Source of the DNA: Fibrobacterota bacterium
Lineage (GTDB): Bacteria > Fibrobacterota > Fibrobacteria > UBA11236
Assembly (NCBI GenBank): GCA_028287505.1
Contig: JAQBPN010000021.1
Span: forward strand, 1-64,000
Reading direction: 5' to 3'
Length of the DNA: 64,000 nt
Numbering within the stretch: the stretch's first letter is position 1; every line of letters begins with the position of its first letter. This document shows positions 1 to 64,000 of the stretch, in pieces. The notes beneath the pieces are model-generated. The model made no database searches. It saw nothing but the letters and a program-made list of their open reading frames with translations, and was not told the DNA's origin. The position numbers and the translations under genes were made by a program.

Positions 1-341
1 AAGGCACCCATGCTTTCGACCTGGAGCCGAAGGTTCCCCAGGACGTGATCGAAGCGCGCGTGGACAGGGTGATGACCTTGCAGCGCCAGATCTCCCTGGA
101 AGAGAACGAGAAGCGCATCGGGCAGACGCTGGAAGTGATCATCGACGACGTGGCCGAAGGCGCGGACCATCACTATACCGGCCGCACCGAAGGGGACGCG
201 CCGGAAGTGGACAACACCGTGCTGATTTTCGGCGCGGCGGACGCGACAGACGCGGATCCGGGCACCTTCCGAAAAGTCCTGATTACGGACGCCAGCGAAT
301 ACGATCTGGTGGCGACCCTGCTGCCTACCGCTCCGGCCTGA
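1..341 (+). CDS. rimO: RimO C-terminus (ribosomal protein S12 methylthiotransferase), 5' end outside window
   Basis: This is the C-terminal part of a MiaB/RimO-type radical SAM methylthiotransferase, cut by the window start and read in frame from base 3. The visible part begins with the linker that follows the radical SAM domain and continues into the TRAM domain. RimO features seen are the RVDRVMTLQRQISLEEN linker, then GQTLEVIIDD, a GRTEGDAPEVDNTV segment and a final EYDLVATL. RimO adds a methylthio group to an aspartate of ribosomal protein S12 in the cytoplasm. The catalytic CxxxCxxC cluster lies upstream and is not visible, so assignment rests on the TRAM-type end. MiaB is less likely because GDAPE(V/I)D is RimO-like. 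It converges on the next gene across a tandem repeat. Confidence 0.85.
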   Translation, partial: GTHAFDLEPKVPQDVIEARVDRVMTLQRQISLEENEKRIGQTLEVIIDDVAEGADHHYTGRTEGDAPEVDNTVLIFGAADATDADPGTFRKVLITDASEYDLVATLLPTAPA

Positions 342-350
342 GACCTCCCC

Positions 351-473
351 GGCGAACCGCCGACTCCTGCTTCACAATACTGGATTTCGGCGGCGAACCG
401 CCCTCTGTTGCTTCACTGTAATCAACCTGGGCGGCGAACCGCCGACTACTGCTCCAATGTAATGGACTTCGGC
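351..473. repeat. three tandem copies of a 41-bp repeat with a GGCGG-CGAA-CCGCC hairpin
   Basis: Copies run 351-391, 392-431/432 and 433-473, each beginning GGCGAACCGCC and spaced exactly 41 bp. Copies 2 and 3 have a perfect 5-bp stem GGCGG/CCGCC around a CGAA loop. Copy 3 is also the 3' end of the minus-strand DsbD-N-like gene, including its stop codon at 446-448, so the array looks like a serial duplication of that gene end. The period is not a multiple of three, so each copy shifts frame. The array fills the gap between two convergent genes and could slow or end transcription; that role is inference. Confidence 0.8.
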
Positions 474-949
474 GGCAGGCACATATTGTTGTTGCAGGAC
501 TGATAGTTCAGGGTGACCCGGGTGCGGGGCCTGGGAGCGGCTTTGGAGGCCGCGGCCTTTGCGGTGAACGGAACCTGCACGTCGAAGGCGCCCGTGAACA
601 GGGACAGATCGCCTCCCATCACTTCCGAATGCTGCAGGACCGGTTTGGGATATTCCGGCTTGCCGAACTCCAGGCCATCGGCTGTGACATCCAGCGTGGT
701 CGGCACCAGGAAGGAATCCAGCGGTGCTTGGGAATTGATATGCCAACCTTCTTGCAATTCCACGTGCACGACTAGTTTTGGAAGCCCGGCATCGGCGGCC
801 TTGGCAGGGTTGGCCGCCGGCTTATCCTGATAATGGAAGGAAAGTTTGGGGATCGGCGCCTTGGAAGGAGCCTGGCTCCAAGCGGCGGTTACCGACAGGA
901 CCGATAGAGACACCAATACATGCCGGCCGGAAGCAAGGATTCTGATCAC
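446..949 (-). CDS. secreted DsbD N-terminal-domain-like (disulfide corrector) protein
   Basis: A 167-aa exported protein resembling the periplasmic N-terminal domain of thiol:disulfide interchange protein DsbD (family DsbC/DsbD_N). It starts at GTG 949, preceded by a good AGGTGG ribosome site. The first ~26 residues form a signal peptide (basic start, LVSLSVLSV core, end near AWSQA). The body has GWHINS near residue 88 and the family hallmark LNYQSCNNNMCLPP at the end, whose two cysteines match the redox pair of DsbD-alpha. It lacks the membrane and thioredoxin domains of full DsbD, so it would need partners or act as a stand-alone periplasmic thiol carrier. Its last codons and stop lie in the third copy of a 41-bp tandem repeat, so the C-terminus may have been reshaped by duplication. 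Confidence 0.75.
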   Translation of the reverse strand: MIRILASGRHVLVSLSVLSVTAAWSQAPSKAPIPKLSFHYQDKPAANPAKAADAGLPKLVVHVELQEGWHINSQAPLDSFLVPTTLDVTADGLEFGKPEYPKPVLQHSEVMGGDLSLFTGAFDVQVPFTAKAAASKAAPRPRTRVTLNYQSCNNNMCLPPKSITLEQ

Positions 950-1071
950 GCTTTTCCACCTCTTTCCTGGAGAACCAATAATATCCTATTCCACGAGGCG
1001 GGAAAAGGCTCCCGTCGCCGATAAAGCGTACATGCGGGAGAACGGGTCTTGTTCCGGCACGCCTCTTGCGA

Positions 1072-1100
1072 TTGACATCGCAATTTGCCTAAGGTATCTT
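1072..1100 (+). promoter_or_regulatory. sigma-70 promoter for glmM-glmS
   Basis: TTGACA (1072-1077), a 17-bp spacer and TATCTT (1095-1100). This is near-consensus and points at glmM, with a predicted start near 1107 and a leader of about 57 nt. Confidence 0.75.
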
Positions 1101-1163
1101 GTCCGTACATGCCCCGTGAGGCCCTGGCGACGCGCCCGGGAACGTGGGGAAAGGGGAATTTAA

Positions 1164-2507
1164 ATGTCGGTTCTTATGCGTTCCGTATCCGGAATCCGCG
1201 GCATCGTCGGCCCCGCTTTTTCGCCCTCGCTCATCGTCAATTACGTCAACGCCTTCATCCAGCTTACCGGGGCCAAAAAGGTCGTGATCGGGCGCGACAC
1301 CCGATCCACGGGACCCATGATCGAAAACCTGGTCGCTTCCGCCTGTTCGGCTTCGGGAGCCGAAGCCATCATGCTCGGGGTGGCCAGCACGCCCACGGTG
1401 GAAATGGAAGTGCTCGAGTGCAAGGCGGGAGGCGGCATCATCATCACCGCATCGCACAATCCCATCGAATGGAACGCCCTCAAGTTCCTGACCCATGAAG
1501 GGATATTCCTGGACGAGCCCCAGGTGAAAGCTTTGTTTGAGCTTGTGGACAACAACCGCTTCGATTGGAAGGATTGGTCCCAGGTACGATCCGTATCCCA
1601 GCGCGAAGGCTCCGATGAACGCCATATCGCGGCCGTGCTCAAGCTCCCCTTCATCCAACCCGATCGCATCCGCGCCAAGAAGTTCCGCATCGGTTACGAT
1701 GCCGTGAACGGCGCGGGCAGCCTCATCGTGCCCAAGCTGCTGAGAGCCCTGGGCTGCCAGGTGGAAGCCATCAACGTGGAGCCGAACGGGATCTTCCCCC
1801 ACGGCGCGGAGCCCACTCCGGAGAACCTGGCGCAGCTGGAGGAACTGGTCTCCCGCAAGAAATGCCATGCCGGTTTCGCCACCGATCCCGACGCCGATCG
1901 CTGCGCCATCGTCAACGACCTGGGAAAAGCCATGGGCGAGGAATACACCCTGGCGCTGGCCACCATGCTGGTGCTGGAGCATAAGAAAGGCCCCGTGGCC
2001 GTGAACCTTTCCACCAGCCGCATGGTGGACGATATCGCCGCGCGCCATGGTCTGTCCGTGTTGCGCACCAAGGTGGGCGAAATCAACGTGACCGTCGGCA
2101 TGAAGGCCAACGGCAGCGTCATCGGCGGGGAAGGCAACGGCGGCGTGATCTCGCCGGACCTCCACTATGGACGCGACGGCATCCTGGCGGTGGCCATGAC
2201 CTTGCAGTTGATGGCGGAAAAGGGAAAGCCCATCTCGGCCATCGCCGCCGAGTTCCCGGCCTATCATATCGAGAAGCAGAAATACGGGGTAGCCGGAAAG
2301 CACCTGGAAGTCATCATCGGGCGGTTGCTGGCGAAGTTCCCCGATGCCAAGGTCGATCAACAGGACGGGATCCGTTTCGAATGGAACAGAAGCTGGGTCC
2401 ATCTGCGCGCGTCCAACACCGAGCCGGTGGTGCGCGTCATCGCCGAGGCCCCGGAACGGGAACAGGCCGTGAAGCTTTGCAAAGCGATCGAGGAAGAATT
2501 GGGATAG
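1164..2507 (+). CDS. glmM: phosphoglucosamine mutase (phosphohexomutase family)
   Basis: A 447-aa alpha-D-phosphohexomutase that most likely converts glucosamine-6-phosphate to glucosamine-1-phosphate for UDP-GlcNAc, peptidoglycan and LPS synthesis. The four family loops are visible: the phosphoserine loop ITASHNP (serine near residue 96), the Mg loop ATDPDADR near 240, the sugar loop GGEGNGG near 320 and the phosphate loop RASNTEPVVRV near 415. The GEGNGG sugar loop is the variant seen in Bacteroidetes/Chlorobi and archaeal GlmM-type enzymes rather than the E. coli form. Immediate linkage to glmS supports GlmM over phosphomannomutase/phosphoglucomutase. The ATG at 1164 has an AAGGGG ribosome site; an in-frame ATG four codons later is an alternative. 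Confidence 0.85.
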   Translation: MSVLMRSVSGIRGIVGPAFSPSLIVNYVNAFIQLTGAKKVVIGRDTRSTGPMIENLVASACSASGAEAIMLGVASTPTVEMEVLECKAGGGIIITASHNPIEWNALKFLTHEGIFLDEPQVKALFELVDNNRFDWKDWSQVRSVSQREGSDERHIAAVLKLPFIQPDRIRAKKFRIGYDAVNGAGSLIVPKLLRALGCQVEAINVEPNGIFPHGAEPTPENLAQLEELVSRKKCHAGFATDPDADRCAIVNDLGKAMGEEYTLALATMLVLEHKKGPVAVNLSTSRMVDDIAARHGLSVLRTKVGEINVTVGMKANGSVIGGEGNGGVISPDLHYGRDGILAVAMTLQLMAEKGKPISAIAAEFPAYHIEKQKYGVAGKHLEVIIGRLLAKFPDAKVDQQDGIRFEWNRSWVHLRASNTEPVVRVIAEAPEREQAVKLCKAIEEELG

Positions 2508-2571
2508 CGCGGGAACGCGGCCTTTGACGTCTTTTAATCTTCATTTTGCCTTTTAACAGAGAGACATCCAA

Positions 2572-4389
2572 ATGTGCGGAATCGTAGCTTACACTGGATC
2601 CCGGAACGCGCAGCAAATCCTGGTGGAAGGATTGCGGAAGCTTGAATATCGCGGTTACGACAGCGCGGGCGTATGCATACAGGGCGACAAAGGCCTGAAC
2701 CTGGTCCGGACCAAAGGCAAGCTGGTCGAACTTGAGAATGCCCTGCAGATCGGTCCCTTGACCGGCAAGGTCGGCATCGGCCATACCCGCTGGGCCACCC
2801 ACGGCGCGCCTTCGGTGGTCAACGCCCATCCCCATACCAGCGTGGACGGCAAAATCGCCGTGGTCCACAACGGCATCATCGAGAACTATTCCATCATCAA
2901 GTCTGCCCTGGAAAAAGAAGGCGTGGTCTTCAAGTCGGAAACCGACACGGAAGTCATCGTCCATCTGGTCCATAAATTTTACAAGGGCGATTTGGCCAAG
3001 GCGGTATCGGAAGCCCTGACCCATCTGGAGGGCGCCTTCGGCATCGTGGTGGTTTCGGCCCAGGAGCCCGGCGTGCTGGTGGGCGCCCGGCGCGGCAGCC
3101 CTTTGGTGCTCGGAGTGGGCGACGGCGAATTCTTCCTGGCCTCGGACGTGGCCCCCATCGTGGAACACACCCAGAAGGTGGTCTACCTGGACGACAACGA
3201 CATGGTGGTGCTGAACGGCACCTACAAGATCACCAACCAGGCCAACGCGGAAGTCCGCCGGGAAGTGCAGAACATCGAGTTCAGCGCCGAGCAGGTGGCG
3301 CGCGGCAACTTCGAGCATTTCATGCTCAAGGAAATCTTCGAACAGCCCAATACGGTTCTCAACTCCCTGCGCGGCCGCATCCTTCCCGAAGGCACCGCAA
3401 AGCTGAACGGGCTCAACCTGGTGAACCAGGAACTGCGCAGCATCCAGCGCGTCATCATCGCCGCCTGCGGCACCTCCTTCTACGCGGCCAAGGTCGGCGA
3501 ATACCTGATCGAGGAGCTTTCCGGAATTCCCGTGGAAGTGGAATACGCCTCCGAGTTCCGCTACCGCAATCCCATCATCACGGACAAGACCCTGGTCTTC
3601 GTGATCTCCCAATCGGGCGAAACCGCCGACACCCTGGCGGCATTGCGCGAGGCCAAGCAGAAGGGCGCCACCGTGCTGGGCATCTGCAACGTGGTGGGCA
3701 GCAGCATCGCGCGGGAAACCGACGGCGGCGTGTACCTGCACGCGGGCCCGGAAATCGGCGTGGCCTCCACCAAGGCTTTCACTTCCCAGGTGACGGTGCT
3801 GACCTTGATCGCCCTGTTGCTCGGCCGCATGCGCCGCACCTCCGCGGACGAGGGCATGAAAATCTGCAAGGCGCTGGCCAAGATTCCCGATCAGATCAAG
3901 GAAATCCTGAAGCTGAACGATCAGATCAAGGTCATCGCCAAGGAGTTCAAGGACAAGGAGAACTTCCTGTTCCTGGGCCGAGGCTACAACTATCCCGTGG
4001 CCCTGGAAGGCGCGCTCAAGCTCAAGGAAATCTCCAACATCCACGCCGAAGGGTATCCCGCGGCCGAGATGAAGCACGGGCCCATCGCCCTCATCGACGC
4101 CAACATGCCCACCGTGGTCATCGCTCCCACCGACGCGCTGTTCGACAAGGTTCTGTCCAACATGCAGGAAGTGAAGGCCCGCGGCGGCCGTATCATCGCC
4201 ATCACGGACGCGGAAGCCAACCTGGGCAAGCTGGCGGACTATACCATCGTGATTCCCAAGACGCTGCACATGCTCACGCCCTTGTTGTCGGTGGTGCCCT
4301 TGCAGTTGCTCGCCTACCACATCGCCGTGATGCGCGGATGCGATGTGGATACCCCCCGCAACCTGGCGAAGAGCGTTACGGTCGAGTGA
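2572..4389 (+). CDS. glmS: glutamine-fructose-6-phosphate aminotransferase
   Basis: A 605-aa GlmS, the usual family length, which makes glucosamine-6-phosphate from fructose-6-phosphate and glutamine. It begins MCGIVAYTGS, so Cys2 becomes the N-terminal nucleophile after methionine removal. The glutaminase domain (about 1-220) shows YRGYDSAG, HTRWATHG and HNGIIENY. Two SIS domains follow, with AACGTSFYA and ISQSGETADT near 300-350, and the C-terminal part has LGRGYNYPVALEGALKLKEI near 465 and ends DTPRNLAKSVTVE. A GAGAGA ribosome site lies upstream. It is 64 bp from glmM in the same direction, so the two probably form one unit feeding UDP-GlcNAc synthesis. No glmS ribozyme-like leader is obvious in the short gap. 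Confidence 0.97.
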   Translation: MCGIVAYTGSRNAQQILVEGLRKLEYRGYDSAGVCIQGDKGLNLVRTKGKLVELENALQIGPLTGKVGIGHTRWATHGAPSVVNAHPHTSVDGKIAVVHNGIIENYSIIKSALEKEGVVFKSETDTEVIVHLVHKFYKGDLAKAVSEALTHLEGAFGIVVVSAQEPGVLVGARRGSPLVLGVGDGEFFLASDVAPIVEHTQKVVYLDDNDMVVLNGTYKITNQANAEVRREVQNIEFSAEQVARGNFEHFMLKEIFEQPNTVLNSLRGRILPEGTAKLNGLNLVNQELRSIQRVIIAACGTSFYAAKVGEYLIEELSGIPVEVEYASEFRYRNPIITDKTLVFVISQSGETADTLAALREAKQKGATVLGICNVVGSSIARETDGGVYLHAGPEIGVASTKAFTSQVTVLTLIALLLGRMRRTSADEGMKICKALAKIPDQIKEILKLNDQIKVIAKEFKDKENFLFLGRGYNYPVALEGALKLKEISNIHAEGYPAAEMKHGPIALIDANMPTVVIAPTDALFDKVLSNMQEVKARGGRIIAITDAEANLGKLADYTIVIPKTLHMLTPLLSVVPLQLLAYHIAVMRGCDVDTPRNLAKSVTVE

Positions 4390-4394
4390 GTATC

Positions 4395-4424
4395 TCGATA
4401 ACATGCCGTCCGGCATGTTATCGA
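4395..4424. repeat. perfect 14-bp inverted repeat between convergent glmS and gpx
   Basis: Arm TCGATAACATGCCG (4395-4408), two bases TC, then the exact reverse complement (4411-4424). RNA from either strand would fold into a 13-bp stem with a 4-nt loop. There is no T-run on either side, so it is not a classic intrinsic terminator. It starts 6 bp after the glmS stop. It may be a factor-assisted terminator, an RNA 3'-end stabiliser or a protein site. Confidence 0.6.
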
Positions 4425-4482
4425 ATACGAACGCCTTTCCGGAGGACCGAACCCGACGGGGGTAGGCGCTCCGCTTCCAATC

Positions 4483-5040
4483 TCAGGTCTTCGCCAGTTG
4501 CGCTTCGATGGCCTGAGTGACCCAAGGATCATCGGGCAGGGTATCGGGAGGGAAGCGCGCGACTATCTCCCCCTTCCTGTCGATCAGGAATTTCTCGAAG
4601 TTCCAGGTGATCTCGCCGGACTCTCCATTGAAGCTTCCCGGATGCATGACTTTCCGGAGGACCTTGAGCACCGTGCTGCCCTTCTTGGAAGGCACCGGGA
4701 ATTGGCCGGTAAGCAGGGCATAGAGGGGATGTTGCCCAGGGCCTTTCACCACCAGCTTGGAAAACACCGGGAACTTGACCCCGAAGTTGAGCCTGCAGAA
4801 TTGCTGGATCTCCTCGTCCGTGCCGGGCTCTTGGGCCCCGAATTCATTGGCGGGAAAGCCGAGCACCATCAGCCCTTGCCCGGAGTATTTCTCGTGGATC
4901 TTCTCCAGGGCGTCATATTGGGGGGTGAGCCCGCATTTGGAAGCCACGTTCACGATGAGAAGGACCTTGCCCTGGAATTCACCGAGGGTGGTCTGGGTGC
5001 GGTCGGAGCGATTGATTTGGATCGAGTAGAGTTCAGCCAT
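4483..5040 (-). CDS. glutathione peroxidase family protein
   Basis: A 185-aa cysteine-type glutathione peroxidase, a thioredoxin-fold enzyme that reduces peroxides; bacterial versions often use thioredoxin as the donor. Visible family signatures are NVASKCGLTPQY with the peroxidatic Cys near residue 36, GFPANEFGAQEPG near 81 and the tryptophan signature ITWNFEKFL near 145. The common cysteine of FPCNQFG is alanine here, so that position is not used for resolving. The protein is about 20 residues longer than the minimal family, with an insert around residues 118-138 just before the Trp motif. No signal peptide is seen, so it is cytoplasmic. It is convergent with glmS and appears monocistronic. 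Confidence 0.9.
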   Translation of the reverse strand: MAELYSIQINRSDRTQTTLGEFQGKVLLIVNVASKCGLTPQYDALEKIHEKYSGQGLMVLGFPANEFGAQEPGTDEEIQQFCRLNFGVKFPVFSKLVVKGPGQHPLYALLTGQFPVPSKKGSTVLKVLRKVMHPGSFNGESGEITWNFEKFLIDRKGEIVARFPPDTLPDDPWVTQAIEAQLAKT

Positions 5041-5175
5041 AGGCGATAAGATATATCCTTATCGCTCCCGTGTTCGGTTTTCCCCGTTTTTAGGAGGGAA
5101 TGGCCGTATCTGAAGTTTTTTGGGGGCTCGGGGCTTTGCTATTTTGATCGCAACCAAAAGGAAATCCAGGCCCCC

Positions 5176-6366
5176 ATGACCGAGTCCACCAAACAGCTGA
5201 TCGAAAGCGAATACGAGGTCAAACTCGGGGTTTTCGAAGGTCCGCTGGATCTGCTCCTGTACCTGGTCCAGAAGAACGAGCTGAACCCCCGGGAAATCCA
5301 GATCTCGGTCATCACCGATCAATACCTGGCCTACATCGACACCATCAAGGACATGAACCTGTCCAACGCCGGGGAGTTCCTGGTCATGGCCGCCCGCCTG
5401 ATGCGCCTCAAGGCGCGGGAACTGCTTCCCGCCGATCAGAAGGATGAGTTGGAGGACATGGAGTACGAGCTGGACCGGCAGGCCCTGATCCAGCAGATGC
5501 TCGAATACCAGAAATTCAAGGAAGCGGCCCGGGTGCTTCGCAACCATGAATCCCGCCACTTCGGCGCCTACGGCCGGGGCCGTCCCGATGCCGCCGATGA
5601 AAAGAACGAAGGGGAGCTGGAAGAGGAAGCCGGCGTCTTCGATTTGCTGGCCGCCTTCCGCAACGTGGTGCTGTCCAAGCCCAAGATTCCGGTCCATGAA
5701 GTCGAAATCGACGATGTGACCATCGAAGACCGGATGCAAGAGGTGGAAGTCACCCTCAATGAACGCGGGCGGAGCCTGTTCGAGGACCTTTTCGCCAACG
5801 ATACGCGCACCATTTCCCTGGTGGTGACCTTCATGTCCATCCTGGAACTGGCCAAACTCGACCGCATCGTCTTCCGGCAAAGCCATGCCTTGGGCCCCAT
5901 CTGGGTCTATCGCAAGCAGAAGGCCGCCGACTACGAGATGGAGCTGAAAATCGACGAGGCCCACCTGGAGCCGCTTCCGGAATTCAAGCCGGGCCTGGTG
6001 GACATCATCAAGGAACAGATCAAGAAGCGCACGGTCGCGAACGCTTTGGAAGAGGCTCTGCGCGATCTGGAGCAGGGAATCCTGCCCGGCGATGGGCCCG
6101 CGGCGGATGCCGAGGCGACCGGTGCCGAGACCGCCGGGCCTCACACGGCCGACGGCGGGGATCCCGCCACTTCCATGGATGGAACCATTCCCGGTGAAGC
6201 CGGCCCCCCGTCCCCCGAAGGCGTCTCCGCCCCGGAACCCGGGGATGCCGAGGACTCCCCCGAGACCGATGCCATTGCCAAAGCCGCCCTGAAAGACCTG
6301 GTCGATCGCATGCGGAATGCCTCGGAAGGGGAGATTTCCTTCAATATTCCCGAGGACGAGGACTGA
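5176..6366 (+). CDS. scpA: segregation and condensation protein A
   Basis: A 396-aa ScpA, the kleisin subunit that bridges SMC heads in the bacterial condensin. The N-terminal kleisin region is clear: VFEGPLDLLLYLVQKNELN at about residues 18-36, then DQYLAYI and FLVMAARLMRLKARELLP. The C-terminal winged-helix part is near residues 195-245 (RSLFEDLFAND, ILELAKLDRIVFRQ). Typical ScpA is about 240-270 aa; the extra 120 residues form a Pro/Glu/Ala/Asp-rich tail of low complexity (about 310-385) ending in an acidic EISFNIPEDED. scpB follows after 78 bp, the classical order. The ATG at 5176 has an upstream AAAGGA but with wide spacing. Confidence 0.93.
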   Translation: MTESTKQLIESEYEVKLGVFEGPLDLLLYLVQKNELNPREIQISVITDQYLAYIDTIKDMNLSNAGEFLVMAARLMRLKARELLPADQKDELEDMEYELDRQALIQQMLEYQKFKEAARVLRNHESRHFGAYGRGRPDAADEKNEGELEEEAGVFDLLAAFRNVVLSKPKIPVHEVEIDDVTIEDRMQEVEVTLNERGRSLFEDLFANDTRTISLVVTFMSILELAKLDRIVFRQSHALGPIWVYRKQKAADYEMELKIDEAHLEPLPEFKPGLVDIIKEQIKKRTVANALEEALRDLEQGILPGDGPAADAEATGAETAGPHTADGGDPATSMDGTIPGEAGPPSPEGVSAPEPGDAEDSPETDAIAKAALKDLVDRMRNASEGEISFNIPEDED

Positions 6367-6444
6367 TCCCGGTCGATGTAACCGGCTGGATTTGCTAACT
6401 TTACCGGCCAGAGTGGCACAGCAGACCGATAAGGAATCCTCACG

Positions 6445-7254
6445 TTGAATCTTCCCCAGGACCCTTCCCAAGATCCCGTTCCAGACGATTCCGAAAAGCC
6501 CGGCCTTGACGGCGATGCGGGGCCGGAGGCCCCCCAGGAAGAAGCCGCGGCCGGGGTCGAATCGTCCCTTGCCGTTTCCGAAGGCCCGGAGGCCGCCGAG
6601 GGGGAAGAACCCGAGTCCGTCTGGACCCCGGAACCCGATAAGCTGCTCTGCGCCCTTTTGTTCGCCAGCCAGGATTTCCTGAGCGGGCGCACCCTGAAGG
6701 AAATCATGGGCGACGATTGGGACCTGCCCAGCATCCGCCGCCTGGTCAAAAGCATCAACAAGAACTTCGAGGAACAGGGAACGGCCTTCGAGGTGGTGGA
6801 GGTGGACGGCACCTTCCGCATCCGCACCCGCACGCAATATTACCCCTGGGTCCGCAAGCTGTTCAAGGATTCCAATCCGCGGCGCCTGTCCCAGGCCAGC
6901 CTGGAAACCCTGGCCATCATCGCCTACAAACAGCCCATCACCAAGGCCGAGATCGAATCCATCCGCGGCGTGAACGTGGACGGTTGCATGAAGAGCCTGC
7001 TGGAAAAGAAGCTCGTGGACGTGAACGCGCGCGCGGACAACCTGGGCGGCGCCTTCAGCTATTCGACCACGCGGGAGTTCATGCGCTACTTCGGCATCAG
7101 CCGCGTGCCGGACGATCTCCCCCGCCTCTCCGAGTTCGAAGCCATCGTCAATGCGCAAGCGCTCATTCCCCAAATCGCCTCCGACGGCACCTTCGTCGAG
7201 ATGTCCCAGCCCGAGCCGGACGGGGAGCAGATGTCTTTGGATCAACTGGAATAA
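6445..7254 (+). CDS. scpB: segregation and condensation protein B
   Basis: A 269-aa ScpB, the winged-helix dimer that binds ScpA in the SMC complex. It starts at TTG 6445 with an AAGGAA ribosome site at 6431. The first ~60 residues are an acidic, low-complexity extension; the ScpB core begins at EPDKLLCALLFASQDFLS. Family motifs are LSQASLETLAIIAYKQPITKAEIESIRGV (split here as LSQASLETLAIIAYKQ near residue 153 and ITKAEIESIRGV), then DGCMKSLLEKKLVD. It lies directly downstream of scpA and 17 bp before mutS. Both Scp proteins carry acidic extensions, which may be lineage-specific. Confidence 0.92.
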   Translation: MNLPQDPSQDPVPDDSEKPGLDGDAGPEAPQEEAAAGVESSLAVSEGPEAAEGEEPESVWTPEPDKLLCALLFASQDFLSGRTLKEIMGDDWDLPSIRRLVKSINKNFEEQGTAFEVVEVDGTFRIRTRTQYYPWVRKLFKDSNPRRLSQASLETLAIIAYKQPITKAEIESIRGVNVDGCMKSLLEKKLVDVNARADNLGGAFSYSTTREFMRYFGISRVPDDLPRLSEFEAIVNAQALIPQIASDGTFVEMSQPEPDGEQMSLDQLE

Positions 7255-7271
7255 CGGCGCGGCCCCTTCCC

Positions 7272-10115
7272 ATGTCCTCCCAGACTCCCATGATGAAACA
7301 GTACCTGGATATCAAGGCCAGGTATCCCGGTTCCATCCTGCTTTATCGCATGGGCGATTTCTACGAACTGTTCAACGAGGATGCGATCACGGCCGCCAAG
7401 GTACTGGGTCTCACCCTCACCGCCCGCAACCATGGCGGCGCGGACAAGACGCCCCTGGCCGGTTTCCCCCATCATGCCATCGAACGCTACATGCCCAAGC
7501 TCATCAGCGCCGGGCTCAAGGTGGCGGTGTGCGAACAGGTCGAGGATCCCGCCGAGGCCAAAGGCATCGTCAAGCGGGACGTGACCGAGGTCGTGACGCG
7601 CGGCACGGCCATGAGCGAGAACTATCTCGACGCCAAGACCAATAACTACCTGGTTTCCCTGTATCCGGCCGCCCTGGTGCGCGGTCCGGACGCGGCCCCT
7701 TCCGCCGCCGGAGCCGCCTTGGCATTGGGCGGTGCGGCCCCGGCCGCCTCCACCGCCGGGGACTCCCAGCGTTTCGGGCTCTCCTATCTCGACCTGAGCA
7801 CGGGCCGTTTCGTGGTGATGGAAGGGACCCTGGAGCAGGTGGCCAACGAAATCTACCGCCTGGGCGCGCAGGAAGTCCTGCTGCCGGAGACCGCGGAGAT
7901 TCCGCCGGCCCTTTCGCAGTTGCGCGAGCAGGACCGGGTGCTGCTGACGCTGCTGCCCAAGGGATTCTTCAACCTGTCGGAAGGCACCGCCGCGCTGACG
8001 CGCCAGTTCAAGGTGCATTCCCTGGAAGCCTTCGACTGCGCGCACATGTCCCTGGGCCTGCGCGCGGCCGCGGCGGCCCTGGCCTACGTCAAGGACAACA
8101 AGAAATCCGAACTGCACCATCTGGTCCGCCTCACGCCCAGCCGTTTCGAACAGCACATGACCCTGGACGCGGCCACGGTGCGCAACCTGGAATTGATCCG
8201 CCCCATGCACGGGGACGATGAATCCGGAACCCTGTTCCAGCTGCTCGACAGGACCGTCACCGCCATGGGCGGGCGCTCCTTCAAATTCTGGCTTACCCAT
8301 CCCCTGTTGGAACCGGAGAAAATCCGCGCCCGCCAGGATGCCGTCCAGGAACTGCTGGACCGCCCGGAAGTCCTGGAGGAATTGCGCAAGCACCTGCAGG
8401 CCATCAACGACATGGAACGCATCGTGGCCCGATGCGGATCGGCGCGCGCGCATGGACGGGACATCCAAGGCCTGGGCAACTCCCTGATCGAAGCCGGAGA
8501 GGTGGGGCGCTGCCTGGAATCCCTGCAATCGGACATCTTCCGCAAGAGCCTGGGCAAGCTGGCCGCCGTGAGCGGCATGGGCCAGGACCTGATCAACCGT
8601 CTCACGGAACGCCCGCCCCTGACCGTGCGCGAAGGCGGCATGATCCGGCCTGACCTCTATCCGGAACTGGACGCCTTGGTGAACGGGATCCGCGACGGCC
8701 GCGAATGGCTGAACGGCCTGCAGGCCCGCGAGCGCGAGGCCACCGGCATCAACAGCCTCAAGGTGGGCTACAACAAGGTGTTCGGCTATTACATCGAGGT
8801 GACCAAGGCCCAGGAGGACAAGGTCCCGGCCAATTACCTGCGCAAACAATCCCTGGTGGGCGCCGAACGCTATATCACCCCGGAGATGAAGGACTGGGAG
8901 TCCCGCATCCTGGGCGCCGAAGGCGAAATCAATTCCTGCGAATACCGGATCTTCTGCGGCATCCGCGAAGGCGTCAACGCCGCCGCGGGCGACATCCTGG
9001 AAGCGGCCCGGATCCTGGGCGCCGTGGACGTGCTCTGCTGCCTGGCCAAGGCCGCCCGCGATCTGCGTTTCATCCGGCCGGAAATCTCCGAAGACACCAC
9101 CCTCCGCATCGTCAACGGACGTCATCCCGTGGTGGAATCCATCACCGAAGAAGGCCTGTATATCGCCAACGACGTGGACCTGGACGCCGCCGGCCGGCAG
9201 ATCCTGCTGATCACGGGGCCCAACATGGCTGGAAAATCCACCTACCTGCGCCAGGTGGGCCTTATCACCCTGCTGGCCCAGATAGGATCGTTCGTGCCCG
9301 CGGAAGAGGCCCATATCGGCCTTGTGGACCGCATCTTCACGCGCGTGGGCGCGACGGACAGGCTGGCCAAGGGCCAGAGCACCTTCATGGTGGAGATGAT
9401 CGAGACCGCCAACATCCTCAACCATGCCAGCCCTCGCAGCCTCATCCTTCTGGATGAGATCGGCCGCGGCACCAGCACCTACGACGGCCTGTCCCTGGCC
9501 TGGGCCATCACGGAAGCCCTGCACCAGGACGGCCGCATCGCCGCGCGCACCCTGTTCGCGACCCATTACCACGAGCTGACCCAGCTGGCGGGCGGCCTCG
9601 AGCGCCTGCGTAACGTGCAGGTGACCGTGAAGGAAGCCGACGGCGAAGTCATCTTCCTGCGCAAGGTGGTGGAAGGCGGCTGCGATTCCAGCTACGGCAT
9701 CCACGTGGCCAAGATGGCCGGCGTACCCGACGCCGTAGTCAACCGCGCCTGGGAAATCCTGGCGGAACTGGAGAGCCATGGCATGGCCTCGGCCCCCAGG
9801 CTGCAAGGGATGGCCGACAAGGCCCCCGGAAGCACGGCGGCCGTGATTGCGCAGCTACCCCCGGCCGCGCCGAAGCGCGACAACGGACCCGTTCCCAAGG
9901 ACCCGCGGGCGAACCGTCCCGGACTCCAGGTGGACCTGTTCCATGCGGGCGAGCCGGAAAACCCCCGTTACCGGAAGGCCTACGAAGAGTTGATGCGGCT
10001 CGACCTGGATGCTTTGACCCCGATGCAACTCATGATGAAAATCCATGAGATGAAGGACAAGATGGCCGAAGCGCCCGCCCAGAAGCCGGCATCCCCCGCA
10101 GTCCGGGCCGGATGA
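7272..10115 (+). CDS. mutS: DNA mismatch repair protein MutS
   Basis: A 947-aa MutS that recognises mismatches and small loops. The open frame extends further upstream, but the conserved start (MSSQTPMMKQYLDIKARYPG) begins at ATG 7272; the ribosome site is weak, so coupling to scpB is likely. The mismatch-binding motif GDFYELF lies at residues ~28-34. The ATPase shows Walker A GPNMAGKSTYLRQ near residue 649, DEIGRGTSTYDG (Walker B) near 730 and ATHYHEL near 765. The C-terminal helix-turn-helix dimer region ends LDALTPMQLMMKI. An Ala/Pro-rich insert near residues 138-160 is not typical. Its stop overlaps the start of the next gene by 4 bp. Confidence 0.97.
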   Translation: MSSQTPMMKQYLDIKARYPGSILLYRMGDFYELFNEDAITAAKVLGLTLTARNHGGADKTPLAGFPHHAIERYMPKLISAGLKVAVCEQVEDPAEAKGIVKRDVTEVVTRGTAMSENYLDAKTNNYLVSLYPAALVRGPDAAPSAAGAALALGGAAPAASTAGDSQRFGLSYLDLSTGRFVVMEGTLEQVANEIYRLGAQEVLLPETAEIPPALSQLREQDRVLLTLLPKGFFNLSEGTAALTRQFKVHSLEAFDCAHMSLGLRAAAAALAYVKDNKKSELHHLVRLTPSRFEQHMTLDAATVRNLELIRPMHGDDESGTLFQLLDRTVTAMGGRSFKFWLTHPLLEPEKIRARQDAVQELLDRPEVLEELRKHLQAINDMERIVARCGSARAHGRDIQGLGNSLIEAGEVGRCLESLQSDIFRKSLGKLAAVSGMGQDLINRLTERPPLTVREGGMIRPDLYPELDALVNGIRDGREWLNGLQAREREATGINSLKVGYNKVFGYYIEVTKAQEDKVPANYLRKQSLVGAERYITPEMKDWESRILGAEGEINSCEYRIFCGIREGVNAAAGDILEAARILGAVDVLCCLAKAARDLRFIRPEISEDTTLRIVNGRHPVVESITEEGLYIANDVDLDAAGRQILLITGPNMAGKSTYLRQVGLITLLAQIGSFVPAEEAHIGLVDRIFTRVGATDRLAKGQSTFMVEMIETANILNHASPRSLILLDEIGRGTSTYDGLSLAWAITEALHQDGRIAARTLFATHYHELTQLAGGLERLRNVQVTVKEADGEVIFLRKVVEGGCDSSYGIHVAKMAGVPDAVVNRAWEILAELESHGMASAPRLQGMADKAPGSTAAVIAQLPPAAPKRDNGPVPKDPRANRPGLQVDLFHAGEPENPRYRKAYEELMRLDLDALTPMQLMMKIHEMKDKMAEAPAQKPASPAVRAG

Positions 10116-11101
10116 AGGCGGCCTTTCCGCCCGGAATATTGCCCGAGGGGCAGCAAGAACGCATCGACCACCATTACCGTTCCCGGCCTTTTTCCCTGTT
10201 CTGGGAGATGCGGGCGATCCTGTATCTGGGCGTCCTGTTCCTGTGTTCGGGCTTGGGAATCCTGATCTACAAGAACATCGATACCATCGGGCATCAGACC
10301 ATCCTGGGCGCTATCGTCGCGGCGACCGCGGCTTGTTTCTGGTATTGCGCCCGCCACGCCAAGCCATTCACCTACGCCCAGGCCGCCGCCGATTCGTCCT
10401 GGGCCGAATACATGCTCCTCCTGGGCGTGCTCCTGTTCGGGGTATTCACGGGATACCTGCAGGTGAAGTATTCCGTGTTCGGCGATGACCATGCACTCGC
10501 ATTGGGACTGCCCGCGACACTGTACCTCTTCCTGGCCTACCGTTTCGATCACCGCGGCGTCCTGCAATTGGCCATCTCCGGGTTTTGCGCCGCCATCGGC
10601 ATCGTCACGACCCCGCTCGCGGCCATCCAAGAGAACGTATTCGACCACCACGCGCCGGTGTGGACCGGACTCGCTATGGGCGCCGCCCTTGCCGTGGCCG
10701 GCGCGCTTTCCGAGCTCCGGGATTTCAAGCGCCACTTCAGTTTCAGCTATATCAATTTCGCCATGCATCTCTCCATGATCGCGGGAATCACCGGATTGGT
10801 CATCGGGAAAGGGTGGGAAAAATGGTTCTTCTTCCTGCTCGTGGGGGCTCTCGGGGCGGGATTGTGGAAATACGCACGGTGGAAGCGCAGCCACTACTTC
10901 CTCCTGTTCGCGGTACTCTACGTTTACGTCGCATTCAGCTATGGCTTCTTGCGTCTGCTCTTCCTGGCAGATGCGTCGGCGGGCGTATCCTTCGCCTTCT
11001 TCTATTTCATCCTCAGTTGCGCAGGCACGATTTACTTCTTCCTGAACATGAAAACCTTCCTGAAAGCCGAAAGCGAAGATGCTGGCCTACCGGAAAAGTG
11101 A
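10112..11101 (+). CDS. DUF2157-like multi-pass membrane protein
   Basis: A 329-aa integral membrane protein with roughly nine hydrophobic helices after a 35-residue cytoplasmic start. The N-terminus (QERIDHHYRSRPFSLFWEMRA) followed by regularly spaced helices resembles the DUF2157 / GDYXXLXY-associated membrane families. No catalytic motif is visible. The ATG overlaps the mutS stop (ATGA), implying translational coupling, and the next membrane gene overlaps its end by 23 bp. The two were probably made together and may form a complex. Function unknown. Confidence 0.6.
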   Translation: MKAAFPPGILPEGQQERIDHHYRSRPFSLFWEMRAILYLGVLFLCSGLGILIYKNIDTIGHQTILGAIVAATAACFWYCARHAKPFTYAQAAADSSWAEYMLLLGVLLFGVFTGYLQVKYSVFGDDHALALGLPATLYLFLAYRFDHRGVLQLAISGFCAAIGIVTTPLAAIQENVFDHHAPVWTGLAMGAALAVAGALSELRDFKRHFSFSYINFAMHLSMIAGITGLVIGKGWEKWFFFLLVGALGAGLWKYARWKRSHYFLLFAVLYVYVAFSYGFLRLLFLADASAGVSFAFFYFILSCAGTIYFFLNMKTFLKAESEDAGLPEK

Positions 11102-12263
11102 TTTCGACTCGTTGGGGGCCCGCGCGGCTTTGCGCGAATGGGCCGAAGACGGCGTGATCGATGCGCCCACGGCGGCGGCCCTGCTGGAAAAAATCCCTCC
11201 GCCCTTCCATACGCCGAACCTGTTCATCCGCATCGGGCTTTTCATTTTCGGGTCCATCTGCGCGGCGGCCGCCTTCGGACTTTTCTTCGTGATGGGCGTC
11301 GGCATGCGCTCCCACCAGGCTTTCGGGGTCATGCTGCTCGTTTTCGCGGCGGTCTTGACCGTCGCGGTGGAAATGCTGATCCGGAAGGAAAAGCCCTTTT
11401 TCCGCGCCGGACTGGAGGAGGCCTTTCTTTACGGCGCCTTGCTCTGCCTGATCGCGGGCCTGATCGTGCTTCTGGAAATGAACAGCCGGCTCCGCTTCCC
11501 AATCGTTCTGTTCGCCGGATGCATTCTCGCCGCCGCAGCCCTGCGCTATGCGGACAGCTTCCTGGCCGCCCTGGCCTGGGCCTCGGCTTTCTACGCCCTG
11601 TTCGATCTCTGTTCCGGTTTGGGAGACCGCGCCGGATACATTCTGCCCCTGCTGGTGATTTCGCTTTCCGCGTGCGCGGCCTACGCCTGCGGCGGGGGCC
11701 TGGCGAAAGCCGCTTTGCGGCATTGGGAACACGTCTGGCAGGTCCTGCGTTTTCTCGCCCTGCTGACCTGCTATGCTGGCGGAAACTATTTCGTCATCCG
11801 GGAATTGGGCCACATGCTTTTCCACCAATCCGTGACGGTGGATCGGGACATCCCGTTCGCTCCGGCATTCTACGCCTTCACGTTCGGCCTTCCCCTGGCG
11901 TATACGGCCGCCGGGTTGGTGAAGAAGGACAGGCTGTTTCTGCATGCGGGCCTGGTGACGGCGGCCTTCGCGGTCTTCACCTACAAGTATTACCATCATG
12001 TGTTGTCGGTGGAAGCGGGGTTGGCGCTCGCGGGAATCTTCCTGATCGCGACCGCCTGGATCGGTTTGCGCCTGTTCAGGACCCGGCGCTTCGGCTTGAC
12101 CGCGGCGGCATCGGAAAAGGGGGCGAAAGGCATCCTCGATGCGGAGAGCCTCGCCATGCTGCAAGGCTTCGCCTCGAAGGATATATCGGCGCAATCCTCC
12201 CCGGAGGGACTGAAGGGCGGCGGCGGCGGATTTGGGGGCGGAGGGGCCGACGGGACGTTCTGA
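11079..12263 (+). CDS. DUF2157-domain-like membrane protein with Gly-rich C-terminal tail
   Basis: A 394-aa protein. The first ~45 residues (LREWAEDGVIDAPTAAALLE) match the soluble segment at the start of DUF2157 proteins, followed by about ten membrane helices. A cytosolic tail from about residue 345 ends in GGGGGFGGGGADGTF. Almost the same ending (GGGGGFGGGGASGRW) is found on the unrelated TPM-domain protein at 43229-44098, so the tail may be a shared sorting or interaction tag. The start overlaps the previous gene by 23 bp. Function unknown. Confidence 0.6.
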   Translation: MLAYRKSDFDSLGARAALREWAEDGVIDAPTAAALLEKIPPPFHTPNLFIRIGLFIFGSICAAAAFGLFFVMGVGMRSHQAFGVMLLVFAAVLTVAVEMLIRKEKPFFRAGLEEAFLYGALLCLIAGLIVLLEMNSRLRFPIVLFAGCILAAAALRYADSFLAALAWASAFYALFDLCSGLGDRAGYILPLLVISLSACAAYACGGGLAKAALRHWEHVWQVLRFLALLTCYAGGNYFVIRELGHMLFHQSVTVDRDIPFAPAFYAFTFGLPLAYTAAGLVKKDRLFLHAGLVTAAFAVFTYKYYHHVLSVEAGLALAGIFLIATAWIGLRLFRTRRFGLTAAASEKGAKGILDAESLAMLQGFASKDISAQSSPEGLKGGGGGFGGGGADGTF

Positions 12264-12270
12264 GACCCCA

Positions 12271-12281
12271 TTTTTGTAATC
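12271..12281 (+). promoter_or_regulatory. TTTTTGTAATC motif upstream of DUF4423 regulator operon
   Basis: TTTTTGTAATC at 12271-12281, in an AT-rich 175-bp gap. The same core occurs twice upstream of the paralogous lipoprotein gene at 41152 (40958-40967 and 41044-41054). It is a candidate operator shared by the two loci. Confidence 0.35.
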
Positions 12282-12338
12282 GAATATTTGAACAGTAATT
12301 CCAAAAATCTCTATTTTATCCCTTCAAATTGGGATTAT

Positions 12339-12354
12339 TTACCTAAAAAGGTAA
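12339..12354. promoter_or_regulatory. TTACCT-N4-AGGTAA inverted repeat (candidate operator)
   Basis: Perfect 6-bp arms TTACCT (12339-12344) and AGGTAA (12349-12354) separated by AAAA, just upstream of the predicted -35 of the DUF4423 regulator gene. Position and symmetry suit an autoregulatory site for a helix-turn-helix protein. Confidence 0.35.
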
Positions 12355-12372
12355 TCTTTTCCTAAAAACTAC

Positions 12373-12401
12373 TTTCCAAAATGGCCGGTGTTGGATATAC
12401 T
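12373..12401 (+). promoter_or_regulatory. promoter for DUF4423 regulator-lipoprotein operon
   Basis: TTTCCA (12373-12378), a 17-bp spacer, then TATACT (12396-12401). The predicted start is near 12408, with an AGAGGA ribosome site before the ATG at 12440. Confidence 0.55.
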
Positions 12402-12439
12402 CTTTCCAAGGGGCGGGAAACCGATCCCAGAGGAATGCC

Positions 12440-13279
12440 ATGGACGTTTACCAATACGAGGATTTCCGCAAGTTCCTGGAAGACGCCTTCGAGGAAAAGC
12501 GGAAGGACCCTTCCGTCCCGGCCAAGGGCAAGTATACCCACCGCAAACTGGCGGGCGAAGCCGGCTTCACCAACCCGGGATATTTCAACGATGTGGTGAA
12601 GGGCCGGCGCACGCTCAGCGACTCCGCCGCGGGCAAGCTCGTCACCGTCTTCGCCCTGAAACCGAATGAAGCGGAATACTTCCGCCTGCTGGTTTCCTAT
12701 GGGCAAAGCAAAGATCCCGAGGAGCGCCAACAGATCTACGAACAGATGCTCTTCCGCCGCAACCGCTCGTCCTTCGTGCGGCTCAATCCCGTCAACAGCA
12801 AATATTACCAGGACTACCATTACCCCCTGGTGCGCTCCGCCATCCAGGTCCTGGACTTCCGCGGCAATTACGAAGAGCTGGCCAAGTTCATCCGACCCTC
12901 GGTACCCGTGGCCACCCTGAAGAAATGCGTGCGCGATCTTTGCGAATGGGGCCTGCTGACCCAGAATGCGGAAGGGCGATACCAGCCCGCGTTCAAGAAC
13001 CAGGAGCCCGCGCCCTCCATGGGGGATCTGGTCAAACGCCTCAACCGCGAATGGGTGATGCAGGCGGCCGATGCCCTCTTCGCCTTTCCGAAAGAGGAGC
13101 GCTACATCTACTCCGCCCTGCTCACCGTGGGCGCCAAGACGTTCAAGGAAATCCAGGGGCGGATAGACAGATTCCGGGAAGAAATAATCGAACTGGCCAA
13201 GCGGGAGGAAAAACCCGATCGCGTCATGCAGTTCAACATCCAGCATTTCCCCCGCAGCAATGTGAAGGAGCCGAAGTGA
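12440..13279 (+). CDS. TIGR02147 / DUF4423-type HTH regulator
   Basis: A 279-aa protein of the TIGR02147 family, a paralogous family first noted in Fibrobacter succinogenes that carries the DUF4423 domain. The start DVYQYEDFRKFLEDAF (residues 2-17) is the family signature (x-Y-x-D/E-Y/F-R-x-F/Y-L). Residues ~33-75 (HRKLAGEAGFTNPGYFNDVV, then KGRRTLSDSAAGKL) look like an XRE-type helix-turn-helix. The C-terminal part (YYQDYHYPLVRSAIQVLDF onwards) is the DUF4423 region. No signal peptide or membrane helix, so it is a cytoplasmic DNA-binding regulator by inference. Its stop overlaps the ATG of the next lipoprotein gene by one base, so the two are coupled. A second pair with the same order lies at 33894-35587. 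Confidence 0.85.
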   Translation: MDVYQYEDFRKFLEDAFEEKRKDPSVPAKGKYTHRKLAGEAGFTNPGYFNDVVKGRRTLSDSAAGKLVTVFALKPNEAEYFRLLVSYGQSKDPEERQQIYEQMLFRRNRSSFVRLNPVNSKYYQDYHYPLVRSAIQVLDFRGNYEELAKFIRPSVPVATLKKCVRDLCEWGLLTQNAEGRYQPAFKNQEPAPSMGDLVKRLNREWVMQAADALFAFPKEERYIYSALLTVGAKTFKEIQGRIDRFREEIIELAKREEKPDRVMQFNIQHFPRSNVKEPK

Positions 13280-14694
13280 TGCGCGCAAATGGAACGGGTT
13301 CCATCAATCCCATCGGCTCCCGGCGGATCCCGGGCCATGCCCGGGCCGCCATTTTCGCGCTGGCCGCGCTTTCCGCGCTTTCCGGCTGCATGACCGAAGA
13401 CAAGAAAACCGCCGGCGTAGACGAGTTCCCCAACAGCATCTATGCCCGCGTGAACACGTTCCTGGACGAAGGCAAGAAATCCGAAGACATCGATCCCGTT
13501 CCGTCCCTGACGGACGACGTGCTGGGCCAGCCCGGCTTCAACGTGGGCGCAGGCAAGGTGGCCGGAGCCAAGATCGCCGCGGCCGCCAAGCAAGGAGCGG
13601 AATCCGCGATCCTGGGCGGCCTGGCCAAGGCCGCCGCCGATACCGGCTGCAAAACCGGGGTCTGGACCATCACCGATTCGGTGGGCGCGCCTCTGAAATA
13701 CACCATCAACACCCTCTCGGTCTGCGTGGATGCCAAGGCCTTGGATACCATCAAGAACAACGAGACCGTCCTGCATGGCAGGAGCGTGACCACCTATAAC
13801 AGCGGGCGCGTGGAGACCGCGGACTTTTCCGATGCGGACGGCGACGGAATCCTGAATCCGACCGGCACCGCGTCCAAAGCGAACATCGTATTCACCGCCA
13901 CGGAGAACGGCGTGTCGGAAGTGACCAGGCTGGTGATCGGCCCCGGTCCGGACGCCAATTTCAACACCGAGGCCGACAATCTCGTCTACACCGCCGTTTG
14001 GAGCAAAACCTCCGGGACGGACACCTTGGGGACCGCCACCTACGCGGACGCGGATAGCGACGGAGTGGCCGTGGACAATGGCAAGGCCTCGGTGGTGGAT
14101 CTCGATCTCTACCAAAAGGGCCCTTCCGAGGATCACCCCGACGCGGTATGGTCCCGGGCGCAGATGCGCCTGGTGGTTCGCTACCATGTGGAGGCCAAGG
14201 AAGCCAGGCGCGTGCGCTTCGAGATGGAAGACAAGGCCGGCCGGCGGACAATCGGCGAAATCCTGGGCCGCGAGGGCGGGAAGGATTTCGACATGGCCGA
14301 TACCGTCCAAGCGCATTTCCTTTCCATCGGCACCGCGGCCTCGGATACCCTGGACTCCATGGACGTCCATCTCGCCATGGGATTGGGCAAGGACTTCGAC
14401 AGCAAATTGGACGACAGCGTATACGCCATGGATGTCCGCACCCTCAAGAAGCTTGGCGAGGAAAAGAGCGCCCATTTCTCCTTCCAGTCGGACAGGCCCA
14501 TCCCTTCCGGCAAAGATCCGGTGAGCGGCGTCCTTTCCATGGAAGTGGATTATGCCGACGGCACCTCCATCGCCGTGGATGGCAGGATCAGCGCGGAGGC
14601 CATGGACGTGACCATCCAGGATCGGACCGGCAAGCGCATGCACGTGGTGTGGGACCGGGATGGGCGCGGGCTCAGCCTTGAGAACCTGAACTGA
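13279..14694 (+). CDS. lipoprotein with DxDxDG calcium-like loops, coupled to DUF4423 regulator
   Basis: A 471-aa lipoprotein of unknown function. The true start is ATG 13279 (TGATG overlap with the regulator stop; GAAGGAG ribosome site at 13264). The signal peptide ends in lipobox LSALSGC, with Cys at about residue 37. Two EF-hand/dockerin-like acidic loops are visible, DADGDGILN near residue 186 and DADSDGVAVDNG near 258, flanking a GPGPDANFNTEADN segment. It is a clear paralogue of the protein at 41152-42525: same order of ADFSDADGDG, G(A/P)GPDANF, YxDADxDGV and a C-terminal half with PSGKDPVSG. Probably anchored in the outer membrane or periplasm. Operon with the regulator suggests its synthesis is controlled by that protein. 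Confidence 0.7.
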   Translation: MRANGTGSINPIGSRRIPGHARAAIFALAALSALSGCMTEDKKTAGVDEFPNSIYARVNTFLDEGKKSEDIDPVPSLTDDVLGQPGFNVGAGKVAGAKIAAAAKQGAESAILGGLAKAAADTGCKTGVWTITDSVGAPLKYTINTLSVCVDAKALDTIKNNETVLHGRSVTTYNSGRVETADFSDADGDGILNPTGTASKANIVFTATENGVSEVTRLVIGPGPDANFNTEADNLVYTAVWSKTSGTDTLGTATYADADSDGVAVDNGKASVVDLDLYQKGPSEDHPDAVWSRAQMRLVVRYHVEAKEARRVRFEMEDKAGRRTIGEILGREGGKDFDMADTVQAHFLSIGTAASDTLDSMDVHLAMGLGKDFDSKLDDSVYAMDVRTLKKLGEEKSAHFSFQSDRPIPSGKDPVSGVLSMEVDYADGTSIAVDGRISAEAMDVTIQDRTGKRMHVVWDRDGRGLSLENLN

Positions 14695-14907
14695 GAGCCG
14701 GCCCGCCCAGTCCCGCAGACATTTCTGTACCATTTGCGACAAAAGCCCCCCTAAAGTGGCTTTGGCGAACTTATAGCGTTCCCGCATTTCTCGTCGCCGG
14801 ATCCGACTGCCCCGAAAAAACCTTTCGAAAACCTGGTAACCGGACCTGCCGAAACCTTATTTTTGAAAGTCTGTCATACCCGTCACGCGCCCTAACAGGA
14901 TTTGCCG

Positions 14908-16047
14908 ATGCCCTGGAAAATGATTCTCTACGGATTCGCCTTGGCTGTCGGTGCTTTCGCTCGCCCGGTATTGATTCCCTATTCGCCCGAATCCACGGAC
15001 GACAATACCCCGCAATTGGTTTGGAAACCCGAAAGCGGCGCGACCAGCTATTACGTTGAAGTCGATAACGACGGCGATTTCAGTTCCCCGTTTCTACGGC
15101 AAAAGGTATCCGGAGACACCTTTTGCGTTGCCGAAATCCCCCTTCCTCCCGGAAGGAAATACTGGCATGTCAGCAGCGATCTGGATTCCAACGCCTGGTC
15201 CCTGACCGACGATTTCATCGTCACCACATCCCCCGACATTTATTGGTATTCGCCGGATTCAACGCCGAACAAAAAACCGCTGCTGAATTGGAAGATTGTG
15301 GTCGGATCCACTTTCTATAAAATCCTGATCGCCCGCACCGCGGACTTTGTGGAGCCAATCGTCTCCCGGATAGTCAGGGAAACGGAGTTCCAGCCGGATC
15401 TTGACCTTCCGGCCGGTCCGATTTTCTGGAAGGTGAGCAGCAGTTACGATTCCAATTACTTCTCGCTCCCGGACAGATTCACCATCGACACCACCCTGGT
15501 CCCGCGCCTTATTTCCCAGGCGCCCGATCCCACCATCGATAACAAGCCTTCCTTTACCTGGAAGTCGGTAACCGGCGCCACCCACTATTTCATCGAAATC
15601 GGCAGCTCTTCCAATTTCGCGCTCCCCCTGTTCGTCGAAGCGAAGGTCACGGGGACGACGTCCTACCAGGACGCTTCCCCATTGCCGGATGGAAGGATTT
15701 TTTGGCGCGTCAGCAGCAGCCTCGATTCCTCCCGATTCTCGGAACCCGATGACTTCCTCATCGGCAACGCAACCGCCGTGAAGCGCGGCGGAAATCCGGA
15801 GTCGCGGCGCGTTGAATGGGGAGGATATTCATGGGAAATCCCGATGCGTACGGAAAAGGCATCCATCACCCTATTCGACGTTTCGGGCAAGGCCTGTTTC
15901 CGCGCGGAGATGGCCGCATCCAGGTTCGACGGGAATGGAATGCCGGGATTGAAGGCCGGCACCTACCTGATGCGTTTGGTGTGCGAAGATGCCGCCGGAA
16001 AGACCATCCGCTCGGACAGCCGGAAAACAATCCACTTCGCGGATTAG
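14908..16047 (+). CDS. secreted protein with three fibronectin-like repeats and a T9SS-like C-terminal domain
   Basis: A 379-aa exported protein. ATG 14908 with AGGA seven bases upstream is preferred over an in-frame TTG two codons earlier. A signal peptide covers about residues 1-20 (ILYGFALAVGAFA). Three repeats of about 90 residues follow, each with a P-x-STDDNTPQLVWK-like start (TPQLVWK, KPLLNWK, KPSFTWK) and an FWRVSSSLDS-like end; these read as beta-sandwich (fibronectin III-like) domains. The last ~75 residues (ASITLFDVSGKACFRAEM ... LKAGTYLMRLV) resemble the type IX secretion C-terminal sorting domain. It probably sits on the cell surface or is released. It stands alone between 213 bp of upstream gap and a convergent gene. 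Confidence 0.6.
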   Translation: MPWKMILYGFALAVGAFARPVLIPYSPESTDDNTPQLVWKPESGATSYYVEVDNDGDFSSPFLRQKVSGDTFCVAEIPLPPGRKYWHVSSDLDSNAWSLTDDFIVTTSPDIYWYSPDSTPNKKPLLNWKIVVGSTFYKILIARTADFVEPIVSRIVRETEFQPDLDLPAGPIFWKVSSSYDSNYFSLPDRFTIDTTLVPRLISQAPDPTIDNKPSFTWKSVTGATHYFIEIGSSSNFALPLFVEAKVTGTTSYQDASPLPDGRIFWRVSSSLDSSRFSEPDDFLIGNATAVKRGGNPESRRVEWGGYSWEIPMRTEKASITLFDVSGKACFRAEMAASRFDGNGMPGLKAGTYLMRLVCEDAAGKTIRSDSRKTIHFAD

Positions 16048-16065
16048 CGCGGGGCGCAAAGCGGC

Positions 16066-16845
16066 TCAGCGCGGGGCGCTGAGCTTCACGTTCAAGTCCA
16101 CCAGGCGGTGGCACAACGTCCGGATCATCCCATCCACCAGGGCGGGCCGGTATTTCATGATGCGGATGAACTGCTGCTGATCGATGACCTGCACCAGGCA
16201 AGGCTCCAACGCCTGCACGGTGGCGGTCCTCTTGAGTCCGGTGAAAAAACTCAGCTCGCCGAAGACTTCCCCCGATTTGATCACGGATAGCGGGTAACCC
16301 TTGGCCGTAACCGAGGCGCTACCGGTGATCATCTCGTAGACTTCCTGCGGGTTGTCGTCCTCGCGGATGATGACGAAGCCTTCTTCGTACTGGCGGATCT
16401 CCGGCTGGTGCTTCACTTCTTCGGCGATGTACAGGGAACAGAGGAGATGGCCGATGCGGGTCTCCAGGTTCTGGTAGGCGAGCCAATCGGACAACAGGTC
16501 GCGATCGGCGATCAGCGCTTCCAGGAATGCATCCTTGCCCACGACGGAGATTTCCGCCCCGAACTCGCTGGTGATGGACAGGCCGCCGGCCTCGCCGGCT
16601 CCAGGCGCCAACAGCAGGTCTCCGCTGGAATAGAGGCGGATGGTCTTGTCTTCATGCTGGCAGCGGAACACGCCCTTGATGATGTGGATGAGGGAGGAAG
16701 GGGAAACCGCCAGGAGTTCCGACTCCCGGAGCAGCAGTTGCGCCTCGCCTTTCCCGTTCAGGGCATTGGTGATGGCAAAGGCCAATTGCTTGGCCTTTTT
16801 CTCCATGTCCTCCAGGAAGGGAGGCGTGTCCATCAGGGTCAGCAT
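16066..16845 (-). CDS. protein with two cyclic nucleotide-binding-type domains, no DNA-binding domain
   Basis: A 259-aa cytoplasmic protein. Residues ~20-115 form a degenerate cNMP-binding beta-roll (VSPSSLIHIIKGVFRC, LYSSGDLLLAPG). Residues ~140-240 form a better one with the phosphate-binding cassette signature GEVFGELSFFTGLKRTATVQ; the classical arginine position is TAT-flanked as in many family members. There is no C-terminal helix-turn-helix, so it is not a Crp/Fnr regulator; it may instead be a ligand-sensing or scaffold protein. A 75-aa gene lies just upstream on the same strand. Function unknown beyond the fold. Confidence 0.7.
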   Translation of the reverse strand: MLTLMDTPPFLEDMEKKAKQLAFAITNALNGKGEAQLLLRESELLAVSPSSLIHIIKGVFRCQHEDKTIRLYSSGDLLLAPGAGEAGGLSITSEFGAEISVVGKDAFLEALIADRDLLSDWLAYQNLETRIGHLLCSLYIAEEVKHQPEIRQYEEGFVIIREDDNPQEVYEMITGSASVTAKGYPLSVIKSGEVFGELSFFTGLKRTATVQALEPCLVQVIDQQQFIRIMKYRPALVDGMIRTLCHRLVDLNVKLSAPR

Positions 16846-16905
16846 GGGTTCTCCGTTGTCGGTACTTCCGGGGAATCGGGGGCCGCCCGGATTCCCGACC
16901 CCTGC

Positions 16906-17133
16906 TCAGTTTTCAGGGGGCTTGGAATTGAACCGTTCTTTTGGATTCCTGATGCGGTTCAGGTATTCCAATGCCTTCTCGCGGTTGCCGCGAATCATGT
17001 ACAGTGCGTAGATGTTTCCGTATTCGGTTTCCTGGTCGACATGGGACGAAACGTACTCCTCCCGGGTCCGCCCGGAAAGGAACAGGTACTTGAGCTCTTC
17101 AGCTGAGGGTTCGTGGTCGAAAACCGTTTCCAT
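16906..17133 (-). CDS. 75-aa hypothetical protein
   Basis: A small acidic/charged soluble protein. The frame is open further upstream, but ATG 17133 has an AAGGGA ribosome site and a consensus TATAAT (17146-17151) on the minus strand, so this start is preferred. Predicted mainly helical: SAEELKYLFLSGRTREEYVS then IYALYMIRGNREKALEYLNR, the latter resembling a single TPR helix pair. It lies 60 bp upstream of the twin cNMP-domain gene and is probably co-transcribed with it. No known family recognised. Confidence 0.6.
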   Translation of the reverse strand: METVFDHEPSAEELKYLFLSGRTREEYVSSHVDQETEYGNIYALYMIRGNREKALEYLNRIRNPKERFNSKPPEN

Positions 17134-17145
17134 GGAATTTCCCTT

Positions 17146-17151
17146 ATTATA
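17146..17151 (-). promoter_or_regulatory. consensus -10 box close to the 75-aa gene start
   Basis: TATAAT on the minus strand, 12 bp before ATG 17133. The -35 is weak (TTGTAT at 18-bp spacing). If used, the mRNA would begin at or in the ribosome site, giving a very short leader. Confidence 0.35.
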
Positions 17152-17240
17152 GGACTCCCTCCCCGCAAGATACAAGTTTGGAACCCAAAAACTTGAAGTA
17201 GGCGTGCGCGCGCTCACCCTAGATATTACGCCCCTTGAAC

Positions 17241-17268
17241 TTGACTTCGCCCCCAGCGGTGGGATAAT
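17241..17268 (+). promoter_or_regulatory. promoter for the giant TPR gene
   Basis: TTGACT (17241-17246), a 16-bp spacer and GATAAT (17263-17268). Start predicted near 17275, about 55 nt before ATG 17331. Confidence 0.65.
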
Positions 17269-17330
17269 TAGGGGTGGCGTTCCCCGTGCCGCCTTTTCCG
17301 TCGATTATCCGCATTTTCGAGGTAGCGAAC

Positions 17331-20300
17331 ATGAAGATCTTCCAAGAGTCCAACCTGCGTTCCATGCATCGCGCATTCCCGGCGCTGGCCGCGGCCTTTC
17401 TGCTCGCCGGATTGAACGGCATGCCGGCTTCGGCGGCGGCGAAGGCCAAGCCCCCGCAAGCGGCGGCCGCGGACGGATCCCGGGACAAGGACTTCCAGGC
17501 CACGGTGGACAAAATCCTGAAGGGAAGCGTGTCGGGAATCGATACCGCCGGGTTCCTGATGGAATTGGAAAACCGCATCGCGCGGAAACCGGGCCAGGAC
17601 AGCTGGCAGGAAGCCGCCGGCACCTTGCATTTCCAGGTCGGCCGTTTCGATCAGGCCCGCCGGGCCCTGCTCAAGCTGAAGAAGCCCTCCGCCCAGGCCG
17701 ATCGCATGCTGGCCCTGAGCCTTTTCGAGCTGAAGGAATACCGCAAATCCCTGGCGTATTTCAACCGCATGCGCGACGCGCGCTCCAGCCGGGAAGACTG
17801 GGAGAAGCTGTGCATCGCCATGTCCGCCGGGGGAACCCGGGCCGACGCCCTGAAGGAATGGGAGGCCTTCCGCGCGCATTTTTCCGGGACGGACGCGGGG
17901 CTGGAGTACCTGGCCGACTACTACCGCAGGCCCATGCAGAAGGAAAAACTGGTTCCCGTGCTGGAAGCCCTGTTGAAGAAGACCAAAGGCGCCCCCGGTG
18001 CCCCGGGCACGGCCGATGAAGGGGCCATCCTGCTGGAGTTGAGCGGGTTGTACGGCGAGACCAACGTCAAATCGGTGGACCTGCGCACCCAGTATCTCAA
18101 ACTGCATCCCGAGGATTTCACGGCGGCGCGCGGTCTGGCCGCCATGCTGGAAGCCCGTGGGGAGATCAAGAAGGCCCTGCCCATCTACATGGACATCGCC
18201 CCCCACTTCTCGTCGGACCTGAAGTACAACCGCCACCTGGCGGACATGCTGGCCAAGCTGGACCGGGAAAAGGCCCTGCTCTACTACGAAACCTGCCGCA
18301 CCCTGTCCCCGAAGGACGTGGAGATTCCGTTGGCCATGGCCCGTTTGCAGGAGGAGCTGAAACGCCCCGACCTGGCCCTGGAAGCCTACAAGGCGGTGCT
18401 GGACATCAACCCCACCCATCAGGACGCCAAGAACCGCCTGGTGGCCCTGGCGGGAAGCCGTCCCGAACCCGGCCCTTGGCTCAAGACCATGGTGGAGAAC
18501 GAAAAGAAGAACCCCCGCGATCACGCCTTCCAGTTCCAATTGGCGAAAATGTTCCTGGCCGCCAAGGATCGGGACAACGCCTACAAGTATCTGCAGAAGG
18601 CCCTGCAGAACTCCTCCGACAAGGAAGAGTACACGGACCTGCTTCCCCTGGTTGCCACCTCGGATGCGCAGATCCTCAAGCACTTCGCCCTGCTCCAGAA
18701 AATGGCCCAGCGTCCCGCGCCCACGGCGCAATTGCTGATCCTGTTGGGACGGGGCTTCTCGCTCTACAGGAACCAGGCGCGCGCCGCCGAGGCCTATGCC
18801 CGCGTGCTGCGGATGGAACCCAAGCTCCTGGAAGGCCATCGCCAGCCCATCCTCGATCTGTACGGCGTAAAGGACTACGCGGCCGCGGCCGCATTGTCGG
18901 AACGGTTCCTGGCCGCCAATCCCAAGGACGCGGACATCCTGGGCATCAACGTCTCCTCGCTTTCCGAAACCGGCGCGCCTCCCGCCAAATTGCGCGCGGC
19001 CATCCAGAACCTGGTGGCGGCGGAGCCTTACGACGACAAGTGGTATTACCGGCTGGCGGAATTGGACCTGGCGGCCAGGGACACGGCCGGCGCCATCCAG
19101 CATGGGCGCGAATGGACCAAGATGCATCCGGAGGACAAGCGGGGATTGCTGTTCGTGGAACCCCTGGCGGCCAAGGCCAAGGACGGCGAGCTGTATGCCA
19201 ACACCATGGACAACCTCTCCCGGCTGGATCCCTCCAACCAGAGCGCCTACGATCTGAAGATGGGGTATTTCTTTTTTGAGAACGGACAATGGTCCCAGGC
19301 CGCCGAAGCCCTGACCAAGCTGTCCGCCGCTTTTCCCAACGATGCGAAATTCTGGAACCGCCTGGGCGTGAGCCAGGTCAAGCTCGGCCGCGACGGCGCC
19401 GAACTGGCTCTTGAAAAAGCCTACCGCTTGCAACCGGACAATCCCGGCTACGCCCGCGGCTATGCCGCCTGCCTGGCCTCGGATGCGGAACTCAAAGCCA
19501 ACCTGGATCTGTTCCGCATGCTTGGGCGCAACTCCCCCGACAAAGGCGAGAAGCACAAGCTCGCCCGCGCCCTGTACCTGAGCGGCGACTACGGCGCCGC
19601 GGCGCGCGAATGGGATTGGTTCCTGGCGAACGATCCCAACGCCGTGGCCACGGATTCCACCGCCGGGCTTTCCTTTCTGCGGGCGGGCCAGGTCAACAAG
19701 GCCAAGCCCATCCTGGAAAAGCGCCTGGCCTCCAATCCCCGCGACGTGGGACTGCTGGCCACCTTGTCCGAAGTGTACGCCAAGGAAGGGGACGGCAAGC
19801 GCAAGATGGGCATGATGGAACGCCTGGTGCAGGAAGACCAGACCGTGGGCGATTACCTGCTGCGTCTGGCCAGGGACAAGGACAAGGCCGGCCAGCCCGC
19901 GGAAGCCCTGGCGCTGTATTCGCAATGGACCTTCCGCCATCCGGACGATGCCGCCGCGCTGAAATCCTACCGGGACCTGGCGGAGAAGCAGAAGGACACC
20001 ACCGCCCTTATCGAAGCGCTCCGGTACCTGACCCAGGTCAAGTCTCCCGAACGCGCCTACCGTTTCCAATTGTCGGAACTGTATTTCGCCCGCAGCGGCG
20101 AGACCAAGGAGTTGGAAGAACTGGTGAAGGCGAATCCGGACTATCGCCAAGGCAAGCTGCTGCTGGTCTGGGAATACCATGCCAAGCGTTCCTGGCAGGC
20201 ATTGGCCGGCCTGGAACCTTTCCTGGCCGCGGAGGCCGCTTCCAACGCCGCCCTGCTGGAACCCCTGGCGGATCTCTACGCCTGGCAGAAGAAGACCGCG

Positions 20301-23300
20301 CAGGCCCACCAGGCCTATTACAATTGGCTGGCGGTCAAACGCAAGGATAGGGACGTGTTCGACAAGGTGTACGCCTACGCCAGCGAATTCAAATCGCCCA
20401 ACCTCACTTCCATCCTGAAACTGGGCTGCGAATCCTTCCCGCAGGATCTCTCCCTGATGGCCGATTATGCCGGATCCCTGGGAACCACCCGGTCCGCCCT
20501 GGATGCCTATCAGGCCTTGCTCGTCAAAGCCCCCAACGACCAGACGGCCATCGAAAAGGCCGCGGAGGTGGCGCGCGCCCTGGGCGACAAAGGCGCCCAG
20601 GCGAAGTGGGCCAAACGGTGGACGGAAATCAAGCCGATGGACGAAAAGCCCTGGCACATCCTGATCGAATCCCTGGACCCCGGAGCGGACAAGGCCAAAC
20701 TCGCCGACGCCCAGGAAGGACTGCTCCGCCTGCAGACCGGGAACCTGGAACTGATCCTGAGCCTGGCCCGATTGCAGGAAACCCTGGGCCGCTACGACAA
20801 GGCCATCGGCCTGTACCGCAACGCCCTCTATCTGGCCCCCAAGGACAAATCCATCCGCGACCGGTTGATTGTGTTGATGAAGGAGAAGGGCAAGAAGGAA
20901 GACCTGGCGGACGTGTTGACGGAAATCCAGAACATCGACTCCAGCGCCCACGAAGCGCAATACGAACTGGCCAAGCTGTTCCTGCAGAAGCAGGACAAGA
21001 CCAAGGCCTACGCCTACCTGAGCACGGCCTTGGAATTGAGCCCGCTCAACCAGAACTACCAGCGTTTGCTGCCGCACGCCATCCAGGGCCCGCAACAGAC
21101 CCTGAAGCATTTCAAATTGTTGAAGGAGATAGCGGCCCGCCCGGAAACCTCGCGATCGGACGCGAACAATGCGGACCTGTTCCTGTTGCTGGGACAGGGC
21201 TACGGCCTGCAAGGGCAATGGGAACCCGCCGCGGCCCACCTGGCCATGGCCTACCGCCTGGCGCCCAAGCGCCTGCTGGGGGATCGCGAAGCCGTGATGG
21301 CCTGCTACCGCGGCAAGAACTACGCCTTGACCGCGGAACTGGCGGAAAAGTTCTTCGAGACGACGGGCGATTTCGACAAGGAGATCCGCCAGGTGCAGAT
21401 CCTCTCCTATGAAAAGACCATGAAGGATCCGGCCGTCATCCGCAAGACCTTGCAGTTGCTGCTGGCGGTGGACAAGGAGAATGCCGGCGGCCTGTTGCGC
21501 CTGGCGGAACTGGACCTGCGCGTCAAGGATACTTCGGCGGCCATCACCAACATCCGCGCCTGCCTCACCACCAGCCCCAACGAATTGCGCGCCTTCAAGA
21601 TGCTGCTGCCTCTGGTCAGCCCCGCCAAACAGGATCAGCGCGTGACCTACGTGGTGGTGCTGGAAAAGCTGGCCCAGCTGGATTCGGCGAACAAGGCCGA
21701 CCATCTTATCCGCTTGGCGGATTTCTACTTCGGACGCAAGACCTACCGCCAGACCGCGCGCCTGTTGAGCGAAGTCACCGAGCTGCGCCCCAAGGACGCG
21801 GAGTCCTGGTACCGCCTGGGCCAGTGCCGGAACCAATTGCAGGTGGGCGATCAGGGAGTGGCCTGCTTCCGCAAGGCATTCGAATTGCAGCCGTCCAACC
21901 TGCCCTATGCGCACACCTACGCGCAGGCCCTGGAGACCCCGGAGGAGTTCAAGGCCAACCTGAAACTGTACCAGTTCGCGGAAGATCGCAATCCCAGCCT
22001 GCATGAGCGCTTCGGCCTGGCCATGGCCCTTTTCTACAATGGCGACAACCAGGGTTCCGCCAAGGCCTGGGACAAGCTCGCGGCCGCCAACAAATCCGCT
22101 GCGAAAGACGAGGAATCCAAGTGGATCCCGGAAGCGGCCCTCGCCTATGCGCGCACCAACCAATACGCCAAGGCCCTGGTCCTGTACCGCCTGCGCCAGG
22201 AGCGCGAAGCCGCCAATCTCGGCCTGCTCGACACCCTCTGCAACCTGTTCGCCAAGACCGGAGACGAAAACGGCCGCGTCGCGACTTTGGAATCCCTGGT
22301 GCGCGTGGACGCGGCCTATAAGGATTATCAGCTGCAGTTGGCGCGCGCCAAGGAGAAATCCCGCGATACCGTGGCCGCCATCGAGAACTACGGCCAATGG
22401 ACCGCGCGCAACAACACCGATGCCGACGCCCTCAAGTCCATGCATCGCCTGGCCCAAGGCAAGCGCGATACCGCCAGCCTGGAGAACGCCCTGCGCATGC
22501 TCACCGCCATCAAGGGGCAGGATCCGGAATACTCCTTCCAGCTCGCCGAACTGCAATTCAAGTACACGGGCGATCCGGCCCAGTTGGAAAAACTGGTCAA
22601 GGCCCATCCCCAGTACCATCGCGGCCGCGTGATCCTGGCCAAGGAGTACTTCCGGCGTTACGATATGCCGCGCATGATCCCCTTCGAAAAGGCCCTGGCC
22701 GAGGAATCCGCCAAGGACCGCGAACTGCTGGGCGCATTGGCCGAACTGTACGCCTACCAGGACAAGAAGACTCCGGCCCACAAAGCCTTCCGGGACAACC
22801 TGGTCTACCGCCAGGAAACGGCGCAGGCGGGGAAAAGTCCCGCGGCCCAGGCGGACCTCCGCCAAGCGTTCGACAAAGCCTGGCTTTACGGGGACGCGAA
22901 CAAATCGCCGTACCTGGCCGAAGTGCTCGACATAGGCAACCGGAACTTTCCCGGGGAACCGCCCATCCAACACGCCCTGGCCTCGGCCTTGGGCAAGGAT
23001 CCGCGCGCCCTGGATCTGTACAGGCAAATCCTGGAAAAGGATGCCAACGATCTGACCGCCCTGCGGGCCGGTTCGGAACTGGCCATGGGCCTGGGAAAGA
23101 CCAGGGATGCGGTAACCTGGCTGGAACGGTGGACCGCGTTGGAAGCCACTTCCACCCGCGCCTGGCAACTGCTCGGGGACGCGTATCTCCAGGTCAAGGA
23201 CCTGCCCAAAGTGGCCGACGCGCTCGATCACCAGATGCTCCTCTCTCCCACCGATGCCGCCCTGGCCTTCCGCACCGGCCAGGCCTACCTGGACGCGAAG

Positions 23301-25358
23301 AACAAAGAGAAGGCCCTGGAGTTCCTGATCCGGGCCGACGAATTGAAGCCCAAGGATCCCACCTATGCCGGGGAAGTGATGGAACTGCTCCGCTCGGGCT
23401 CGGAAGAATACCTGGCCAAGGGCGAGATCGCCAAGGCGGTGGAACTGTACGGCATGATGCTGGCCCGCGATCCAAAACAGAAGAAGGCGAACCTGTACAT
23501 GGGCATGTGGCTGGCCGAGAATCGCGATTACGGTTCCGCCGGATCCATGCTCAAGATCGGCCTGGAACAATCTTCGGAAGCCAAACCGGTGCTGGCCAAG
23601 GCCTGGAGGCTGTTGGGCGATTGCCAGGCCGCTTCCGGCCAGAGCAAGCCCGCCCTGGAAGCCTATAAACGCGCCCTGGGGTTCGACGACAAGGACAAGG
23701 CCGCCGCGCTGGCCCGCCTGGAAATGACCGGCGTCCTGAACCTGCAGGCGGAACTGCCCGCCGCCCTGGCCGACGTGGTCCGCCTGGATTCCGCCAACGT
23801 GGAAGCCTGCCTGGCCCTGGGCGCGCTGCGCCTCAAAGCCAGCGATTTCCCCGCCGCCGCCGCCCTGTACCGCCGCGCCGCCCTGGCCCACGACAACGAT
23901 GCCGACGCCTGGGCGCGTTACGGCGACGCGCTGGAAGGCAGCGCGGGTCGGGGCGACCCGTCACGCAATCGGGAAGCCATGCAGGCATGGGACAAAGCCT
24001 ATGCCCTGGGCGACCGCAACGCCTATACCTTGCAGGGCCTGTCCCGCCTGCATCGCGAAGCCGGCAGCCTGGACAAGGCGGAAGCCCCCTTGGAAGATCT
24101 GGTGGCCATGCAGCCGGAAAACGACGAAGCCTGCGCCTGGCTGGGCGAGCTTGCGTTGAAACAAGGCAAGCTCGAAAAAGCGGAGGAAATGTACGCGCAG
24201 GCTTCCCAGGGAGCGCCGGAAAAACTCGAGTACACTCAGGGCCTCGCGGAAATCTACCTGCGCCGCGGCGATGCCGAATCCGCCCTGGAAATCCTGGAAC
24301 CGGCCAAAGCGCGTCTGAGTCCGGAGGGCCGTCTGACCCTCGCGGACGCGTTGCGCGCGGTGGGCAAAACCGAAGCGGCCTTGCCGTTGTATGCGGATGT
24401 GAACCTGAAAGCGCCTTCCGCCCGCTCCGTGGCCGGTCTGGCCGAGGCCCAGCTCGACCGCAGCAAGCCCTTGGACGCGAAGAAGCAGATCGAAAGCTCC
24501 GCCTTCGCCAAGGACCCGGAAGTGCAATTGCGCCTGGGCAAGGCTTTGCTCGCGCTCCGCGAACGCGATAAGGCCGCCGGGGTCCTGGAGGCGTTGGTGA
24601 AGCAGGACAAGGAGAATCCCGCCTACGTGTACAACCTTGCCCTGGTCCATTACGATCAGAAGAACCTGCCGCTGGCGCTCAAGGAGTTCAAGCAGGCCTT
24701 GCGGTTGCGCGCGGACCTGGCGGGCGCGGCCTACTACTCCGGCATGATCGATTTGGCCTCGGGACAGATCAACGAAGCCAAGGGCTTCTTCTTTTCCCTG
24801 GCCCAGAATTCGGCCAAACCGGACCGGGCCATGGGTCTGCGCGGTCTGGCGGCGGCCAGCCTGGCTGAAAAGAAACTGGCCGAGGCTTCCGATTACCTGG
24901 TGCAGGCCTCCGAGGTCTTCCCCACTCCGGAAGTGTTCGCGGAACTGTCCGAGACCAGCCTGTTGATCGGCAGCCCCAAGGACGCCGAGAACTGGGCCCA
25001 GAAGAGCATGGAAGCCGACGAGGACTACGCGCGCGGCATCGTCGCCCTGGCGGAAGCCATGATGGCCCAAGGCCGCAAGGATGAGGCGCGGGATTTCCTG
25101 AAGGAATCCCTGACGCGGAATCCCCGAGCCTGCGAGGTCCATATCGAATCGCAGAAGGTGAACCTGGCCCTGGAAAACGTGCAGGGCATCGCCTCCAACA
25201 GCCGCCAGGTCCTGACCCTTTGCCCCGACGAGCCCCTGTCCTATTTCTACGCGGGAGTGGCGGCGGACCGTTCCTATCAGAAGAAACAGGCCGAAGAGTA
25301 CTTCAAATACTACAAGAAGCTGGGGGGCGACAAGAGCGTGCTGCCCAAAGGGTATTAA
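17331..25358 (+). CDS. giant exported TPR-repeat protein (2,675 aa) with internal duplication
   Basis: An 8-kb gene encoding an exported protein built almost entirely of tetratricopeptide repeats. ATG 17331 has GAGGT upstream and gives a signal peptide (about 1-37: FPALAAAFLLAG core, end near PASAAA). The frame is open 57 bp further upstream without a good start. TPR signatures such as ALEAYKAVLDINPTHQDA, AEAYARVLRMEPK, YNLALVHYDQKNLPLALKEF and AAYYSGMIDLASGQ recur throughout. A segment encoded about 18340-20690 is matched in order by 20760-23190, offset about 2.4-2.5 kb, so roughly 800 residues were duplicated. The C-terminus ends AEEYFKYYKKLGGDKSVLPKGY. No enzyme domain is seen; a periplasmic scaffold is the likely role. 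TTA, CTA and TCA codons are absent over most of it. Confidence 0.85.
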   Translation: MKIFQESNLRSMHRAFPALAAAFLLAGLNGMPASAAAKAKPPQAAAADGSRDKDFQATVDKILKGSVSGIDTAGFLMELENRIARKPGQDSWQEAAGTLHFQVGRFDQARRALLKLKKPSAQADRMLALSLFELKEYRKSLAYFNRMRDARSSREDWEKLCIAMSAGGTRADALKEWEAFRAHFSGTDAGLEYLADYYRRPMQKEKLVPVLEALLKKTKGAPGAPGTADEGAILLELSGLYGETNVKSVDLRTQYLKLHPEDFTAARGLAAMLEARGEIKKALPIYMDIAPHFSSDLKYNRHLADMLAKLDREKALLYYETCRTLSPKDVEIPLAMARLQEELKRPDLALEAYKAVLDINPTHQDAKNRLVALAGSRPEPGPWLKTMVENEKKNPRDHAFQFQLAKMFLAAKDRDNAYKYLQKALQNSSDKEEYTDLLPLVATSDAQILKHFALLQKMAQRPAPTAQLLILLGRGFSLYRNQARAAEAYARVLRMEPKLLEGHRQPILDLYGVKDYAAAAALSERFLAANPKDADILGINVSSLSETGAPPAKLRAAIQNLVAAEPYDDKWYYRLAELDLAARDTAGAIQHGREWTKMHPEDKRGLLFVEPLAAKAKDGELYANTMDNLSRLDPSNQSAYDLKMGYFFFENGQWSQAAEALTKLSAAFPNDAKFWNRLGVSQVKLGRDGAELALEKAYRLQPDNPGYARGYAACLASDAELKANLDLFRMLGRNSPDKGEKHKLARALYLSGDYGAAAREWDWFLANDPNAVATDSTAGLSFLRAGQVNKAKPILEKRLASNPRDVGLLATLSEVYAKEGDGKRKMGMMERLVQEDQTVGDYLLRLARDKDKAGQPAEALALYSQWTFRHPDDAAALKSYRDLAEKQKDTTALIEALRYLTQVKSPERAYRFQLSELYFARSGETKELEELVKANPDYRQGKLLLVWEYHAKRSWQALAGLEPFLAAEAASNAALLEPLADLYAWQKKTAQAHQAYYNWLAVKRKDRDVFDKVYAYASEFKSPNLTSILKLGCESFPQDLSLMADYAGSLGTTRSALDAYQALLVKAPNDQTAIEKAAEVARALGDKGAQAKWAKRWTEIKPMDEKPWHILIESLDPGADKAKLADAQEGLLRLQTGNLELILSLARLQETLGRYDKAIGLYRNALYLAPKDKSIRDRLIVLMKEKGKKEDLADVLTEIQNIDSSAHEAQYELAKLFLQKQDKTKAYAYLSTALELSPLNQNYQRLLPHAIQGPQQTLKHFKLLKEIAARPETSRSDANNADLFLLLGQGYGLQGQWEPAAAHLAMAYRLAPKRLLGDREAVMACYRGKNYALTAELAEKFFETTGDFDKEIRQVQILSYEKTMKDPAVIRKTLQLLLAVDKENAGGLLRLAELDLRVKDTSAAITNIRACLTTSPNELRAFKMLLPLVSPAKQDQRVTYVVVLEKLAQLDSANKADHLIRLADFYFGRKTYRQTARLLSEVTELRPKDAESWYRLGQCRNQLQVGDQGVACFRKAFELQPSNLPYAHTYAQALETPEEFKANLKLYQFAEDRNPSLHERFGLAMALFYNGDNQGSAKAWDKLAAANKSAAKDEESKWIPEAALAYARTNQYAKALVLYRLRQEREAANLGLLDTLCNLFAKTGDENGRVATLESLVRVDAAYKDYQLQLARAKEKSRDTVAAIENYGQWTARNNTDADALKSMHRLAQGKRDTASLENALRMLTAIKGQDPEYSFQLAELQFKYTGDPAQLEKLVKAHPQYHRGRVILAKEYFRRYDMPRMIPFEKALAEESAKDRELLGALAELYAYQDKKTPAHKAFRDNLVYRQETAQAGKSPAAQADLRQAFDKAWLYGDANKSPYLAEVLDIGNRNFPGEPPIQHALASALGKDPRALDLYRQILEKDANDLTALRAGSELAMGLGKTRDAVTWLERWTALEATSTRAWQLLGDAYLQVKDLPKVADALDHQMLLSPTDAALAFRTGQAYLDAKNKEKALEFLIRADELKPKDPTYAGEVMELLRSGSEEYLAKGEIAKAVELYGMMLARDPKQKKANLYMGMWLAENRDYGSAGSMLKIGLEQSSEAKPVLAKAWRLLGDCQAASGQSKPALEAYKRALGFDDKDKAAALARLEMTGVLNLQAELPAALADVVRLDSANVEACLALGALRLKASDFPAAAALYRRAALAHDNDADAWARYGDALEGSAGRGDPSRNREAMQAWDKAYALGDRNAYTLQGLSRLHREAGSLDKAEAPLEDLVAMQPENDEACAWLGELALKQGKLEKAEEMYAQASQGAPEKLEYTQGLAEIYLRRGDAESALEILEPAKARLSPEGRLTLADALRAVGKTEAALPLYADVNLKAPSARSVAGLAEAQLDRSKPLDAKKQIESSAFAKDPEVQLRLGKALLALRERDKAAGVLEALVKQDKENPAYVYNLALVHYDQKNLPLALKEFKQALRLRADLAGAAYYSGMIDLASGQINEAKGFFFSLAQNSAKPDRAMGLRGLAAASLAEKKLAEASDYLVQASEVFPTPEVFAELSETSLLIGSPKDAENWAQKSMEADEDYARGIVALAEAMMAQGRKDEARDFLKESLTRNPRACEVHIESQKVNLALENVQGIASNSRQVLTLCPDEPLSYFYAGVAADRSYQKKQAEEYFKYYKKLGGDKSVLPKGY

Positions 25359-25401
25359 TTATGTATTTAACGGATTGACCGTTCCACCTCGGGAGGCTTC
25401 C

Positions 25402-25771
25402 ATGGAATCCAATGGCAAATCCGGCTTCGGCCGCAGGGAATTCATCGGGGCCGCCGCGGCGGCGCTTTTCGCCGGCGTCGTCATCCAGATCACGGGATGC
25501 GGTACGGACAGCAGTGACGAGACCCAGGCCACCCAGGACGGCAGCGCCACCGGGACCATCAGCAACAACCATCCCACGCCGCATAAGGCCGTGATCACCA
25601 AGGCGCGGGTGGATGCGGGCGGGGCGTTGGACCTGGACATCCAGGGCGCAGCCGACCACACCCATACCGTCAGCCTCTCCGCCGACGACATGATCAACAT
25701 CAAGGCCAAGATAATGGTGATGATGTTTTCCAGCGACGGGGGGACCGACCCCCACAATCACATGGTGATGT

Positions 25772-25779
<8 letters not shown>
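25402..25779 (+). CDS. Tat-exported lipoprotein, His/Met-rich C-terminus
   Basis: A 125-aa protein. ATG 25402 with GGGAGG upstream is preferred to an in-frame start nine codons earlier. Residues 1-33 form a twin-arginine signal with a lipobox: [16 protein letters not shown] followed by QITGCG, so it should be folded in the cytoplasm, exported by Tat and lipidated. The mature part has [19 protein letters not shown] and ends [11 protein letters not shown]; the same (T/S)HTV-SxxD...HxH layout is seen in small secreted proteins of unknown function. His and Met clusters suggest metal binding, perhaps copper (inference). It is 43 bp behind the TPR gene, and its 3' end overlaps the convergent kinase gene by 8 bp. 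Confidence 0.65.
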
Positions 25780-27262
<1,483 letters not shown>

Positions 27263-27344
27263 GGGTATCGGATCCTTTCGGGTTCGCATTACAAAGTAGC
27301 CAATGTCTCCGATCCGGTCTCCCGACTGCCGGGCGCCGGATTCC

Positions 27345-28583
27345 ATGCTATCTTTTCCTTCCGGAATCCCCAAGCCGGACCGACTCTTGAAGCCAACCTC
27401 TCCATTCGACGTCGTCATCACCTGCAACTACTCTCCCTGGTCGCGCTATAAAGGCGGCGCCCAGAAATCCGTGCACATGCTGGCTTCGGCCATCGCGGGT
27501 GAAGGCAAAAAGGTTTGCGTCGTGTACAGCAAGGTGCCCTGGGAAAAGGTGCCGCTTCCGGCGGATCTCCCCTACCAGGTCCGCTGGGCCTTCTTCATCG
27601 GCATCCGGCCCAGCGTCAGCTCGCCGCTCCGTTTTCTGAACGGGCTTCCCTACCTGTTCAAGGTGGGACCCCTGTGCGGCCCGGACACCATCCTGATCGG
27701 CAACGGGGATGAGGCCAGTCTGCTGTGGCGGATCAGGGCCCGGCGCCTGCTGGTCTTCGGCAGCCGCAACACCTATGACGATTTCCTGATGGGTTGCGAT
27801 TGGACCCGCTTCTCCACTTGGCTGCGCATCCTGTTCAAGGAACCGCGCTACGTGGCCGTGGCCCTGGCCGCCCGGCGCGCGGATGTGTCCACCTGCACCA
27901 GCGCCTTTTCCCTGGAACAGTTGCGCATCTGCTTCGGCATTCCGGAGACGCGCGCGGCCGTAATCCCCAACGGACTCGATACCCTGTTTTTCGAGACCGC
28001 ATTCAAGGAAGCCGGCCAGAAGGGCGTGCTTTTCTTCGGACGATTGGCCGCCAACAAAGGCGCGCACCATGCCCTGGACGCCTACCTGCGCCTGCCCCAG
28101 GAACTGCGCCGCGCCCATCCCCTGGTTTTCGCCGGCGACGGGCCGCTCAAGGAAAAGCTGGAGAAGACCGCGCGCGAGGCCGGCGCGCAGAACCAGGTCG
28201 TCTTTTCCGGCTGGCTTTCCAGCCGTCAATTGGCCGACGCCATCACCGGGTGCCGCCTGGTGCTTCTGCCCAGCCTGGAGGAATCCTTCGGCAACGCCAT
28301 CCTGGAAACCCTGGCCACGGGGCAGAACCTGATTTCCACCACCGCCTGCGCCATTCCGGAAGTGGCCGGAGACTATGGCCACCTGGTCGCCTCGGGAGAC
28401 GTGGCCGCCATGGCGGAGGCGTTGGCGCGCGAGCTCATGCGCATCCGGAGCGATGCGGAGATAGCGGAACAACGGAGCTACTTCCAGGACCGCTTTTCCT
28501 GGCGCACTTCGGGACGCCAATACCTGCGATTGGCCGGGCCGAAACCGCGCCAGGCCCAGCCTGCCGCGGCGGGCCTACCCTGA
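27345..28583 (+). CDS. GT4-family glycosyltransferase
   Basis: A 412-aa GT-B fold glycosyltransferase (glycosyltransferase group 1/GT4). Near the N-terminus [17 protein letters not shown] is the glycine-rich acceptor loop; [10 protein letters not shown] (about 207) leads into the nucleotide-sugar domain with [18 protein letters not shown], and the donor-binding E-x7-E motif is [10 protein letters not shown] near 315. The donor and acceptor sugars cannot be told from sequence; envelope polysaccharide or glycolipid synthesis is likely. The start is uncertain: ATG 27303, ATG 27345 and TTG 27387 are all in frame and none has a strong ribosome site. The next gene begins 10 bp after its stop, so they form an operon. 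Confidence 0.82.
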
Positions 28584-28593
28584 GAAGCAGACC

Positions 28594-29793
28594 GTGAAAA
28601 GACTCCTCTTCCCGGCCATCCTTTCCGCCGCCCTGATCCTGGCTTCCGCCTCGAACAGCCGCGGCGAGCCCCGCCCGGGCGCCATCGTAACCGTGGGGTT
28701 ACGGTACGACGATTGCGCCGCCACCAGCCCGGAAGATTTGGAGAAGCGCATCCTCGCCGCCTGCGCCCGCAACCGCATCCCCATCACCTTCGGCGTGGTG
28801 CCGGAAATCAGCGCGGGCGACAGCCATGATCCCGGCCCGTCGGAAAACCTCCCGCTGCCGCAATCGCGCAAGGACATCCTCGCCGCGGCCCGGAGCCGGG
28901 GTGTGCTGGAGATCGCCTTGCACGGCTATGCCCACAAAGCCGCCCGGCTCGGCGTGCGCAGCGAGTTCAGCGGGGTTCCGGAAGCGGAACAGCGAGACAT
29001 CCTCGCCAAAGGAAAAGCCAAGCTGGAAGCCTTCGCCGGACCCGTGCGCACCTTCATCCCTCCCTGGAATTCCTACGACGCGGGAACCCTGGCGGCCCTG
29101 GCCGCGAATGGATTCACCGTTCTCTCGGCCGATGCGGGCGGCGCGTCGAATCCGGCCCTGGGCATCCGTCACGTTCCCGCTACCTGCCTGATCCCGGATT
29201 TGCGGAAAGCCGTCGCCGCGGCGCGCGCGGCGGGAGGCGGCATCGTGATCCCGTATTGCCACCCTTATGAATTCAAGGACCAGGACTCCCTGCGGGGCTT
29301 CTTCTACCTGGCGGAATTCGAGGCCGCGCTGGATTGGCTCGCGGCCCAACCGGATGTGCAGACCCTGACCTTGGGGGAAATCGGCGCGCTGCCCCCCGCG
29401 GCGCCGGCCGTCTATGCCCGTTTTGCCCGCTGGGCCCGCATGACGCCCCCCTTCCTGGAAAAGCGGTTGCGCCCCGCCTTTTGGGTTTATCCCTACCCCG
29501 GTCTGCCCCATCCCTGGGGCGGTTTCCGGTTACGCCTCCTGATCGCCTCCTGGTTCCTTTTGCTGGCCGGGGCCGGGTTCCTGGCCGCTTTTATCCCCGG
29601 AAAGCCCGCTTTTCGCCGGCTTCCATCCGGAACCTTGGTCAAAACCGGGTTGGGCGCGGCTGGTTTGGGTGTAACCGTCTTTTTGGCCGGGGCCATTTTG
29701 GCGGCTTTCCCCATGGCCACCTTCGGGGCGGTGATTTTCGGCTTGGGATTGGGGATTTGGAGGACTGGCGGCGGTAAGAAATACTCCATGTAA
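28594..29793 (+). CDS. polysaccharide deacetylase-like exported protein with C-terminal membrane helices
   Basis: A 399-aa protein starting at GTG 28594. A signal peptide (about 1-24, LLFPAILSAALILASA) is followed by a NodB-fold domain: the catalytic/metal-binding acidic pair in LRYDDC near residue 40, the metal histidines in HGYAHKAA near 110, and a PPWNSYDAGT motif near 150. This matches DUF2334/polysaccharide deacetylase relatives. Two hydrophobic segments near 310-330 and 355-385 would anchor the C-terminus in the inner membrane with the catalytic domain outside. Its substrate may be the glycan made by the glycosyltransferase 10 bp upstream; this is inferred from context only. Confidence 0.7.
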   Translation: MKRLLFPAILSAALILASASNSRGEPRPGAIVTVGLRYDDCAATSPEDLEKRILAACARNRIPITFGVVPEISAGDSHDPGPSENLPLPQSRKDILAAARSRGVLEIALHGYAHKAARLGVRSEFSGVPEAEQRDILAKGKAKLEAFAGPVRTFIPPWNSYDAGTLAALAANGFTVLSADAGGASNPALGIRHVPATCLIPDLRKAVAAARAAGGGIVIPYCHPYEFKDQDSLRGFFYLAEFEAALDWLAAQPDVQTLTLGEIGALPPAAPAVYARFARWARMTPPFLEKRLRPAFWVYPYPGLPHPWGGFRLRLLIASWFLLLAGAGFLAAFIPGKPAFRRLPSGTLVKTGLGAAGLGVTVFLAGAILAAFPMATFGAVIFGLGLGIWRTGGGKKYSM

Positions 29794-29868
29794 AATAACC
29801 GCAAGCGCGTAACTTTAAGGTGGAAAGACGGAAGCCCCCGGTGGAGGGGTTGGACGTCCAAGGGGAAA

Positions 29869-32220
29869 ATGATTCAAGCCGATTCGAGGGTCCCGGTGGG
29901 CCCGATCTCCGCCTGGCGGAGTTATCAGATGTTGGCCGGGTCCGGCTTTTCCCGCGCATCCATCGCCGCGGTCCTGGCCCTTTCCCTTCCCCCGGAATCC
30001 TCCGCCCGTCCCACTGCCGCCCCTTCGGTTTTCCCGGTCAAGGCCGCTTTCTACGATCAACCCATCGGCGGCCTGGACGGCGAGTTCGGCGCGCGCAAGC
30101 CCGGTGTTTGCGGGTACGACGGGGCGCACCACAATCCCGGAGCCGGTTCCTGGTCGGTCACGCCCAACATGCTGGCCGACACGCTTTCCTATTCCAAGGA
30201 TCTGGGCAAGAAGATCCCGCGCATCGGAACCGCCGATTGCAATTCCCAGAACATCGAGAAATGGTTCAATCCCACCTACGCCAGCGCCGTCTCCTGCCAG
30301 GATCTTCCGTTCAACAAGATGAGCGACAGCCTGGGACTGGAGCGCATGGACTACAAGGATAGCCTGTTCTTTCCCATCGACGGCATCGCCCCGGCCGACC
30401 AGATCGAAGGCTTGACGGATTTCAAGAGCACCACTGGGCTGCCGGCGGGATACACCGCCGTGCAGGAACTCACCGCGCCGCCGTACTACACGGGCAGGCA
30501 CAACTTCAACTGGTGCATGGAAATCAACGCGCAATTCAAATACCGCGGCAAGGAGACTTTCAAATTCAGCGGCGATGACGATGTGTGGGTGTACCTGGAC
30601 AACAAGCTGGTGGTGGATCTGGGAGGCATCCACGGGGATTCGCCGAGCCCGTTGATCAAGTTGGATTCCCTGCCCTCCATCGCCGGCCACATAGGCGAGA
30701 CCTTCGACTTCGATCTGTATTTCTGCGAGCGGAGGCCCGCGGGTTCCGGCTTCGCGATGAACACGACCCTGGACCTCAAGCCCGTCGTCTTCCAGGATCT
30801 GGAAATCGTGCGCGAGGACGCGCAGATACTCAACCCCAAGCAGGCCGTGGTGGGCACCACGCGGCTTTGCGCCCTGCCCCAGTTCAACCAAAGCTTCTGC
30901 GGCAACAGCGTGAAACCTCCGTCCGGACCGTTCTATCCCGCCACCTGGTCCATCAACGGCTCCGTCATCGCCAAGGATTCCCAGTGCATCAACCTGGATC
31001 CGAACGATCTGCCCATCAACAAACGCATCACCCTGGCGGCCAAGGCGGAAGGCAAGACGGCCCATCTGAATCTGCAAGTGGTGAAAGCGAACATTCCCGG
31101 CTCCCTGGTGCTCAAGGGCAATGGACGCCTGGAGTCGCTGGAGGTGCCCCTGGATTCCCGCTCGGATTCCCTGGAAGCCCCCGCGCGCATCGACTATCCC
31201 TTCGCCGGCGTCCGCCACTCGGACTCCCTTTATTCCGGCTCCTTCCTGAGATCGCGCCGCGTGCTTTCCGTGATCCTGGGCACGGATGAGAAAGGCCCCT
31301 GCGGCCGCAGCGGCCTGGACACGGGCAAAGGACTGTTCTCGCAAACCGTGCTCGGCTATCCGCTGTCCTTTCCGGTCGCCCTCAAGGATTCCATCACTCC
31401 CGCCTTGCGCGCAGCCACCTGGCAGCCCAGTCCCCGGCGCGGAGATCTGCATCTGGATCTGGTCCCATCCGAAACCATGTCCCCGGCATTCCCGAAAAAG
31501 GTGAGCCTTGTTTTCAAGAACAAACGCGGCGCCGCCTGGAAGCTGGATCTGGCGGATGCCAAGCCCATCGACGCCTATCCGGATTCCTTCCGCGTGGCGT
31601 TTCCGGAAAACGCTCCGTTCAACCCGAAGGACGTGGACAGCGTTTCCTTTTCCGAGGGCGCCTCGGATGCGGGCGGCAACGTCGCGCAAACGAACTTCAT
31701 CGCCCTTCCGCCCGTGGCCTGGAGCTCCGGCCGGGCTGAAATCGCCGACGTGCAATTGGAAGGCAGTCCGGTCAAGGTGTCGGATTTCACTCCCATCGTT
31801 TCCCCCATCTCCCTGGTGCTGATAGACAAGCAGGGCAATCCTTACAATCCCTCGGGCGACAATGCCACGCTGGCGCAGGCCCTCGGGCCCGTCATCGACA
31901 TCCGCTCCGCGGAACGCTTGGACCGCATGGAAGTCTCCGTGTATTCCAACCTGGGCACGCCGGTCGATCACGGCAGTTACGCCTTCAACGACGCGGAATG
32001 GGATCAGCTCCTGTCCGAATCCGGCGGCGACACGGCCGTGGCCCGCATCCTCTGGTATCCTTCCGCGGGCGGCGCCAAACTGGGCACCGGCGTCTATATC
32101 ATCAAGGGTTCGGTCACCACCAAGCGTTCCTTCGCGCTGGACGCGGCCGGCCAATGGCACGAAAGAATCCCGACACGCAAGCTGTTCGGACCGCTTCTCT
32201 TCGGCTATCTCCGCAAGTAA
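29869..32220 (+). CDS. secreted fibro-slime-domain protein
   Basis: A 783-aa exported protein. The fibro-slime type domain (TIGR02148, related to PA14 beta-barrels) spans about residues 55-290: the key stretch is FKFSGDDDVWVYLDNKLVVD at 232-251, then LGGIHG, and TFDFDLYFCERRP near 275. Cysteines at 81, 124, 143, 216 and 274 could form disulfides. The DDD and DLGGIHG acidic sites suit calcium binding as in PA14. After residue 300 come further beta-rich segments (Ig-like, then a repeat of SITPALRAATW-like strands) and a C-terminal end with a LDRMEVSVYSNLGTPV segment resembling a T9SS sorting domain. Probably surface adhesion or extracellular matrix; in Fibrobacter these proteins are linked to adhesion. 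The signal peptide is unusually long if ATG 29869 is used; ATG 29929 is an alternative. Confidence 0.8.
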   Translation: MIQADSRVPVGPISAWRSYQMLAGSGFSRASIAAVLALSLPPESSARPTAAPSVFPVKAAFYDQPIGGLDGEFGARKPGVCGYDGAHHNPGAGSWSVTPNMLADTLSYSKDLGKKIPRIGTADCNSQNIEKWFNPTYASAVSCQDLPFNKMSDSLGLERMDYKDSLFFPIDGIAPADQIEGLTDFKSTTGLPAGYTAVQELTAPPYYTGRHNFNWCMEINAQFKYRGKETFKFSGDDDVWVYLDNKLVVDLGGIHGDSPSPLIKLDSLPSIAGHIGETFDFDLYFCERRPAGSGFAMNTTLDLKPVVFQDLEIVREDAQILNPKQAVVGTTRLCALPQFNQSFCGNSVKPPSGPFYPATWSINGSVIAKDSQCINLDPNDLPINKRITLAAKAEGKTAHLNLQVVKANIPGSLVLKGNGRLESLEVPLDSRSDSLEAPARIDYPFAGVRHSDSLYSGSFLRSRRVLSVILGTDEKGPCGRSGLDTGKGLFSQTVLGYPLSFPVALKDSITPALRAATWQPSPRRGDLHLDLVPSETMSPAFPKKVSLVFKNKRGAAWKLDLADAKPIDAYPDSFRVAFPENAPFNPKDVDSVSFSEGASDAGGNVAQTNFIALPPVAWSSGRAEIADVQLEGSPVKVSDFTPIVSPISLVLIDKQGNPYNPSGDNATLAQALGPVIDIRSAERLDRMEVSVYSNLGTPVDHGSYAFNDAEWDQLLSESGGDTAVARILWYPSAGGAKLGTGVYIIKGSVTTKRSFALDAAGQWHERIPTRKLFGPLLFGYLRK

Positions 32221-32415
32221 AACCGGCTCTCCTCCTTTTCCCTCCCTTCCCGCCGCGGCTTTGTTTCGCCGCGCGCCGAACGTATTTTCTAAGAAGACAC
32301 TCCGAGCCGAACATGCCCATCATCCTGCCCGGGCTTGGGCCGGAGCCTCCGAACCATCCGGGACGCGCATCACGGGGTTCCGCGGCCCAAGCCATGGGCG
32401 CAAAGGAGACGCGAT

Positions 32416-32892
32416 ATGAAAAACCCGGTCACCAAGCGGGAAAGCCGCCGCAACCAACTCCCCTCCCGGACCCGCGACCTCTTCGCGGGATTGAAGGAAA
32501 CCCTCGCGGGAAAGCGGAAGGGAGGCCTGCCGTCCGGCTGGGCGCCCGGAGGCGACCTGCTGACGGAAAATTGGCCGTCCCTGGAGATTTCCGAGAATGA
32601 CAAGGAAGTGCAGGTCAAACTCGAGGCGCCAGGACTGACGGAAAAGGATTTGGATTTGAATTACTTGGACGGCACCTTGATCATCAAGGGCGAGAAAAAA
32701 GAAGAACACGAGGATCGCAAGCGCAACGTCTACTACCGGGAAAGCCGCTACGGATCTTTTTCCCGCAGCATTCCCATCGGCACGGGCGTGGATTTTTCCA
32801 AGGCCAAAGCGGAATACCGCAACGGCGTGCTCAAAGTGGAGATCCCGAAAATCGCCGACGAAACCCAGCGCAGGCAAATCCCCATCACCTGA
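32416..32892 (+). CDS. small heat shock protein Hsp20 (first of three)
   Basis: A 158-aa alpha-crystallin-domain chaperone that holds unfolding proteins. ATG 32416 with AAAGGAGA upstream is chosen; the frame is open earlier without a site. The N-terminal arm (1-45) is basic. The alpha-crystallin domain spans about 50-150 with VKLEAPGLTEKDLDL, GTLIIKGEKKEE, the YGSFSRSIPIGTGVD strand and the A-x-x-x-NGVL-VEIPK end. The C-terminal IPIT acts as the I-x-I-like anchoring motif. It is the first gene of a three-gene Hsp20 run spaced 16 and 41 bp. No CIRCE element or inverted repeat is seen upstream. Confidence 0.92.
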   Translation: MKNPVTKRESRRNQLPSRTRDLFAGLKETLAGKRKGGLPSGWAPGGDLLTENWPSLEISENDKEVQVKLEAPGLTEKDLDLNYLDGTLIIKGEKKEEHEDRKRNVYYRESRYGSFSRSIPIGTGVDFSKAKAEYRNGVLKVEIPKIADETQRRQIPIT

Positions 32893-32908
32893 AGGAAAGG
32901 AGACCGCT

Positions 32909-33343
32909 ATGGCCCTCTCGGATTGGACTTTCACGCCAGGCACGGGCTTCGAACGCGAGTTCGATCGCTTGCGCAGGCAAATGGACGACGTTTTCGGACG
33001 GATCAGTTTGGGCGCCGGAGCGGGATTTCCGGCCATGAATATTTACGACCAGGGAGACGAAGTGCTGGTGGCCGTGCAGGCCCCCGGAGTGAAAAAGGAG
33101 GATTTGCACGTGGAGCTGCGGGAGAACACGTTTACCGTATCCGGCATCCGCAAGGCCCCCGAATACTCCGACGCCACCGTATTGCGCGAGGAAACCGATT
33201 ACGGCGAGTTCAAGCGCTCCATGCGCATCGCGACCAAGGTGCAGCACGACAAGATCGAAGCCAATCTCAAGAACGGCATCCTCCTGGTCAGGATGCCCAA
33301 ATCCGAAGAAGCGAAGCCCAAGCACATCGCAATCAACGCATGA
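32909..33343 (+). CDS. small heat shock protein Hsp20 (second of three)
   Basis: A 144-aa Hsp20 with the common short N-terminal arm (FEREFDRLRRQMDDVFGRI). The alpha-crystallin domain follows: PAMNIYDQGDEVLVAVQAPG, KKEDLHVEL, then YGEFKRSMRIATKVQ and the LKNGILLVRMPK strand; the C-terminal IAIN acts as the I-x-I/V anchor. It has a strong AGGAAAGGAG ribosome site. Sequence differs clearly from its neighbours, so the three genes are old paralogues that may form mixed oligomers. Confidence 0.93.
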   Translation: MALSDWTFTPGTGFEREFDRLRRQMDDVFGRISLGAGAGFPAMNIYDQGDEVLVAVQAPGVKKEDLHVELRENTFTVSGIRKAPEYSDATVLREETDYGEFKRSMRIATKVQHDKIEANLKNGILLVRMPKSEEAKPKHIAINA

Positions 33344-33384
33344 AGGCGCCGGTTCCATCGGGACGGACCGGAGGAGGAAAGAAC

Positions 33385-33801
33385 ATGGCAACTGAAGTCG
33401 AAAAAGAATCGCGGCGCGGACGGGATGCGTCCAAGAAGGAAGCGGCTGGCACTCCCGAGAACCTGATCGGGTTGGAAAACGCCTATCTGCCCGACGCGGC
33501 CATCTACGAAACCGAGGACAACCTTTTCATAAGGCTGGATATCCCGGGCGTGGAAAAAGGCCAGGTGCAGATAGAAGTGGACGAGACCAATACCCTGCAG
33601 ATGCGGGCCAAGAACGGCTTCGAAGAACCGTCCGGCATCGTGTTCCGGGAATTCGTGGTCGGGGACTATTACCGGTCGTTCCGGTTGGGCGAAGAGTTCG
33701 ACAAGGACGGCATCATGGCGAAGCTCGAGGACGGGGTCCTGGAGTTGACCGTGGCAAAAAAGGAAGAAGTCAAACCGAAGCGGATCTCCATCAACGCCTG
33801 A
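33385..33801 (+). CDS. small heat shock protein Hsp20 (third of three)
   Basis: A 138-aa Hsp20. ATG 33385 has a GAGGAGGAAAG ribosome site; the upstream open frame is a shadow of the previous gene. The charged N-terminal arm (EKESRRGRDASKKEAAG) lacks the amphipathic helix of the second gene. The domain shows LFIRLDIPGVEKGQVQIEV, YYRSFRLGEEFDKDGIMAK and LEDGVLELTVAKKEE, ending in the ISIN anchor. Last gene of the cluster, before a shared terminator. Confidence 0.92.
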   Translation: MATEVEKESRRGRDASKKEAAGTPENLIGLENAYLPDAAIYETEDNLFIRLDIPGVEKGQVQIEVDETNTLQMRAKNGFEEPSGIVFREFVVGDYYRSFRLGEEFDKDGIMAKLEDGVLELTVAKKEEVKPKRISINA

Positions 33802-33826
33802 AAACCCGGGTGCGCCGGAGACAAAA

Positions 33827-33852
33827 AAAGGCCGCATATGCATGCGGCCTTT
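33827..33852. terminator. bidirectional intrinsic terminator
   Basis: Stem AAAGGCCGCAT (33827-33837), loop ATGC, stem ATGCGGCCTTT (33842-33852). On the minus strand it is followed by a T7 run (complement of the A-run 33823-33829), making a strong terminator for the lipoprotein gene at 33894-34685. On the plus strand only TTT follows, so it ends the Hsp20 run less strongly. Confidence 0.85.
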
Positions 33853-33893
33853 CCGGGTTTCCGTGGATCCGCGAAGGCCGCGGATCCGGGAAG

Positions 33894-34685
33894 CTAGCGG
33901 TCAGGGATGAAGACGATCGTATTCCAGGCCTTGGCGGAATAGGCGGTATCGGACGTGTTCAGGGAATCCGAGGACTCGAAGAGCAAAGACGAATCCTTGT
34001 CGGCCCCGATGATGCCGTAAGTCCCTTCGGACATCCGCGCCATGGTGAAGGAGGAGTCCTTACCGATGGACGCATGGTACGGACTTCCCGGGATGAAGAC
34101 ATAGTCGATCCCCAGGCTGATTCCATAAATGCCCATCCGGCCCGAGAATCCCTTGACCGCTTTGGGCAGGTTGAAGGCGCTCTTGAATCGGCCATACGCG
34201 CTTTGGGCCGAACCCTCCGTCTTCGCGAATCCCACCACGTCTCCCGAGCGACGGTAGCTGAACCCGCCCACGAAGGCTTCCCGATCGTCGGCCTTGGCCA
34301 CCACGTTGAAATGCAGGGTGGTGTCCTTGAGCGCGGTGGTATCCTTGCCCTGGTCGGCCAGGATGCGGTGCAGGGCGGAATCCATCTCCTCGGGAGTGAA
34401 TTCCACGTAGGTCCCGCCCGTGAACTCCTTGGTCAGGATGGGCGTGCTGTCCTGCACCGGGTTCATGCTCTTTCCATACAGGCTTACGCGTCCCGCCGCG
34501 GCGGAACCGTCCGTGGGACTGAAGTTCAATTCCATCTTCGGGTTTTCCACCCCATCGCTGCCGCCCAGGCATCCGGTGAGCGTGAAAATCGCCACGATAC
34601 TCGACAATGCATATGGAAACGATCCGAATCGCAACATACGATGGCCCAAGGCCTTCCTCGCTTCCCCCATAATCCCGTTATCCAT
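33894..34685 (-). CDS. lipoprotein coupled to DUF4423 regulator (second pair)
   Basis: A 263-aa lipoprotein of unknown function. The lipobox FTLTGC puts Cys at residue 39 from ATG 34685; in-frame ATGs at residues 6 and 17 would give a shorter signal peptide. ATG 34685 lies 2 bp after the stop of the DUF4423 regulator, so translation is coupled. The mature region is beta-rich with no recognised domain (AGRVSLYGKS, GGTYVEFTPEEMD, AFVGGFSYRRSGDVVGFAK, FVDYVFIPGSP-like segments). It is not obviously related in sequence to the lipoproteins at 13279 and 41152, so the pair conserves architecture rather than partner sequence. It ends at a strong terminator. Confidence 0.65.
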   Translation of the reverse strand: MDNGIMGEARKALGHRMLRFGSFPYALSSIVAIFTLTGCLGGSDGVENPKMELNFSPTDGSAAAGRVSLYGKSMNPVQDSTPILTKEFTGGTYVEFTPEEMDSALHRILADQGKDTTALKDTTLHFNVVAKADDREAFVGGFSYRRSGDVVGFAKTEGSAQSAYGRFKSAFNLPKAVKGFSGRMGIYGISLGIDYVFIPGSPYHASIGKDSSFTMARMSEGTYGIIGADKDSSLLFESSDSLNTSDTAYSAKAWNTIVFIPDR

Positions 34686-34687
34686 GT

Positions 34688-35587
34688 CTAGCCGGCCGCC
34701 TGCGGTGCACTCGGTTTCCTGGATTCTTTTTCCGGGCTCTCCTCCAGCTCGGGAATCACGACGTTCGGAAAGAAATGCATGGTCAGGGTATAGACCCTGT
34801 CCTCGCGACGGTCCTTCTCCACCATCTCGCGCAGCTCCTCCCGGAAGGATTGGATCCGGTCCTTGATGGACTGGAAGCCTTCCCTGGAAATGTATACCGT
34901 CAGGGCATTATATTCACGCCATTCCGCCGGAACCTGATCGAAAGTCTCCATGGCCAGGCGCGTCATTTCGTACATGCGGTTCTTGCCCGCAAGATCGAGG
35001 ATTTCGCGCTCGGTGGCGATATGGTTCTCCGTCACCGCGTAGCCGTTGGCCAGGCGTTTGATGAGTTTGAGATCCAGGAGGATGCGGATGGCTTCTTCGA
35101 TTTCCTTGGGCGAGACCGGCGGGAAAATCTTGCGGGCGATGGCCTGGGGGTTCTTCTCTTTCTGGTTGTAGCCGAAGAAGGCGCGCACCACCGAGAAGTA
35201 CCACTTGGAATAGTATTGATACTCGTCGCTCTTGATGATCTTGGCGCGGGATCCGCGGTACTTGGCGAGCTCGGAAAAGAAATGGTTCTTGGCCTCCATG
35301 CGGGTGGCCTGGTTGAACTGCACCAGCAAATCGAAGTAGCGGAACTCCTCGCCGATCAGGCCCAGGGCTTTGCCGAATTTGAAACGGAGATCCAGGGTGA
35401 GATTGCGCTTGCCCGCGATGACTTTGGAAAGCAGGCTGGCATTGGAAACGGGCAGGCCGGCCTTGGCGGCGAAATGCCGATTGGAGAATAAGGGATTCTC
35501 CTCCTTGGCCCGGCGGCAATACTCCGCCAGGTAGGCCCGGTAGTCCAGGTAGTCGAAAATGGAAAAAGGCGTTTCGGCGTCACTCAT
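34688..35587 (-). CDS. TIGR02147 / DUF4423-type HTH regulator (second)
   Basis: A 299-aa paralogue of the protein at 12440. The family start IFDYLDYRAYLAEYCRRAKE is clear (residues 8-27). The helix-turn-helix-like region is about residues 34-75 (NRHFAAKAGLPVSNASLLSK, then VIAGKRNLT) and the DUF4423 part contains QYYSKWYFSVVRAFF near 145. An AGGAAA ribosome site precedes ATG 35587. The next gene, a lipoprotein, starts 2 bp after its stop. Direct repeats TTTACAGG lie about 27-58 bp upstream of the start and may be its own operator. Cytoplasmic; DNA-binding role inferred from the fold and from the family. Confidence 0.85.
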   Translation of the reverse strand: MSDAETPFSIFDYLDYRAYLAEYCRRAKEENPLFSNRHFAAKAGLPVSNASLLSKVIAGKRNLTLDLRFKFGKALGLIGEEFRYFDLLVQFNQATRMEAKNHFFSELAKYRGSRAKIIKSDEYQYYSKWYFSVVRAFFGYNQKEKNPQAIARKIFPPVSPKEIEEAIRILLDLKLIKRLANGYAVTENHIATEREILDLAGKNRMYEMTRLAMETFDQVPAEWREYNALTVYISREGFQSIKDRIQSFREELREMVEKDRREDRVYTLTMHFFPNVVIPELEESPEKESRKPSAPQAAG

Positions 35588-35613
35588 GGATCCAATTTCC
35601 TAGCTGGGACCTC

Positions 35614-35645
35614 TTTACAGGTATACTTAAGCCCCCTTTTACAGG
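35614..35645. promoter_or_regulatory. TTTACAGG direct repeats upstream of the second DUF4423 regulator
   Basis: TTTACAGG at 35614-35621 and 35638-35645, 24 bp start to start, flanking a TATACC-like -10 on the minus strand. GCCCC/GGGGC arms also bracket the second copy. Candidate operator for autoregulation. Confidence 0.3.
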
Positions 35646-35855
35646 GGCAAAACGGCCCCGAGGTGCCGATTGGCGCGCCAAGGTGAGGTTTTTGAGGCGC
35701 CCCCGGTCCGCTTTTGGGAAAAAACGCCGGTCCCCGGTCCCGACAGGCGGAAGGGCAGGCTTCCAGGGATAGGCTTTTCCAGGAGGGGTCATGGGCGAGG
35801 AAACCATGTCAATGGCGATTGTACCACGGACGAAGGCTACAAGGTAGATATCCGG

Positions 35856-37823
35856 TCAGGGATCGATATGCCGGGCGGGAAGGGCTTTTCCGGACTGGAC
35901 GCGCGCCAACCCCGGGGCCTTGGACCGGGGTTTGTTCCTTCCCTTCACCTCGATGAATACGTCCGCGGAAAACCCCTTGAGGCGGACGCCTTCCGGATCC
36001 GCATCCCCGTTCAGGTTGCGCAAAGTGATGAGCACCCGGAGGGACTTGTCCTCGCCTTCCAAGCTCATCTCCTCTTCCGGCAGATTCAGGTTGTACGCAT
36101 CCGGATACCGGTCGCGCAGCTTCTGGAAATGCGCGCCCACGTCCAGGACCGGACCCAGGGTGTCCTTGGAAAAGAAACGGATCTCGCCGGATGCGGTATC
36201 GAAATCGAAGCGGAACCCTTCTCCCACCGGCAGGGGAGCCTCCGGTTCCGGGCGGGCCCGGAAATCCGCGTACAGGAAATCGAAACCGGAAACCCTGCGC
36301 AAGGAAGAGGACACGGTGCGGCAGGAAAAAGCCACCGCTTCCGCGCGGCCGGGTCCGGTGGCCTCCGGCGGCATGTAGGGAAGCTCCAGGGCTTCCAGCA
36401 AGGCGAACTTGCCGTCCAGGGCTTTGTGCCACGCCACGGAATGGGTCTGCCCGGAATCGTCGATGTCCGGGATCCACGGCTTGAGATCGGAAAGCCGCTC
36501 GCGCTCTTCGAGATAGTCCGCGATGCCGCCGATCTCGCGCGCCACCAGCCTGGGAATGCGCCCCGGCGCCTTGGCCAGCTTGCCTCCCACCAGCATGCCA
36601 TGGGTTTCCAGCATCGACTTCATGCGCTGTTCCTGGCTCTTGCGGGACACCTCGAAGGCGCCCCAGGGTCCGAAGGAAGCCAGCAGGGCCACCAGGCACA
36701 GGGAAGCGGGGAGGATGCGCAGGTCCCGGGGCGCGTCCAGGGCCGAATGCAGTACGATGCCCGTGAGCCAGACGCCCAGGGCCAGCACGAAATACCGGTT
36801 CTCCGTGATCCCGTATTCCTGCACGCGTTTGCCGATGGCGGCGAAGAGCAGGATGAGCACGGGGAAAAGCGCCAGATGGAAATGCCGGCTGTAGGCCTGG
36901 ACCCAGCGGTTGCCTCCCCTTTCGGCCAGGGGCTGCACCAGGAACAGGCACAACAACCCCAGGGCGCAGAAGCTCAGTAACAGATAGGTTACCCAACCCG
37001 TCGGCCAGCGCCAGATCATCAAGGTGCGCACGGCATAGGCGTAGACGATGAAGAGATAGACGCACACCATCGGCATCAATATCAATTGCGCCAGCACCCG
37101 CAGTTGGCGCGGATACACGAATTCCCTGGCCGTATCGACGAACGCGTCCCCGGCCGCGCCGGCCGTGGACTGGGCGCCGCCCGCGCCCGGGGCGAATGCG
37201 GTGCGGCCGCCCGGCACGCCGTTCAGGAAGAACCAGGTGTTGAACACCCCCAAGGCGAAGATGCCGGAATCCAGGAACCAACCGTCCGGGATGTCCAGTT
37301 CGAACAGGCTCTTGATGGAAGCCAGGGCCACGGACAGACCGACATAGATCAGGGAGAAGTATCCCAGGGACAAGCCGAGCCGGGCGGCGAGCTTCTGGTT
37401 GAAGCGCCAGAAGGAATCCACGGTGGCGCCCCGGGCCATGGCCGCGGCGAGCGCGGCCCACAGGTGCACGGCCAGCATGCACAGCCAGAAACGCGACAAC
37501 CGGATGGGATAGGCCGTGGACGCCAGGGAATGGTGGTACCCTGCCAAAGCGGCGAGACCCAAAACCTGCGCGCATACGGAGCCCCATAGCGGCCAGCGCC
37601 GGCTTTCCGACAGAATGGCCAGGGAGAAGAAGAAGCCTACGCCCAGCCAGGCAGTCATCAGGATATTGGCCGCCGCCGTCCGGGCTTCCACTTCCGGCAA
37701 AGGCACATGGTTGAGCCACAAAGCGGCCACCGTACCGGTCAAGGCCGCCGCATACACCAAAGGGAAGCGGCCCAGGGTCCTGAGCGCTTGGCGGACTGCC
37801 AGATTCATGGCGATGGGCTTCAT
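35856..37823 (-). CDS. DUF4153-domain membrane protein
   Basis: A 655-aa protein with about eleven membrane helices in residues ~15-420 and a soluble C-terminal domain. The segment YGITENRYFVLALGVWL near residue 350 is the recognisable mark of the DUF4153 family of unknown function. The C-terminal ~230 residues (WIPDIDDSGQTHS, PYMPPEATG, FRFDFDTASGEIRF) look beta-rich and may face the periplasm. The ATG at 37823 has no clear ribosome site; an in-frame ATG five codons later is an alternative. It stands alone: 268 bp upstream of the second DUF4423 operon start, and divergent from the next gene. Role unknown. Confidence 0.7.
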   Translation of the reverse strand: MKPIAMNLAVRQALRTLGRFPLVYAAALTGTVAALWLNHVPLPEVEARTAAANILMTAWLGVGFFFSLAILSESRRWPLWGSVCAQVLGLAALAGYHHSLASTAYPIRLSRFWLCMLAVHLWAALAAAMARGATVDSFWRFNQKLAARLGLSLGYFSLIYVGLSVALASIKSLFELDIPDGWFLDSGIFALGVFNTWFFLNGVPGGRTAFAPGAGGAQSTAGAAGDAFVDTAREFVYPRQLRVLAQLILMPMVCVYLFIVYAYAVRTLMIWRWPTGWVTYLLLSFCALGLLCLFLVQPLAERGGNRWVQAYSRHFHLALFPVLILLFAAIGKRVQEYGITENRYFVLALGVWLTGIVLHSALDAPRDLRILPASLCLVALLASFGPWGAFEVSRKSQEQRMKSMLETHGMLVGGKLAKAPGRIPRLVAREIGGIADYLEERERLSDLKPWIPDIDDSGQTHSVAWHKALDGKFALLEALELPYMPPEATGPGRAEAVAFSCRTVSSSLRRVSGFDFLYADFRARPEPEAPLPVGEGFRFDFDTASGEIRFFSKDTLGPVLDVGAHFQKLRDRYPDAYNLNLPEEEMSLEGEDKSLRVLITLRNLNGDADPEGVRLKGFSADVFIEVKGRNKPRSKAPGLARVQSGKALPARHIDP

Positions 37824-38035
37824 GCGCTGGAATATCTAAGAAATGGACGCGGCTGGGCAAGCCTTTTCTACCGGACCTCCCGGGATTGGAGATGTTGAAG
37901 GGGCCAATTTGCCCCCCGGATCGGGCTATTCCGGCAAATCCGAGGGGCGCGCGGGTGCCTATGTTTTTTCCCGTGCCTTAGAAATGGTCTCATAAATAGG
38001 TTTGTAGCGAGGGCGAACAACCAGTAGAGGGGTTC

Positions 38036-39283
38036 ATGATGATGTTCAGCAGAGTGGGATTCAGGGGAAATATTCTGTGCGCCTTGCTCGCGGCCGCCGC
38101 CGCGAACCTTAGCGCGCAAACCGCCGCGACGCAGATTACCGGCACGGTCAAGGATGCGGCCAGCCACACGGCTATCGCCGGAGCCATGGTTTCCCTGCTC
38201 AGCCGTCCGGATCTTCTGGCCATGACGGATGCGGACGGCGCATTCTCCATCTCCTTGGAAGACCCGAGCGGCGTCCGCGCCGGAACCGGACCGGAGAGAG
38301 CGGCCATCGGATTCTCCGGATCGGAATTGTCCTTCTCCACCGGCAAGGCCGGCGCCCGGGTCCTCGTGACCTTGCATGATTTGCGCGGAACCCATCTGGC
38401 CACCTTGCAGGACGCAAGCCTCCCCCAAGGCGACTATGCGCTTTCCGCCGCGACCGCCTCCTTGCCCGCGGGAGTCTATCTGGTGCGCGCCCAGGTGGGA
38501 AGCCGCGTCCGCTCCTTCAAAATGTCCACCCTTTCCACGCTCAGCGGCTTCCGGCCTTCGGCATCCACCGCGGCTTTGCGCCGCAAGGTTTCCGGCAACC
38601 CGGAAAAGGCCGCAGGCCTCTCCAAAGCCGCCGCGGGCGGAGTGGATTTCCTGCTGGTATCGAAGGATGGTTATCTCAAAAAGAACCATGAGGTGATGGC
38701 CTATGCGGATGCCCAGGAGGTGACCCTGGACGTGAGCAAGCCCGCCACCGCCAGGCTGAAAATCTTTTCGGACTCGACCATGGCGCAAATCGATTGGGCC
38801 AATGCCGCCATCTACTCATGGGAATCCACGGCCTTGCTGGCCGTGGATTCCACCAACCAGGGGTTCAACGGCAGCGTGGCCACCATGAAGGTTTCCTCCG
38901 GGGAGTTCGCATCCTGGAACGGATGGGCTTTCCACGTGGCCGTGCTGGCCGGCGGCCTGCAACCCACCGCGGATCTGACGCCGTACGCAGATGGCAGCCT
39001 CCACCTTAGCGTCAAGGGCAATGCCAAAAGCATCGGCGTGATGATCAGCTCCCCCAACCAGGGCGCCGGCAGCGCTCCCCTGGTGGACTTGGGCGGCAAA
39101 GGTTATCTTCCCGACAGCGCCTGGCATGAGATCACCATTCCCATGTCCGAATTCGCCGGCACCCTGGACCTGAGCCGGGTATTCGTATATGCCGGCTTCG
39201 TCTCCCCCTCCGTCCAATTCAGCGAGTTCGATCCCTTGGCCACCTATATGATCGACGACGTGTACTACACGCCCAAGCCCTGA
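38036..39283 (+). CDS. secreted protein: regulatory-like beta domain, T9SS-like beta domain, carbohydrate-binding-like C-terminus
   Basis: A 415-aa exported protein with an AGAGGGG ribosome site; ATGs at 38036, 38039 and 38042 are possible starts. Signal peptide about 1-30 (ALLAAAAANLSAQ). Residues ~34-75 form a carboxypeptidase-regulatory-like beta domain (QITGTVKDAASHTAIAGAMV, MTDADGAFSISL). Residues ~100-165 resemble a T9SS sorting fold (VLVTLHDLRGTHLATLQ, LPAGVYLVRAQVG) but lie inside the chain, not at its end. The C-terminal ~160 residues (AQIDWANAAIYSWES, DLSRVFVYAGF, MIDDVYYTPKP) resemble galactose-binding-like carbohydrate-binding folds. The same N-terminal two-domain module is found at 55406-56821. 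Its stop is 2 bp from the convergent protease gene. Confidence 0.6.
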   Translation: MMMFSRVGFRGNILCALLAAAAANLSAQTAATQITGTVKDAASHTAIAGAMVSLLSRPDLLAMTDADGAFSISLEDPSGVRAGTGPERAAIGFSGSELSFSTGKAGARVLVTLHDLRGTHLATLQDASLPQGDYALSAATASLPAGVYLVRAQVGSRVRSFKMSTLSTLSGFRPSASTAALRRKVSGNPEKAAGLSKAAAGGVDFLLVSKDGYLKKNHEVMAYADAQEVTLDVSKPATARLKIFSDSTMAQIDWANAAIYSWESTALLAVDSTNQGFNGSVATMKVSSGEFASWNGWAFHVAVLAGGLQPTADLTPYADGSLHLSVKGNAKSIGVMISSPNQGAGSAPLVDLGGKGYLPDSAWHEITIPMSEFAGTLDLSRVFVYAGFVSPSVQFSEFDPLATYMIDDVYYTPKP

Positions 39284-39285
39284 CC

Positions 39286-40707
39286 TCAGCCGAAGCGCAC
39301 GGCCGCGAAGAAGACATCCTCCCCGCGCTTGACGCGCAGGACCAGTTTGCCCTTCTTCCTGGCCTTGTCGACGGCCGCTTGCAGCTCCCGAGTGGAGACA
39401 ATGGGCCGGTTGCCGGCTTCCAGGATGAAGTCTCCTTCCTTCAGCCCCGCATCGTCCGCGCGGCTGCCCTCTTCCACCCCCAGCACCACCACGCCGTCGC
39501 CGGCCCCGGTATGGTAACGCCTGCGTAACCCTTGATCCGGCTCGGAAACCTGGAGGCCGATCCGTTCCTTGGCGGGTCCGTCCTTTCCCGGAGGGCCGTC
39601 CATCTCTCCGTAGCCGCCGTCCTTTTCATCCCCATCGCCCGGGACGCGGGATTCCTCCGCCTTCCGTCCCGCTTTGACCGTGACCTCCAGGGTCTTGATC
39701 CCGCGCATCAAGGTCAGGTCCACCTCCTTGCCGGGCTTGGCGTCCGCCACCGCCGCCAGCAATCCCTCCGCATCGCGGATGGCGGCATCGTCCAGGCGCA
39801 GGATCACGTCCCCGCGCTTGAGGCCGGCCGCGTCCCCGGGTCCGCCCTTGGCCACCGAGGTGACCAAAGCCCCCGCCTTCGCCTTCAGCTCCAAGTCCTC
39901 CGCCAGGGATTCGGTCACGGTCTGGATGGAGATGCCCAGCCACCCGCGCGTTACCCGTCCGTCCTTCATCAGGTCCGCCATCACCTTCTTGACCAGGTTG
40001 GAAGGGATGGCCATGCCTATTCCCTGATAGCCGCCGCTTTGGGAAACGATGGCCGTGTTCACGCCGATCAATTCGCCCTTCAGGTTGACCAGGGCCCCTC
40101 CCGAGTTGCCCGGATTGATGGCCGCGTCCGTCTGGAGGAAATCGCCATAGGGAGTGATGCCGGTGTTGCGCCGGCCCTTGGCCGAGATGATCCCCGTGGT
40201 CACGGTTTCCGAGAGGCCGTATGGGCTTCCCACCGCCACCACCCATTCGCCCACCCGCAGCTTGTCGGAATCCCCCAGGGGCAGGGAGGGCAGGTCGCCG
40301 GGTTTGCCTTTCAGGCGGATGACGGCCACGTCCGCGGTTTTGTCGGCGGCGATGAGTTCGGCGTCGAACTCCCGATCGTCGGACAGGCGCACGCGCAAAG
40401 TGCGGGCGCGTTCGGTCACGTGGTTGTTGGTGAGGATGAGCCCGTGCGGCCCCACGATGACGCCGGATCCCAGGCCATCCTCCCGGGTGGATCCGTTCGC
40501 GCCGCTGCTGGTATACACGCTGACCACGCTGGGAATGATCTTCTCGGCCACGTCCGCGAACACATCCCGGCACGCCTCCTTGTCCGCCAGGAAACGCGCG
40601 CTGTCCGCGCCCGCCTCCCGCACGGATAAGGCCGCACCCGACAACGCCACGATCAGTAATAGCCGGCTTTTTCCCAGGGACCGGCCCCGGCGATTGATGA
40701 CTCCCAT
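39286..40707 (-). CDS. HtrA/Deg-family periplasmic serine protease
   Basis: A 473-aa DegP/DegQ-type protease. A GAAGGAG ribosome site precedes ATG 40707. Residues 1-35 form a signal peptide or anchor. The trypsin-like domain carries the catalytic triad His96 (TNNHV), Asp126 (ADVAVIRL) and Ser202 (NPGNSGGAL). PDZ1 is near 245-350 (RGWLGISIQTVTESLAEDL), then a Lys/Gly/Asp-rich linker, and PDZ2 near 385-465 (IGLQVSEPDQGL, GSRADDAGLKEGDFIL). Role: degradation and possibly chaperoning of misfolded envelope proteins. The linker of about 35 charged residues between the PDZ domains is longer than usual. It stands alone, divergent from the lipoprotein gene. Confidence 0.93.
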   Translation of the reverse strand: MGVINRRGRSLGKSRLLLIVALSGAALSVREAGADSARFLADKEACRDVFADVAEKIIPSVVSVYTSSGANGSTREDGLGSGVIVGPHGLILTNNHVTERARTLRVRLSDDREFDAELIAADKTADVAVIRLKGKPGDLPSLPLGDSDKLRVGEWVVAVGSPYGLSETVTTGIISAKGRRNTGITPYGDFLQTDAAINPGNSGGALVNLKGELIGVNTAIVSQSGGYQGIGMAIPSNLVKKVMADLMKDGRVTRGWLGISIQTVTESLAEDLELKAKAGALVTSVAKGGPGDAAGLKRGDVILRLDDAAIRDAEGLLAAVADAKPGKEVDLTLMRGIKTLEVTVKAGRKAEESRVPGDGDEKDGGYGEMDGPPGKDGPAKERIGLQVSEPDQGLRRRYHTGAGDGVVVLGVEEGSRADDAGLKEGDFILEAGNRPIVSTRELQAAVDKARKKGKLVLRVKRGEDVFFAAVRFG

Positions 40708-41151
40708 CTTGCATGCTCCTTCTTGACGGATGCCGATACGGCCGCCGTGATGCCATTGCCTATGGCAAAGGCCGTACCAGAAGGCTTTCGGAGCCGGTCC
40801 GGTCCTTGATGGGCGTTTTCAGAGCTTTTCAGGGATGTTTGGCCCATGGCTTTGCAAGGAGAAAGGAATCGCCCCTCCCGGGACTGCCCGCTCTCTGGAC
40901 AGGCGGAAAGCCCGTTTACACCCCGGGACTGGATTAAAAACGGGAGAAAGGAGACAGTTTTGTAATCATTTAAATAAATTTAATTCTGAATTGTCCTAGT
41001 ATAAATCGGCATTTTTAGAGATTTATAGCCAATTTAAGCTTGTTTTTTGTAATCCTATAGTGACATTTACTTTGCAAGCGCCTCGGGAATGGGATATATT
41101 GGAGACATGTCAGACGGACTTTTCCAAACCCACTGTTCGAAAGGATCTCTT
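40708..41151. other. 444-bp regulatory gap between htrA-like and lipoprotein genes
   Basis: No gene seen. The left third is GC-rich, with a GAAGGAG site for the protease. The right part (about 40930-41100) is strikingly AT-rich for this genome and holds two TTTTGTAATC motifs (40958-40967, 41044-41054), a TAGAGATTT (41016-41024) also found in reverse upstream of the regulator at 12440, and the promoter at 41072-41100. The AT-rich stretch could act as an UP element or repressor region. Confidence 0.55.
41072..41100 (+). promoter_or_regulatory. promoter for lipoprotein gene 41152
   Basis: TTGCAA (41072-41077), a 17-bp spacer and TATATT (41095-41100). Start predicted near 41107; an AAAGGA ribosome site precedes ATG 41152. 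Confidence 0.65.
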
Positions 41152-42525
41152 ATGCATCCCTCCCTCGCTCGCAAAACCACCTGGGCGGCCCTGATGGGCG
41201 CCGCCCTTTTCCTGGGCGCCTGTGTCACCTCCAATGAAGAATCCACCGTGATCGACCCGCTGTTCGCGGACGCCAAGATCGACGCCCGCACCGCGGGACA
41301 GTCCCTTTCCGGCAGCTTCGAGCAAAGCAAGGATTGGAATTCCACCGTCACCGCTCCCACCGGTCTGCAGGCCCTGGGCGGCGTGTCCACCAACGTGGGC
41401 GCCTTGAAGAAGAGCACCGCCTTGCCGAAAATGTCCGGCGACACGGATCTGGGCGGCGCTTTGCACGCCAACCTCGACGATACGGCCAAGGGTTACGCCA
41501 CCGTGTACGCCGAATACGAGTTGCTGCTGGTGAACGTCAAGGACACCGCCGTCGTCAAGTGGGATGACAAGGCCAAGGATACCATCAAGGACAACGAGAA
41601 CATCATCTCCTTCAAGCGCGTCTCCACTTCCCTGGGCGGGCTCAAGGTGGAAACCGCCGAATTCACGGACGGCGACGGCGACGGGATCGTCACCGCGGCT
41701 CCGGGCAAGGACAACAAAGTCCATCTGGTGATGACGGTCAAGGAGTCCGGATCCACGGAGAAGACCTCGCTGCTGGTGGGCGCCGGTCCCGACGCCAACT
41801 TCGACAAGGAAGAGGACAATACCATCCTGGAAGCCACCTGGATCAAGACGAACAAGGACGGGATGGTCACCGGCACCGGCGCCTATCTGGACGCGGACGG
41901 CGACGGGGTCATCACCGACAATTCCAAGACCTGCATCGTGCTGGCGAAATACTCCGAGTTCGAGCCGTTGCTCCGCCCCTTCATCAAGAAGGTGGACTTC
42001 GAAGCCAAGGTGCGCGTGTTCGCCAACAAGGCCGGGGACGAACCCGTAAGCTTCTCCTACCAGGAAACCACCAAGTTCGGCCGCGTCAATTCGGTCACCA
42101 TCAAGAACCGCGAAGGCGGCACGGAGATCGTGAAGGGCGACACCATGACGGTGCACATGGAAACCACCGTGTCCACCGCGGCCGATACCTTGAAGCACGC
42201 CACCATCGATTTCGTGATGAACATGGGCCAGGACCTCAAGAGCGATACCGATGACGTGTGCTACGCCATCCACATCGCCACCCAGAAAAGGTTCGGCCTG
42301 GAACGCGAAGCGGAATTCCACTTCATTTCGGACGAAGGCATCCCCCACGGCCAGGAACCGGTCGCGGGCAGCTTCTACGGCTCGGCCAAGTACGCCAACG
42401 GCCAGACCGCCAGCCTCAAGGGTTCCTTCTCGCCCACGGGCTTCTCGGCCGAATTCACCGGTCCGGAAGGCAATAAAGTCACGGTGGAATACACCAAGAG
42501 CGGAGACCTGGTCGGCAACCCCTGA
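41152..42525 (+). CDS. lipoprotein, paralogue of the regulator-coupled lipoprotein at 13279
   Basis: A 457-aa lipoprotein. ATG 41152 with AAAGGA upstream is chosen over an in-frame start 63 bp earlier that lies ahead of the predicted transcript. The signal peptide ends in lipobox LGAC (Cys near residue 24). It shares with the 13279 protein two DxDxDG loops (DGDGDGIVTAAPG near 182; DADGDGVITDN near 265), the GAGPDANFDKEEDN segment and the C-terminal part. Unlike its paralogue it has no DUF4423 regulator next to it; it is a single-gene unit with its own promoter and terminator. Shared upstream TTTTGTAATC motifs suggest control in trans by a regulator of that family. Function unknown; Ca2+ binding is inferred. 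Confidence 0.7.
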   Translation: MHPSLARKTTWAALMGAALFLGACVTSNEESTVIDPLFADAKIDARTAGQSLSGSFEQSKDWNSTVTAPTGLQALGGVSTNVGALKKSTALPKMSGDTDLGGALHANLDDTAKGYATVYAEYELLLVNVKDTAVVKWDDKAKDTIKDNENIISFKRVSTSLGGLKVETAEFTDGDGDGIVTAAPGKDNKVHLVMTVKESGSTEKTSLLVGAGPDANFDKEEDNTILEATWIKTNKDGMVTGTGAYLDADGDGVITDNSKTCIVLAKYSEFEPLLRPFIKKVDFEAKVRVFANKAGDEPVSFSYQETTKFGRVNSVTIKNREGGTEIVKGDTMTVHMETTVSTAADTLKHATIDFVMNMGQDLKSDTDDVCYAIHIATQKRFGLEREAEFHFISDEGIPHGQEPVAGSFYGSAKYANGQTASLKGSFSPTGFSAEFTGPEGNKVTVEYTKSGDLVGNP

Positions 42526-42624
42526 ACGGGAGGGATTTTCCGCCGGCGCGCCAACGCGTCTGACATTCGCCGGTAGAACGCCGCGGATGCGCCCTTCTCT
42601 CTGGGGGCGCGCCGCGGCGGAGGA

Positions 42625-42654
42625 AACGGGACCCCTCAAGGGTCCCGTTTTTTT
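42625..42654 (+). terminator. intrinsic terminator after lipoprotein gene
   Basis: Stem AACGGGACCC (42625-42634), loop CTCAA, stem GGGTCCCGTT (42640-42649), with a T7 run 42648-42654. About 100 bp after the stop at 42525. Confidence 0.92.
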
Positions 42655-42728
42655 GTGCGTGGTTTTCGAAAGAAGGAATTGAGGAGCAGAGGGAGAAGGA
42701 AAAGGAGAAGAGCGCGGAGGGCCCGGGC

Positions 42729-43226
42729 TCAGAGCAGGACGGGACGGTCCGGCAATTCGTTCACGTCCGGACCGCTGCGGGGAAAATGCGCGTCCAGATG
42801 GCGGCCCACGGCCTGGATGCCTTGGATGACTCCGGATTCAAACCGGCCCTGGCGGAACTCCGCTTCCATCCGTTTGCAGATTGTTTCCCAGCCTTCCGCG
42901 CCCACCTTGGCGTGCACGCCCCGGTCCGCCAGGATTTCCACGTCCCGGTCCGCCACCAGGAGATAGATCAATACGCCGTTGTTGGCCTCGGTATCCCATA
43001 CCCGCAATTCCGAGAACACCTGCACGGCCCGTTCCCGGGCGGTTACCCCCCGGGCCAAAGCGCGCCAATCCAGGGAAGCCTCCACCGCGAACCGGATTTC
43101 CCCATGGTGCCCCCCTTCGGAAGACGCGATGGCCGCGGTGATGCGGCCTAGGGTTTCCTCGGGAAAGAGCCTGCGCACATGGGGGCCGCCGATCCAGAGA
43201 TGCCTGCTAATCCGTTTCCAGTCCAT
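42729..43226 (-). CDS. TPM-domain protein (YgcG/YdjH-like), cytoplasmic or peripheral
   Basis: A 165-aa TPM-domain protein without signal peptide. ATG 43226 is preferred (GGGGAG nine bases upstream) over ATG 43235, which would leave no room for that site. Family features: ISRHLWIGGPHVRRLFPEET at the start, EIRFAVEASLDW, RAVQVFSELRVWDTEANNGV and IYLLVADRDVEILADRGV, the conserved strand of TPM domains. It is the third gene of a lemA-TPM-TPM operon; the previous stop sits 3 bp before its ATG. The TPM fold is associated in other bacteria with envelope repair or photosystem maintenance; the molecular role here is unknown. Confidence 0.82.
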   Translation of the reverse strand: MDWKRISRHLWIGGPHVRRLFPEETLGRITAAIASSEGGHHGEIRFAVEASLDWRALARGVTARERAVQVFSELRVWDTEANNGVLIYLLVADRDVEILADRGVHAKVGAEGWETICKRMEAEFRQGRFESGVIQGIQAVGRHLDAHFPRSGPDVNELPDRPVLL

Positions 43227-43228
43227 GG

Positions 43229-44098
43229 CTACCATCTCCCCGAGGCGCCGCCGCCCCCGAATCCGCCGCCGCCGCCGGAAAAGCCTCCGCCACTGCCGCC
43301 TCCGAAGCCGCCCGAGCCGAAGCCTCCTCCGCCCAAACCCCCTCCGAATCCGCCGAAGCCGCCTCCCCGGCCGCCACCGCCGCCCATCAGGGTGAAAAGC
43401 AGGGCCAGAACGCCGGCGCCCACCCCCAAGAGGATGGAGCCAAGCAGGAAGGAGGCGAGCAAGCCCACCACTCCGCCCGCGACGACGCCGCCGCCCACGC
43501 GTCCGAGCAGGGACCGGAGGACTCCGGAAATCAGGAACGCCAGGACCAGGGTCCCCATGCCGAATCCGCCGCCCCGATGCCGCTCACCCTGGAAAGGCTT
43601 CCGGACGGGAGCCGGCAGGGGCTCTCCGCCTATCACTTTGAGGATGGCGCCCACGCCCGCGCGGATGCCGCCCGGATAATCGCCGCTTTTGAAATAGGGA
43701 GTGATGATGTCGCTGATAATCCGTTTGCTCATGGCGTCCGTGAGGGCGCCTTCCAATCCGTAACCCACCTCTATGCGCATGTTCCGGTCGTCTTTCGCCA
43801 CCACCAGGATGGCCCCGTCATCGACCTTCTTCCGGCCCAGCTTCCACTTATCCGCCGCCCGGATGGAATACTGGGCGATGTCTTCCGGTTGGGTGGTGGG
43901 CACGACCAGCACCGCGACCTGGCTGCCTTTCTCGGCTTCGAAAGCGCTCAGGGTCGCTTCCAAATCCCGGCTATCCGAAGGGGAAAGCGTCCCGGTCATA
44001 TCCATGACGTGCCCGGTCAGGTCCGGAATCGCGGCTAGGTCCTGGGCGAACGCGCGGGGCAGGGACAGCAGGATGATTAAAGCCAGGGTCCGAATCAT
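43229..44098 (-). CDS. TPM-domain membrane protein with Gly-rich tail
   Basis: A 289-aa YgcG-like protein. A signal peptide (about 1-18, LALIILLSLPRAFA) precedes a periplasmic TPM domain (about 20-150: LTGHVMDMTGTLSPSD, QVAVLVVPTTQPEDIAQYS, DDGAILVVAKDDRNMRIEVG, YGLEGALTD). Two membrane helices follow near 180-240, then a long Gly/Phe/Ser-rich tail ending GGGGGFGGGGASGRW. This order is typical of TPM proteins next to LemA. It is 25 bp downstream of lemA. Its tail closely matches that of the DUF2157 protein at 11079-12263. Confidence 0.9.
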   Translation of the reverse strand: MIRTLALIILLSLPRAFAQDLAAIPDLTGHVMDMTGTLSPSDSRDLEATLSAFEAEKGSQVAVLVVPTTQPEDIAQYSIRAADKWKLGRKKVDDGAILVVAKDDRNMRIEVGYGLEGALTDAMSKRIISDIITPYFKSGDYPGGIRAGVGAILKVIGGEPLPAPVRKPFQGERHRGGGFGMGTLVLAFLISGVLRSLLGRVGGGVVAGGVVGLLASFLLGSILLGVGAGVLALLFTLMGGGGGRGGGFGGFGGGLGGGGFGSGGFGGGSGGGFSGGGGGFGGGGASGRW

Positions 44099-44123
44099 AC
44101 TCCCCCCTCGCGCGCCGGATTAC

Positions 44124-44795
44124 TCAATGGGACGCGCTGTCTCCAGCCTTGGGAACGGCTGCAGGCGCGGGCGGAGCAGCCTGGGGCGCCGGGGAATTGA
44201 AATCGACCTTGGGAGCGGTGGAGATGGCGTGTTCGTCTTCCACGGTGAAATTGGCCTTGGCCTTCATGCCGAACCATTTGGCGGTGAGGTTGGAGGGAAA
44301 GGAGCGCACCGTCACGTTGTAGTCCCGGACCGATCCGATATAGCGGTTGCGGGCCACGGTGATGCGGTTTTCCGTGCCTTCCAGCTGGGACTGGAGATCC
44401 CGGAAGGAAGCGTCCGCCTTGAGATTGGGATAGTTTTCGGAAACCACCATCAGGCGGTTGAGCGCGCCCGTCATGCTGCGCTGGGCGGCGATGAACTTGT
44501 TCATCGACTCCTGGTCGTTGACCAGCTCCGGAGTGGCCTGGATGGAACCCACCCGGGCGCGGGCCTCGGTAACCTGCGTCAGCACATCGGCTTCGTGGGT
44601 GGCGTACCCCTTGACGGTATTGACCAGATTGGGCACCAAATCGGCCCGGCGCTGGTACTGGTTGACCACTTCCGACCAGGAGGCTTTGACGTCCTCATCC
44701 TTGGACTGGAGGGTGTTATAACCGCATCCTGCCAGCAGCAGGGCCGCGGCGAGAAGGGCCAAGGGTTTGCGGGATATGCTTTTGACGGGATTCAT
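44124..44795 (-). CDS. lemA: LemA family lipoprotein
   Basis: A 223-aa LemA protein. ATG 44795 has a CGGAG ribosome site. The signal peptide ends in lipobox LLLAGC (Cys near 24). The helical LemA domain (about 35-190) shows ASWSEVVNQYQRRADLVPNL, VKGYATHEADVLTQVTEAR, QRSMTGALNRLMVVSENYP and YIGSVRDYNVTVRSFPSN. A Pro/Ala-rich C-terminal tail follows. First gene of the lemA-TPM-TPM operon. Family role is in envelope maintenance and is poorly defined. Confidence 0.93.
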   Translation of the reverse strand: MNPVKSISRKPLALLAAALLLAGCGYNTLQSKDEDVKASWSEVVNQYQRRADLVPNLVNTVKGYATHEADVLTQVTEARARVGSIQATPELVNDQESMNKFIAAQRSMTGALNRLMVVSENYPNLKADASFRDLQSQLEGTENRITVARNRYIGSVRDYNVTVRSFPSNLTAKWFGMKAKANFTVEDEHAISTAPKVDFNSPAPQAAPPAPAAVPKAGDSASH

Positions 44796-44992
44796 TTTTG
44801 TACTCCGGTTCGATTGCTTTTAAGATAATAAATCCTATCTTTTGGCCCGCCACATCCTGCCGTGGAAACGCCATTGAGACGCCGCGGCGAAAGCCGGGGC
44901 GGCCGGGGGTGGGGCTATCCGAAGGTAAGCATCCGGTTACACACAGGTAACTTCGCGGAGACTTCCATCCCAACCCAAAGCAAAGGCCGCAT

Positions 44993-46186
44993 ATGCTCTT
45001 TTCAGACATGAAGAAGCTCCGCAACATGATACCCCTCGCCTTGGCGATGGCATCGTTCGCCTGCCTCTCCGCTTGCAATAAAAAAGATGCGGGCTCCTCC
45101 GACAATGAAATTCTCATCGGACATTACGGATCCCTTACGGGCGCCACCGCCACCTTCGGGCAAAGCGCCCAAAAGGGCATCGAGATGGCCGTGGACGCCA
45201 TCAATGAAAGCGGCGGCGTGCTCGGCAAGAAACTGAAGGTGATCGTCGAGGACGACCAGGGCAAGCCCGAGGAAGCCCAGACCGTGGCGACCAAACTGAT
45301 CAGCAAGGACCGCGTGGTGGCCCTGCTGGGGGAAATCGCCTCGTCCAACAGCCTCGCGGCCGCGCCCGTGGCCCAGGCCAACCGCATCCCCATGATCAGC
45401 CCCGGGTCCACCAACCCCAAGGTCACCATGGTGGGCGATTACATCTTCCGCGTCTGCTTCATCGATCCCTTCCAGGGCCTGGTGATGGCTAAGTTCGCCA
45501 CCAACACCCTCAAGCTCAAGAAGGTGGCCGTGTTGCGGGACATCAAGAGCGACTACTCGGTGGGCCTGGCCAATTTCTTCGTCGAGAACTTCGCCAAGAT
45601 GGGCGGAACCATCGTCACCGACATCAGCTACAGCCAGGGGGACAAGGACTTCACCGCCCAGCTCACCGCCATCAAGGCCAAGAATCCGGACGGCATCTTC
45701 GTGCCCGGCTATTACACGGAAGTGGGCCTCATCGCGCTCCAGGCCCGCAAGCTGGGCATCACCGTGACGCTGCTGGGCGGCGACGGATGGGATTCATCCG
45801 ACCTCTGGAAAATCGGCGGCACGGCCCTGAACGGCTGCTTCTACTCCAACCACTACTCCGTGGACGATCCCAACCCCATCCTGCAGAAGTTCGTCAAGGA
45901 CTACAAAACCCGCTACGGCAAGACCTCGGACAGCATCCCGGACGCCATGGCCGCCCTCGGCTACGATGCCGCCCTGGTCCTGGCGGACGCCATGAAGCGC
46001 GCCAACAGCACCCGGCCGGACAGCGTCCGCGACGCCCTGGCCCAGACCAAGGGCTTCATGGGCGTTACCGGCAACACCACCCTGGACTCCAACCGCAACG
46101 CCGTGAAGCCGGCCGTGGTCCTGGAAGTCAAAGTGGACGACAAGGGCAACGGCCGGAACGTGTTCAAGGAAACCGTTTCCCCCTAA
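44993..46186 (+). CDS. livK: branched-chain amino-acid-type ABC transporter substrate-binding lipoprotein
   Basis: A 397-aa type I periplasmic binding protein (LivJ/LivK family) with lipobox CLSAC (Cys near residue 28). ATG 44993 has AAAGG upstream. Family signatures: ILIGHYGSLTGATATFGQSA, GIEMAVDAINESGGVLG, VVALLGEIASSNSLAAAPVA, IPMISPGSTNPKVT and RYGKTSDSIPDAMAALGYDA. Ligand: probably branched-chain or related amino acids; the ligand-contacting S/T in GSTNP is present, but specificity cannot be set from sequence. First gene of a five-gene transporter operon (gaps 27, overlap, overlap, 4 bp). Confidence 0.92.
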   Translation: MLFSDMKKLRNMIPLALAMASFACLSACNKKDAGSSDNEILIGHYGSLTGATATFGQSAQKGIEMAVDAINESGGVLGKKLKVIVEDDQGKPEEAQTVATKLISKDRVVALLGEIASSNSLAAAPVAQANRIPMISPGSTNPKVTMVGDYIFRVCFIDPFQGLVMAKFATNTLKLKKVAVLRDIKSDYSVGLANFFVENFAKMGGTIVTDISYSQGDKDFTAQLTAIKAKNPDGIFVPGYYTEVGLIALQARKLGITVTLLGGDGWDSSDLWKIGGTALNGCFYSNHYSVDDPNPILQKFVKDYKTRYGKTSDSIPDAMAALGYDAALVLADAMKRANSTRPDSVRDALAQTKGFMGVTGNTTLDSNRNAVKPAVVLEVKVDDKGNGRNVFKETVSP

Positions 46187-46213
46187 GCGGCGGAAACGGG
46201 CGCGCATTCCGGC

Positions 46214-47112
46214 ATGGAGAGCTTCCTTCAGCAGTTGATCAACGGGATATCCCTGGGGAGCATCTACGCCTTGGTGGCCCTGGGGTACACCATGGTCTAC
46301 GGGGTGTTGCGCCTCATCAACTTCGCCCACGGCGACGTGTACATGCTGGGAGCGTACTTCGGGTATTACCTCTCGCGCCTGGTGCAGGGCAGGACCCCGA
46401 GCCATCTGCTGGACGCGGCCGTGGTCATGATCCTTTCCATGATCGGATGCGCCCTCATCGGCGTCATCATGGAGCGGTTCGCCTACCGGCCCGTGCGCAG
46501 GGCTTCCCGCCTGACCTTGCTCATCATCGCCATCGGCGTTTCCCTCCTGATTGAAAACGCGAGCCAGCTCATCTTCGGCGCGAATCCCAGGTTCTTCCCG
46601 CAACTCATTCCCGAAACGCATATCCATATGGGCAATCTGATGCTGACCAACCAGCAGGTGATCGTATTGGTCACGGCCCTGGCCCTGATGATTTTGCTCA
46701 ACCTGTTCATCTACCGCAGCCGCACCGGCAAGGCCATGCGCGCCGTGTCCTATAACCTGGACGCGGCCAAACTCATGGGCATCGACACCGATCGCATCAT
46801 CTCCCTCACCTTCGCCCTGGGTTCGGCCCTGGCGGCGGCGGGCGGCATCCTGGTCTCCATCAACATCCCCGGCATCGATCCCCTGATGGGCGTGATGACG
46901 GGCCTGAAAGCCTTCGTGGCCGCGGTGTTGGGCGGGATCGGCAACATCTTCGGAGCCGTGCTGGGCGGACTCATCCTGGGCCTGGCCGAGGTGATGGTGG
47001 CGGGATACGGAAGCTCGACTTACCGCGATGCTATTGCGTTCCTGATCCTGATCGCCATTCTGCTGTTCAAACCTTCCGGGCTTTTGGGCAAGGGACAGGT
47101 CGAGAAGGTCTG

Positions 47113-47113
<1 letters not shown>
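46214..47113 (+). CDS. livH: branched-chain amino acid ABC transporter permease LivH
   Basis: A 299-aa permease with about eight membrane helices. Start ESFLQQLINGISLGSIYALV is the LivH signature, followed by LGYTMVYGVLRLINFAHGD (the conserved coupling region) and, near the end, GVMTGLKAFVAAVLGGIGNI and GAVLGGLILGLAEVM. It pairs with LivM to form the channel. Its stop overlaps the livM ATG by one base (TGATG). Confidence 0.96.
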
Positions 47114-48173
<1,060 letters not shown>

Positions 48174-48174
<1 letters not shown>

Positions 48175-48935
48175 TGCCTTTGCTGGAACTCAAGGATGCC
48201 ACCATCCGTTTCGGCGGCCTGCTGGCGGTCAAGGATCTCACCTTCGCGGTGGAAGACGGGGAACTCTTCGGGCTCATCGGCCCCAACGGCGCGGGCAAGA
48301 CCACGGTGTTCAACCTGATCACCGGCGTGTACGCGCCCACCTCGGGCGTCATCGCGTTCGACGGCAAACCCATCCAGGGCAAACACCCCCATCAGATAGC
48401 GGCCTGCGGCATCGCGCGCACTTTCCAGAACATCCGCCTGTTCGCCTCCATGTCCGTGCTGGAAAACGTGCAGGTCTCCAGCCACATGCGTTCCACCCAG
48501 GGAGTCCTCGGGTCGGTCTTCCGCGGCGAGCACTTCCACCGGGAAGAAACCCTGCACCGCGAGGAAGCCATGCGCCTGCTGGAACTCTTCCAACTGGAAA
48601 AACTCGCCGACGAGCCGGCCGCCAGCCTGCCCTACGGTTCCCAGCGCCGCCTGGAAATCGCCCGGGCCCTGGGCACCAAGCCGCGGCTGCTGCTTCTGGA
48701 CGAACCCGCGGCGGGCATGAACCCGCAGGAATCCGCGGACCTGATGCGCCTTATCCGCCGCATCCGCGACGAATTCAAGGTGTCCATCCTGCTGGTGGAG
48801 CACAACATGAAGGTGGTCATGGGCGTCTGCGAACGCATCCAGGTGATGGTGCACGGGGAAGCCATCGCCCTTGGGGTACCTTCGGAGATACGTACGGATC
48901 CGCGCGTGGTGGAAGCGTACCTGGGCAAAGAGTAG
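48174..48935 (+). CDS. livG: branched-chain amino acid ABC transporter ATPase LivG
   Basis: A 253-aa ABC ATPase. Walker A GPNGAGKTT near residue 37, Q-loop in RTFQNIRLF near 83, a signature region SLPYGSQRRLEIARAL near 155 (the LSGGQ position is degenerate, LPYGSQ, as is typical of LivG), Walker B LLLLDEPAAGMNPQE near 178 and H-loop VEHNMKVVM near 210. It forms a heterodimer with LivF. The C-terminal GVPSEIRTDPRVVEAYLG is the usual LivG end. Confidence 0.96.
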
Positions 48936-48939
48936 GACC

Positions 48940-49644
48940 ATGCTGACCCTGAAAAACATCTCCACGCGCTACGGCGCCATCAAGGCCCTGACCGACGTGA
49001 GCCTGGAAGTGGAAAAAGGCGCCGTGGCCACCTTGATCGGCGCCAACGGGGCGGGCAAGTCCACCACCTTGCGCAGCATCATGGGGCTGTGCCAGCCCTA
49101 TGAGGGCGAGGTCCTTTTCGAAGGCAAAAAGATAAACGGGATCCCCACCCACCGCATCGCCGCCATGGGGATAGCCCTGGTGCCGGAAGGCCGCGCGGTT
49201 TTCGCCAACCTGACGGTGTTGGAGAACCTGGAGCTGGGCGGCTACCTGCAACGCGACCACGGGAAACTGAAACGCGACATCGAACATGTGTACGAAGTGT
49301 TTCCGCGCCTCAAGGAGCGCCTGGCCCAGATGGCCGGCACCCTGAGCGGCGGCGAACAGCAGATGCTCGCCATAGGCCGCGCCCTGATGGCGCATCCGCG
49401 CCTGCTGCTGCTCGACGAACCCTCCCTGGGCCTGGCGCCCCTGATGGTCCACGCCATTTTCGAGGCCATCGATCGCATCAACAAGGAAGGGACCACCGTG
49501 CTGCTGGTGGAGCAGAATGCCAATCTGGCATTGAAGCGGTCCCAAAAGGCATACGTGCTGGAGACGGGCCGCATCATCATGCAAGGCTCCTCCGCGGAAC
49601 TGGCGAACGATCCGCGCGTGAAGGAAGCCTACCTGGGCGATTGA
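48940..49644 (+). CDS. livF: branched-chain amino acid ABC transporter ATPase LivF
   Basis: A 234-aa ABC ATPase. ATG 48940 lies 4 bp after the livG stop; the frame is open upstream inside livG. Walker A GANGAGKST near 34, signature LSGGEQQMLAIGRAL near 134, Walker B LLLLDEPSLGLAP near 154 and H-loop VEQNANLAL near 187, with the LivF end DPRVKEAYLG. Last gene of the transporter operon. No clear terminator is seen in the 129-bp gap that follows. Confidence 0.96.
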   Translation: MLTLKNISTRYGAIKALTDVSLEVEKGAVATLIGANGAGKSTTLRSIMGLCQPYEGEVLFEGKKINGIPTHRIAAMGIALVPEGRAVFANLTVLENLELGGYLQRDHGKLKRDIEHVYEVFPRLKERLAQMAGTLSGGEQQMLAIGRALMAHPRLLLLDEPSLGLAPLMVHAIFEAIDRINKEGTTVLLVEQNANLALKRSQKAYVLETGRIIMQGSSAELANDPRVKEAYLGD

Positions 49645-49773
49645 CCGTCCGCCGGGTTCCCGCCCGAATTCACTTGTGATATCCGCATCGAATAACTTAT
49701 TTTCCCGGCTCAACCCCACGTCGCTTTCCGAACCACAGCGCGCCTTTTCCGACGGGCGCGGAAAGGGAACACC

Positions 49774-50958
49774 ATGGCCTTGGACATCCTCAGGGAAAAA
49801 GGGACCCGGCTGGAAGATCAACAGTTCGACTGGAGGGACCTGGTGCGCGCCCCCATCAGCAAACTCGACGACGACGCCTTCACGCGCGTGCGCATCATCC
49901 TCATGAACGGTCTGGAGGCGGGGGCATTGCGGTTCCAGCACGCCTGCGCGCGCATGAATGCCGACCTGCGCCTGCCCCTGGCGCGCATCCGCCGCGTGGA
50001 GCATTTCCAACAGACCCTGATCAACTGGCTGTTGCCCCCCGATCAGTCCGCGTTGGAAACGACCATCGCCTACGAGCAGGCGGCCATCGAAGTCACCGCC
50101 CACGTGTCCCTGAACGAACCGGATCCCTATCAGGCCCAGGTCTATCGCTTCGGGATGCTGGAGGATTTCGATCACCTCTACCGTTTTTCCGCCCTGATGG
50201 ACAGGCTGGACGGCAAGGACGCCAACAATATCCTCCAGGGCTATACGGACATCCGTCAGGGCAGGCCCACGGAGGTGGAGCACCGCGCGCCGGAGGACGA
50301 TTTGCGGGACCCGTACCTCAAGGAAACCGCATCTCCCCTGACCAAGCTGCACGCCATCACTATCACCGATGCGGAGCAGCAGACCCATGACTATTACATG
50401 AACGTGGGCCCGCAATTCGCGGATCCGGGCGCGCGCATGCTGTACGCGGAGATCGCCGCCATCGAAGAGCAGCACGTGACCCAGTACGGATCCCTGCAGG
50501 ACCCCGCCGAAAGCTGGCTGGAAAAGTGGCTGCTCCATGAAGCCATGGAAGTCTACAACTACCATTCCTGCATGCGGCAGGAGGAGAATCCCCGCATCAA
50601 ATCCATCTGGGAACGCTTTACGGATTATGAACTCGGACAGTTGCATTTCGTGATGGATCTGATGAGGACCATCGAGAAACGGGATCCGGAGGAACTGCTT
50701 CCCATCGAATTGCCCGACCCCATCCGCTTCGAAAGCCACCGCGATTACATCCGGGAGACCCTCTCCCTGGAATTGCCCCTGCGCGCCCAAGGCATCCGCT
50801 TCATCACCGCCGATCAGGAATCCCCGCAATCGCCCTCCGCACTCTATCGGAAGCGGTTGAATTCCAAAGGGTCGCCGTCGCAAATGGTGGCCTCGGGCTA
50901 CAGATGGGCGCCGGGCACGGAACTCCGCGCCCAAGCGGAATCCATGAAGCTGGTGTGA
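49774..50958 (+). CDS. ferritin-like protein, two-domain type (hypothetical)
   Basis: A 394-aa soluble protein of unknown function with an AGGGAA ribosome site. Helical segments carry E and ExxH motifs of the ferritin-like diiron fold: MNGLEAGALRFQHACARM near residue 46, IAYEQAAIEVTAH near 105, DAEQQTHDYYMNVGPQF near 200 and EIAAIEEQHVTQYGSL near 225. A long linker separates the N- and C-terminal helix sets, so two half-sites or domains are likely. It forms an operon with the next ferritin-like gene (27-bp gap). No known family name recognised. Confidence 0.55.
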   Translation: MALDILREKGTRLEDQQFDWRDLVRAPISKLDDDAFTRVRIILMNGLEAGALRFQHACARMNADLRLPLARIRRVEHFQQTLINWLLPPDQSALETTIAYEQAAIEVTAHVSLNEPDPYQAQVYRFGMLEDFDHLYRFSALMDRLDGKDANNILQGYTDIRQGRPTEVEHRAPEDDLRDPYLKETASPLTKLHAITITDAEQQTHDYYMNVGPQFADPGARMLYAEIAAIEEQHVTQYGSLQDPAESWLEKWLLHEAMEVYNYHSCMRQEENPRIKSIWERFTDYELGQLHFVMDLMRTIEKRDPEELLPIELPDPIRFESHRDYIRETLSLELPLRAQGIRFITADQESPQSPSALYRKRLNSKGSPSQMVASGYRWAPGTELRAQAESMKLV

Positions 50959-50985
50959 AACGATTCCACAACCCCGGAGGAGACG

Positions 50986-51732
50986 ATGAAAGACGAGAAT
51001 GAAGCGGGCATGAACCGCACGGGAATGGCCATGGCTTTGAGGGAAGGAAGAGTGCAGGAGGGAAACGCCTGGAAAAACGTCCCCGCCTCGCCCGGCGACG
51101 AACGCGAATTGGAGCGGATGCGCGCCGCGTACGAGGGCGAGTCGGAACCGATCGGTTCCGTCCCTTCCCCGGCTTCCCTGAAAGGCCTGGCGAAAACCGC
51201 TTTGCAGATGCTGGAAGGCCACGATCCCAAAGCCTTCATCGACAGGTTGGGCGAGCGTCTGGCGTTCGAACGATCGGGAATCCGCTTGTACGAACTTCTC
51301 ATCGGCAAGCACCGGGCCGCGCAATCGCCGACCGGCGAGGCCGACCTGGAAAATCTGATCCGGATCCGCAACCAGGAACTGGCCCATTTCCGGCTGCTGT
51401 GGGACAGCCTGGAAAAACTGGGCGCCGATCCGACCGCGGAGACCCCCGCGGCGGATCATGCCGGTGTAAAGACCATGGGTCTGATCCAGACCCTGTCCGA
51501 TCCGCGCAGCACCTTCTACCAGGGCCTGGACGCGATCCTGATCGCCGAGCTGGCGGACAATGAAGGCTGGCGCATGCTGGTGGAACTGGCCGAAGGCATG
51601 GGTTTGAAGGAGATGGCGGCCGCCTTCCGGCAAGCCAATGCCCAAGAGGGCATGCACCTGGAACAGATCCGGAAATGGTGGGAAGGTCTGGTGCGGGAGG
51701 AAGCCGGATTGGCCGAGGCGATTACCGCCTAA
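50986..51732 (+). CDS. ferritin-like diiron protein (hypothetical)
   Basis: A 248-aa soluble protein with a GGAGGAGA ribosome site. Four-helix ferritin-like core from about residue 85: helix 1 with ERLAFERSGIRLYELL (Glu ligand), helix 2 with RNQELAHFRLLWD (ExxH), helix 3 with AILIAELADNEGWRMLVEL and helix 4 with NAQEGMHLEQIRKWWE (ExxH). This E/ExxH/E/ExxH spacing matches diiron carboxylate proteins. The N-terminal ~75 residues are charged and look disordered. Likely iron- or peroxide-related and a partner of the previous gene. Family not recognised. Confidence 0.6.
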   Translation: MKDENEAGMNRTGMAMALREGRVQEGNAWKNVPASPGDERELERMRAAYEGESEPIGSVPSPASLKGLAKTALQMLEGHDPKAFIDRLGERLAFERSGIRLYELLIGKHRAAQSPTGEADLENLIRIRNQELAHFRLLWDSLEKLGADPTAETPAADHAGVKTMGLIQTLSDPRSTFYQGLDAILIAELADNEGWRMLVELAEGMGLKEMAAAFRQANAQEGMHLEQIRKWWEGLVREEAGLAEAITA

Positions 51733-51757
51733 CGCGTGGACCGGGGACGGGCCGGGG

Positions 51758-52780
51758 TCAAGCGCCCCTGGCCACCTTGGCCACCTTTACGCTCTTGACG
51801 GATCCGGCGGGTTTGACCGCGGACTTTGATGGCTTAACCGGCTTGGCGGGCTTGGAGGAAACGGCCTTGGGAGAAACCGCCTGAGCGCCGATCGTTTCCG
51901 CAAGCCGGGCCCGGCCCTCCGAAGTGAGATGGAGTTTCCACTCCGCGGAACGGATGGGCTTGCCCTTGGCCGGATCCCGATCCGCCCCTTCGATGAGAAG
52001 CAGGGGCTTCGGCCGTCGCGCCAGATCGAGCGCATAGCGGGCCACTTGCAGATCGCCCAGGCCCAAGGGCCGCACCAACGGTTCCGACCAGACCTTGCGG
52101 ACGAACTGCTGGAAGGGCAGGGTTCCCGGGGAAAGGACATGGAGCAAGGCGGTATCCAGGGCATTCAACTTCCCGTTCGCCGAGGGCAGCCGGCCCAGAT
52201 GGGAACGCAATCCGCTCCTGAGCAAGGGCCAGGGCTCGAACCCTTTCCCCGACTGGGCCCATTTCAAAAGGGACTCCCAGCCTTTGGAAGAGGAGAGGGC
52301 GTAGGCTTTCCAGACTTTGGAGGCCAGGGTGAGAAGCGTCGGCTCCAACGGGAGTTTCCCCGCCAGGAGTTTCGGGAAGGCGCCGGGCAGGCGCACGCCC
52401 AGGGCCTTTTCCGGACAGATGATATGGGCCCGGCCTTTGCGTTTCAACGGCTCCGGCAAGGTGGCGAGCAGGTAGACGAGGTGGATCTGGCAGAAGAAGT
52501 CCTCTTCGAACCAGAAAACCACTTCCTCTTTTCCCTTGGCCGCTTTCCCGTAGGCGGTGAAAAAGGCTTTCATGCCCGCGAGATATTTCTTGGGGTCTAT
52601 GCCGTACGTGTCCCGCATGAACGCGGCGCGCGCGTTCCAATCCAGCCCGCCCGGGCCCGTGCCTTTAGCGGGCGTCACCGGTCCCTCCATGAGCATGTCT
52701 TTCCAGACCAGGAAAGTGCCCTTCACGGAGGATTGTTTCAGGAGCGCCAGAGTGGCATCGCCGTTCAGGATATGCAGCAT
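51758..52780 (-). CDS. DUF1835-domain protein
   Basis: A 340-aa cytoplasmic protein. The N-terminus MLHILNGDATLALLK, followed by FLVWKDMLMEGPV, is the DUF1835 signature, so ATG 52780 is preferred although the frame is open to a GTG at 52819 and an ATG at 52801. The conserved FWFEEDFFCQIHLVYLLA near residue 92 is also family-like. Residues ~150-290 are a helical region. The last ~40 residues are a Lys/Ala/Pro/Val low-complexity tail (AKPVKPSKSAVKPAGSVK), a candidate nucleic-acid or flexible segment. A TATAAT ten bases before the start is noted separately. Role unknown. Confidence 0.72.
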   Translation of the reverse strand: MLHILNGDATLALLKQSSVKGTFLVWKDMLMEGPVTPAKGTGPGGLDWNARAAFMRDTYGIDPKKYLAGMKAFFTAYGKAAKGKEEVVFWFEEDFFCQIHLVYLLATLPEPLKRKGRAHIICPEKALGVRLPGAFPKLLAGKLPLEPTLLTLASKVWKAYALSSSKGWESLLKWAQSGKGFEPWPLLRSGLRSHLGRLPSANGKLNALDTALLHVLSPGTLPFQQFVRKVWSEPLVRPLGLGDLQVARYALDLARRPKPLLLIEGADRDPAKGKPIRSAEWKLHLTSEGRARLAETIGAQAVSPKAVSSKPAKPVKPSKSAVKPAGSVKSVKVAKVARGA

Positions 52781-52789
52781 GACAGGATT

Positions 52790-52795
52790 ATTATA
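52790..52795 (-). promoter_or_regulatory. TATAAT nine bases before the DUF1835 start
   Basis: Minus-strand TATAAT at 52790-52795, nine bases ahead of ATG 52780. The -35 is poor. If real, the mRNA would be leaderless or nearly so at this ATG. Confidence 0.3.
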
Positions 52796-52852
52796 ATGCA
52801 TCCCCGGTCCGTTCGCCACCCACTTTGGCGGCTCGACGGAGCTTGCTGCGAT

Positions 52853-54844
52853 TCAGGCTTTGCGGGGACCGGCCAGGAGTTCTTCCCGTAACTTCAGATA
52901 GCGGGAAGAATAGAAGGACCGGCCCAGGGCCTCCCGGTGATCGAACCCGAAGGCGCGGGAGCTGACCGCCAGGATGGGAGGAGCCTGGACGCGTTTGGCC
53001 ACGCCGATCCCGTTATAAAGGTTCCACCACCGCTCCAGATCCCGGATGAAGGCCGGGGCGTTGGGGAAAAGGTCGTTGACGTCCACCCCTTCCAGACCGA
53101 GTTCCGCGTTCAGGGTGCCCGCCGCGTACCAGGCCAGGATTTCCTCCGCCGTGGCGCGGTTCCACCGTTGCACCCACGAAAAGAACAAGCGATCGTGGTA
53201 GGGATAGATGAGGGGATCCCCTTTGCCCTCGTCCACCGCCTGGCTTTCGCTCAGTTCGGCGCTGGGGACGATGGTGAACGCGCCCTCGGGGATGACTTCC
53301 CGGCGGAAGACTTCCTCGTTGAGATGACGGCCCAGGGCGTAGACTTCGCTTTTCCAGAGATCGCCCAACAGGGCCAGGTAACCTCCCAGATCCCCGTACA
53401 GGGTGCTGTATCCCACCGTCAGTTCCGCTTTGTTGGCGTTGCAGGTGAATACGCCCCCGAAGGATGCCGACAAGGCCGCCAGGATGCGGCTGGACCTGTC
53501 CCGCGCCTGCACGTTTTCCATCACGAAGCCGGCCAGGGAGATGGCCGCGAACCTTTCCCCATCGGTCGAGGTGATTTCCAGGCCGTCCAACTGGGCCTTG
53601 GTCACGGCCAGGCTTTCCTCGATGCTGATCTCCGTATACAGACAGCCGAGATTGGCGGCCAACTCCTTGGCCAGATTGCGGGTGGTATTGCTGTTGAAGC
53701 GGCTGGGCATGTTGACCAGCAAGAGATTCTGCGGCGGCAGAAACTCCCGGTACAGGGCCGCGGCCACGGCGCTGTCGATGCCGCCGGAAACCCCGATGAC
53801 GACCCGGTCCTGACCCATGGATGCCAGGAAGGATTGCGCGCCATAGCGCAAGGCCTGGTGGATTTCCGCGATGCGCCGCTTGGCCGGATTGCCGGGCGCC
53901 TCGGCGCCGGCGCCGGAACTCCCCGCCGCGATATCGGCTTTGCCCCCGCGCCATTCCACCGATACGGGAAGGACGTCCTGGGCATAGGCCGGCATTTCCG
54001 TCCTTACGGAGCCGTCCGCGCCGTAGGCCGTGCTCCTGCCGTCGAAGGTATACAGGGTTTTGCCGTTGTTCTGCAGGCTCACGCAATTGACATAGAAGAG
54101 CGGGACGCCCAGGTCCGCCACCTTGCGGGAGAACATGCGGTTGCGCTTCTCGTTCTTGCCCTGGGTGAAAGGGGAGCAACTCAGATTGAGGAGGAAGTCG
54201 CACCGCTTGCGGCCCAGAATCTCAAAGGGCTTCTGGACATAATCGTCCTCCCAGGCGTCTTCGCACAGGAGGACGCCCAAGCGGCATTCGCGGCCGTCCA
54301 GGTCCAGGGTGAACGGCTCGAGCAGGGATTCCAGCGGCCGCCCCGTTTCCAGGGCCAGCTTGCGGGCGTCATGGAAGTGGCGCGGCTCCTCGAACTCCCG
54401 GTAATTGGGGAGCAGGGTCTTGATGCCGTAGGGCCTGTCCAGGCCGGGATGGCGGATCGCCTTTCCGTCCTTGGCCGCGATGTAGCCGTTGTACTTGCGG
54501 ACCCGGCCGTCCTCTCCCAAATGGTCCCAATCCGGGATCACGGTGCCGAACACGATGGCGATGGGCGCGACGCCGGGGAGTCCCGTAGCCGCGACGATAC
54601 GTTCGCTCCATGCTTCGCATTCGCGCAGGAAGGCGGGCCGCTCCCACATGTCCCCCAGCAGATATCCCGGCAGGCACATTTCCGGAAAGGCCAGCAGGGC
54701 GATCCCCTTGCCGCGCGCCTCCGCGATCAGCTCCAGCATGCGCGCGCCGTTGCGGGCGGGCTCGCCGGGCAGGACTTCCATTTGCGCCAACCCGATGGTG
54801 ACGGCGGCTTCAGGCGGATGCGATGGGGATTTTTTTGCGGTCAT
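52853..54844 (-). CDS. nadE: glutamine-dependent NAD+ synthetase
   Basis: A 663-aa fused NAD synthetase (NadE, glutamine-hydrolysing), making NAD+ from nicotinate adenine dinucleotide. N-terminal nitrilase-type glutaminase domain (about 15-300) with the triad Glu55 (AFPEMCLPGY), Lys142 (GIKTLLPNY) and Cys194 (GVLLCEDAWEDD). C-terminal synthetase domain has the P-loop-like SGGIDSAVAAAL at 353 and the NAD-binding region with FTCNANKAELTVGYSTLYGD near 490. The linker between the domains carries a Gly/Ala/Ser-rich insert near 308-320. It lies in a minus-strand run with the thioesterase 14 bp upstream. Confidence 0.95.
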   Translation of the reverse strand: MTAKKSPSHPPEAAVTIGLAQMEVLPGEPARNGARMLELIAEARGKGIALLAFPEMCLPGYLLGDMWERPAFLRECEAWSERIVAATGLPGVAPIAIVFGTVIPDWDHLGEDGRVRKYNGYIAAKDGKAIRHPGLDRPYGIKTLLPNYREFEEPRHFHDARKLALETGRPLESLLEPFTLDLDGRECRLGVLLCEDAWEDDYVQKPFEILGRKRCDFLLNLSCSPFTQGKNEKRNRMFSRKVADLGVPLFYVNCVSLQNNGKTLYTFDGRSTAYGADGSVRTEMPAYAQDVLPVSVEWRGGKADIAAGSSGAGAEAPGNPAKRRIAEIHQALRYGAQSFLASMGQDRVVIGVSGGIDSAVAAALYREFLPPQNLLLVNMPSRFNSNTTRNLAKELAANLGCLYTEISIEESLAVTKAQLDGLEITSTDGERFAAISLAGFVMENVQARDRSSRILAALSASFGGVFTCNANKAELTVGYSTLYGDLGGYLALLGDLWKSEVYALGRHLNEEVFRREVIPEGAFTIVPSAELSESQAVDEGKGDPLIYPYHDRLFFSWVQRWNRATAEEILAWYAAGTLNAELGLEGVDVNDLFPNAPAFIRDLERWWNLYNGIGVAKRVQAPPILAVSSRAFGFDHREALGRSFYSSRYLKLREELLAGPRKA

Positions 54845-54858
54845 GGGCGGAGAATCGT

Positions 54859-55347
54859 TCAGGTTTTCCCGTTGCCTTTGCCCAATTGTTCGGCCAGGCT
54901 AAGGCGATGGTTGCGGCGGATCAACGCCTCGTCGTAACGGCGCTTTTCCGCCTCCGTCTCCGGCACCACGGGCGGGATATCCATGGGCTTTCCCTGGTTG
55001 TCCAACGCGACGAAGGTGAGATAGGCGGTGCAGACATGGATGGCCGCTTCCGAGCCCGGGGGCAGGGTCTTGGCCACCACGCCCACTTCCATGGAATGCT
55101 TGAAGGCCCGGTTGACCGAGGCCCGGATGGTCAGGATGGAGCCGTTGGTGACGGGCTTCTTGAATATGAGATTGTCGATGGAAAGCGTGACCACGGTGCC
55201 GCGCACGTGCTTGATGGCGCTGATGGCGCCCACCTTGTCGATCCAGGAGACGAGCTTGCCCCCGAAGAGATACCCCAGGCTGTTCAAATCGCCCGGGAGG
55301 ATGAATTCCGAGGACTCCGTCAAAGTCAAAGCAACCGTATGTTCCAT
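54859..55347 (-). CDS. hotdog-fold acyl-CoA thioesterase (YciA-like)
   Basis: A 162-aa hotdog-fold protein of the acyl-CoA thioesterase/YciA family, which releases fatty acids from CoA. Motifs: FILPGDLNSLGYLFGGKLVSWID (split as FILPGDLNSLGYLFGG and LVSWID), then SIDNLIFKKPVTNGSILTI. The catalytic-type Asp follows GGKLVSW. The family usually has N-x-x-G-x-x-F/L-G-G, which is visible. Cytoplasmic. 14 bp upstream of nadE, same strand. Confidence 0.85.
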   Translation of the reverse strand: MEHTVALTLTESSEFILPGDLNSLGYLFGGKLVSWIDKVGAISAIKHVRGTVVTLSIDNLIFKKPVTNGSILTIRASVNRAFKHSMEVGVVAKTLPPGSEAAIHVCTAYLTFVALDNQGKPMDIPPVVPETEAEKRRYDEALIRRNHRLSLAEQLGKGNGKT

Positions 55348-55405
55348 ACGGCTAAATCTACAAACTGGTCCGGCCCCGCCCGCATGGGGGGGCCGGAATT
55401 ATCCC

Positions 55406-56821
55406 TCAATACCCGAAATTCGTCAGGGTATCCTTGATGTTCAGGGGCTTCATCCAGATGTTGCGGAAGCGCACGTCGGCCCCCTTTTCGTTCTGGAGCT
55501 TCATGCCCTGCACGGTGCTGTCCATGGGAACGTTCCCGCCGTCGCAGCAGGCGATGGCGCCGGCTATCTTGCGGTTGTTGTGGATGAGAACGCCGTTCCA
55601 GTAGATGGTGGTCCGCGCGAATTCCGTCCGCTTGCCCGCGACGTAGCGGTCGTTCCGGAAGGTGATATCGTAGGCCTGCCATTTTCCCTGGGGACGGGAG
55701 AGATTCCTGGGGGGGGCGAATTCATTGATGATGGAACCGCTGCCGTGGGTATTGTTGGGATCCCAGGGCGTGGGAATGGTTTCGATCTGGAGCTCGTAGC
55801 GGTTTTCCTGGTACACGCCGCTGTTGCAATTGCCGGACGGGTCCTCGTCGCCGGGCGTGCCCATCAGATTGAACTCGACATGCAGCTGGTAGTCGTTGAA
55901 TTTCTGCTTGGTCACCAGGTCGTCGTAGCCCCACTCGGGCCCTCCGGGCGGCACGCCGCAGCATTCCGAAAAGGTCCAGCGGCCCGGAACCTCCGGGTCG
56001 CGCAGGATCTTCCAGACCACGGGAGTGGCACCCAGGCCGCGGGCTTTCCGCGAAGGACCCACCCACATGATCCAGTTCGAATCCATTTGCGCGCGCGCGG
56101 CCGCGGAATCCGCCTTGCCGTCGAAAAGGCGGACGGCTCCGTAGATCGGGGTGGAGCCCGTGTCCAGGCGCCGGGGAGGATACTCCAGGACGATATCGCC
56201 CACGTCCCCGGTGTCCGATCGCACGGTGATGGACTTGTTCGCCAGGAGCGGGGCGCTGAAGTCCACGGTTATGTTGGCCGCGGTTTTGGCCAATGCCCCG
56301 GCGGTTGCGACCGCTTCCCCCCCTCCGGCTTCGAACGTCGCTCCGTCCGCCACTTCCGCCCCGCCAGCGGGCGGGAGGCGGAACCTGAAACTCGCGCCGC
56401 CAAGAGAGATGCGGAGAAAGCGGTGGGACAGCGCCGCCATTTCCGGCATCAGGTCCAACCGGCTTCCGGCATCCATGGGCCGGATCAGCAGGGACTTGAG
56501 CCGCGATCCCTTCGAGTTGAAGACCTCCAGTTTGAAAGCGCGGCCGGCCCAGGAAACCGGAAGGCTAAGGTACCGGCCGCGAATCAGGGGTCGGTCCGGG
56601 GAAACGGGATTGCCGCCCGGCCTTACGGCCGTGCTGGAAAAGACGAACTCGCCCTTGGCATTGGTCAGGGTCGATTGTTGGGATCCGGCAATCGCCACCA
56701 GGGCGTTGGGTACGGGATCCCGATTGGCTTTCTCGAGCACCCGTCCCTTGAGTTGGGTCTGTGCGGCGACCGGACCGAAAGCGAGCGCCCCCAGCGCCGC
56801 CAAAGCGATATACATCTTCAT
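55406..56821 (-). CDS. secreted DUF1080 (3-keto-disaccharide hydrolase-type) protein with regulatory-like N-terminal module
   Basis: A 471-aa exported protein. ATG 56821 has an AAGAAAGGA ribosome site. Signal peptide about 1-21 (LAALGALAFGPVAAQ). A carboxypeptidase-regulatory-like domain follows (about 23-65: QLKGRVLEKANRDPVPNALV, LTNAKGEFVFSS), then a T9SS-like beta segment (about 85-150: AFKLEVFNSKGSRLKSLLI). The C-terminal ~270 residues carry the DUF1080 fold: a GYDDLVTKQKFNDYQLHVEF strand, GNCNSGVYQENRYELQI, KWQAYDITFRNDRY and the closing RFRNIWMKPL. This family includes 3-keto-disaccharide hydrolases, but many members are of unknown specificity. It lies 61 bp downstream of xylA, so may be part of that sugar operon. 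Confidence 0.8.
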   Translation of the reverse strand: MKMYIALAALGALAFGPVAAQTQLKGRVLEKANRDPVPNALVAIAGSQQSTLTNAKGEFVFSSTAVRPGGNPVSPDRPLIRGRYLSLPVSWAGRAFKLEVFNSKGSRLKSLLIRPMDAGSRLDLMPEMAALSHRFLRISLGGASFRFRLPPAGGAEVADGATFEAGGGEAVATAGALAKTAANITVDFSAPLLANKSITVRSDTGDVGDIVLEYPPRRLDTGSTPIYGAVRLFDGKADSAAARAQMDSNWIMWVGPSRKARGLGATPVVWKILRDPEVPGRWTFSECCGVPPGGPEWGYDDLVTKQKFNDYQLHVEFNLMGTPGDEDPSGNCNSGVYQENRYELQIETIPTPWDPNNTHGSGSIINEFAPPRNLSRPQGKWQAYDITFRNDRYVAGKRTEFARTTIYWNGVLIHNNRKIAGAIACCDGGNVPMDSTVQGMKLQNEKGADVRFRNIWMKPLNIKDTLTNFGY

Positions 56822-56882
56822 TGCGAATCCTTTCTTAAAGAAAGCACGTTTCCGTTTTCCCGGGCCATGGAAGGACTCCGGC

Positions 56883-58193
56883 TCACAAATAGCCGTTCAG
56901 CAGGTTTTCATATCTCTCCTGCCGCCCCGACAGGGATTTCGGCTCGCCTTCCGCCAGGGCCCACCGTTCCAAGGCCTTGAAATCGGTTTTGCCACGTTCG
57001 ATTTCCACTCCGATGCCGGATTCCCAGCTACTGTAGCGATCCTGGAGCATGGAGTCAAGAACCCCTTCTTCCCGGATCTTGGCGGCGATGAGAAGGCCGC
57101 GGGCCAGGGTGTCCATGCCTCCGATATGGGCGATGAAGAGATCTTCCAGATCCGTGGACTCGCGCCTCAGCTTGGCGTCGAAATTGAAACCGCCGCTTCC
57201 CAGGCCTCCCTGGTTCAGGAGCACCCGCATGGTCATGGCGGCCTCCTTCACGTCCATGGGAAATTGATCCGTGTCCCATCCCAGCATGGTATCGCCGCTG
57301 TTGGCATCCACCGATCCCAGCATCCCGTATCGGGAAGCCAGTTCCACCTCGTGATGGAACGTGTGGCCGGCCAGGGTGCCGTGGTTGCATTCCAGGTTGA
57401 GTTTGAACTCCCGCTCCAATCCGTACTGGCGCAAAAAGCCGATGACGGTGGCGGCGTCGAAATCGTACTGGTGCTTGGTCGGCTCTTTGGGCTTGGGCTC
57501 GATGAGCAGGGTCCCTGCGTATCCGATCTCTTTCTTGTAGGCCGCGGCCATGCCCAGGAATTTGGCCATGTGGTTCAGTTCCCGGCGCATGTCGGTGTTG
57601 AGCAGCGTCTGGTAGCCTTCGCGGCCGCCCCAGAAGGTATAGTTCTCGCCCCCCAATTCCAGGGTCACCTCCATCATCTTTTTCACCTGGGCCGCGGCGA
57701 ATGCGAAGACGTGCGCGTCGGGATTGGTGGAAGCGCCGTTCATGTAGCGGGGGTTGGAAAAAAGATTGGCGGTGCCGAAGAGGAGCTTGATCCCGGTTTC
57801 GGCCTGCTGCTCCTTGACCACTTTGATCACCGCGTCCAGGTTCCGGTTGGACTCGGCAAGGGTCTTCCCCTCAGGAGCGATGTCCCGATCATGGAAGCAG
57901 TAAAAGGGCGTTCCCAGCTTCCGCATGAACTCGAATGCGGCGCGCACCCGGACGATGGCCATCTCCACCGGATCGCCGCCCTTCTCCCAGGGACGGACGA
58001 TGGTGCCCGGGCCGAACGGATCTCCGCCGGTTCCCCGGAAGGCATGCCAATATGCCACGGAAAATCGCAAATGGTCCCGCATGGTTTTGCCCAGGACCTT
58101 TTGGTCGGCGCGGTAGTACTTGAATGCCAGGGGGTTCCGGGATTCCGGCCCTTCGAACGGGATGTTGCCGATGCCAGGGAAAAACTCCGTCAT
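56883..58193 (-). CDS. xylA: xylose isomerase
   Basis: A 436-aa class II xylose isomerase, interconverting D-xylose and D-xylulose (and glucose/fructose) with two divalent metals. The frame is open upstream into the dehydrogenase, but ATG 58193 with AAGGAAG is the true start. Active-site features: [12 protein letters not shown] near residue 100 (catalytic His and Asp), [19 protein letters not shown] near 185, [17 protein letters not shown] near 231, [20 protein letters not shown] near 265, and the metal-binding [15 protein letters not shown] near 305. Its ATG overlaps the dehydrogenase stop by 4 bp, so they are co-translated. Confidence 0.97.
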
Positions 58194-61126
58194 AATGCTT
58201 CCTTTTTTCTTCCGGGTTGATATTCGCGTAGGTTTACGGATGGGGATGGGCCCGCGGCCGCTTCGAAAAGCAGATACAGGATGGAACGGTAGGTAACGCC
58301 GCTGAAACGGGTCATGCCTATTTCGCAGGTGCGGCTGCTGGAATAACCCTCGCGGCAGTCCTTGGGAACCGAGTTCTTGAGGACGGAACAAGCCGACGCG
58401 GGCAATTCCGGATGCAGGAAGATCCGATCTCCGGCCGCGCCGCAGCAGGCCGGGCCTTCCGGCACCGACACATTTTCGACGCAGGCGGCAGCCAGGTTTT
58501 CCAGGCTGCGGGTCAACCCCATTTTCGCCACGCTGCAAGTGGGATGGATGGCGATGGTTCCCGCGCGCTTGCGCAGATCCAGCCTGGGCAAAACATGCTC
58601 TTCCAGGAATCCCACCGAGTCCTGGATCCCTCCCGGGAGTCCGGACGCGAGTTTTTCCACCAGCCGCTGGGAGCAGGGGCTCATATCGCATATGGCCGCG
58701 AAACATCCCGGCCCGTAAAGCTCCAAGGCCGAGCGGACCTCCCGCAATTTCGCCTCGCCCTGATCCGCGAATCCCTTGGACTCGAAAGCCAGCCCGCAGC
58801 AAAGGTTCTCGATACCGGCGGGCACGATTACCTCGAATCCCGCCCTGGCCAGCAAATCCATCATGATTTCCGAAAGGGGCTGATCCGACCGCCGTTCCGG
58901 CCCGAAGGCGCGGTTGATGCAACTGGGGAAATACAGGACCCGCCGTGCCGGATCGGGTGCAGCCGCGTCGGGTCCTGCCCCCTCCGGCAAAGCCGGCGTT
59001 CGGGAAGGGAAGGAAAGGCGGCGGCCGGGCCGGGGCAGGTATTCCAGACCGGCGGGGAAAACCCCGGGAAGGATCCGGGACAGTCCGCGCAGGACTTTGG
59101 ACACGCGCGCGGCCCCGCACAGGGTGCGGACCATTTGCAGAAGGCCCAACGCGAATCGCATTCCCCCGAGGGCGGTTCCGAAGTTGGCCGAGACCATGCC
59201 GGCCAGGGCTCCTTGCCATCCCGATTTCGATTCCCGCCGGATGGACTTGATGAGCTTTCCGGTATCGATTCCCACCGGGCATTTCACCGCGCACAGCCCG
59301 TCGGTGGCGCAGGTTTTTTCGCCCTGGTAACGGAATCCCCGCAGCAATGCCCGCATGCGTCCTCCGCCCCGCTTCCCGTCCCGTAACCGGGAGATTTCCC
59401 TCCAGGTTACGATGCGCTGGCGCGGCGTCAAGGTCGCGTCCCGCGAGGGACAGACGCTTTCGCAGAATCCGCATTCGGTGCATTTGTCGATGAGGGAATC
59501 CGCCAAAGGCATGGGCTTCAGGTTCTTCAGATGGATGCGCTTGTCGGCGCTCAGGATCACGTCCGGGTTCAGGATGCCCTGGGGATCGAACAAAGCCTTG
59601 ATGGCCGTCATCGCCGCATAGGCGCGCTTCCCCCATTCCTTTTCCACGAACGGGGCCATGTTCCTGCCGGTGCCGTGCTCGGCTTTCAGGGAACCCTGGT
59701 ACTTGCCGACCACCAGATCGGTCAACCGCTCCATGAACAGCGCGTAGCGTTCCACTTCGCTGGGCGCGCCGAAGTCCTGCCAGAACACGAAGTGCAGGTT
59801 TCCGGAAAGCGCATGCCCATACAGAACGGCTTCCGGGTACCCGCACTCGGCGAGCAATCCGCGCAGGTCCCGCAGCGCTTCCGCAAGCCGGGCCAGCGGG
59901 ACGGCCACGTCCTCGATCAACAAGGAGGTGCCGGGCGGGCGCGTGGAACCGATGGCGGGGAAGATCCCCTTGCGGATGGCCCACAACGATTGGTATTCGC
60001 CGTCGCTCGAGGTCATGATCGGCCGGGACGGCAAATCCAGACCGGAGAGGATTTCCCGGACCGCTTCCCGGGAACGCGACAATGCCGCCGCATCCCGGCC
60101 GCGCACATCGATCAACAAAGCCGAACAGTCCTGGAGTTTCGCGCGGGCGATGGCGATTTCCGGATGATGCGCCACGCACCGCAGGGACGCCGCATCCATG
60201 TATTCCACGGCTTCCACGTCGGCGTCGGCGACGGCAAGCGCCCGCACCGCCCGTCCCACCGCTTCCGCGTCGGGCAGAAAAGCGAGGATGGCGGCCTTGT
60301 GGCGGGGATCGGGCACGGTGCGCAGGGTGATCTCGGAAATGAAGCCCAGAGTGCCTTCGGAGCCGATCAGCAGATGCTGGAGGATATCGAACGGATCGGT
60401 GAAATCCACCAGGGCGTTGAGACTGTAGCCGGTGGTGTTCTTCATCGTGTACTTGCGGAGGATCAATGCTTTCAGGTCCGCATCCGCGTTCACTTCCGCC
60501 GAGAGCCGGGACAACCCGTCCAGCAGGCCCGAGTGCGTTTCCGCGAATGCGGCGCGGCTGGCGGAATCGGACGTATCCAGAATGGAGCCATCCACCAGCA
60601 CCACGCGCAGGGAGACGAGGGTGCGGTAGCAATTCCGGGCCACGCCGCAACACATGCCGCTGGCGTTGTTGGCCGCAATTCCGCCGATCATGGCGGAGTC
60701 GATGGAGGCGGGATCGGGTCCCAGCTTCCTGCCGTGGATCGCCAACAACCGGTTGGCGGCCGATCCGATCACGGCCGGTTGCAAACGGATGCGCAGTCCG
60801 CCCTCCAGGACTTCGGCGGCGTTGAATCCCCTTCCGATTTGCATCAGGACGGAATCGGAAATGGCCTGGCCGGAGAGACTGGTGCCCGCGGCGCGGAAGG
60901 TCACCGGGAGACAAAGGCGGGAGCAGGCGGCCAGGACCGAGGCCGCCTCCGCTTCGGAACCCACTTTGACCACGCGCTTGGGAATGAGCCGGTAGAAACC
61001 GGCATCGCTCCCGAATGCGAGGGTGGAGAGCGGATCGCGCAGGACCCGGGAAGCGGGAATATGCCCGCGCAGTTCCCGGTCCAGCCGGGAATACTGTCTG
61101 CTATTGGAGAGATACCGGGAGTCCAT
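58190..61126 (-). CDS. FAD-linked and Fe-S-cluster D-2-hydroxyacid dehydrogenase-type oxidoreductase
   Basis: A 978-aa fusion of GlcD-type FAD domain and Fe-S/CCG domain (YdiJ/Dld-like). PCMH FAD-binding domain, about 40-270: [32 protein letters not shown], and [18 protein letters not shown]-linked oxidase C-terminal domain to about 530 ([12 protein letters not shown] near 445). Two 4Fe-4S-type motifs: [13 protein letters not shown] near 550 and [14 protein letters not shown] near 603. Two CCG-type cysteine motifs (NLCCGL near 775; ACCGAAGD near 892) form the HdrB-like C-terminal domain. Similar proteins oxidise D-lactate or D-2-hydroxyglutarate and pass electrons to the respiratory chain; this protein's substrate is unknown. 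It is transcribed from the divergent promoter opposite DeoR. Confidence 0.85.
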
Positions 61127-61134
61127 GACCGCTC

Positions 61135-61175
61135 ATTTGATTGATTATGGTTAATGTAATACATACCAATCAAAT
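61135..61175. promoter_or_regulatory. DeoR-type operator: ATTTGATTG ... CAATCAAAT
   Basis: Perfect 9-bp inverted repeat, ATTTGATTG (61135-61143) and CAATCAAAT (61167-61175), separated by 23 bp in the divergent gap. The right arm overlaps the minus-strand -35, and the left arm lies just downstream of its -10, so binding would block the dehydrogenase-xylA promoter. Confidence 0.6.
61144..61173 (-). promoter_or_regulatory. minus-strand promoter for dehydrogenase-xylA
   Basis: On the minus strand: TTGATT (61173-61168), an 18-bp spacer and CATAAT (61149-61144). Start predicted near 61137, a short leader before ATG 61126. Confidence 0.45.
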
Positions 61176-61214
61176 TATGTCATCGTTTTTGCAAATTCGG
61201 ATTCCTGCGTTTTC

Positions 61215-61243
61215 TTGACAGAAATCGCCCCTGGCAATAGATT
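61215..61243 (+). promoter_or_regulatory. promoter for DeoR regulator (possible leaderless mRNA)
   Basis: TTGACA (61215-61220), a 17-bp spacer, then TAGATT (61238-61243). The ATG at 61250 is six bases later, so the predicted +1 coincides with the A of the start codon. Confidence 0.65.
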
Positions 61244-61249
61244 AACCCC

Positions 61250-62008
61250 ATGCTTGCGCACGAACGACAAGAGTCCATCATGGAAGCCCTCAAGCGTCGT
61301 CCGACCCTGACCATCCATGAGCTGCTCTCCCTGATAAAGGCCTCGCCGGCCACGGTAAGGCGCGATCTCGACTTCCTGGAAAAAAAGGGGTCCCTGGTCC
61401 GCACCCATGGCGGGGTGGTCCATTCCGACCATATCGCCGGCGAGCCTACTTATGATCAGCGTCTGCGCGAATCTCCCGCCAGCAAGCGGGCCATCGCGGA
61501 AACGGCCGCGGCGATGGTTCCCGAAGGAGCCTCGGTCTACGTGGATGCGGGAACCACCTGTCTGGAAGTGGGCCGTATCCTGCTGGGCCGGGAGGATTTG
61601 GCGATCTTCACAAATTCCTCTCCTTTGATCAATATTCCTTTCCGGAGACGCGCCCGGCTTGTCTGCATCGGCGGCGAATTGCGGGAAATCAGCCGCGCGA
61701 TGGTCGGCGGCCTCGCCCTCGATTGGCTGACCAAGCTGCGCTTCGATATCGCCTTCCTGGGAGCGTCCGGGCTCGCTTCGGAGGGCATATCCACCACCGA
61801 GTTGAGCGAAGCCGAAATCAAACGCCAGGCCATGAGCCGGGCGAAACAGAAGATCCTCTTGGCGGACGGAGTCAAATGGGATGTCCCCAGCACTTTCCTG
61901 TTCTCCTCATGGAATGCATTCGACATCTGGATCACCGATTCCTCCCAGGCGAAACGGGCCCTGCAAAAGCAGGACAAAATCACCACCAAAGTGATTTTGA
62001 CCCGGTAA
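61250..62008 (+). CDS. DeoR-family transcriptional repressor
   Basis: A 252-aa DeoR-type regulator. The family start MLAHERQESIMEALKRR begins at ATG 61250; there is no upstream ribosome site, and the promoter -10 is only six bases away (see findings). N-terminal winged helix-turn-helix (about 5-55: LTIHELLSLIKASPATVRRD, followed by LDFLEKKGSLVRTHGG). The C-terminal sugar-phosphate-binding domain (about 80-235) has DAGTTCLEVGRIL, NSSPLIN and AFLGASGL. Its effector is probably a sugar phosphate of the flanking pathway. Placed between the divergent dehydrogenase-xylA unit and the aldolase gene. Confidence 0.93.
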   Translation: MLAHERQESIMEALKRRPTLTIHELLSLIKASPATVRRDLDFLEKKGSLVRTHGGVVHSDHIAGEPTYDQRLRESPASKRAIAETAAAMVPEGASVYVDAGTTCLEVGRILLGREDLAIFTNSSPLINIPFRRRARLVCIGGELREISRAMVGGLALDWLTKLRFDIAFLGASGLASEGISTTELSEAEIKRQAMSRAKQKILLADGVKWDVPSTFLFSSWNAFDIWITDSSQAKRALQKQDKITTKVILTR

Positions 62009-62118
62009 TCGCTCCTCAACCAACTCCAATTCAAGCCTTGGCCTGAACCGGCCCCGACCGATCCAATCCCATCTTCCGGTTTCCGCGGAATTCCCGGGAA
62101 TCATTTGCAATAATCCCG

Positions 62119-62147
62119 TTGACAAAATAAGATTGCTTCGATACATT
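62119..62147 (+). promoter_or_regulatory. promoter for aldolase-dehydrogenase genes
   Basis: TTGACA (62119-62124), a 17-bp spacer and TACATT (62142-62147). Start near 62154, before ATG 62185. Confidence 0.7.
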
Positions 62148-62154
62148 CAATCAA
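62131..62154. promoter_or_regulatory. DeoR half-sites GATTG ... CAATCAA at aldolase promoter
   Basis: GATTG (62131-62135) and CAATCAA (62148-62154) overlap the spacer and -10/+1 of the aldolase promoter. The same half-site is in the divergent gap (61135-61175). Confidence 0.5.
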
Positions 62155-62184
62155 GTTCGCTCATAGGAAACCCCGAAGTTTCCC

Positions 62185-63090
62185 ATGGCATCCAAGGGAG
62201 AGTGGCAAGTGGGCGCGAAGCAATTCCGGATGAACCGCCTTTTCCAGAGCCGCCAGGGCCGATCCGGCCGCTGCCTGGATGTGGCCGTCGACCATGGATT
62301 CTTCAACGAATCCAAATTCCTGGAAGGCATCGAAGACATCCGTTCCGCGGTGCTTGCCCTCGCGGAAGCCGGACCTGACGCCATCCAATTGACCATCGGC
62401 CAGGCCGGCCACCTGCAATCCCTTCCCGGCAGGGAAAAGCCCGTCCTGGTCCTGCGCACCGATGTGGCCAACGTGTACGGCCGCACGCTCCCCGGCGTCG
62501 TTTTCAGCCACCTGATCGCCAATCCCGTCGAACAGGCCCTGCGTCTAGACGCCGTTTGCGTGGTGGCCAACATCTTCAGCATCCCGGGCCAGCCGGATCT
62601 CCACGGTCAATGCATCCGCAATATCATGGCTCTGCAGCCGGAGTGCGAACGCTTCGGGATGCCTCTCATGGTGGAGCCCCTGATTTTCGCGCCGAACGAT
62701 AAAGACGGCGGCTATATGCCGGACGGGAATCCGGAAATGATTATTCCCCTGGTGCGCCAGGCCGTGGAACTGGGAGCGGACATCATCAAGGCGGATCCCA
62801 CCCGGAACCCGGAGGATTACCACAAAGTGATCGCCATCGCGGGCAAGACCCCGGTTCTGGTGAGAGGCGGAGGCCGGGCCCCGGATGCGGAAATCCTGGC
62901 AAGGACCGGGACGCTCATGCGGCAAGGCGCGGCCGGAATCGTTTACGGCAGGAATATCATCCAACATCCCAATCCCAAGGGAATGGTGCGGGCCTTGATG
63001 GCCATGGTCCACGATGGTGCCACGCCCGACGAAGCGGCGGCGTTTGTCCGTGGAAAAGAACCGCTCCAACGGGTACCATCAAGAGCGTGA
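62185..63090 (+). CDS. class I aldolase, DeoC/FbaB (DhnA/LsrF-like) family
   Basis: A 301-aa TIM-barrel Schiff-base aldolase. The catalytic lysine is K202 in ELGADIIKADPT; a second family Asp/Lys region is VDHGFFNESKF near residue 35. It resembles FbaB, LsrF and related C-C lyases that split or thiolyse phosphorylated sugars; the exact substrate is not set by sequence. The ribosome site is weak (AGGAAA, 15 bases upstream), so an internal ATG at 62230 is possible. It is controlled by a promoter carrying DeoR half-sites and is followed by an oxidoreductase after 44 bp. Confidence 0.85.
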   Translation: MASKGEWQVGAKQFRMNRLFQSRQGRSGRCLDVAVDHGFFNESKFLEGIEDIRSAVLALAEAGPDAIQLTIGQAGHLQSLPGREKPVLVLRTDVANVYGRTLPGVVFSHLIANPVEQALRLDAVCVVANIFSIPGQPDLHGQCIRNIMALQPECERFGMPLMVEPLIFAPNDKDGGYMPDGNPEMIIPLVRQAVELGADIIKADPTRNPEDYHKVIAIAGKTPVLVRGGGRAPDAEILARTGTLMRQGAAGIVYGRNIIQHPNPKGMVRALMAMVHDGATPDEAAAFVRGKEPLQRVPSRA

Positions 63091-63134
63091 TAACGGGAAC
63101 GGGACAGACCGGAACTAAGGGAAATGGAAGCAGC

Positions 63135-64000
63135 ATGGAAAGTTTGAATATCGGGATCATCGGCGCGGGACTCATGGGCCGCGAAATCGCCGCCGCAGCC
63201 GCCCGCGGATTCGTCCTCGACGGCTTTCCCATCAAGTTGAACGTGATTGCCGCCAGCGATATCGATGCGGACAGGCTGAACTGGTTCGGCAAAGTCCCCG
63301 GCGTGAAGTTCCTGACCCGCGATTACCGGGAACTGCTGAAGATAGGCGAAGTGGATGCCGTCTACGCCGCCGTCCCCCATCATCTCCACCGGGAAGTGTA
63401 TGCGGACTGCCTTGCGGCCGGGAAAGACCTTTTGGCGGAAAAGCCCTTCGGCATGGACCTGCATGCGGCCAAGGCTCTGCGCGCCATGGCGGACGAGTCC
63501 GGCCTCTTCGTCCGGTGCAGTTCCGAGTTCCCGTTCTATCCGGGCCCGCAGCATGCGTTCCGCTTCATCCGCTCGGGAGCCCTGGGCAACATCCTCGAAG
63601 TGAAGGCCGGCTTCCTGCATTCGAGCGATCTGGATCCCATGAAGGCGATCAATTGGAAACGGCAGGCCGCGACCTGCGGCGAAATCGGCGTGATGGGCGA
63701 CCTGGGGATGCACGTTACCCACCTGCCCCTCCGCCTGGGGTGGAAGCCCGTATCGGTGTACGCTCAGCTTCAAAAAGTCTATTCCCAACGGCCGGACGGC
63801 CGCGGGGGCATGGCGGAGTGCGACACCTGGGACAACGCCATGTTGCATACCAACGTCAGCGCCGATGGAAACCGCTTCCCGATGACCCTGGAAATGAAGC
63901 GCATCGCGCCCGGCGAAACCAACACCTGGTATTTCCACGCCGTGGGCACCAAGGGAGGCGTCCGCTACAGCACCAAGGAGCCCAAAACCCTGTGGACCTT
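63135..64000 (+). CDS. Gfo/Idh/MocA-family oxidoreductase, 3' end outside window
   Basis: At least 288 aa of an NAD(P)-dependent Gfo/Idh/MocA sugar dehydrogenase, cut by the window end. ATG 63135 has a GGAAG ribosome site. Rossmann start IGIIGAGLMGREIAAAA (about 6-22) and the EKP motif LLAEKPFGMD at 99-108, which carries the conserved lysine, are clear. The catalytic His region is GVMGDLGMHVTHLPLRL near residue 190. Substrates of this family include myo-inositol, glucose and sugar acids; this one probably acts in the pathway with the aldolase. It is 44 bp behind the aldolase in the same direction. Confidence 0.9.
   Translation, partial: MESLNIGIIGAGLMGREIAAAAARGFVLDGFPIKLNVIAASDIDADRLNWFGKVPGVKFLTRDYRELLKIGEVDAVYAAVPHHLHREVYADCLAAGKDLLAEKPFGMDLHAAKALRAMADESGLFVRCSSEFPFYPGPQHAFRFIRSGALGNILEVKAGFLHSSDLDPMKAINWKRQAATCGEIGVMGDLGMHVTHLPLRLGWKPVSVYAQLQKVYSQRPDGRGGMAECDTWDNAMLHTNVSADGNRFPMTLEMKRIAPGETNTWYFHAVGTKGGVRYSTKEPKTLWT

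Follow-up and report, generated by a model that had tools for sequence, protein, structure and literature searches.

The regulator-lipoprotein gene pair at 12440-14694, in the following called cassette 1, is one copy of an expanded cassette that occurs throughout the phylum Fibrobacterota, with about 50 pairs in this genome. The minus strand of the window, i.e., the whole stretch of 64,000 nt that was analyzed, carries a second copy (cassette 2; Table 1). A cassette would consist, in this order, of a promoter with its own palindromic operator, a gene for a TIGR02147 regulator and a translationally coupled gene for a tagged lipoprotein. We suggest that the regulator, probably a dimer with a helix-turn-helix (HTH) and a winged helix, recognizes the palindrome in its own promoter, near -62, and that the bound regulator activates its operon, repression being less likely; a single lipoprotein of the surface or envelope would then be switched independently of the others. 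We consider this account, from the phylum-wide cassette to the self-activating regulator that switches its own lipoprotein, likely as a whole. We infer that the cognate regulator binds and activates, that the lipoprotein is exposed at the surface and that there is an input signal.

Table 1 Features of the two cassettes in the window.
Feature	Position	Strand	Basis or remark
Cassette 1 candidate operator TTTACCTaaaaAGGTAATC, palindrome core 12339-12354	12338-12356	+	Direct sequence, ortholog comparison
Cassette 1 putative -10 element TATACT	12396-12401	+	Kept in orthologous upstream regions; distance rule
Regulator 1 (TIGR02147/DUF4423), 279 aa	12440-13279	+	NCBIfam and Pfam matches, AlphaFold model
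Lipoprotein 1, 471 aa	13279-14694	+	Lipobox LSGC at Cys37
Lipoprotein 1 signal peptide	13279-13386	+	
Lipoprotein 1 Cys37, predicted to be acylated	13387-13389	+	Lipobox
Lipoprotein 1 post-Cys tag AGVDEFPN, residues 45-52	13411-13434	+	
Lipoprotein 2, 263 aa, ATG at 34685	33894-34685	-	Lipobox LTGC, Cys39
Lipoprotein 2 post-Cys tag variant GGSDGVENP	34539-34565	-	GVENP block also in L127 and L128
Regulator 2 (TIGR02147/DUF4423), 299 aa	34688-35587	-	220.9 bits vs TIGR02147 (cut-off 50)
Conserved palindrome GCCCCTGTAAAAGGGGG upstream of regulator 2	35632-35648	-	Kept in three orthologs amid diverged sequence

We collected all TIGR02147 copies of this genome together with loci from 11 further genomes and used a hexamer model of our own for gene calling, the gene starts being predictions. 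Across these 12 Fibrobacterota genomes, a gene with a lipobox started -25 to +20 bp after the TIGR02147 gene in 236 of 276 cases (86%), and in 44 of 52 in this genome. As a control, which was drawn from the TIGR02147 loci themselves and not from the whole genome, other same-strand neighbor pairs had a close lipoprotein (-15 to +20 bp) in 10 of 253 cases. The sequence-only reading had proposed such a tabulation of neighbors against chance, and the opposite of a mostly unpaired family was found. With a strict lipobox rule, which was also the one applied to the control pairs, a lipoprotein was next to 40 of the 51 TIGR02147 genes that have a same-strand downstream gene, and eight more were recognized by eye. 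The commonest form of coupling was the -4 ATGA overlap (132 of 241 coupled starts). Both architectures described earlier for the window were confirmed: the one-base TGATG overlap of cassette 1, in which the last base of the regulator stop codon TGA (13277-13279) is the first base of the lipoprotein ATG, and the similar arrangement at 33894-35587 with a 2-bp gap, which is kept together with the lipobox in the orthologous loci L127 and L128. Every cassette seen has its own promoter region.

There are exceptions to the pairing. About four to eight TIGR02147 genes of this genome lack a close lipoprotein, and in one further group the lipoprotein lies 176 bp away. The orthologous group L049/L235/L284 is conserved without a coupled lipoprotein; in these loci a strongly conserved stretch follows the TIGR02147 gene (MRYLPNKIKTRCGRLG in one frame). 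One genome (G012) holds two TIGR02147 genes (C38:1865-2671 and C13:58507-59304), neither paired with a lipoprotein, a state that is possibly ancestral or degenerate. A third TIGR02147 gene of the present contig is located just outside the window (G000:C51:67265-68071; L039:4980-5819), and an open frame about 300 bp downstream of it resembles a secreted DUF2341-type protein and not a coupled lipoprotein.

The two partners also evolve together. The N-termini of regulators and lipoproteins co-vary across paralogues (Mantel rho 0.525, null sd 0.08), and orthologous regulators are 86% identical compared with 61% for the lipoproteins, the lipoprotein being lower in 63 of 63 pairs. From this we conclude that cassettes duplicate as units while the lipoprotein diverges faster. 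Overall, the TIGR02147-lipoprotein pairing is strongly supported.

By the curated score cut-offs, regulators 1 and 2 belong to the TIGR02147 (Fsuc_second)/PF14394 DUF4423 paralogous family, with 204.2 bits for regulator 1 against TIGR02147 (cut-off 50) and 65.5 bits against PF14394 (cut-off 30); the orthologs of regulator 2 in two sister genomes are 94-97% identical. In this genome (6.07 Mb in 130 contigs) there are 56 matches to TIGR02147, 55 of them above the cut-off, and all 51 members examined from it matched DUF4423. Complete counts for three sister genomes gave 53, 34 and 85. The family was present in 91 of 101 sampled Fibrobacterota genomes, with no match in 14 control genomes or in phage records; one 21%-identical relative was found in a Bdellovibrio plasmid, where the next gene is convergent and there is no coupled lipoprotein. 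In our literature search, TIGR02147 was nowhere mentioned and DUF4423 appeared in a table of one paper. What is new here for the family is the partner, its tag, a candidate operator and a modelled fold.

In the AlphaFold model of regulator 1 (pLDDT 92.7), the N-terminal helices are arranged as an HTH (about residues 9-70) and are followed by a winged helix at residues 127-183 (helix-helix-helix-strand-strand) and two long C-terminal helices. The HTH-like N-terminus proposed in the sequence-only reading reappears, with a winged helix added, in the predicted structure; just a few TIGR02147 members match HTH_3 in Pfam. Foldseek returned weak matches to winged helices of the MarR/HxlR type (best E 0.013, TM <= 0.51). 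With no Pfam MarR match and no significant global fold match, regulator 1 was not assigned to the MarR family; its DUF4423 part has a weak structural likeness to MarR/SlyA/HxlR regulators, from which it differs by the extra N-terminal HTH. Given the modelled fold, DNA binding by TIGR02147 proteins is well motivated.

The paired lipoproteins share little except their N-terminal region. The lipobox Cys is invariant in 48 paired lipoproteins, which classifies them by sequence as predicted bacterial lipoproteins. The signal peptides differ, and the common element is a short tag that follows the acylated Cys and reads roughly C-x(4-12)-AGG..[ED]xxN, with AGGGTETGN, AGGSETTN and AGVDEFPN as examples. 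When this genome was left out of the training, a tag profile scored 40 of the genome's 44 paired lipoproteins above all 35 unpaired ones. Beyond the N-terminus the proteins are mutually unlike; in this genome 31 of 48 carry a carboxypeptidase-regulatory domain (Pfam), further recurring modules are LamG, DUF2341, CBM6/35, LRR and Kelch, and some have no known domain. One LRR lipoprotein matched Xop effectors in NCBIfam, which we took as generic repeat matches and not as homology. In a Fibrobacter-like genome (G019), 9 of the 32 lipoproteins coupled to TIGR02147 carry the FISUMP domain (TIGR02145/PF09603, the Fibrobacter succinogenes major paralogous domain), whereas those of the present genome carry carboxypeptidase-regulatory, LamG, DUF2341, CBM, LRR or no known domains instead. 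Proteomics of F. succinogenes, irrespective of TIGR02147 cassettes, found that, of 49 lipoproteins quantified, 40 decrease on cellulose, among them several that have carboxypeptidase-regulatory domains (PMC6851124), and that one FISUMP protein is detected only on cellulose (PMC4619616). By analogy, these data would fit conditional expression of such lipoproteins.

Lipoprotein 1 has neither a Pfam domain nor an NCBIfam family in profile searches, and the FISUMP domain was absent from lipoproteins 1 and 2 (NCBIfam). Its Cys37 is invariant in alignments A2 and A3, and G46, P51 and N52 of its tag are invariant across 13 relatives. The predicted structure is all-beta at low confidence (pLDDT 68); on this model an OspA-like fold reached E 3e-3 and is not claimed. 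The only NCBIfam match of lipoprotein 2, to CcrC, was below the cut-off (E 0.07). Elsewhere in the window, three consecutive HSP20 small heat-shock genes (32416-33801) directly adjoin cassette 2, a very large open frame at 17274-25358 (2694 aa) has TPR-like repeats by eye, and a 457-aa lipoprotein at 41152-42525 has no Pfam family and no post-Cys tag and is not beside a TIGR02147 gene.

Looking at the upstream regions, we found no k-mer shared by all 52 cassettes, because the candidate operators differ between cassettes. A plain count of palindromes showed no excess in cassette upstream regions over other intergenic regions (p = 0.14), and we turned to ortholog footprinting and spacing tests instead. 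Many diverged orthologous promoters of sister genomes keep a palindrome together with the -10 hexamer, for example CTGCTCTCTAATTGAGAGC, GTTTACAAAAGTAAAC and GTATCCTTANGGAATAC. Among these ortholog groups, all from one genus, palindromes were conserved more often than mirror repeats used as control (10 vs 1 groups at >=6/8, p = 2e-4). When 19 candidate operators were searched at one mismatch against 576 kb, including every cassette promoter fetched, most matched their own cassette only. In many cassettes a candidate operator is not evident, cassette 2 included, where no -10 could be assigned to the conserved palindrome by ortholog comparison. A search of the window against Rfam gave no match. 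Being located upstream of the -10 element, the palindromes should not be transcribed, and this speaks against an RNA element.

In cassette 1, the candidate operator is the sole perfect match in the 6.07-Mb genome, with two-mismatch matches at control level. Its right half, GTAATC, is kept in four orthologs, and a hand count gave 39 bp between this half and TATACT in all five sequences; its left half is weakly conserved. A second copy of GTAATC (usually TTTGTAATC) is seen farther upstream in most of the five relatives (12264-12440 and the L116-L119 upstream regions); the site may thus be a pair of direct repeats.

The distance to the -10 element appears to be fixed. A first spacing test without footprinting gave a weak peak. 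In 12 of 23 footprinted ortholog groups the palindrome center lies 47.5-51.5 bp upstream of the -10 element, and in cassette 1 it lies at 49.5 bp. Several of the spacing and motif rules were developed on the same data, and a blind test independent of orthologs took in more clusters than the discovery set. With 105 weighted regulator clusters, it yielded 36.9 at 49-53 bp compared with 12.0 +/- 3.1 for jittered -10 positions, and 25.6 matches in the 50-52 bp bin compared with about 5 in typical 2-bp bins; mirror repeats were flat and non-TIGR02147 promoters had no comparable peak. There was no clear spacing peak in an AT-rich Fibrobacter-like genome. Additional operator positions one to two helical turns upstream (~60 and 72 bp) were seen in a few footprinted groups and were dropped, with 12.3 against a null of 12.1 in the blind test.

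Assuming the usual TSS, the operators would be centered near -62, upstream of the -35 region. At lac, CRP activates by the class I mechanism from a site centered at -61.5 (PMC6301791). The candidate operators have about the same position relative to the -10 element; the TIGR02147 regulator differs in not being a CRP homologue and in that operator and target are specific to each paralogue. Aligned orthologous promoters generally show no well-conserved -35 hexamer. Because of the upstream position, the fixed spacing and this lack of a conserved -35, activation is favored, and the regulator probably acts as an activator, although the operator position alone does not prove it. Autoregulation of each cassette is supported by the promoter comparisons. 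The earlier proposal that each regulator controls its own lipoprotein gains from the cassette-specific palindromes at a fixed promoter distance and from the co-evolution of both partners, which are consistent with such control. The suggestion of envelope sensing is left without an evident route back to the regulator, since the cassettes examined showed no component for signalling across the membrane.

The same conservation and spacing of the palindromes would also serve a regulator that represses its own operon, with relief by a ligand or at low abundance, and with coupling merely setting the ratio of regulator to lipoprotein. Autorepression is common among HTH regulators, but an operator center ~50 bp upstream of the -10 element is outside the -35/-10 region, and the poorly conserved -35 is what would be expected of activator-dependent promoters, so we regard negative autoregulation as unlikely.

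Considerably less probable is that the regulator senses a peptide from its own lipoprotein, such as the cleaved signal peptide. In Enterococcus, lipoprotein signal peptides give rise to pheromones whose targets are HTH regulators in the cytoplasm, and in RRNPP systems (Rgg, PlcR, PrgX) an HTH regulator gene is likewise found beside the gene for an exported product. The obligate pairing and co-evolution tie both products together, and no other part of the cassette could feed a signal back. However, neither the regulator 1 model nor family searches revealed the TPR peptide-binding domain of RRNPP proteins; the regulator has a winged helix instead, it is coupled to a large lipoprotein, and what these lipoproteins have in common is the conserved tag and not the signal peptide. 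Least probable of all, by a narrow step, is that other transcription factors bind the palindromes while TIGR02147 proteins regulate elsewhere or post-transcriptionally: cognate binding is a prediction and residue-by-residue covariation with the operator, confounded by phylogeny, does not single out the HTH, but since the palindromes number in the dozens, differ from one another, share one spacing and are each nearly unique to a cassette, an equally large set of otherwise unseen factors would be required. In addition, similar operators tend to go with similar regulators (rho about 0.2).

If the preferred reading of self-activation holds, an activator driving its own gene forms a positive loop and could therefore be bistable. 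More speculatively, and with low confidence on our side, each cassette might be an insulated self-activating loop, and ~35-85 such loops per genome with private operators might let single cells of a clone display different sets of tagged surface lipoproteins with no change in DNA, an epigenetic surface diversity across the phylum.

With these results, a large paralogous family without described function gains a partner, a candidate target, a candidate DNA site and a modelled structure. TIGR02145 and TIGR02147, which received their names independently of each other (the major and the second Fibrobacter paralogous family), are partners in some cassettes, and the common tag points to a shared handling of the lipoproteins, for instance in export or anchoring. 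The family belongs to cellulose-degrading bacteria and their relatives, for which it now provides a testable system of cell-surface control, and its dozens of paralogous regulators with candidate private operators would be well suited to studies on the divergence of DNA-binding specificity.
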